Source: Bacteroidia bacterium (lineage in GTDB: Bacteria > Bacteroidota > Bacteroidia > B-17B0 > Aurantibacillaceae). From it: a stretch of DNA of 35,548 nucleotides. The stretch lies in the NCBI GenBank assembly GCA_025451115.1, contig JANWKZ010000033.1:1-35548 (forward strand), in the 5' to 3' direction. The stretch's first letter is position 1; each line of letters starts with the position of its first letter. Positions 1-35,548 of the stretch are shown in pieces. The notes beneath the pieces were generated by a model. That model had not been told where the DNA came from, ran no database searches, and saw only the letters and a program-made list of their open reading frames with translations. The position numbers and the translations under genes were made by a program.

Positions 1-1
1 C

Positions 2-364
2 GGCGAAGGATTCATCATGCAAAAACTCGAGGGTGATGGAATGGCCTTTGTTCACTCGGGCGGATACATTATTGAGCGCGATCTTCAACGCGGAGAATTA
101 TTGAAAGTAGATACAGGTTGTCTGGTTGGGTTTACTCAAACCGTTCAATACGATATACAATTAGTGAAAGGTGTAAAGAACGTGATCTTTGGTGGAGAAG
201 GAATGTTCTATGCCACTTTGCGCGGACCGGGAAAAATATGGTTGCAATCGCTGCCTATAAGCCGACTGGCAGGAAGGATCCTATCGTACGGAACCGGTTC
301 ACGGCGTGAAGAAGGAAGTATCCTCGGAGGATTAGGGAATCTATTGGACGGCGATAGCAGATAA
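2..364 (+). CDS. AIM24/TIGR00266 family protein, C-terminal part (5' truncated by window edge)
   Basis: Frame is open from base 2 ([32 protein letters not shown]...), typical of TIGR00266/AIM24 proteins; the listed ATG at 17 is probably internal. Confidence 0.75.
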
Positions 365-413
365 TACCGAATTATAAAAAAGAAAGTAAAACCACACGAA
401 ATAGAATAGTAGC

Positions 414-2270
414 ATGGCTAAATCAAGTTATAACGAAGACAGTATAAAATCGCTCGACTGGAAGGAGCACATCAGAACCCGTCCCGGGATGTACATTGGT
501 AAACTGGGCGATGGTTCGGCTTTTGATGACGGGATCTACGTTCTGATGAAAGAAACGCTGGATAACTGTATCGACGAGTTCATGATGGGCGAAGGTGACA
601 AAGTAGAAGTGCTCGTGAAGGATGGCGTAGTTTCTGTTCGCGACTACGGTCGTGGTATTCCTTTGGGAAAAGTAGTAGACGTTGTATCAAAGATCAACAC
701 CGGTGGTAAATACGATAGCGAAGCCTTTAAGAAATCCATCGGTTTGAACGGTGTGGGTACTAAAGCTGTGAACGCCCTTTCTTTGAATTTCATTGTTCGT
801 TCGTTCCGCGACGGTCAAATGAAAGAAGCCGAATTTAAACGCGGCGTGTTAGTGAAAGAAAGTCGTCTTGCCAAATCATCAGAGAAAAACGGAACTTATA
901 TTGAGTTCCGCCCGGATGATACCGTATTCAAAAAATACCACTTCGTGCATGAGTATATGGACCGCATGATGTGGAATTACGCGTTCCTGAACACCGGCTT
1001 AACGATGGTACTCAATGGTAACCAATATCGCTCGGAGAACGGGTTACGCGACCTTTTAGAGAAGAATATCACCGGCGAGATCCTCTATCCTATCATTCAC
1101 CTGAAGGGAGAAGACATTGAGCTGGCCATGACGCACAGCAACGAACATTTTTCGGAAGAGTATTACAGTTATGTAAATGGTCAGTATACAACGCAAGGAG
1201 GCACACACCAGGCTGCTTTTCGTGAGGCAGTGGTAAAAACGATACGCGAGTTCTTTAAGAAAGATTTTGACCCAACCGATGTTAGGAAATCGATCGTAGC
1301 CGCGGTTGCTGTAAAAGTGCAGGAGCCTGTTTTCGAATCGCAGACCAAAACAAAATTAGGTTCGCAGGAAGTTGCGCCGGGCGGACAAAGCATGCGCTCT
1401 TTTGTGGGAGACTTCATTAAAGAACAACTGGATAATTACCTGCACAAGAACCCGGAGACTGCGAAAGCTATCGAAGCGAAGATCGTTGCTAACGAAAGAG
1501 AAAGAAAAGAACTTTCCGGCATCCAGAAGCTGGCCCGCGAGCGTGCGAAGAAAGCTTCTTTACATAATAAAAAATTGCGTGACTGCAGAACACATTTGGA
1601 TGACCTGCGCGATAACCGTCGCTTAGACACCACGATCTTCATTTGCGAGGGAGACTCTGCGAGCGGATCCATCACCAAAACCCGAGATGTGAACACGCAG
1701 GCTGTATTCAGTCTAAAAGGTAAGCCCCTGAACTGTTTCGGTCTGGGCAAGAAAGTGGTTTACGAGAACGAAGAGTTCAATTTGCTGCAAGCCGCTTTGA
1801 ATATAGAGGAAAGCCTGGAAGACCTGCGTTACAACAACGTGGTGATCGCTACCGATGCCGATGTAGACGGTATGCACATCCGTTTGCTGTTGCTTACTTT
1901 CTTCCTGCAATTCTTCCCTGATCTTGTGAAGAACAATCACGTGAAGATCCTGCAAACGCCTTTGTTCCGCGTGCGTAACAAAAAAGAAACCCTGTATTGC
2001 TACAGCGACGAAGAGCGCAAAGCCGCGATCGCTAAATTGGGTCCAAAACCCGAGATCACCCGATTCAAAGGTTTAGGTGAGATTTCACCAGATGAATTCA
2101 AACACTTCATTGGAAAAGATATCCGCCTTGAGCCTGTATTGATCGACCAGAAAGCAAGTATCCAGGAAATGCTGAGCTATTACATGGGCAAGAACACCCA
2201 GGAAAGACAGGAGTTCATCATCGAGAACCTGCGCGTTGAGAAAGACGTAGAAGAAGCGGTAGCGAAATAA
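414..2270 (+). CDS. parE: Type IIA DNA topoisomerase B subunit (topoisomerase IV subunit B)
   Basis: 618 aa; GHKL ATPase start ([42 protein letters not shown]) and TOPRIM ([27 protein letters not shown]). Confidence 0.93.
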
Positions 2271-2738
2271 TTATTTAACCGTGTGAAGGAATTTAGAGAG
2301 CCAGCTGCTCTTTAAAGGGATCTCGAAATTATTCTTTAACTCTGTATCATTACCAACACCTACGTTGAAAACGTGGGTGTTCTCATTTATAAGTCCGGCG
2401 TTCAGCAATTCAGGTATCTTACTTGAATGCACAACCATAATTTCTTCGCCGGCTTTGTAAGCCACAAGCAAACGATTCAGGAGGTTGAGTCCGTATTTCT
2501 GCTCGGTTTCCTTTACAAAACGTAACTGTTTATCGATGCTGCAGCCGCTGGCCGAAAACCGCTCCTCATCTGCGGAGATGATCAGGAAGTGATGATGCAA
2601 TAGCTCGTAGGCAGCGCTTAAGGAAGTGCCGTGAGCATTCCAGTCATTCAAAAAAATTTGTACGTCGGTCTTAATCCCTGATTCGACTTCCGGGGAAAAA
2701 GACTTGTCGCTTAAATATACCCAAACGCGGTTTGTCAT
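2271..2738 (-). CDS. Conserved Bacteroidota hypothetical protein (family often labelled 'ABC transporter ATPase' without an ATPase motif visible here)
   Basis: 155 aa ORF filling the gap; no Walker A motif seen. Confidence 0.65.
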   Translation of the reverse strand: MTNRVWVYLSDKSFSPEVESGIKTDVQIFLNDWNAHGTSLSAAYELLHHHFLIISADEERFSASGCSIDKQLRFVKETEQKYGLNLLNRLLVAYKAGEEIMVVHSSKIPELLNAGLINENTHVFNVGVGNDTELKNNFEIPLKSSWLSKFLHTVK

Positions 2739-2862
2739 ACTGTAAAATTACAAAAAATCGGGGTATATCTCTCTTATATCCTTTAGTACCTTTCTTTCTG
2801 CCGTTGGTATAGTTTAATAGTGAAAAAGACGGATTATGAGTAAATTGCACAAAACCTCTTTA

Positions 2863-2879
2863 TGGCACGAGCCTTTGGC
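2863..2879 (+). promoter_or_regulatory. Possible sigma-54-like promoter (TGGCACG-N4-TTTGG)
   Basis: TGGCACGAGCCTTTGGC; -24 half matches consensus, -12 half is off by one position; lies 37 nt before the ATG at 2916. Confidence 0.25.
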
Positions 2880-2915
2880 GAACTGCATGTTACCTTAAAT
2901 AACAATTAACACAAC

Positions 2916-4850
2916 ATGAAAAAACTTCTACTTCTTGCCGGTAGTCTTCCATTTTTTGCGCAGGCCCAGCATACCTGCGCGGTTGCCAAAATAAATGCTA
3001 TGCAAAATATGGCAGTAGCTTCTACCAACCTTACCAATCTGGAAAATAAATACGACCTTAAATTCTATCACCTCGATATAAACATCGAACGCACCAACAA
3101 ATCAGTAAGCGGAAATGTCCGCACGCTTGCAACCGTTAAAACCGCCACGCTGGATACCTTCGGTTTCGAACTACACACAAACCATATTATCGACTCGGTG
3201 ATCCTTAATGGTATAAAACGTCCTGCTACCAGGAGCGGGAACGATGTGACCGCAGTCTTTGCTTCAACACTAACCCAGGGTGCTTTGATCGATGCGAAGA
3301 TTTACTATCATGGAACTGCCCCCACCAGCGGCGGTGGAGCCATAGGTGATGGGTATAATAACGGCACTTCTACCTTGTGGGGTAATCGCGCTACCTGGAG
3401 CCTGAGCGAACCTTATGTAGCACACGAGTGGTTCCCCGTTAAACAACAGTTGCAGGACAAGATCGATTCTTCCTGGGTGTTCGCCACAACCGACTCAGTG
3501 AATAAAGTAGGATCAAATGGAATGCTGACCAACGTAGTTGTAGTTGGCAATAAAAAACGCTACGAATGGAAGAACAACAAACCCATCGATTATTACCTCA
3601 TTTCGGTTGCCGTTGCCAAATACGTTGATTACACCATTTACGCGCACCCCGCCAATGCCGACTCCATCATGATCCAGAATTTTGTATACGACAACCCAGC
3701 TTGTCTTACTAATTTTAAAGCGGATATCGATTCCAGCCGTCAATTAATTGAATTGGAAAGCGCTCTTTTCGGGCTTTATCCCTGGGCGAGTCAGAAGTAT
3801 GGTCACTGTATGGCGCCGATGAGTGGAGGAATGGAGCACCAGACCATGACCACGCTCGGTACTTTCAATTTTTCATTGATAGCGCATGAGATGGGCCACC
3901 AATGGTGGGGCGATCATGTTACCTGCCGCAGCTGGCACGATATCTTCCTGAATGAAGGATTCGCTTCCTATACGGAATATCTCGCCTACCAATACTTAGA
4001 GCCCAGCCAGGCCGCTCCCGAAATGTTGAGTGTACACAGCAATGTTATGAGTCAACCCACAGGCAGCGTATGGAACCCTGACACAGCCAATGTGAGTCGC
4101 ATCTTCAGTACGCGTTTGACCTACAACAAAGGTTCAGCAGTCATTCACAGTTTGCGTTTTGTCATTAATGATGATTCTCTTTTCTTCCGGGGGCTACGTA
4201 ATTACCAGAATACGTTTAAATATTCAACCGCTTCTACGGAAGACTTCAAGAACTCGATGGCGAATTACACCGGAATAAATTTCAATCAGTTCTTTACCCA
4301 ATGGATCTACGGAGAAGGTTACCCAACCTTCAATGTTACCTGGAATCAGAACAGCGGCCAGCTCGTATTAAAAAGCATTCAAACCGTAAGTACGGCAAGC
4401 GTAACTCCCTTATTCATTACTCCGCTGGAATACAAAGTTCAGCGCACACAAGGCGACACCATTATTCGTGTGATGCACCAGCAGGGCACCGAGCAGTACG
4501 TTATTCCAATGCCGGGTACGATCACGGGAATTGTGGTAGATCCCAATAACTGGATATTGAACAAAGTGATCGGCCCAACCCAGGACCCTAACCTTATCGG
4601 CATAGCGGCTTATTCAAATAATACCGATGTAAAAGTTTATCCCAACCCGGCGAACAATAAACTGACTGTGAGCGGGCAAGGTGATCTGCTGTTCAGCCTG
4701 TATGATATCTCGGGCAAATTGGTAATGAGCAAGGCGGTAAAACAACAGGAGACCCTGGATGTATCTTCCTTTGCAGAAGGCATGTACTTCTACAGGGTAA
4801 GTACTGATAAACAGCAGGTTCTGCGCACGGGGAAACTTGTGATACAATAA
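2916..4850 (+). CDS. Secreted M1 family metallopeptidase with T9SS type A sorting domain
   Basis: HEMGHQWWGDH...NEGFASY zinc site; signal peptide; C-terminal VKVYPNPANNKLTV...GMYFYRVSTDKQQVLRTGKLVIQ. Confidence 0.92.
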   Translation: MKKLLLLAGSLPFFAQAQHTCAVAKINAMQNMAVASTNLTNLENKYDLKFYHLDINIERTNKSVSGNVRTLATVKTATLDTFGFELHTNHIIDSVILNGIKRPATRSGNDVTAVFASTLTQGALIDAKIYYHGTAPTSGGGAIGDGYNNGTSTLWGNRATWSLSEPYVAHEWFPVKQQLQDKIDSSWVFATTDSVNKVGSNGMLTNVVVVGNKKRYEWKNNKPIDYYLISVAVAKYVDYTIYAHPANADSIMIQNFVYDNPACLTNFKADIDSSRQLIELESALFGLYPWASQKYGHCMAPMSGGMEHQTMTTLGTFNFSLIAHEMGHQWWGDHVTCRSWHDIFLNEGFASYTEYLAYQYLEPSQAAPEMLSVHSNVMSQPTGSVWNPDTANVSRIFSTRLTYNKGSAVIHSLRFVINDDSLFFRGLRNYQNTFKYSTASTEDFKNSMANYTGINFNQFFTQWIYGEGYPTFNVTWNQNSGQLVLKSIQTVSTASVTPLFITPLEYKVQRTQGDTIIRVMHQQGTEQYVIPMPGTITGIVVDPNNWILNKVIGPTQDPNLIGIAAYSNNTDVKVYPNPANNKLTVSGQGDLLFSLYDISGKLVMSKAVKQQETLDVSSFAEGMYFYRVSTDKQQVLRTGKLVIQ

Positions 4851-4881
4851 CCTGGCAGAATTTTTGTATTATTGTTTACCA

Positions 4882-5688
4882 ATGAAGGTAAACAAGCTCA
4901 TAGTTAAGTCAATCCTTATTTCTCTGCTTCTTTTAAGCTTCTCATTCTCTAAAGATGAGGGCATTAAAAGCCTTTACACTATTCGCTCGCAAGCGGATCT
5001 TTTCACTACTGATAATTTCGGGAACACGTATCTTATCAAGGCCGACGAGATCAAAAAATACAATTCGCAGGGCGAATTGCTGAAGATCTTCAGCGCCAAG
5101 AATCTCGGTAAGATCACTTCCATTGATGCGTCCAACCCATTGCGTGTACTGGTATTTTATAAGGATTTTGCACGTGTTCTATTCGTAGACGACCTTCTCA
5201 GTCAGAACGGAGACGTAATTGATCTGCTCAATTTAAGTCTTGAACAGAGCGATGCCGTTTGTACCTCCTTCAATAACGGTCTTTGGTTCTTTAATCGTCA
5301 AAACGCTAACCTGGTTCGCCTGGATGAGAACCTGCAGACTGTGGTGAACACGGGCAACCTGAACCGTTTACTCGGAGCCACCTTTAAACCCAATTTCATG
5401 CTCGAATACAATGGTTATGTTTACGTCAATAACCCCGGAGAGGGCATTTTCATCTTCGATATTTACGGCACGTATTTCAAAACGCTTCCTTTTAAAGATA
5501 TTCTCCATTTCCAGGTGAAAGAAGATCGCCTGATCTACTTTACCGGTAAAGAATTGAGGTCCTATGACATGAAACTGCTCACAGAGGCTGTTCTGCCCTT
5601 CTCAAACGTGAGCGATGCCCGTGTAGAGAAGGAGAATTACTACCTTTTTTTTAAGGACTCTCTGGCTGTAAAAACCCACGCCAATTAA
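4882..5688 (+). CDS. Conserved Bacteroidota hypothetical protein, probably exported
   Basis: MKVNKLIVKSILISLLLLSFSFS hydrophobic N-terminus; ATG at 4882 (M7 of listed ORF) preferred over 4864. Confidence 0.65.
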   Translation: MKVNKLIVKSILISLLLLSFSFSKDEGIKSLYTIRSQADLFTTDNFGNTYLIKADEIKKYNSQGELLKIFSAKNLGKITSIDASNPLRVLVFYKDFARVLFVDDLLSQNGDVIDLLNLSLEQSDAVCTSFNNGLWFFNRQNANLVRLDENLQTVVNTGNLNRLLGATFKPNFMLEYNGYVYVNNPGEGIFIFDIYGTYFKTLPFKDILHFQVKEDRLIYFTGKELRSYDMKLLTEAVLPFSNVSDARVEKENYYLFFKDSLAVKTHAN

Positions 5689-5699
5689 CATTTAAAGCG

Positions 5700-5707
5700 T
5701 AATTTTG
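5700..5707 (+). promoter_or_regulatory. Bacteroidota -7 promoter element TAATTTTG
   Basis: TAnnTTTG match 4 nt before the GTG start at 5712. Confidence 0.5.
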
Positions 5708-5711
5708 TCTC

Positions 5712-6461
5712 GTGGAGTTCATCCGTATAATCTTTTCTACTATCTGGAAGATCTGGTTCTTTCTTGTTTTCGCAAGCATCCTGCTTTTGATCTATCCTTT
5801 CCTGCTTATTTTTCTTTCTAACCGTCGTCGCTATAAATACGCTTTTGCCTGCCAGCACATCATGGCCCGCTGGATCACCTGGCTCAGTGGACTTTTTATT
5901 AAAAAAGTATATGAAATTCCGAAGGACAAATTACCGCAACCTTGTGTGATCGTAGCTAATCACTCGTCTTACCTCGATATCTGTTTCAGTTATCTGCTGA
6001 TCAAAAAATACTTTGTGTTCATGGCCAAATTGGAACTGAACAAGGCTCCTCTCTTCAGCATTTTCTTCAAGGATATGCAGATCTCCGTTGACCGCAAAAG
6101 CCGAATGGACGCTCACCGCGCTTTCTTAAGAGCCCAGGAAGAAATTGACGCGGGCCACAGTGTTTTTATCTTTCCGGAAGGAACTATTGCTAATGAAGGT
6201 GAATTGAAAAATTTCAAGAACGGCCCTTTCAAACTGGCTATCGATATGCAGGTACCTATTCTACCCATCACCTTTACAAATAACTGGAAATTACTGCAGA
6301 ACGGGGGCTTTTTCAAGAGCTTTGGTCGACCGGGTCTTACGAAGGGCATTGTTCACATGCCTATTGACACCAAGGGAATGACCGAAGAAAATGTTGTACC
6401 TTTGCGGGAAGCAGTTTATAAGCTGTTTGACGAAACGCTAAAAGCAGAACGAACAAAATGA
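5712..6461 (+). CDS. 1-acyl-sn-glycerol-3-phosphate acyltransferase (PlsC-like), GTG start
   Basis: NHSSYLDI (NHX4D) and FPEGT acyltransferase motifs; N-terminal TM segment. Confidence 0.9.
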   Translation: MEFIRIIFSTIWKIWFFLVFASILLLIYPFLLIFLSNRRRYKYAFACQHIMARWITWLSGLFIKKVYEIPKDKLPQPCVIVANHSSYLDICFSYLLIKKYFVFMAKLELNKAPLFSIFFKDMQISVDRKSRMDAHRAFLRAQEEIDAGHSVFIFPEGTIANEGELKNFKNGPFKLAIDMQVPILPITFTNNWKLLQNGGFFKSFGRPGLTKGIVHMPIDTKGMTEENVVPLREAVYKLFDETLKAERTK

Positions 6462-6751
6462 AGATCGATCATAAAACCGTTGATGAAGTAGCACACCTGG
6501 CCCGCCTCGAGTTCGATTCGAAGGCCAAAGACGAAATTGCCAACGACATGAACCGCATGCTCAGTTTTGTGGAAAAACTGAATGAGCTCGATACCAAAGG
6601 TATTGAACCACTCATCTACATGACCGACGAGAGTAATGTGTTACGTGAAGATATAGTGAAAGATACGATCACACAAAAAGAGGCCCTGCTGAACGCTCCC
6701 AAAAAGGACAGTGACTATTTCAAAGTGGCCAAGGTCATCGACCAAAAGTAA
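6458..6751 (+). CDS. gatC: Asp-tRNA(Asn)/Glu-tRNA(Gln) amidotransferase subunit C
   Basis: 97 aa; VDEVAHLARLEF...MNRMLSFVEKLNELDTKGIEPL...VLREDIV...PKKDSDYFKVAKVI; 4-nt overlap with previous gene. Confidence 0.92.
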   Translation: MKIDHKTVDEVAHLARLEFDSKAKDEIANDMNRMLSFVEKLNELDTKGIEPLIYMTDESNVLREDIVKDTITQKEALLNAPKKDSDYFKVAKVIDQK

Positions 6752-7396
6752 CTATTTCCCTATCTGAATTTTTTCTCCCAGGAAGTGGGGTTTTGTACCT
6801 GTGTAAACATCCCAGAAAACTTTGGCGCGCGCGAAGAACTCACGAACCCGGGTCTTGAATCCAATAGATGGGTCGACATCCTCGGCATTGAATCCGTAAG
6901 CAACCATATCCATTTTTTGTGCGATGAAAACGGCGCGCTGGTTATGGAACTCCTGCGAAACGACTATCAAAGTATCCTGTCCGAAAATTTCTTTCGCCCT
7001 TACCATTGAATCGAAAGTGCGAAAGCCCGCGTAATCAAGATAGATCACCGAATCGGGGACCCCGTTCATGATAAGGTCTTTTTTCATGTCGGCCGGCTCA
7101 TTGTAATTATCCGTGCTGTTATCACCGCTTACTATAATGTATTTTACCTTCCCCGACTTGTAAAGATCAACTGTTGCATTTATACGACGATAGAAATATT
7201 GATTGACTTGCTGGTGTTTTAGAACCTTACTGGTTCCAAGAAGCAGGGCGGTTTTGCAGACGGGCAGGTCTTTTGCGTCGTTCTTAATGAAGTCGCGGGT
7301 CTTGCTTTCTATGCGGTAATTAGCCCACCAGGTGCCCAGGAACAGCACAATAGCAAGGATCGATGTCCACTTCGCTATTCTTTTTACCCACTTCAT
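6752..7396 (-). CDS. SanA/YdcF-like (DUF218) membrane protein
   Basis: KTALLLGTSKVL...INATVDLYKSGKVKYIIVSGDN...VPDSVIYLDYAGFRTFDSMVRA. Confidence 0.85.
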   Translation of the reverse strand: MKWVKRIAKWTSILAIVLFLGTWWANYRIESKTRDFIKNDAKDLPVCKTALLLGTSKVLKHQQVNQYFYRRINATVDLYKSGKVKYIIVSGDNSTDNYNEPADMKKDLIMNGVPDSVIYLDYAGFRTFDSMVRAKEIFGQDTLIVVSQEFHNQRAVFIAQKMDMVAYGFNAEDVDPSIGFKTRVREFFARAKVFWDVYTGTKPHFLGEKIQIGK

Positions 7397-8106
7397 TATT
7401 CTTTTACCTTATGATGGAGGTTTTGCTCGGCCGTATGCTTGATGAGTTCATCCGAAGTTTCCTTACCCAGGTAACGATCCACCAAAAAGTGTACCAGGTA
7501 GATCACGGGGATGATGGCTACAGCAACCATCAGTTTGAAAGCGTAGCCAAAAGACGCGTTCTTCACGAATTCGTTTAGGGTCCATACACCGGGTACCACA
7601 AAAGCAATGAATTGTACAATGAAAGTATCCACCAATTGACTGATCACTGTGCTTCCGGTAGAACGCAACCAGATCATATTCTTTCCGGTCTTCTCACGTA
7701 ACATCCAGAAAATCGTGCTATCCACCAATTGAGAAACGATGAATGCGCAAATACTACCAATGATTATATACATGGATTGTCCGAATACTTTCCTGAAATT
7801 GTCATCCGTTACAGGAGAAAAGCCGGTGGCGGGAATATTCATACAAATAAAAAGCACTATAAAAGTAAAAGCGATCAATGCCACCGTGATATAAGAGAGT
7901 TTTCGTACACCTTTCTGACCATAATATTCATTTACCAGGTCGGTTACAATAAACACAACCGGCCACATCACGATACCTATGCTTTGCGTAAAAGTGCCGA
8001 AAAATGTAACGAGCTTTCCTCCGATCAACTCAGCAACGATGGCATTGGTAATAAAGAAACCCGCCAACACCAAAAAAACAATATCCTTTCTACTATTTAA
8101 GTTCAT
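7396..8106 (-). CDS. Queuosine precursor transporter (YhhQ/VUT family)
   Basis: Multi-TM; KLVTFFG...GIVMWPVVFIVTDLVNEYYGQKGVRKLSYI; VSQLVDTFIVQFIAF. Confidence 0.88.
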   Translation of the reverse strand: MNLNSRKDIVFLVLAGFFITNAIVAELIGGKLVTFFGTFTQSIGIVMWPVVFIVTDLVNEYYGQKGVRKLSYITVALIAFTFIVLFICMNIPATGFSPVTDDNFRKVFGQSMYIIIGSICAFIVSQLVDSTIFWMLREKTGKNMIWLRSTGSTVISQLVDTFIVQFIAFVVPGVWTLNEFVKNASFGYAFKLMVAVAIIPVIYLVHFLVDRYLGKETSDELIKHTAEQNLHHKVKE

Positions 8107-9370
8107 TCAGAAATTCTTCGATACAAGTATAAATATACCGCAAATCAGTATCGGAAATACAGTAGGGCGGTAAAACATATAAAACATTTCCTAAAGGACG
8201 CAACAGGATACCTTTTTGAATGAAATAAGAAGATATTTTGTCAGCGAGTGAATTCATATAACCACTTTCTTCAGGGGTCTTTATCTCTATTGCGAGTATG
8301 GTTCCTCTATTTCTTACCGAAAGAACATGTTTACGGGTCTCTATTTTTGAAGCGAAATCTGCATGCAACGCCGAGATCCTTTCTATACTCTTCGTAGTTT
8401 CTTCCTTTTCCATAAGGTCCATACTTGCCAAAGCCGCAGCGCAGGCTGTTGGATTGGCCGTATAACTGTGGCCATGGAAGAAAGTTTTAGTTTTATCATC
8501 AGTTACATAAGCATCGTAAATGAATTGAGCACAGGCCGTAACACCTAGAGGCATTACTCCGCCGGTAATTCCCTTGCTGAGACAAATAATATCCGGCTTA
8601 TTTTGCAAATGATCGATGGCGAAGAATTTCCCGGTGCGACCAAAACCGGTCATCACTTCATCGGCAATACAAACAACTTTATTCTTTTTACAAATTGCGA
8701 TCAGCTCATCCAGATGTTTAGCTTCATACATTTTCATTCCGGCTGCACCCTGCACAAACGGTTCAAAAATAAAAGCGGCTACATTTTCTTTTGAAATAAA
8801 GCCTTGTAGTGATGCTCTCACGGAATCAAAATTCCCTTCATTGGGCAACGGAAGGCGTAAAACATCGAACAACAGAGGCGAAAAGGCGTTAGTAAACACA
8901 TTCCTCGCTCCCACACTCATTCCGCCAAAGGTGTCGCCATGATAGGCGTCCTCAAAGGCTATGATCTTAGTTCTTTGCTCACCTTTATTATTCCAATATT
9001 GCAAAGCCATTTTAAGGGCAACTTCCACAGAAGTACTTCCATCATCACTATAAAAAACCTTAGAAAAATTATCAGGCAAGTGACCCAATAGTCTTTCTGC
9101 CAATTGCACCGCTCCTGGATGCGTAAATCCACTGAAAATACTGTGTGCATTGGTCTTCAATTGTTCACTTACTTTCTGTGCAATGTATGGATGAGAATGC
9201 CCATGCAAATTCACCCACCACGAGGAAATCCCATCAATATATTTGTTCCCCTTCTCATCAAAATAGTAAGAGCCCTCCGACCGAACTATGTTGATCGGCT
9301 TTTCAGCATATTTTAGGTGAGTAAAGGGGTGCCAGATAAAGCGGCCGTCTTTTTCCTGTATTCCACTCAT
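8093..9370 (-). CDS. bioA: Adenosylmethionine-8-amino-7-oxononanoate aminotransferase
   Basis: IWHPFTHLKY, GISSWWVNLHGHSHP, FEDAYHGDTFGGMSVG, CLSKGITGG PLP lysine region; next to bioD. Confidence 0.95.
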   Translation of the reverse strand: MSGIQEKDGRFIWHPFTHLKYAEKPINIVRSEGSYYFDEKGNKYIDGISSWWVNLHGHSHPYIAQKVSEQLKTNAHSIFSGFTHPGAVQLAERLLGHLPDNFSKVFYSDDGSTSVEVALKMALQYWNNKGEQRTKIIAFEDAYHGDTFGGMSVGARNVFTNAFSPLLFDVLRLPLPNEGNFDSVRASLQGFISKENVAAFIFEPFVQGAAGMKMYEAKHLDELIAICKKNKVVCIADEVMTGFGRTGKFFAIDHLQNKPDIICLSKGITGGVMPLGVTACAQFIYDAYVTDDKTKTFFHGHSYTANPTACAAALASMDLMEKEETTKSIERISALHADFASKIETRKHVLSVRNRGTILAIEIKTPEESGYMNSLADKISSYFIQKGILLRPLGNVLYVLPPYCISDTDLRYIYTCIEEFLNELK

Positions 9371-9984
9371 TTCAGTTTACCGGCGAAATAGGTGGCGTAT
9401 TTTTTAATGACGTCAGGCGTAATGGAAACCTCACGATTTATACGGCCCAACAAAGGAAATCCCGCGTTGGCCAGGATAATATTTTCCGAAGAAGTGTTCT
9501 CCGTACCTGTAAAGATGATACCCATTACTTTAATGCCCCTGCTTTTCAGCGCTTCACAGGATAAAAGCGTATGATTAATATTTCCGAGGTAATTCTGAGA
9601 TACAAGTATCGTCTCTGCGTCCAGTTTTTTGATCAGGTCGGCCATAAAATACTTTTCATTGATCGGAACCATGAGTCCCCCGGCGCCTTCAATAATAAGT
9701 GTTCTATCGGTTTTAGGTAAATTAATGGCGTCAAAATCGATCGCCTTTCCTTCGGCGGAAGCCGCGGAATGCGGAGCCACATAGGCATCGAAACGGTAAG
9801 CTTCCGGATGAACAGTTGTCACACCATTCGTAACCAGTCTTTTTATCTTCTCGCTATCGCTGCCAAAGGCAGCTCCCGTCTGTATAGGCTTCCAGTAATC
9901 TGCTCCCAATCCCTCTGCAAGAACTGCAGATACCACGGTCTTACCAACATCAGTTCCAATACCTGTAATAAATATTTTTCTCAT
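9367..9984 (-). CDS. bioD: Dethiobiotin synthase
   Basis: FITGIGTDVGKTVVSAVLAE P-loop, YWKPIQTG, IIEGAGGLMVPI; 4-nt overlap with bioA. Confidence 0.95.
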   Translation of the reverse strand: MRKIFITGIGTDVGKTVVSAVLAEGLGADYWKPIQTGAAFGSDSEKIKRLVTNGVTTVHPEAYRFDAYVAPHSAASAEGKAIDFDAINLPKTDRTLIIEGAGGLMVPINEKYFMADLIKKLDAETILVSQNYLGNINHTLLSCEALKSRGIKVMGIIFTGTENTSSENIILANAGFPLLGRINREVSITPDVIKKYATYFAGKLK

Positions 9985-10007
9985 ATGAGTGCCTGTAAAT
10001 TATACAA

Positions 10008-13082
<3,075 letters not shown>

Positions 13083-13083
<1 letters not shown>

Positions 13084-13616
13084 TGGCTTCAGCTTTTGGG
13101 CACGCTTTCGCCGCGGTAGCGATCGGAAATTCTTACGCTAAAAACACAGCTAACCTTAAATTCTTGTTACTTGGTGTGTTCTGTTCTGTTTTCCCCGACG
13201 CGGATGTCATTACTTTCAATCTTGGCATAGATTACCTGAGTTTCTGGGGGCACCGCGGATTCACGCATTCGCTTGTTTTTGCCGTATTGTTTTCATTCCT
13301 GATCACTTTTCTCTTTTACCGCAAGGATTTTTTCAAAGGCATCGCCTGGAAATATGTGCTGTTCTTTTTTGTATGCACTGCTTCACACGGTTTCTTTGAT
13401 GCCTTAACAAGCGGGGGCGAAGGAGTGGCTTTTTTTGCACCATTCGATAACGACCGTTATTTCCTTCCCTGGCGCCCCATCAAGGTCTCTCCCATCGGAG
13501 CCGGTCGCTTTTTCAGTGAGTGGGGATTAAAAGTACTTCTGAGCGAATTGATCTGGATAGGTGTACCGGGGCTGATCTACATGTACCTGGTGCGACTGGC
13601 CAGGAAAGGACGTTAA
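13083..13616 (+). CDS. YdjM/DUF457-like metal-dependent membrane hydrolase
   Basis: FGHAFAAVAIG, SVFPDADVI, GHRGFTHSL motifs; 1-nt overlap TAATG with previous gene. Confidence 0.88.
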
Positions 13617-14986
13617 AACACTTCCTTCAGGATGCGCCAGTCGGCCGGGTAATAGTTATTGATCCGGTTCCCGAGATTTTTGAACCATCCTAATCCGTTT
13701 CCTTTATAAGTGAGTAACTCGAAACCTTTTTGTTTAGAATCAAGTGTAAAGGGTTGTTTTCTTAAAAATTTCAGCGCGGTTTCCTTATCAACCTCTGCTT
13801 TTTGAATTTTATCTGAAAGACAGCTGAGATAAGCGGAATATGGATGCGGGATAAAATCTTTCCCTTTAACCTGCCCGGCGTGAATAGGCATTTTTTTGAG
13901 CTTGAGCGTTGAAAGTGCTTTTATTTCTTCTGAAACGGAAGCATGGTGACCTACTATCTCTTCGCCTTGCTTTGTGAACTGGAGGTTTTCTGACGAGATC
14001 AATTGTTCTAAAAGTTGAGATTCAGCTGCTGAAAGCCCAGGCGTTGGAGCATATTTTTTGCTATGTCGGGCCGACTGAGATGCTGAAACGAGTTCAGCAT
14101 GACCCGCCATTTTTCTAAAGCAAGAAAGGAAAAAACCCTCGCCTTGCAATAAATGCGGAAAGAAGCGATATCCAAACCCGCCATCCTTACTTTTTACTTC
14201 TACAATTCCCCGGTGCGCCTGTAGTTTGAGTTGGATAGGTTCCAAGCCAAGTTCTTTTACAAGTTTATCGCAAACAATTTCGTTCTCTTCTTCGGAGTAG
14301 GAACAGGTGCTGTAGATCAAGATCCCGTTTTCCTTTAATGAGTGAATTAGATCATGTAAAATTCTTTGCTGACGTAAACTGCAATGCTTTACATTTTCTT
14401 CGCTCCAGTGTTCAACTGCGTCTTCCTGTTTTCTGAACAAACCGGAACCACTGCAGGGAGCATCTACCACCATCAGATCAAAGAAATTCGACAGACGAGA
14501 GAAATCCTTCGGGTCATTATTACTGACTACGCTATTGATAGCTCCCCATTTTACCATATTATGCACCAGCACAGGAACTCTTGTGCTTATCACTTCATTA
14601 CTCACCAGCAGGCTTTCTTGATTCAACACAGCAGCAAGCAAAGTACTTTTTCCACCGGGCGCGGCGCAAGCATCGAGAGCAATTATTTTTTTAGAAAGGT
14701 CCATGGTTTGCCGAACGGCTTCCTCCACAAACATAGAGCTGGCCTCCTGCACATAATAACAACCGGCGTGGAAAAGTGGGTCGTTCGTGAAAACAGGACG
14801 TGCCAGCAAATAGAAAGCATGCTCCGACCAGGGAACTTTATCGCCTTTAACAAGATCGCAATCCGGTTTCAAGGGATTGACACGGATAGAAACCGGTGTC
14901 GATCTCTCATGAGCCTCGAGGAACGGCCCGCTTTTTAGAGCAAACTTCTCTTCAAGTTCTTTAAGTAATGATTCAGGAAAATGCAC
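13613..14986 (-). CDS. RsmF-like rRNA m5C methyltransferase (NOL1/NOP2/Sun family)
   Basis: ALDACAAPGGKSTLLA, VVDAPCSGSGLFRK, YSTCSYSEEENE (two catalytic Cys motifs) and a C-terminal RNA-binding-like region. Confidence 0.9.
   Translation of the reverse strand: MHFPESLLKELEEKFALKSGPFLEAHERSTPVSIRVNPLKPDCDLVKGDKVPWSEHAFYLLARPVFTNDPLFHAGCYYVQEASSMFVEEAVRQTMDLSKKIIALDACAAPGGKSTLLAAVLNQESLLVSNEVISTRVPVLVHNMVKWGAINSVVSNNDPKDFSRLSNFFDLMVVDAPCSGSGLFRKQEDAVEHWSEENVKHCSLRQQRILHDLIHSLKENGILIYSTCSYSEEENEIVCDKLVKELGLEPIQLKLQAHRGIVEVKSKDGGFGYRFFPHLLQGEGFFLSCFRKMAGHAELVSASQSARHSKKYAPTPGLSAAESQLLEQLISSENLQFTKQGEEIVGHHASVSEEIKALSTLKLKKMPIHAGQVKGKDFIPHPYSAYLSCLSDKIQKAEVDKETALKFLRKQPFTLDSKQKGFELLTYKGNGLGWFKNLGNRINNYYPADWRILKEVF
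14065..14106 (-). repeat. REP-like palindromic element located in frame inside the rsmF-like CDS
   Basis: + strand GTCGGGCCGACTGAGATGCTGAAACGAGTTCAGCATGACCCG: 8-bp stem ATGCTGAA/TTCAGCAT with 5-nt loop, plus GTCGG-g-CCGAC; translated as HAELVSASQSAR. Confidence 0.75.
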
Positions 14987-15806
14987 CGCCGCGGATTATG
15001 TACTCAGATGGGAAACCAAATTCTTTCAGATCCTGTTCCTTATTGAAAATTCCAAAGACGGAACTACCGCTGCCACTCATCGAAGCATACGAAGCCCCAC
15101 TCTCGTAGAACTTACTTTTAATATTCTCTAACTCAGGGAAACGAAAAAAAATATTCCGCTCAAAATCGTTGGTGAGTTTTTCCTTCCAGTTTTTTGGCCC
15201 TTCTCCTATCACCTGTTTTAGATCGTGTTTAGGTTTTGCAGGGATAATTCCCCGGTAAGCCTCGGCAGTATTGCTGTGAATGGCAGGATAAACAACCACA
15301 AAGTAAGTCCCGCGAAGATCCAGCTTTGAAGAGCTGAACACATCGCCCCTATCCTGCGCGAAAACCGGTTTGTTCTCAATAAAAAAAGCACAATCGCTGC
15401 CTAATTCAGAAGCGATCTTCAGTTTTTCGGCATGAGGCATTTTCAGGTCAAATTTCCGGTTAAGCAATTCAATGAAAAAAGCGGCATCCGAAGAGCCCCC
15501 GCCCAATCCGGCTCCGGTGGGAATGGTCTTGTGTAAATGTACTTTTGCAGGAGGCAGGTTGAATTTCTCATCAAGCAAACGGTAAGCCTTGCTCACAAGA
15601 TTATTTTTCGCGCTGCCGAGTTTTATGCCGGTGATGGCCAGGCTGACCTTGTCAGCCCCCTTACGGTAGGCTCTGTTCTCAATGGTCTCCAGCGCGTCGT
15701 GCCAGCCAATGGGATAGAACAGGGTTTGAATATTGTGAAAGCCGTCGGAACGTTTTTCGGTAATATTCAGCCCAAGGTTTATCTTTGCGTTCGGAAAGCA
15801 GATCAC
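14973..15806 (-). CDS. ispE: 4-diphosphocytidyl-2-C-methyl-D-erythritol kinase
   Basis: CFPNAKINLGLNITEKRSDGFHNIQT; KTIPTGAGLGGGSSDAA; MSGSGSSVFG GHMP motifs. GTG at 15806 is the likely start; listed ATG at 15854 overlaps tsaC. Confidence 0.9.
   Translation of the reverse strand: MICFPNAKINLGLNITEKRSDGFHNIQTLFYPIGWHDALETIENRAYRKGADKVSLAITGIKLGSAKNNLVSKAYRLLDEKFNLPPAKVHLHKTIPTGAGLGGGSSDAAFFIELLNRKFDLKMPHAEKLKIASELGSDCAFFIENKPVFAQDRGDVFSSSKLDLRGTYFVVVYPAIHSNTAEAYRGIIPAKPKHDLKQVIGEGPKNWKEKLTNDFERNIFFRFPELENIKSKFYESGASYASMSGSGSSVFGIFNKEQDLKEFGFPSEYIIRGGAFS
15780..15787 (+). promoter_or_regulatory. Bacteroidota -7 promoter element TATCTTTG for tsaC/sua5
   Basis: TAnnTTTG match 19 nt before the ATG at 15807, inside the ispE coding sequence. 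Confidence 0.45.
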
Positions 15807-16751
15807 ATGTCGAAAATCGGAATAGATATTGAAAAAGCCAAACAAATCCTGCAAAATGGAGGTTTGGTGGCTATTCCTACCGAAACAGTGTATGGCTTGG
15901 CCGCCAACGCGTTGGATAAGGATGCCGTACTAAAGATCTTTGAAGTAAAGAACCGACCGCATTTCGACCCACTGATCATCCATACAAACAGCCTGGAAAA
16001 AGCAAAATTATGGGTTACAGAGTTTCCAAAATGGGCAGAAAAACTGGCAAACGCCTTCTGGCCCGGCCCGCTTACCATTTTACTACCAAAAAGAAATATA
16101 CCTGATATTGTTACTTCAGGGCTCGAACAGGTGGCTTTGCGTATCCCTAACCATCGATTAACGCTCGACCTCCTGGAGGCGCTTGATTTTCCTTTGGCCG
16201 CTCCCAGTGCCAATCCTTTTGGGTACGTGAGTCCTACTAAGCCCGTGCACGTCTCAGCCCAATTACAGGATAAAGTAGATTACATTATGGACGGCGGCGA
16301 CTGCGAGGTGGGCATTGAATCTACGATCGTTGGCATGGAGGATGGAAAGCTTTGTGTTTTCAGGCTGGGCGGATTGGCCATCGAGGATATTGAAAAGGTT
16401 GCGGGCAAAGTAGAGATCCGACTCAACCAATCTTCGAACCCTAAAGCTCCGGGTATGTTGAAGAACCATTATGCTCCTAAAAAGCCCTTAGTCATCGGCG
16501 ATATAGCTTCTTTACTGAAAGAGCATTCTTCCAAAAAGATCGGTGTGATATCTTTCAAAACAGATTTCGGCCAAAAACAACAGCAGGTACTTTCTAAAAA
16601 AGGCGACCTAAGTGAGGCCGCGCATAATTTATTTTCGGCCATAAGGACTTTAGATGATTCGGATGTTGAGTTGATCGTTGCCGAACGATTTCCTGACGAT
16701 CTACTGGGAAGAGCAATTAACGACCGCCTTGAGCGGGCAGCTGCGAAATAA
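15807..16751 (+). CDS. L-threonylcarbamoyladenylate synthase (Sua5/YciO/YrdC)
   Basis: GLVAIPTETVYGLAANA, KNRPHFDPLIIH, PGPLTILL, APSANPFGYVSPT plus Sua5 C-terminal domain; start reset from 15537 to 15807. Confidence 0.93.
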   Translation: MSKIGIDIEKAKQILQNGGLVAIPTETVYGLAANALDKDAVLKIFEVKNRPHFDPLIIHTNSLEKAKLWVTEFPKWAEKLANAFWPGPLTILLPKRNIPDIVTSGLEQVALRIPNHRLTLDLLEALDFPLAAPSANPFGYVSPTKPVHVSAQLQDKVDYIMDGGDCEVGIESTIVGMEDGKLCVFRLGGLAIEDIEKVAGKVEIRLNQSSNPKAPGMLKNHYAPKKPLVIGDIASLLKEHSSKKIGVISFKTDFGQKQQQVLSKKGDLSEAAHNLFSAIRTLDDSDVELIVAERFPDDLLGRAINDRLERAAAK

Positions 16752-16849
16752 AAGAGGTTTACGAAAGCAGCAGGAACCATCCCGATATACATCGGAACAG
16801 GCGCCGAAAACAGCTAAGGAGGCAGCCCACAGAGGTCACAGAGAACAGC

Positions 16850-16880
16850 CATAAAAGAAAAAGGAGCTCTGTAGCTCCTT
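16850..16880 (-). terminator. Intrinsic terminator for the DUF2795 gene
   Basis: Perfect 8-bp stem AAGGAGCT-CTGT-AGCTCCTT; on the minus strand followed by TTTCTTTT. Confidence 0.75.
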
Positions 16881-16881
16881 A

Positions 16882-16909
16882 TAACTTTTAACTTATTACT
16901 TCTAACTTC
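16882..16909. repeat. Heptamer tandem array (TAACTTT)(TAACTTA)(TTACTTC)(TAACTTC)
   Basis: Four in-phase 7-nt words, ending 2 nt from the DUF2795 stop codon. Confidence 0.75.
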
Positions 16910-16911
16910 CC

Positions 16912-17133
16912 TTAATATTCATCTTCATTAAAGAAGAAGTCGTCCTTGGAAGGATAATCGGGCCATATTTCTTCTATGGTCTCATAAGATTCTCCTTCGT
17001 CTTCTATCTCCTGCAGGTTTTCTATTACTTCCATGGGTGCACCCGAGCGCATGGCAAAATCGATCAACTCGTCTTTTGTCGCCGGCCAGGGCGCATCTTC
17101 TAACCACGATGCCAATTCAAGTGTCCAATACAT
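16912..17133 (-). CDS. DUF2795-like small acidic protein
   Basis: 73 aa, MYWTLELASWLEDAPWPATKDELIDFAMRSGAPMEVIENLQEIEDEGE; strong SD AAAGGAGA upstream. Confidence 0.8.
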   Translation of the reverse strand: MYWTLELASWLEDAPWPATKDELIDFAMRSGAPMEVIENLQEIEDEGESYETIEEIWPDYPSKDDFFFNEDEY

Positions 17134-17140
17134 AAAATTC

Positions 17141-17148
17141 TCTCCTTT
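17141..17148 (-). promoter_or_regulatory. Strong Shine-Dalgarno (AAAGGAGA) for the DUF2795 gene
   Basis: Minus strand GAAAGGAGAGAATTTTATG; 7-nt spacer to the ATG. A second AGGAGG lies at 17170-17175. Confidence 0.75.
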
Positions 17149-17297
17149 CGGGGTTTCCGGGGGTAATTTCCTCCTCGACCCTCAATTTTGTGCAAAACAA
17201 TAAAATTTTTCATTGTTTCCACTATTTTTAGAGAATTTTAATTAACTGGATATAAACAATTTAGAAGAATGTAAGGCTCCCGGAGGCCTCAGCGGCC

Positions 17298-17969
17298 CTA
17301 GTTGATCGAATCCAGCTTCTTCTTAACTACCTCTACGACCTTTTTCTGGGCTTCGATCTCTGTCTTTTTGGTCTCAATGTCCTTTTTGTTCTTCTCTATA
17401 TCCTCCTTGGCCTTTTTGATCTTCTCTTCGTAGTTCTTGATATCGTTCTCAAGGTCCTTATTGTCCTTTTCCAGGTCTTTTTGCTTGTCTTGCAGCTTTA
17501 CCAACATTTTGTTCTGCTCTTTCCATTGGTCTTCTACAAACTCCTTCGAGGTTTTAACAGCCCATTCTTTTATCAGCTTTTTCATAAAGTCGGCCTCCTT
17601 GCCATGACTGCCAGAGCTTACATAATCCCCACCCATATCAACGGCTACCGACATTTCCACCGATTTATCACTTTTCTTTTCTTCAAATTTGGTATATACA
17701 TCCATCGGGTTATTGGAGAGTTCTTTGAACTTCACATTATCAAAAAAATGCTCGTTGCCTTTGTCCTTATGGTCGCCATAGCCGAAGTCCTTCATTTTGC
17801 TTTTCCATTCTTTCTGCACCTTGTTGATGTCTTCTACAAAAACAGTGACTTTAAAGGCATTATGACTGCCGCTGCTAAAGCTTTCGCTGGATTCCTTGAT
17901 CTTCACCTCCTGGGCTAAAAGACCCGCGCAGATCATTACAAAAGCTACTGAAAGTATTTTCTTTACCAT
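17298..17969 (-). CDS. Exported hypothetical protein with C-terminal charged coiled coil
   Basis: Signal peptide MVKKILSVAFVMICAGLLAQ; ~75-aa K/E/D-rich C-terminal heptad region. Confidence 0.75.
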   Translation of the reverse strand: MVKKILSVAFVMICAGLLAQEVKIKESSESFSSGSHNAFKVTVFVEDINKVQKEWKSKMKDFGYGDHKDKGNEHFFDNVKFKELSNNPMDVYTKFEEKKSDKSVEMSVAVDMGGDYVSSGSHGKEADFMKKLIKEWAVKTSKEFVEDQWKEQNKMLVKLQDKQKDLEKDNKDLENDIKNYEEKIKKAKEDIEKNKKDIETKKTEIEAQKKVVEVVKKKLDSIN

Positions 17970-18048
17970 GGTTCGTTGTTTTTATTGGTTAAATATAGAA
18001 AATTAATACAAACCTTATGCCACCCGTTATGCTTTACACAATTCCAAT

Positions 18049-18080
18049 AAAAAAGTCCATCCGCATGGCGAAAGGACTTT
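18049..18080 (-). terminator. Probable intrinsic terminator of the 18102-20726 gene
   Basis: AAAGTCC/GGACTTT 7-bp stem; minus strand ends GGACTTTTTT. Confidence 0.6.
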
Positions 18081-18101
18081 CAAACTCAATCGATTAAGAA
18101 C

Positions 18102-20726
18102 CTATTGCTTAGCCTCATCCATGATGGCTTTCAGCTTGTTCTTGGTGGCGGTAACTTCAGCCAAACGCTTCGTGGAAGCGTCGTCCTTTTTGCTTACCAA
18201 CTCATCTTCTTTATCCTGGTAATTGTTATAGAAATCCTTCAGTACTTTCTGGGCCACGTAACGCACATAGGTATTTCCTTTTCCTTTGGCGGTATATCCT
18301 TTAATGACCTCCGCACCGGCAATTACATTCGCGTCGCTGCAGCGTTTCAAGAACTGGCCATACATATTGATGAAGCCCATGGCCATAAAACCACTAAAAG
18401 AATCCTTATTCTTTATAAAGAACTCATTATTTCCGTCGTCGCCGTAGTTAGAGTAAAGGTCCATCAAAGTAAAGCGGATGTTATCGCTATCTATGTTCTC
18501 CAGGTCTTTCGCCTTTTTCATTGCGGCCTGGGGATCGTTCTTGGCTAAGGCAGCAAGACCTGATCCGAGAATGGCAAAAGACTGCTCGCCCAAGGCAGCA
18601 GTATAGATCTCTTTTACATCATCTCCTTTGTAATTTTTAGAGAGGAATTCGATCGCCTCGGCGCGAACGGTTGTTTTCTCATCGCTTTTGGCAACTGAGA
18701 TCATGAAAGGTTTCAGTTCAGCTTCTTTTGAAGAAGCTACCTCATCCAGGAGATTGATAGCCTTAATACGCAGTGTGTGCCATTTGTCTTTTACAGCCAG
18801 CTTCACGCAGTCATACACATTTGCTTCACCCAGATTTGATTTGAACTTATCCAATGCTTCAAGCCTGTCAACATACTTGGGAGCGTTCTTGTACTGGTAA
18901 ACATATTCAGCCGTGGTCTTGTTCTCGATCTTGGTGCAGAGCAATGATTTCTCGCCATCAAAATTCACCAACATAGGTTTTTCGTCTGAATCAAAAGTGA
19001 ATTCCTGCTTAGCGTTAGAAACTGTAACCCATTCGCGGCGTACTTTTTTAGAAGCACCTTCTCCGTAATACAGATCTATGAAAACAGGCAATTTGAACAA
19101 AGGAGCAAGTTCAAAATCCTGCTGTTGGGCAACATTTACTTTCACTTTTTTAGAAGCCGCGTCGTAGCTGTAATCAATTTTCAGCTCGGGATAACCGCCC
19201 GCGTAGTACCATTGATTCCAGAACCAGTTCAGGTCCTGCCCGGTAACTTCTTCAAATGCCAGGCGCAATTGGTGCGCTTCACCTGTTTTGAATTTATTTG
19301 TTTCGAGATAGAGTTTCAACGAAGCGAAGAAAGCATCATCACCTACCACTTTACGCAGCATGTGCAGGATCTGTCCGCCTTTGTTATAGCTGATGCCGTC
19401 GAAAACTTCTTCGCGCTGCTCATAACCAAAGCGCACCAGCGGCTCCATTTTGCTCTGTGCCATATAACCCTGGCGACTGTTATAGCCATGCGCATCGGCC
19501 GCATCGGGACCATTTTTATACTCCTGCCACATGTACTCGCCATAGGTAGCGAAAGATTCATTCACTGTAATATTGCTCCAGCTTTCGCAGGTAACAAGAT
19601 CACCGAACCACTGGTGGAACAATTCATGAGAAATAACATTCTCTCCGCGTTTGCCATCCAGCATCTCGCGATCTGTTTGGTAAACCGAGAAATCGCCATG
19701 TAAAGTTGCCGAGGTGTTTTCCATCGCGCCACTCACGTAATCACGTACTACGATCTGCGCGTATTTAGGCCAGGGATAAGCAACTCCCAATTTCTTAGAG
19801 AAGAAGTCTATCATTTCAGGTGTATTACCGAAGATACCTTTCGCATAAGGCTCATACTCCTTTTCTACATAATAGCTGATCTCTTTTCCGTTCCAGGGTT
19901 TGTCGAGTACTTTTTTGAATTCCCCTACACCCATCATCACAAGATAAGGCGCATGTGGCATATCCATTTTCCAATGGTCGGTACGCGTACCGTCGGTATT
20001 TTTAGTTTGTTTCACCAAAAGACCATTCGATAAAGTGATGTATTTCTCCTCCACGGTCATCATGATCTCGTTGGTCATACGCTCATTCGGGCTATCCACA
20101 GTGGGGAACCAGGCTGAGTTACTTTGTGTTTCACCCTGCGTCCAGATCTGGGGCATTTTATTTTTCTCTTCGCCTTTAGGATTGATGAAGTACAAACCTT
20201 TATCGCTGTTGATGGCCTGGCTGCCACCCGCTTTCAATTCATTTGGTTTCGATTTGTAATCGATGAAGACAGTGAATTTATCATTGCGGGTGTATTCTTT
20301 ATCCAGGTGGATGAGTAAAGAATCGTTCTCGTAAGTATATTTCAGATCCGTATTTCCTTTAGCACCCACAATTTGCACTTTGTAGATATCCATACCGCGC
20401 GCATTGAGGTACATTTTTTTGATGGGATAGAAATACGGCTTGATCTCGATATTGGCTTTTCCTAAAAGCCAGGAATTTTGCCAATCAAATTTCACGTCCA
20501 GCTTCGTGTGCAGGATATCGATACTGCGGGGATTGGTGCCCTGGTACCTCTTAGGCTCAGGCGGACCCTTTTTGCCATCCACCACAAGCGTATCGGCATT
20601 GATGGTGATAGTATTTACATCTTCTTCTTTCTCTATTTCTTTATCTTTTTTTCTTTTGCGCTGGGCAAATGAATTTTCGCTCAATAGAAGTAAGGCAACC
20701 GTGCAGAGAAAAATGTGCTTTAACAT
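18102..20726 (-). CDS. M1 family metallopeptidase (aminopeptidase N-like) with C-terminal HEAT-like region
   Basis: GAMEN motif (VSGAMENTSATLHGDF) and HELFHQWFGDLVTCESWSNITVNESFATY. Confidence 0.93.
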   Translation of the reverse strand: MLKHIFLCTVALLLLSENSFAQRKRKKDKEIEKEEDVNTITINADTLVVDGKKGPPEPKRYQGTNPRSIDILHTKLDVKFDWQNSWLLGKANIEIKPYFYPIKKMYLNARGMDIYKVQIVGAKGNTDLKYTYENDSLLIHLDKEYTRNDKFTVFIDYKSKPNELKAGGSQAINSDKGLYFINPKGEEKNKMPQIWTQGETQSNSAWFPTVDSPNERMTNEIMMTVEEKYITLSNGLLVKQTKNTDGTRTDHWKMDMPHAPYLVMMGVGEFKKVLDKPWNGKEISYYVEKEYEPYAKGIFGNTPEMIDFFSKKLGVAYPWPKYAQIVVRDYVSGAMENTSATLHGDFSVYQTDREMLDGKRGENVISHELFHQWFGDLVTCESWSNITVNESFATYGEYMWQEYKNGPDAADAHGYNSRQGYMAQSKMEPLVRFGYEQREEVFDGISYNKGGQILHMLRKVVGDDAFFASLKLYLETNKFKTGEAHQLRLAFEEVTGQDLNWFWNQWYYAGGYPELKIDYSYDAASKKVKVNVAQQQDFELAPLFKLPVFIDLYYGEGASKKVRREWVTVSNAKQEFTFDSDEKPMLVNFDGEKSLLCTKIENKTTAEYVYQYKNAPKYVDRLEALDKFKSNLGEANVYDCVKLAVKDKWHTLRIKAINLLDEVASSKEAELKPFMISVAKSDEKTTVRAEAIEFLSKNYKGDDVKEIYTAALGEQSFAILGSGLAALAKNDPQAAMKKAKDLENIDSDNIRFTLMDLYSNYGDDGNNEFFIKNKDSFSGFMAMGFINMYGQFLKRCSDANVIAGAEVIKGYTAKGKGNTYVRYVAQKVLKDFYNNYQDKEDELVSKKDDASTKRLAEVTATKNKLKAIMDEAKQ

Positions 20727-20899
20727 GTTTTATTTTTTTACAAATTTTGAATTATTAGGCAAGCAGGGTCCGCTTTTATGATGAGCGGCACGGGTTGCAT
20801 AACGGAACACAAAAATACTATTTAATTCAGGTTTAAAGAGGGACTTTAAGAATGTTTATGCCTGAAAATGAGCAAAATCCCCCTAAATGCGGGACAGTA

Positions 20900-22069
20900 T
20901 TAGCTATAAAAACGGGTGCCCGAGGCAGCCATTTGTTTGAGCAGGAAAGAAGGACGGTAACGGTCGTCGCCGTAATCATCCTGAAGCTGTTTTAATTGGT
21001 TGTACACGTTGGCAACTCCCAATTCATCAGCCCATTTCAGAAGTCCCTTAGGATAGTTCACGCCTTTGGTCATGGCCAGGTCGATATCTTCGCGGCTACC
21101 GATCTGCAGGTACAAAGCGTCGGCCGCTTCATTGATCAGCATCGCAATTACGCGATTGAATATTTTTTCGGCAAGGGCGTTATCTTTTTTAGGTTGTGGC
21201 AATTCCGCTGCGGTATAATCGTAAAAACCACGGGCGCTTTTCTTACCGTAAAAACCGGCTTCCACCAAACGTTTCTGGCAAAGGTTGGGGCGGTAACGGG
21301 GATCGTTATAGAACTGGCGCCATACGGTTTCCGTTACGGTGTAATTCACATCGTGACCAATGAGGTCGGTCAATTCAAACGGACCCATTTTAAATCCTTT
21401 TTCGCGCAGCGCCCAATCAATGGTAGCGATATCGGCGATACCTTCTTCAAAAATGCGCATCGCTTCGCCGTAATACGGACGGGCAATACGGTTCACGATA
21501 AAACCGGGTGTATCTTTGCAGATCACGCAAACCTTACCCCAGCTTTCAATTAATTTTTTGCAGGATTGCACGGTAGAATCATCTGTAGCAATGCCGGGAA
21601 TGATCTCTACTAAGGGCATCAAAGGTGCCGGGTTGAAAAAATGAATGCCGATCACATTCCGCGGGCGCACTACTGCAGCGCCAATGGAAGTAACAGATAA
21701 AGAAGAAGTGTTTGTGGCAAGAATGCATTTTCCTTCGGTTGTTTTTTCAAGCAAAGCAAAAACCTGTCGCTTGATATCGAGATTTTCTACGATGGCCTCG
21801 ATCACGAGGTGACATTCGTGCAGGTGTATTGCTTTTTCGGCAAAAGTAATTTTAGAAACGATCGCATGCGCCTGTTCGGCAGTGACCTTTTGTTTCTCAA
21901 CCAATTTGGCAAATGTCATCGCAAGCGTATGCTTGGCCTTACCCAGCATTTCCATATTGTTATCGTAGATCAATACGCGGTGCCCTGCCGTAGCCGCCAC
22001 CTGCGCAATGCCGGTGCCCATAGCCCCGCTGCCTACAATACCAATTATAGATTTATCATTTAACTCCAC
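20900..22069 (-). CDS. 3-hydroxyacyl-CoA dehydrogenase, GTG start
   Basis: IGIVGSGAMGTGIAQVAATAGH Rossmann; ATNTSSLSVTSI; GIHFFNPAPLMPLVEII; KDTPGFIVNRI; two C-terminal domains. Confidence 0.93.
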   Translation of the reverse strand: MELNDKSIIGIVGSGAMGTGIAQVAATAGHRVLIYDNNMEMLGKAKHTLAMTFAKLVEKQKVTAEQAHAIVSKITFAEKAIHLHECHLVIEAIVENLDIKRQVFALLEKTTEGKCILATNTSSLSVTSIGAAVVRPRNVIGIHFFNPAPLMPLVEIIPGIATDDSTVQSCKKLIESWGKVCVICKDTPGFIVNRIARPYYGEAMRIFEEGIADIATIDWALREKGFKMGPFELTDLIGHDVNYTVTETVWRQFYNDPRYRPNLCQKRLVEAGFYGKKSARGFYDYTAAELPQPKKDNALAEKIFNRVIAMLINEAADALYLQIGSREDIDLAMTKGVNYPKGLLKWADELGVANVYNQLKQLQDDYGDDRYRPSFLLKQMAASGTRFYS

Positions 22070-22075
22070 TCGATG

Positions 22076-22113
22076 TAAAATTTAAAATTTGAAATTTTCA
22101 ATTTTAAATATTT
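22076..22113. repeat. Heptamer array/palindrome (TAAAATT)(TAAAATT)(TGAAATT)(TTCAATT)(TTAAATA)
   Basis: Five in-phase 7-nt words filling nearly all the 44-nt intergenic and ending at the frr stop; near-palindrome ATTTAAAATT...AATTTTAAAT. Confidence 0.7.
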
Positions 22114-22677
22114 CTAAACGGTCATTATTTCCTTCTCTTTTGCCTCCAGGTGCTTATCGCACTTGGTCACATACTGATCGGTAAGGGTCTGTATCTTTCC
22201 TTCCGCGTCTTTAGCTTCATCTTCAGGCAGACTGGTGCCTTTCAATCTTTTCACACCTTCCATAGCGTCTTTACGCGCGGTACGGATACCTACTTTCGCG
22301 TCTTCAGCCTCCTGTTTTGCTTTTTTCACCAGGTCACGTCGACGCTCTTCGGTCAAAGGCGGAATGGAGATGCGGATCAGCACGCCGTCGTTCTGGGGGT
22401 TAAGTCCCAGGTTGGCGGCCTGTATAGCTTTTTCAATAGGAGTAAGCATAGCTTTTTCCCAGGGTTGAATTACGAGGGTACGGGCGTCCTGGGTATTTAC
22501 GTTAGCGGTTTGGCTAATGGGCATTTTGGTCCCATAATAGTCAACCTGCACATTATCCAGCATGGCCGGATTGGCCTTACCGGCCCGTATCTTGGCTAGT
22601 TCCACTTCAAGGTGGTCAATGGCTTTGTCCATGCCGGCTTTGGCGATATCGTGCACTTTCTGTACTTCAGGGTTCAT
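22114..22677 (-). CDS. frr: Ribosome recycling factor
   Basis: 187 aa; HLEVELAKIRAGKANPAMLDNVQVDYYGTKMPISQTANV; LTEERRRDLVKKAKQEAEDAKVGIRTARKD. Confidence 0.97.
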   Translation of the reverse strand: MNPEVQKVHDIAKAGMDKAIDHLEVELAKIRAGKANPAMLDNVQVDYYGTKMPISQTANVNTQDARTLVIQPWEKAMLTPIEKAIQAANLGLNPQNDGVLIRISIPPLTEERRRDLVKKAKQEAEDAKVGIRTARKDAMEGVKRLKGTSLPEDEAKDAEGKIQTLTDQYVTKCDKHLEAKEKEIMTV

Positions 22678-22696
22678 AGCGTAAAATTTAGTAGGA

Positions 22697-22704
22697 CAAA
22701 AATA
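22697..22704 (-). promoter_or_regulatory. Bacteroidota -7 promoter element TATTTTTG for frr
   Basis: TAnnTTTG on minus strand, 19 nt before the frr ATG. Confidence 0.5.
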
Positions 22705-22718
22705 ACATTTTTTAGAGA

Positions 22719-22803
22719 AGTATAAGGAGTAAGTTTAAGGAGTAAGGAGATTAACATTAAATCAACAAAACCGCCTCTTAAACTTATACTTGCTCCTTAT
22801 ACT
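22719..22803. repeat. Intergenic compound palindrome built of TAAGGAG-type heptamers
   Basis: Perfect arms AGTATAAGGAG (22719-22729)/CTCCTTATACT (22793-22803) and TAAGTTTAAG (22730-22739)/CTTAAACTTA (22777-22786). Confidence 0.8.
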
Positions 22804-22817
22804 ATTTGGATTTTTTT

Positions 22818-22825
22818 TACTTTTG
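22818..22825 (+). promoter_or_regulatory. Bacteroidota -7 promoter element TACTTTTG
   Basis: TAnnTTTG match 14 nt before the ATG at 22840. Confidence 0.5.
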
Positions 22826-22839
22826 AAAAAAGAATCAAA

Positions 22840-23448
22840 ATGGCAAAAAAAGACCCCCGTGTTGACGCCTATATCACCAAAGCACAGCCTTTCGCGCAGC
22901 CGGTTTTGAAGCATTTAAGAAAGCTAGTTCACCAGGCTTGTCCGGAGATTCAGGAGACCATTAAATGGGGCATGCCTTCGTTTGAATACAAAGGTCCGTT
23001 TTGCGGCTACGCTTCTTTTAAACAGCACTGCACTTTTGGGTTCTGGAAAACAGCTTTGCTGAAGGATCCTAAAGGTGTACTGGAAGCAAGAGAAGAAGCT
23101 ATGGGAAGTTTAGGCAGGATAACCGGCATGAAGGATCTTCCATCCGATAAGGTTATACTTGGTTTTTTGAAGCAAGCAAAGGAGCTTAACGACAAAGGCG
23201 TGAAACTTCCTCCCCGCAAAAAAACTACGGAAACCGCTGTTCCCAAAATGCCTTCTTACTTTAAACGAGCGCTCGACGCCAATAAAAAAGCCGCGGCTCA
23301 ATTCGAGAAATTTCCTCCCGGGCAGAAGAAGGAATACATCTTATGGCTGACTGAAGCAAAAACAGAAGAGACCCGCGAGCGTCGCCTCGAAACCGCCATC
23401 GAGTGGATCAGCGAGGGAAAAATAAGGAACTGGAAGTACGTAAAATAG
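22840..23448 (+). CDS. YdeI-like / DUF1801 family protein
   Basis: LRKLVHQACPEIQETIKWGMPSFEYKGPFCGYASFKQHCTFGFWK and C-terminal FPPGQKKEYILWLTEAKTEETRERRLETAIEWISEGK. Confidence 0.9.
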   Translation: MAKKDPRVDAYITKAQPFAQPVLKHLRKLVHQACPEIQETIKWGMPSFEYKGPFCGYASFKQHCTFGFWKTALLKDPKGVLEAREEAMGSLGRITGMKDLPSDKVILGFLKQAKELNDKGVKLPPRKKTTETAVPKMPSYFKRALDANKKAAAQFEKFPPGQKKEYILWLTEAKTEETRERRLETAIEWISEGKIRNWKYVK

Positions 23449-23560
23449 ATACGAATTACGAATCTGGCCCGAATATACGAATCAGCTGTAGGCTTCAATC
23501 CATTGCAAATTAAATACCTACCATTCGTATATTCGTTTGGCTGTTATTCGTAATTCGTAT
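23449..23560. repeat. Intergenic compound palindrome built of TACGAAT/ATTCGTA heptamers
   Basis: Perfect 15-bp arms ATACGAATTACGAAT (23449-23463)/ATTCGTAATTCGTAT (23546-23560) and 13-bp inner arms CGAATATACGAAT (23470-23482)/ATTCGTATATTCG (23523-23535). Confidence 0.85.
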
Positions 23561-23633
23561 CCCAATATATCCCCCTTTTTGAGGTTTTGGTTTGTTGCAT
23601 AATTCCATAAATTAGCTCCCTCAAATCAAATCC

Positions 23634-26600
23634 ATGAAATTTTTAAAATTAGCCGTTGTGCTCAGTTTCGCCTGTTTTTCTGCTTCAGCGCAAAAAGATC
23701 CCCAGATCGCGAGCAAGCCTCGTGATAAAAAAGCGGAAACCAAACCTGTCGACAAAGATCCGTTACATAATACGTCAACATTTTCTCCGTTCAAATTCCG
23801 CAGCATCGGTCCGGCTATGATATCCGGCAGGATCATCGATCTTGCTGTGAACCCAAAAAATAAATCAGAATACTATTTAGGCGTAGCCTGCGGCGGCGTT
23901 TGGAAGACCACCAACAACGGAACAAATTTTCAACCCATCTTCGACGGACAAGGCTCTTATTCTATCGGATGTGTAACACTTGATCCCACGAACCCGAGCA
24001 TTGTTTGGGTAGGCTCGGGAGAGAATAATAACCAACGGAGTGTCGCTTATGGAGACGGTGTATACAAAAGTGAAGACGCAGGAAAAACATGGAAGAACGT
24101 CGGGCTTTCTAAATCAGAACACATTGGTAAGATCGCCATCGATCCAATGGATGGAAATATTGTTTACGTAGCAGCCTATGGTCCCTTGTGGAGCGCGGGC
24201 GGCGAACGCGGTATTTACAAAAGCACCGACGGAGGAAAGACCTGGAAACAGATACTGAACGTAAGCGAAAATACAGGCTTCAATGAAATTCACATCGATC
24301 CTTCGAACAGGAACACGCTTTATGCCTGTGCACACCAACGTCGCAGGCACGAATGGACGTATATCAGCGGCGGGCCTGAGTCTGCGGTTTATAAAAGCAC
24401 CGATGGCGGAACTACCTGGAACAAATTAGGTGGCGGTTTGCCAAGCGGTGATGTAGGAAGGATCGCGTTAGCAGTCTCTCCTGTAAATTCAGATTATGTA
24501 TTTGCCATGGTGGAAGGCGATGAGGAAGGAAAAGGACTTTACCGCAGCTTAGACCGCGGCGCAAGCTGGGAGAAAAGAAGCAGTCACACTACAGCCGGAA
24601 ATTATTACCAGGAAATTTTCTGCGATCCCAAGAATGCCGACAAGATCTATTCAATGGACACCTGGCTCAAGGTGAGTTACGATGGAGGAAAAACTTTCTC
24701 GGGCCTGGGCGAAAAGAACAAGCATGTGGATAACCACGTTATCTATGTTGATCCTGATAATACTTCTCATTACCTCGTGGGTTGTGATGGCGGCTTATAC
24801 GAAAGTTTCGACATGGCCAAGACCTGGCAATTTAAAGCCAACATTCCTATTGTGCAATTCTATCGTGTTACAACCGATAACGCTACGCCTTTCTATAATG
24901 TGTATGGCGGAACACAGGATAATAATTCCTGTGGTGGGCCATCACGTACTATTAGCGCTTCCGGTATCATTAATTCGGATTGGTTCATTACCGTTGGCGG
25001 AGATGGGTTTAAAAGTGTGGTAGATCCGCAGGACCCGAACATCGTTTATTCAGAATGGCAATATGGCGGATTGATCCGTTACGATAAAAAAACAGGTGAA
25101 GTATTTGATATTAAACCGCAGGAAAAAGACGGCGAAGCAGCTTATCGCTGGAATTGGGACGCACCTTTGGTGATCAGTAATTTTTCAAACACACGCGTTT
25201 ATTTTTGCGCTAATAAAGTATTTCGCAGCGACGATCGCGGCAATACCTGGAAAACGATCAGCGGAGATCTTTCGAGCGGAATAGACCGGAATAAATTACC
25301 GGTGATGGGCAAAGTTTGGAGCATGGATGCAATTGCTAAAAATCAGTCGACAACCATTTATGGAAATATCACCGCATTCAATGAGTCACCCAAAAATGAG
25401 AATGTGTTGTATGCCGGAACTGATGACGGATTGATCCACGTAACAAATGATGGTGGAAATACCTGGACGAAGATCTCTTCTTTTGCCAACGTGCCCGCGC
25501 AAACAAAATGTCAGAATATCACTCCGTCTCAGTATGATGAGAATGTGGTATACGCCACATTCAACAATCACCGCAGCGGCGATTTCAAACCCTATCTTTT
25601 AAAAAGTACAGATAAGGGAAAGACCTGGACGAACATCAGCAATAATTTACCTGAAAGAGGAAGTACTTATTGCCTCGCGGAGGATTTTAAGAACCCGAAA
25701 TTACTTTTTTGCGGCACCGAGTTCGGATTGTTCGTTTCTCTTGATGGCGGTCAGTTCTGGACGCAAATGAAGAACGGCCTCCCTACTATTTGTGTACCCG
25801 ATATCGCTATTCAGAAAAGAGAGACCGATCTTGTACTGGCCACTTTTGGAAGAGGTTTTTACGTGCTGGATGATTACTCGGCCTTACAAAGCATAAAGAA
25901 GGAGAATTTCGAAAAACCTGCTACTATGTTCCCGATCAAGGACGCGATCGTGTTCGTTCCTTCCCAACCGCTTGGCCACAAAGGAAAATCTTTCCAGGGC
26001 GAATCTTTTTTTACAGCGGAGAATCCACCGGCAGGCGCCGCTATTACGTATTATTTAAAGAACGACTACAAAACCCTCAAAGAAAAACGGAAGGACGCCG
26101 AAAAAGAAAAAGTAAAGGCCAATCAACCTGTATTTTATCCGACTGCTGATTCTATGCGACTGGAAGATAAAGAAGAGGCGGCCTATGTTCTTTTACAGAT
26201 CAGCGACGAGCAAAGCAACGTGATCCGCAAACTGAAGCAAAGTGCAAAAAAAGGAATGTATCGCGCCTATTGGGACGGTCGCATGGCCCGCACCAATCCT
26301 ATCAGTTTTTATACGCCAGATCCGGACAACCCATACGAAAGTGAAGACATGGGGCCGCTTGTAATACCGGGGAAATATTTTGCTTCCCTGCATTTGGTGA
26401 AAGGTGATGGAACTACCGAAACCCTTTCTGAACCACTCGCCTTTAACATCAATTCTTTAAATAATGCTACGATCCCGGTTGCAGATAAAAAAGCACTTCA
26501 GTCGTTCTATGTTAAACTGGCCGACCTGCGCAAAGTGATCTTAGGAACCTCCTCTTACCGCAACGAAATGCGCAATCGTACTAAATTCATTAAAACAGGT

Positions 26601-26957
26601 TTACAACAATCGCAGGGAAATAATTTAAACCTGCTGGCCGAAGTAAAACAGGTTGAAAAGAAGCTGGATGAGATAGAACTGGCTCTGGATGGCGATAACA
26701 GCCTTGCCAAACATGAGTTTGAAACCGTGCCCGGCCTCGTAGGTCAAATTGAGAATGTGATAAGCAACCTCTATGGCACAACAGCTATGCAGTCGAAAAC
26801 CTATGAAGATGTATATGAGAAAGTTAAGAAAGCTTTTGGCTCAGTATACACGAACGTAAAAAGTACCGACGAAACCTTACGTAACCTGGAGAAAAAACTG
26901 GACGGAACGGGACTTCCGTATACCCCGGGCAGATTGCCGGCCTATAACGCCAATTGA
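23634..26957 (+). CDS. Large exported Asp-box (BNR/VPS10-sortilin-like) beta-propeller protein
   Basis: 1107 aa; signal peptide; repeated S-x-D-x-G-x-T-W boxes (KSTDGGKTWK, KSTDGGTTWN, RSDDRGNTWK, KSTDKGKTWT). Confidence 0.9.
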   Translation: MKFLKLAVVLSFACFSASAQKDPQIASKPRDKKAETKPVDKDPLHNTSTFSPFKFRSIGPAMISGRIIDLAVNPKNKSEYYLGVACGGVWKTTNNGTNFQPIFDGQGSYSIGCVTLDPTNPSIVWVGSGENNNQRSVAYGDGVYKSEDAGKTWKNVGLSKSEHIGKIAIDPMDGNIVYVAAYGPLWSAGGERGIYKSTDGGKTWKQILNVSENTGFNEIHIDPSNRNTLYACAHQRRRHEWTYISGGPESAVYKSTDGGTTWNKLGGGLPSGDVGRIALAVSPVNSDYVFAMVEGDEEGKGLYRSLDRGASWEKRSSHTTAGNYYQEIFCDPKNADKIYSMDTWLKVSYDGGKTFSGLGEKNKHVDNHVIYVDPDNTSHYLVGCDGGLYESFDMAKTWQFKANIPIVQFYRVTTDNATPFYNVYGGTQDNNSCGGPSRTISASGIINSDWFITVGGDGFKSVVDPQDPNIVYSEWQYGGLIRYDKKTGEVFDIKPQEKDGEAAYRWNWDAPLVISNFSNTRVYFCANKVFRSDDRGNTWKTISGDLSSGIDRNKLPVMGKVWSMDAIAKNQSTTIYGNITAFNESPKNENVLYAGTDDGLIHVTNDGGNTWTKISSFANVPAQTKCQNITPSQYDENVVYATFNNHRSGDFKPYLLKSTDKGKTWTNISNNLPERGSTYCLAEDFKNPKLLFCGTEFGLFVSLDGGQFWTQMKNGLPTICVPDIAIQKRETDLVLATFGRGFYVLDDYSALQSIKKENFEKPATMFPIKDAIVFVPSQPLGHKGKSFQGESFFTAENPPAGAAITYYLKNDYKTLKEKRKDAEKEKVKANQPVFYPTADSMRLEDKEEAAYVLLQISDEQSNVIRKLKQSAKKGMYRAYWDGRMARTNPISFYTPDPDNPYESEDMGPLVIPGKYFASLHLVKGDGTTETLSEPLAFNINSLNNATIPVADKKALQSFYVKLADLRKVILGTSSYRNEMRNRTKFIKTGLQQSQGNNLNLLAEVKQVEKKLDEIELALDGDNSLAKHEFETVPGLVGQIENVISNLYGTTAMQSKTYEDVYEKVKKAFGSVYTNVKSTDETLRNLEKKLDGTGLPYTPGRLPAYNAN

Positions 26958-26981
26958 TCCCGTTTCTTATAAAAAGCCTAT

Positions 26982-27011
26982 GATCCCCTTCAAAAAAGGG
27001 GATCTTTTTTT
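26982..27011 (+). terminator. Strong rho-independent terminator
   Basis: Perfect 9-bp stem GATCCCCTT-CAAAA-AAGGGGATC followed by TTTTTTT. Confidence 0.92.
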
Positions 27012-27069
27012 ACTGATTTTTCCGGCCTCCTATTTCCAAAAAACATAACTTTACCCAAAATTCTAACCC

Positions 27070-28161
27070 ATGTCACTCACCGCCACACAAACCAAAGTAC
27101 ACAACTTCAGCGCCGGACCCGGCATTTTACCACAAGAGGTATTGAAACAAGCCGCCGAAGCCTGCATCAATTTCGATAACATGAACCTTTCTTTGCTGGA
27201 GATCTCGCATCGCAGCAAGAATTACGAAAAGGTAATGGAAGAAGCGCGCGCGCTGATAAAGGAACTTTTTGAAGTGGGCGACGAATACGAAGTTCTGTAT
27301 CTGGGCGGAGGTGCCAGCTTGCAATTTGCTATGGTTCCCTATAACCTGATGCGCGAAGGAGGTTCGGCTGCCTATGTCAGCACCGGTGTATGGGCCAGTA
27401 AAGCTATTAAAGAAGCCAAGATCATCGGCACTACCAATGTGATCGCTTCTTCAGAAGACAAAAAATTCACCTACATCCCCAAAGGATATCAAATTCCGAC
27501 CGACGCAGATTATTTACATATCACATCTAACAATACGATCTACGGAACGCAAATGAAATCGTTCCCCAAGTCGCCGATACCTATGGTTTGCGACATGAGT
27601 TCTGATATTTTCAGTCGTAAAGTCAATGCCAAAGATTTCGCACTGATCTACGCGGGCGCACAGAAGAACATGGGTCCTGCCGGATCTACAATGGTAATGG
27701 TAAGAAAAGATGTACTTGGAAAAACCGGCCGCAAAATGCTAAGCATGATGGATTACCAGGTGCACATCAAGGGAGGAAGCATGTACAATACGCCCCCGGT
27801 GTTCCCCATTTACGTTACTTTACTTACACTGCAGTGGCTTAAAAAGAACGGCGGCATCAGCTGGATCGAAAAGGTGAACCAGGAAAAAGCCGATTGCCTG
27901 TATAACGAGATCGATCGCAATAAACTCTTCTTCGGAACTGTTGCAAAGGAAGACCGCAGCAATATGAATATCTGCTTCCTGCTGCATGATGTTAAGCTGG
28001 AACCCGAATTCGATAAACTCTGGAAAGAAGCCAATATCAGCGGCATTCGGGGTCACCGCGATGTGGGTGGTTACCGTGCTTCTACCTATAATGCCCTGCC
28101 ACTGGAAAGCGTGAAGGCTTTGGTAGAGGTAATGCAGGAGTTTGAAAAGCGCTTTTCTTAA
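27070..28161 (+). CDS. serC: Phosphoserine aminotransferase
   Basis: VHNFSAGPGILPQEVLKQA; LLEISHRSKNYEKV; LYLGGGASLQFAMVPYNL; IYAGAQKNMGPAG; GHRDVGGYRAS. Confidence 0.97.
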   Translation: MSLTATQTKVHNFSAGPGILPQEVLKQAAEACINFDNMNLSLLEISHRSKNYEKVMEEARALIKELFEVGDEYEVLYLGGGASLQFAMVPYNLMREGGSAAYVSTGVWASKAIKEAKIIGTTNVIASSEDKKFTYIPKGYQIPTDADYLHITSNNTIYGTQMKSFPKSPIPMVCDMSSDIFSRKVNAKDFALIYAGAQKNMGPAGSTMVMVRKDVLGKTGRKMLSMMDYQVHIKGGSMYNTPPVFPIYVTLLTLQWLKKNGGISWIEKVNQEKADCLYNEIDRNKLFFGTVAKEDRSNMNICFLLHDVKLEPEFDKLWKEANISGIRGHRDVGGYRASTYNALPLESVKALVEVMQEFEKRFS

Positions 28162-28250
28162 CAGCCGTGATTAGTGATTGGTGGTTAGTGATTAGGTCAC
28201 TATATACTTAAACCCACTATTCACCAGTCACTAAGCACTAATCACGGCTG
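28162..28250. repeat. Intergenic palindrome made of 4 + 4 inverted GTGATTA-type heptamers
   Basis: 15-bp perfect arms CAGCCGTGATTAGTG (28162-28176)/CACTAATCACGGCTG (28236-28250); words at 28167-28194 and 28218-28245; starts immediately after the serC stop. Confidence 0.88.
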
Positions 28251-28283
28251 CTGTCCCGTGGAAGATAATTCTCCAAAAATGGT

Positions 28284-28291
28284 TACATTTG
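28284..28291 (+). promoter_or_regulatory. Bacteroidota -7 promoter element TACATTTG
   Basis: TAnnTTTG match 6 nt before the ATG at 28298. Confidence 0.55.
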
Positions 28292-28297
28292 CCCTCT

Positions 28298-29938
28298 ATG
28301 GCAGAGTTAACTGAAAACCGCTTTTCGGCGGATGATAAAAAGGCGCTTTGGCTTACCCTTCTTGCATTTTTGAGCTATGTTGGCTATTCTTTTTTTTCCA
28401 CCGGCTTTTACCAACATGACGAGATCGGGCATTATTTCAATATGCGCGAGTTCTGGAACAACCCTAACATCATTTTGGGTAACTCCGCCAAAACCGGCTA
28501 CAAGCTTATTTATGTAGTACCCGCTTTATTGGGCAATAAATTCCTGATCTATTTTAATTCGGCCCTGGCCGCTCTCACCTGCTTCATTACTTATAAAGTG
28601 GCGCAGCGCTTAGGCAGTAAATTAGCCTGGCTCGCTTTCTTCCTCGTGGCCCTGCAACCTTACTGGATACAGCTCTCCTTCCGTAACTACGCCGACACTT
28701 TTAGCGGATTTGTTTTGATCAGCGCGCTGTATTTTCACTTTGAAAAAAAATATATTGTTTCCGCACTCATTCTTTCTTTTGCGGGCATAGTAAGACAGGA
28801 GTTCTTATTGCTTATTCCAATTTACGGAGTATGGCACGCCATGAACAAACGCTGGCTTATCTTCTTTTTACTGGGCATCTTCCCACTCATAAACAACATC
28901 TGGGGCTTTATGGCCACCGGCGAACCTCTCTACCTACTCACTTCAAGCGCAAAAACAGCCGCGCGTTACGCCGATGAATGGCCGCGCCAAGGGTTCGACC
29001 ACTATTTTAAAATGGGTGTTGTTATCTGGGGTGCCGCGCAATATTTACTGTTGTTCATGTTCTTCGTCCTGTTCTTCCTACGAAGAATGAAACTTTTCAA
29101 CGAACCGGATTTCCTGAAAGAGAATAAGAACAGTTCCGACAGATCTTATTCCGTGCTCTTCATTTCGGTTCCGTTTGTAATGTACTTCTTTACACATTGC
29201 GTCTTTAACTGGGAGAGCATAAAACTCGGCGCTTCCACGGGCGGTAACCTTCGCTATATGGACGCAGTTACTCCGCTGGTGGCATTATTAGGTTGCATCG
29301 CTCTCGACCGCGTACGCTTCGTAACCAAAAAAGGCGGGTTATGGGGTGCCATGGGCGTTTATCTTTTATTAGTTGGAGTATTCCTCACTTACAAACACAA
29401 TAACGTGATCCTGCTTACTGAACCCAACCAGAATGGCGAAGCACCCGCACGCGATTACCTATCCTTATTATTCTCTATCGCGGCGCTGGCCTGCGTTATC
29501 ATGATCCAAAAACAAAAGAGCATTACCACCGCGCTCGCTGTGATCTCTTTACTTTATGTATTGGTCTCTGTAAAACCCTTCAAATTAACTCCCGAAGATC
29601 TTACCATGGAAAAGATCACAACTTCCATGATAGCGAAGAAATATACAGAGACCCAAAGACCCATTTTTGTCAACCATACACTTTTCAAATATTTCTACGA
29701 TAAAAAGGCGCGCGGTATTTACAAACACCAGGTATACATGGACAGCCTCTCTTTAGAAACCGCCCCGGCAGGTTCGGTGATCATTTGGGAAAGTCACTAC
29801 GGGTATCGTCCTAAACTGAACAAGAATACGGTGACTGCAGATTATTTTACACGCAGGCCGCAAATGTACGTACTGCAGCAAAACCAGATCTCTAACGACC
29901 AACGTTTCCAGGCACTTATTTTTGAAAAAGTAAAGTGA
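28298..29938 (+). CDS. Polytopic GT-C (ArnT/PMT-like) glycosyltransferase-like membrane protein
   Basis: QHDEIGHYFNMREFW, multiple TM helices, FRNYADTFSGFVLISALYFHFE; ATG at 28298 preferred to TTG at 28289. Confidence 0.7.
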   Translation: MAELTENRFSADDKKALWLTLLAFLSYVGYSFFSTGFYQHDEIGHYFNMREFWNNPNIILGNSAKTGYKLIYVVPALLGNKFLIYFNSALAALTCFITYKVAQRLGSKLAWLAFFLVALQPYWIQLSFRNYADTFSGFVLISALYFHFEKKYIVSALILSFAGIVRQEFLLLIPIYGVWHAMNKRWLIFFLLGIFPLINNIWGFMATGEPLYLLTSSAKTAARYADEWPRQGFDHYFKMGVVIWGAAQYLLLFMFFVLFFLRRMKLFNEPDFLKENKNSSDRSYSVLFISVPFVMYFFTHCVFNWESIKLGASTGGNLRYMDAVTPLVALLGCIALDRVRFVTKKGGLWGAMGVYLLLVGVFLTYKHNNVILLTEPNQNGEAPARDYLSLLFSIAALACVIMIQKQKSITTALAVISLLYVLVSVKPFKLTPEDLTMEKITTSMIAKKYTETQRPIFVNHTLFKYFYDKKARGIYKHQVYMDSLSLETAPAGSVIIWESHYGYRPKLNKNTVTADYFTRRPQMYVLQQNQISNDQRFQALIFEKVK

Positions 29939-31431
29939 TAGCCCCGGGCAAAAAAAGGTTCCTATTCGCGCTCTCTTTTACGGAAGGCGGGGCTGTTATG
30001 GCAACCGAACTGATAGGCGCTAAAATTCTTGCCCCCTATTTTGGCACTTCCCTTTATGTTTGGACCTGCGTAATGGCATTGACCTTAGGCGGACTGGCAG
30101 GTGGTTATTTTTTCGGCGGGAAGTTATCTCAAAAGGTAAATTCGGAAAAGATCCTGTTTACAACCGTTCTTTTTGCGGCAGTGTACATGTGTATCCTTCC
30201 ATTTTTTTCGCCACTCTTTTTATCGCTGGCGGGACTCACTTCCTTAATTCCCGCTGTGTTGATCGGCAGCGCTGTTGTTTTATTGCCACCTGTTTTTTTA
30301 ATGGGCATGGTCTCACCCCTATTGATAAAATCGTTGACCGAAAAAGCGGAAGAAAGCGGCAAGAGAGCCGGTGAGGTTTATGCCATCTCAACGGTTGGCG
30401 GTATACTATTTTGTTTTCTAACAGGATTTTATTTGATCCCGCAATTGGGCCTGCAATATTCCTTACTGCTTGTATCGGGATTGCTCGTAATTTTTCCGGT
30501 CATATATTTTATTAAAGGAAAGAATTACTTCTCTACACTTATTTATTTTGTTTGCGCAGCCGGACTCATTTACAGCGCGGCAAAGAAAACAAATTCAGTC
30601 TATGTTTCAGAGGGACTCCTTGGCAAATTAGAGATCCGCGATGATCTTTACCAGTTCAGTACAAATACCGAACGCGAACCCTGTCGCCTTCTCCTGATGA
30701 ATAACGTGATACAATCGGCTATGAGCCTGAAGACCGGTGAATCAAAGCTGGAATACACTTCGCTTATTCAGAAGAACCTTGATACGCTTGGCAAAAAACC
30801 GAAGAATGTTCTATTGCTGGGGCTCGGAGGAGGCGTGCTGGCGAATGAATTTGCAAAGCGAAATATGCTGGTTACCGCAGTTGAATTAGATCCGCGCGTT
30901 GTTGAAGTAGCAAAAGATTATTTCAGCCTGAACAAAGGTGTGGAGATCATACAAGATGACGCACGTCATGCTTTGTACGGGATAAATAAAAAATTCGATC
31001 TGGTGATGCTTGATCTTTTTCATGGCGAGACCACACCTTCACATGTTTTGAGTGTGGAGAGTTTTGAAAGGTTAAAATCGCTGTTAAATGAAGATGGACT
31101 GATCGTTCTGAATACTTATGGCTATTTAAAGGATAAAACAGCAGAAGGCAACCTGATCCTGCTGAACACTTTACAAAAGGCAGGCTTGAATTATAAAATT
31201 TGCTGGGTGGGCGACAAAACCCACGAGGACTTCCGAAATTTCGAGATCTTTTGCTCCATTGAACCGATCCAGCAAAACCTGGTGGCACAGTTGGAAGAAA
31301 AAATTCCGGATGTGGGAGAGATAGTGATCAATACAGATGCAAAGCCGGTTTTAGAATACGCCAATGCCCGTGCTGCCAAAAGATGGAGATTTGAGTATTT
31401 AAGGAACTTCGTAAGGATGACTCCACTGTAA
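29935..31431 (+). CDS. Fused MFS-like membrane domain / spermidine-synthase-like methyltransferase-fold protein, GTG start
   Basis: N-terminal TM region (ATELIGAKILAPYFGTSLYVWTCVMALTLGGLAGGYFFGG), C-terminal NVLLLGLGGGVLANEF...VELDPRVVEVAKDYF...DLVMLDLFHG; 4-nt GTGA overlap with previous gene. Confidence 0.88.
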   Translation: MIAPGKKRFLFALSFTEGGAVMATELIGAKILAPYFGTSLYVWTCVMALTLGGLAGGYFFGGKLSQKVNSEKILFTTVLFAAVYMCILPFFSPLFLSLAGLTSLIPAVLIGSAVVLLPPVFLMGMVSPLLIKSLTEKAEESGKRAGEVYAISTVGGILFCFLTGFYLIPQLGLQYSLLLVSGLLVIFPVIYFIKGKNYFSTLIYFVCAAGLIYSAAKKTNSVYVSEGLLGKLEIRDDLYQFSTNTEREPCRLLLMNNVIQSAMSLKTGESKLEYTSLIQKNLDTLGKKPKNVLLLGLGGGVLANEFAKRNMLVTAVELDPRVVEVAKDYFSLNKGVEIIQDDARHALYGINKKFDLVMLDLFHGETTPSHVLSVESFERLKSLLNEDGLIVLNTYGYLKDKTAEGNLILLNTLQKAGLNYKICWVGDKTHEDFRNFEIFCSIEPIQQNLVAQLEEKIPDVGEIVINTDAKPVLEYANARAAKRWRFEYLRNFVRMTPL

Positions 31432-31439
31432 GAGTTGTG

Positions 31440-33554
31440 TCAGACCCGAACTCCAATCAAAAGAACATCGTCCACTTGCTCTAATTCTCCCATCCACTCC
31501 TGCAGGTTTTTATCGAGTTGGGCCTTTTGCTCTTCCATCGGCAAATTACAATTTGCAAGTAGCAATCGTTCCAATTGCTTATACATGAATTTTTTTCCTT
31601 TCGGGCCGCCAAACTGATCCGGAAATCCATCTGTTAAGAGATATACAGTATCCCCTTTTTGCAGCTCCACTGTGCGAAGAACAAAAGGTTCGTGATCACG
31701 AGGCGATTTTCCCACCGGCATTTTATCTGCAGCGTGACTGGTTACTTCATTATTCCTTACGAGATAAAAAGAATTATTAGCGGCCGCGTATTCGAGCGTA
31801 TTTGTTTTGAAATCAAAGGCCGTCAATACGCAGTCCATTCCGTCCTTTCCACCTTCTGCACTACCATCGTCCTTTAGCGAATTGATCAAACGACTGCGTG
31901 TATGGTTCAATATTTCGTTGGGTTTTTCAAGGTGTTTTTCGTTCACAGCCTCATTGAGGAACGATATGTTGAGCAGGCTCATAAAAGCGCCCGGCACACC
32001 GTGACCTGTACTGTCGGCCGTAACGAGGTAAAATCGGTTATGCGAGTGTGTTGCCCAATAGAAATCGCCACTTACGATATCTTTTGGCCGGAAATACACA
32101 AAATACTCGGGCAGATTCTCTGTTAAAAGAGCATCACTTGCCAAAAGTGCTCTTTGAATACGTTGTGCATAGGTGATCGAATCCACAATTTCCTTTTGCT
32201 TGTGTTCGATCACATGGTTCTTTAGCTCTACCTCGGCCTTTTGCGCTTCGATGATCTTGTTCTTGCGCTTGTTGTTCTGTAAGTTCCGGTAAACGATCAC
32301 GGCCAGTATCATCACCAGCAGGAATCCGAATGAAACACCGTATATGATCAATTTCTGACGCTTACTCTCGGCCGCCGCCTCGGCAGCTCTTCTTTCTTCT
32401 TCGGCGATCATCTGCGATTCCTTCTTCTCAAACTCAAAACTCATTTCATGTTTCACCAGCTCTTTTTGCTCGGCTTCATTATCTACACTATCTTTTAAAA
32501 GAATGAATTTTTTATACGCGGCATAAGCAAGAACAGGTTTGTTCATTTTCTCATAGATCTCCGGTAGGTTCTTATATCCCTCCCGTTCGTACTCTATCAA
32601 TCCGAGTTCATGCGCCGCAGCTATCGAACGAATACTGATCTGCTCCGCTTCTTTCAGTTTGCTGAGACTTGTATAGACACTGGCAATACTGAGATCGGCC
32701 GTCAGTACACCAACCTTATCTTCCATCACAGCGTATTTAGTGTTCGCTTCCGTGAAATAGGAAAGCGCTGTTTGATACTCCTTTTTATTCTGGTAAACGG
32801 TTCCGAGATCCATAAGGGTATTAGCCACAGTATAATCATCCCCGATCTCCTTAGCCAGGGTCATGGCTTTTTCCATATACGATTTAGCCACTTCAAAATT
32901 TCTGTTTAAAAAGTGGACCTGCCCGATATTGGCCAATGATTGGGCAATACCTTCCTTATTCCCCATTTTTTCCTCCAACTTCAGGCTTCTTCCATGAAAC
33001 TCAAGCGACTTTGAAAATTCCCTGGTATTCTTGTACACATCACCCAGGGAACTCAATACATTCTTCAGAACATCTTCGGCTCCTATTTTCTCGCAGATCT
33101 TCACACAGCGCAATTCCATATCCAGGGCCTTTGCATACTCCGATATTTCGTTATACGTATTACCTATATTGCCAAGCGTCTTCGCCATACCCAGTGAATC
33201 ACGGATCTGTTCGCGGTAAGAAAGTGCCTGCTGGTAATACATCAAAGCCTGTGTGAAATCGCTTAGGTTATAATAGGCCACGCCAATTTTATGGAGAAAA
33301 AGCCCTTTACTTTTTGGTGAATGCCCGATAGAAGCCAGCATAATTCCTTGTTTGGCACAGGCGATCGCCTTTTCATACTCTCCTGCATCGAAGTATAGCT
33401 CAATGACCTTTTCTACCGAACTGATCTTTACGCTGTCGGGCTTTCCCGACTTCATTACCGCCGTGAACATAGAGTCGGCGTTCTGGGAAAATGAGGGGCA
33501 AACGGAAAATATCCAAATGATCAGAAATAGCAATATAGCGTGATGCCTGGTCAT
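31440..33554 (-). CDS. Membrane-anchored TPR protein with C-terminal SpoIIE/PP2C-type phosphatase
   Basis: Signal peptide; multiple TPRs; TM; DIVSGDFYW, TADSTGHGVPGAFMSLLN, DGMDCVLTAFD, LLTDGFPDQFGG. Confidence 0.92.
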   Translation of the reverse strand: MTRHHAILLFLIIWIFSVCPSFSQNADSMFTAVMKSGKPDSVKISSVEKVIELYFDAGEYEKAIACAKQGIMLASIGHSPKSKGLFLHKIGVAYYNLSDFTQALMYYQQALSYREQIRDSLGMAKTLGNIGNTYNEISEYAKALDMELRCVKICEKIGAEDVLKNVLSSLGDVYKNTREFSKSLEFHGRSLKLEEKMGNKEGIAQSLANIGQVHFLNRNFEVAKSYMEKAMTLAKEIGDDYTVANTLMDLGTVYQNKKEYQTALSYFTEANTKYAVMEDKVGVLTADLSIASVYTSLSKLKEAEQISIRSIAAAHELGLIEYEREGYKNLPEIYEKMNKPVLAYAAYKKFILLKDSVDNEAEQKELVKHEMSFEFEKKESQMIAEEERRAAEAAAESKRQKLIIYGVSFGFLLVMILAVIVYRNLQNNKRKNKIIEAQKAEVELKNHVIEHKQKEIVDSITYAQRIQRALLASDALLTENLPEYFVYFRPKDIVSGDFYWATHSHNRFYLVTADSTGHGVPGAFMSLLNISFLNEAVNEKHLEKPNEILNHTRSRLINSLKDDGSAEGGKDGMDCVLTAFDFKTNTLEYAAANNSFYLVRNNEVTSHAADKMPVGKSPRDHEPFVLRTVELQKGDTVYLLTDGFPDQFGGPKGKKFMYKQLERLLLANCNLPMEEQKAQLDKNLQEWMGELEQVDDVLLIGVRV

Positions 33555-33631
33555 TTAATCGAGTTAATGGCAATGAAAGTACGATTTATTTATAAAAAAG
33601 CTTGATAATACCCCTTTAGGGTGATACAGCC

Positions 33632-33665
33632 CCTCCATTTGAAGCTTAAATTCCTCCATTAGAAA
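33632..33665 (+). promoter_or_regulatory. Pair of direct repeats CCTCCATTwGAAr spaced 21 bp
   Basis: CCTCCATTTGAAG at 33632 and CCTCCATTAGAAA at 33653, upstream of the CDS starting at 33734. Confidence 0.5.
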
Positions 33666-33733
33666 GATGCTAAAATGAGATATTTTGCTATATTGCCTAC
33701 AATTTTAGAAAAATATTTTAACACCAAAATCTC

Positions 33734-35548
33734 ATGAAATCATCATTTTTTACTCAAAGAAACGTCTTATTTATCCTGGTCTTTCTTTTGACTTTTTCTT
33801 TAAACGCTACCGATCTGTATTGGATAGGTGGAACGGGTAACTGGAACGATGCGAGCCATTGGTCTACTACATCCGGTGGTGCTGCCGGCGCGGTAATACC
33901 TACTGCCGCCGATAATGTATTTTTTGATGCGAATTCTTTCACCGTCCCAAGTCAAACAGTTACCATAAATAGCACGGCGGCCTGTGCCGACATGGATTGG
34001 ACGGGAGCGGCCTTTAGTCCTCACCTAACCTCTAACGGAGGAGCTCCCTTAAGCATCCACGGCTCACTTACCTTTATTTCTGCCATGACATTTAACATGG
34101 TAAATAGTGATGTTTATTTCAGGGGAACTACATCCGGCAAAACCATTACCTCGGCCGGGCAAACGTTTAACACTTCAGCTATTTTTGATGGAATTGGAGC
34201 TAGCTGGGCCTTGATGGACGCCTTTACAGGAAACAGTTATTTTAATCTTATAAATGGAAGTGTTAGTTCTAATAACAATACCATAACATGTGGCTATTTG
34301 ACTTCAAACAGTGGGCTTACCAGGAGCCTTAATCTTGGCACTTCTACAGTTAATGTCACGGCCCCGGGCGGTACATTTGACGTAAGTACAACAGGCTTAA
34401 CATTCAATGGAGCATCATCAACTATCAATTTCACCAATAGCGGAGCAAATATCCTAAACGGAGCTGCACATACTTTCAATAAGGTAAATTGGACTCACGC
34501 TGCAGGGAGTGGTTCAGTAAATGGTTCCGGTTCTATTCAAACAATATCATTTACCGGCACAGGTCTTTTTTATTTTACTGGCGCGGTTACAAAGATCGTT
34601 TCAAACTTATTTCTTGGGTTACAAAGTAACTCTCCTGTTGATACTTTAAATCTTGCCGCGGGTTCTACTTGCGAAGTGGTGGCCGGTTATACAACAGCTG
34701 TTAAGGCTATTAATGCAAATGGCACGTGTGCCTCTCCAGTCATTTTTCAGAAATCTGCCGGAGCACAACCTGCAGGCTTTAGTTCCATATCGCCGATCCT
34801 GGTAAATTATGCCCGGATAAATAACATTGCTGCAAGTGGTTCTACATTTACAGCCAACAACAGCTTTGATCTTGGGGGTAATACAGGTTGGATAATCAAT
34901 ACTCCTGCATCGCAAAACCTCTATTGGGTTGGAGGAACCGGAAACTGGAATAATGCGGCGCACTGGTCATTTACCAGCGGAGGTTCGGGAGGCGCTTGTA
35001 TTCCAAACAAATATGACAATGTATTTTTTGATGCCAACTCATTTTCAGGGTCTTCGACGATCACTATAAACGTCATCTCTGAATGCAATAACATGAATTG
35101 GACCGGGGCCATCAACACTCCCACGCTGAATGGAGCCAGCGACCTTAACATATACGGATCTCTGACATTGATCTCGGCTATGACGAATAGCTTTAACGGA
35201 AAACTCTATTTCAGATCCACCGCGTCAGGAAATAACATCACTTCGGCCGGGAAATCGTTTACTAATGAGGTTCATTTTGATGGCGCTAATGCAGACTGGA
35301 CATTACAGGATGCTCTTACACTAACAGGTTTAGCGGGAGCCTTGTTTTTGGACAATGGATATCTTGTTACGAACGATCAAACGGTGTCATTCTATAATTT
35401 TAGTACCTCAGGCACCAATACCAGGGGATTATACTTAGGGACTTCAACTATTACTATATCCGGTGCAAATGGAAGTGGGTACGCCTGGTGGGGAGATGGT
35501 TCTAATTTTTCTGTTGATGGAAGCACCTCTACAATTATTTGCACTCAC
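33734..35548 (+). CDS. Large secreted repeat protein (adhesin/beta-strand-repeat type), 3' truncated by window end
   Basis: Open for 605 codons from ATG 33734 (MKSSFFTQRNVLFILVFLLTFSLNATDLYWIGGTGNWNDASHWS...) to the window end; missing from the supplied ORF track because no stop is reached. Two copies of LYW(I/V)GGTGNWN(D/N)A(S/A)HWS, 368 aa apart. Confidence 0.88.
   Translation, partial: MKSSFFTQRNVLFILVFLLTFSLNATDLYWIGGTGNWNDASHWSTTSGGAAGAVIPTAADNVFFDANSFTVPSQTVTINSTAACADMDWTGAAFSPHLTSNGGAPLSIHGSLTFISAMTFNMVNSDVYFRGTTSGKTITSAGQTFNTSAIFDGIGASWALMDAFTGNSYFNLINGSVSSNNNTITCGYLTSNSGLTRSLNLGTSTVNVTAPGGTFDVSTTGLTFNGASSTINFTNSGANILNGAAHTFNKVNWTHAAGSGSVNGSGSIQTISFTGTGLFYFTGAVTKIVSNLFLGLQSNSPVDTLNLAAGSTCEVVAGYTTAVKAINANGTCASPVIFQKSAGAQPAGFSSISPILVNYARINNIAASGSTFTANNSFDLGGNTGWIINTPASQNLYWVGGTGNWNNAAHWSFTSGGSGGACIPNKYDNVFFDANSFSGSSTITINVISECNNMNWTGAINTPTLNGASDLNIYGSLTLISAMTNSFNGKLYFRSTASGNNITSAGKSFTNEVHFDGANADWTLQDALTLTGLAGALFLDNGYLVTNDQTVSFYNFSTSGTNTRGLYLGTSTITISGANGSGYAWWGDGSNFSVDGSTSTIICTH

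Follow-up and report, generated by a model that had tools for sequence, protein, structure and literature searches.

The tandem-heptamer arrays of the window (the whole stretch of DNA analysed, 35,548 nt) are probably, though by a modest measure, dispersed non-autonomous hairpin repeats resembling REP elements or MITEs, in which inverted arms of tandem 7- or 8-nt words surround a short loop or core. The non-autonomous element family offered in the original prediction was thus the best fit, in an altered form: several sequence-defined families with a common architecture fit best, rather than one class defined by its period alone. The analysis showed dispersal in multiple copies, a patchy phylogeny, fixed polarity, co-variation of the arms, and orthologous junctions at which the element is missing or something else stands in its place. 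Taken together, the multiple copies, their polarity, the co-varying arms and the turnover of sites indicate dispersed hairpin elements with slipping tandem-word arms.

Five elements of the window and their sequence families

The host genome, G000, is a fragmented Bacteroidota assembly of 2.75 Mb in 235 contigs (73.6% complete). All five sequences first reported were present in the window, and period 7 was independently reported by TRF at four of them (16878, 22076, 22723, and 28167). Element 16882 (16878..16909, plus strand) is a single arm, TTATAACTTTTAACTTATTACTTCTAACTTC, of ACTTMTR heptads without a hairpin of its own, and its fold was absent (z +0.6). Element 22076 (22073..22109, minus strand) consists of TAAAATT/AATTTTA heptads, lies between the frr stop and the next start codon, and forms a short, weak hairpin (z −1.3 as RNA, −1.9 as DNA). 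Element 22719 (22719..22803) is the inverted pair AGTATAAGGAGTAAGTTTAAG ... CTTATACTTGCTCCTTATACT with divergent genes on either side, and it folds well (RNA z −6.0/−4.5). The same is true of element 23449 (23449..23560; RNA z −9.2), a TACGAAT-family inverted element immediately 3' of the TAG stop of the ORF at 22840-23448, and of element 28167 (28162..28250; RNA z −8.1), a GTGATTA-word inverted element immediately 3' of the serC TAA stop, in whose best RNA fold the right arm keeps a 7-nt bulge equal to one heptad. Palindromic folding, initially ascribed to all five, therefore holds for three of them, is weak for element 22076, and fails for element 16882. No T tract follows elements 23449 and 28167, and a comparison with Rfam gave no match above a family's gathering score in or around the window elements.

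That the elements share a period and not a sequence proved to be only locally true, since four of the five belong to sequence families that recur in G000. The exact 14-mer of the TACGAAT family, TACGAATTACGAAT, occurs at 24 sites in G000, at 0-1 in each of six congeners, at 23 in G025 (a genome from another family), and at 6 in G013; read backwards as a control, it was found 0 times in every genome counted. About 20 copies are ordered as GATACGAATTACGAAT, a spacer of 4-9 nt, TACGAATATACGAAT, a unique loop, and then the inverse, and half elements also occur. Because the loops of the TACGAAT copies in the host genome all differ, the copied unit there is not the whole arm-loop-arm structure. For the family of element 22719, GTATAAGGAGTAAG has 8 sites in G000, 0 in the congeners, and 2 in G014, and a perfect copy with 26-bp arms lies at L249 1988-2097. 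The ACTTMTRACTT word of element 16882, counted as ACTTMTRACTTMTRACTT, has 9 sites in its own genome, 1 in the six congeners, and 13 in G023; a near-identical sibling, TTATAATTTTTAACTTATAACTTCTAACTT adjoining AACAGCC, lies in contig C57 (L250 ~12600). The GTGATTA word of element 28167 recurs in contig C220 (L285 2405) with the same AACAGCC-GTGATTAGTGATTA boundary. No sequence family was found for element 22076.

Several other palindromes were seen in these genomes. TACGAAT arms in both G000 and G025 enclose a further palindrome, CCCGATAGCTATCGGGA (or CCCGATGGCTATCGGGA), at the sites L283 11333-11383, L289 105-141, and L291 10093-10149. In one intergenic region, L282 3730-3875, the TACGAAT left arm is present three times, nested or in tandem, and one of these arms has AACAGCC in its spacer. 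The palindromes GTCATGCTGAACTTGTTTCAGCATC, CTTCGACTCCGCTCAG, and TTCCCCCTTCGAAGGGGGAA are also dispersed in the host genome (L020 9458-9618, L247 5739-5822, L003 4384-4428, L024 8321-8500, and L237 10208-10346).

Three of the five window elements have the heptamer AACAGCC/GGCTGTT: element 28167 at its left foot (28160..28166, plus strand), element 23449 within its right arm (as GGCTGTT, 23539-23545), and element 16882 nearby (16844..16850, plus strand), where the motif belongs to a composite repeat at ~16785-16853. Among the intergenic heptamers of G000 it ranks first in over-representation (35 regions versus 4.8 expected), with 41 intergenic occurrences in 0.9 Mb, or 0.63/kb versus 0.17/kb in coding DNA. 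It adjoins or sits within arrays of differing words, and for 14 of 43 occurrences an array is no more than 10 nt away, versus 4.9% expected, a somewhat inflated figure because sampling was done partly by TACGAAT sites. One might suppose that a word-independent generator in Bacteroidota writes and rewrites both hairpin arms with 7-8-nt words through a joiner specific to the genome (AACAGCC in this case), which would preserve architecture and site while the sequence turns over; we regard this as a long shot. The composite repeat itself, in which the palindrome ATCCCGATATACATCGGRAC is followed by AACAGC motifs and a CACAGAGGTCACARAG segment, has at least two copies, the other lying at L033 ~5960-6045.

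Periodicity and placement of the arrays

A 7-nt periodicity independent of the word, beyond that expected by chance, was confirmed in the host genome and in relatives by a scan against dinucleotide shuffles. In a 502,729-base sample of the host genome, which takes in the window that prompted the finding, 13 period-7 arrays were detected in 36.8 kb of intergenic sequence versus 1.6 ± 1.3 in shuffles, and period 7 topped all other periods from 3 to 15. The sample of relatives, from which the window is excluded, comprised 79 independent frr-neighbourhood loci of other Bacteroidota and yielded 41 period-7 arrays versus 8.1 ± 3.2 after shuffling. Array density was ~35 per 100 kb in intergenic DNA versus only 1-4 per 100 kb in coding DNA, where no period-7 enrichment was seen.

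A strict and exclusive period of 7 did not survive the comparison. In the 79 loci of relatives period 8 was nearly as enriched (34 arrays versus 7.6 shuffled), and the Chitinophaga frr loci held 12 period-7 and 11 period-8 arrays; given the enrichment of period 8 in relatives, the repeat unit is 7-8 nt and not strictly 7. In a 389-kb sample of the same-genus genome G003 there was no clear period-7 excess (4 versus 1.6), indicating that the trait is patchy. The proposed phasing of all words as TAA-N4, with its stop codon, was accounted for by composition and was discarded: 54% of distinct words carry TAA on one strand versus 47 ± 6% of letter-shuffled words.

In the host genome, 42% of arrays start no more than 5 nt from a stop codon versus 16% under random placement (p 0.0004), and the same trend, not significant, was seen in Chitinophaga and the other samples (p 0.18 and 0.13). 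Genes were called by a simple longest-ORF caller, which places stop codons more dependably than start codons. Seven of the 33 array-bearing regions of the host genome lie between divergent genes, as element 22719 also does, a position that does not fit a 3'-end role. Some Chitinophaga copies have a T tract at their end or enclose a terminator core, and others lie within operons or between divergent genes. Considering this mixed placement, we infer that the elements may act as hairpins at mRNA 3' ends or between cistrons.

Hairpin arms and site turnover in Chitinophaga

The Chitinophaga arrays are hairpin arms with fixed polarity. An inverted partner within 160 nt was found for 10 of the 12 period-7 arrays and 10 of the 11 period-8 arrays and for none in shuffled sequence. 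Exact 18-mers of the AATTACG word number from 22 to 583 in eight Chitinophaga genomes. The arrangement TTACGAATT-N20-50-AATTCGTAA was matched 177 times per strand in nine Chitinophaga genomes (overlapping matches counted), and the reverse arm order gave 0 matches in twelve genomes. The copies of C. niastensis have a common conserved core that is imperfectly palindromic.

The two arms also vary together. Co-variation was assessed in copies picked by eye among the matches listed, 13 from C. niastensis (in one register) and 12 from C. hostae, the latter selected solely by their outer 9 bp. In C. hostae the unconstrained inner stem was 77% Watson-Crick paired versus 42 ± 5% when arms were re-dealt among copies (0 of 2000 deals as high), and in C. 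niastensis the stem was 86% paired versus 80 ± 2% (p 0.0005). Two other candidate signatures were rejected. G·U outnumbered A·C mismatches, as a mark of RNA-level selection, by 39 to 23 in codirectional Chitinophaga hairpins and by only 9 to 5 in the periodic ones, and transition-only variation among copies was not seen.

Could these arrays be ordinary heptanucleotide simple sequence repeats, arising by independent slippage that favours 7-nt units at each locus, with the inverted copies incidental? Heptanucleotide over-representation in prokaryotes is already known, where, among repeats with 5-11-nt units, they are the commonest in many genomes according to Mrazek 2007, as far as the citing articles relate it (PMC4679880, PMC4692102). 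Single arms have also expanded alone: in the eiseniae and fulva loci one arm has 1 match and the other 8 or 16 overlapping matches. Since single arms lengthen alone, slippage seems to act as well, as the original prediction had allowed for a slippage- or copy-based generator. As the sole origin, however, it is unlikely, because the arrays recur as word families within one genome, inverted partners far exceed those in shuffles, polarity is strict (177 to 0), and the arms co-vary.

When the same junctions were compared in eleven Chitinophaga species, a given junction was empty in some, occupied by a plain hairpin or terminator in others, or filled by a hairpin of heptads or octads whose words differed. 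At g04>g05 the gap is 5-6 nt in two species, three species have AATTACG hairpins, two have octad hairpins with other words, and two have a plain hairpin. At g18>g19 either a plain terminator or a T-tract-ended heptad hairpin is found, and some T-tract-ended Chitinophaga copies occupy the sites of intrinsic terminators in relatives. At the frr 3' junction, heptads are absent in same-genus congeners of the window genome, and in G013 there are TTGTACC heptads with an inverted arm. At g16>g17 (L073 and L099), two Chitinophaga species were seen to have a common loop, ATACGGCCCTGTATCC, between arms that are unrelated and yet still complementary.

Such junctions, at which one species has a plain terminator where another has a heptad hairpin ending in a T tract, and the GC-rich terminator cores in the loops of several elements, are what would be expected if the elements were plain intrinsic terminators that evolve in place and merely have exceptionally long stems. 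However, elements also occur in 5-11-nt operon gaps without T tracts (g04>g05, g16>g17) and between divergent genes, and word families of fixed polarity require dispersal rather than evolution in place, which makes this explanation quite improbable. Another proposal is that a word-independent generator, such as a telomerase-like reverse transcriptase or a hairpin-templated polymerase, puts 7-8-nt words into both arms. One architecture is indeed common to many different words within a genome (the G025 sample), and a 7-8-nt unit is, by analogy, like that of telomerase repeats. We consider it very unlikely, given that the words recur as families and that slippage and dispersal explain most of the features.

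Relation to known repeats and a possible life cycle

Like REP elements and BIMEs of the GTAG and CGTC super-families (PMC3733652), the repeats described here are palindromic units dispersed through extragenic space, form inverted dimers with variable spacers, lie mostly 3' of genes, and often end at stop codons. Unlike them, they have arms of tandem 7-8-mers and stems of up to ~37 bp. Movement by REP-associated tyrosine transposases (RAYTs) as classical REP elements would account for palindromes that are dispersed 3' of genes, often at stops, as single units or inverted dimers (PMC3733652), and atypical REP-like structures are known to adjoin TnpA-REP genes in Bacteroidetes (PMC6006769). The expected transposase and tags were missing, however. 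The Y1 transposase (PF01797) was not found in G000 (74% complete) or in four of eight Chitinophaga genomes, namely C. solisilvae, the richest of all (583 18-mer matches), C. niastensis, C. hostae, and C. qingshengii, so that the richest genomes lack a RAYT gene. In the 8 full TACGAAT copies examined, no GTAG/CTAC lay within 8 nt of the ends, and no CGTC was seen in the flanks listed for them. Mobilisation by RAYTs is therefore largely refuted for the high-copy genomes, and for the elements as a whole we think it decidedly improbable.

With MITEs and other small inverted-repeat elements, the repeats have in common that they are short, AT-rich, multicopy, and patchy, have inverted ends, and lie at sites that are empty in relatives; they differ in that no target-site duplication was found. 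In the 8 full TACGAAT copies the longest abutting direct repeat was 2 nt, and the mean was 0.25 versus 0.71 for re-dealt flanks. Intrinsic terminators resemble them in the position after stop codons and in the T tract or GC-rich loop core of some copies, and differ from their long tandem-word arms, their dispersed families, and their copies within operons and between divergent genes.

The cyanobacterial STRRs are heptanucleotide simple repeats. Like this class, the arrays are intergenic, have a tandem 7-nt unit in excess of shuffled sequence, vary in copy number, and are patchy across phyla; unlike it, they comprise many words per genome, have inverted arms of fixed polarity, and show period 8 nearly as commonly. 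GGGAATC heptanucleotide repeats have been described in Xanthomonas (PMC4692102), and a 2025 survey found repeats with 6-9-bp units enriched in some prokaryotic phyla and a high repeat density in Bacteroidota (PMC12699852). The earlier statement that no such class is described for Bacteroidota was too strong, since TAACTGA heptanucleotide repeats have been published for five Bacteroidetes, together with Beggiatoaceae and Cyanobacteria (PMC4679880). For the combination seen here, no description was found in the open-access literature searched, an incomplete literature.

If the elements are dispersed hairpin repeats, short intergenic gaps would be where new copies insert or are retained, as a rule directly against a stop codon. 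The number of words in one arm could then shift through replication slippage, and arm complementarity may be maintained because selection acts on the hairpin or through template switching from arm to arm. In the transcript, hairpins at the 3' end or between cistrons might serve in mRNA protection or processing. Should this reading be right, a common and apparently unnamed type of Bacteroidota repeat would join the literatures on heptanucleotide repeats and REP palindromes, and would account for the strong differences in gene junctions between sister species in these genomes. Chitinophaga, being cultivable and carrying up to hundreds of copies, would then be a system for finding the agent of dispersal.
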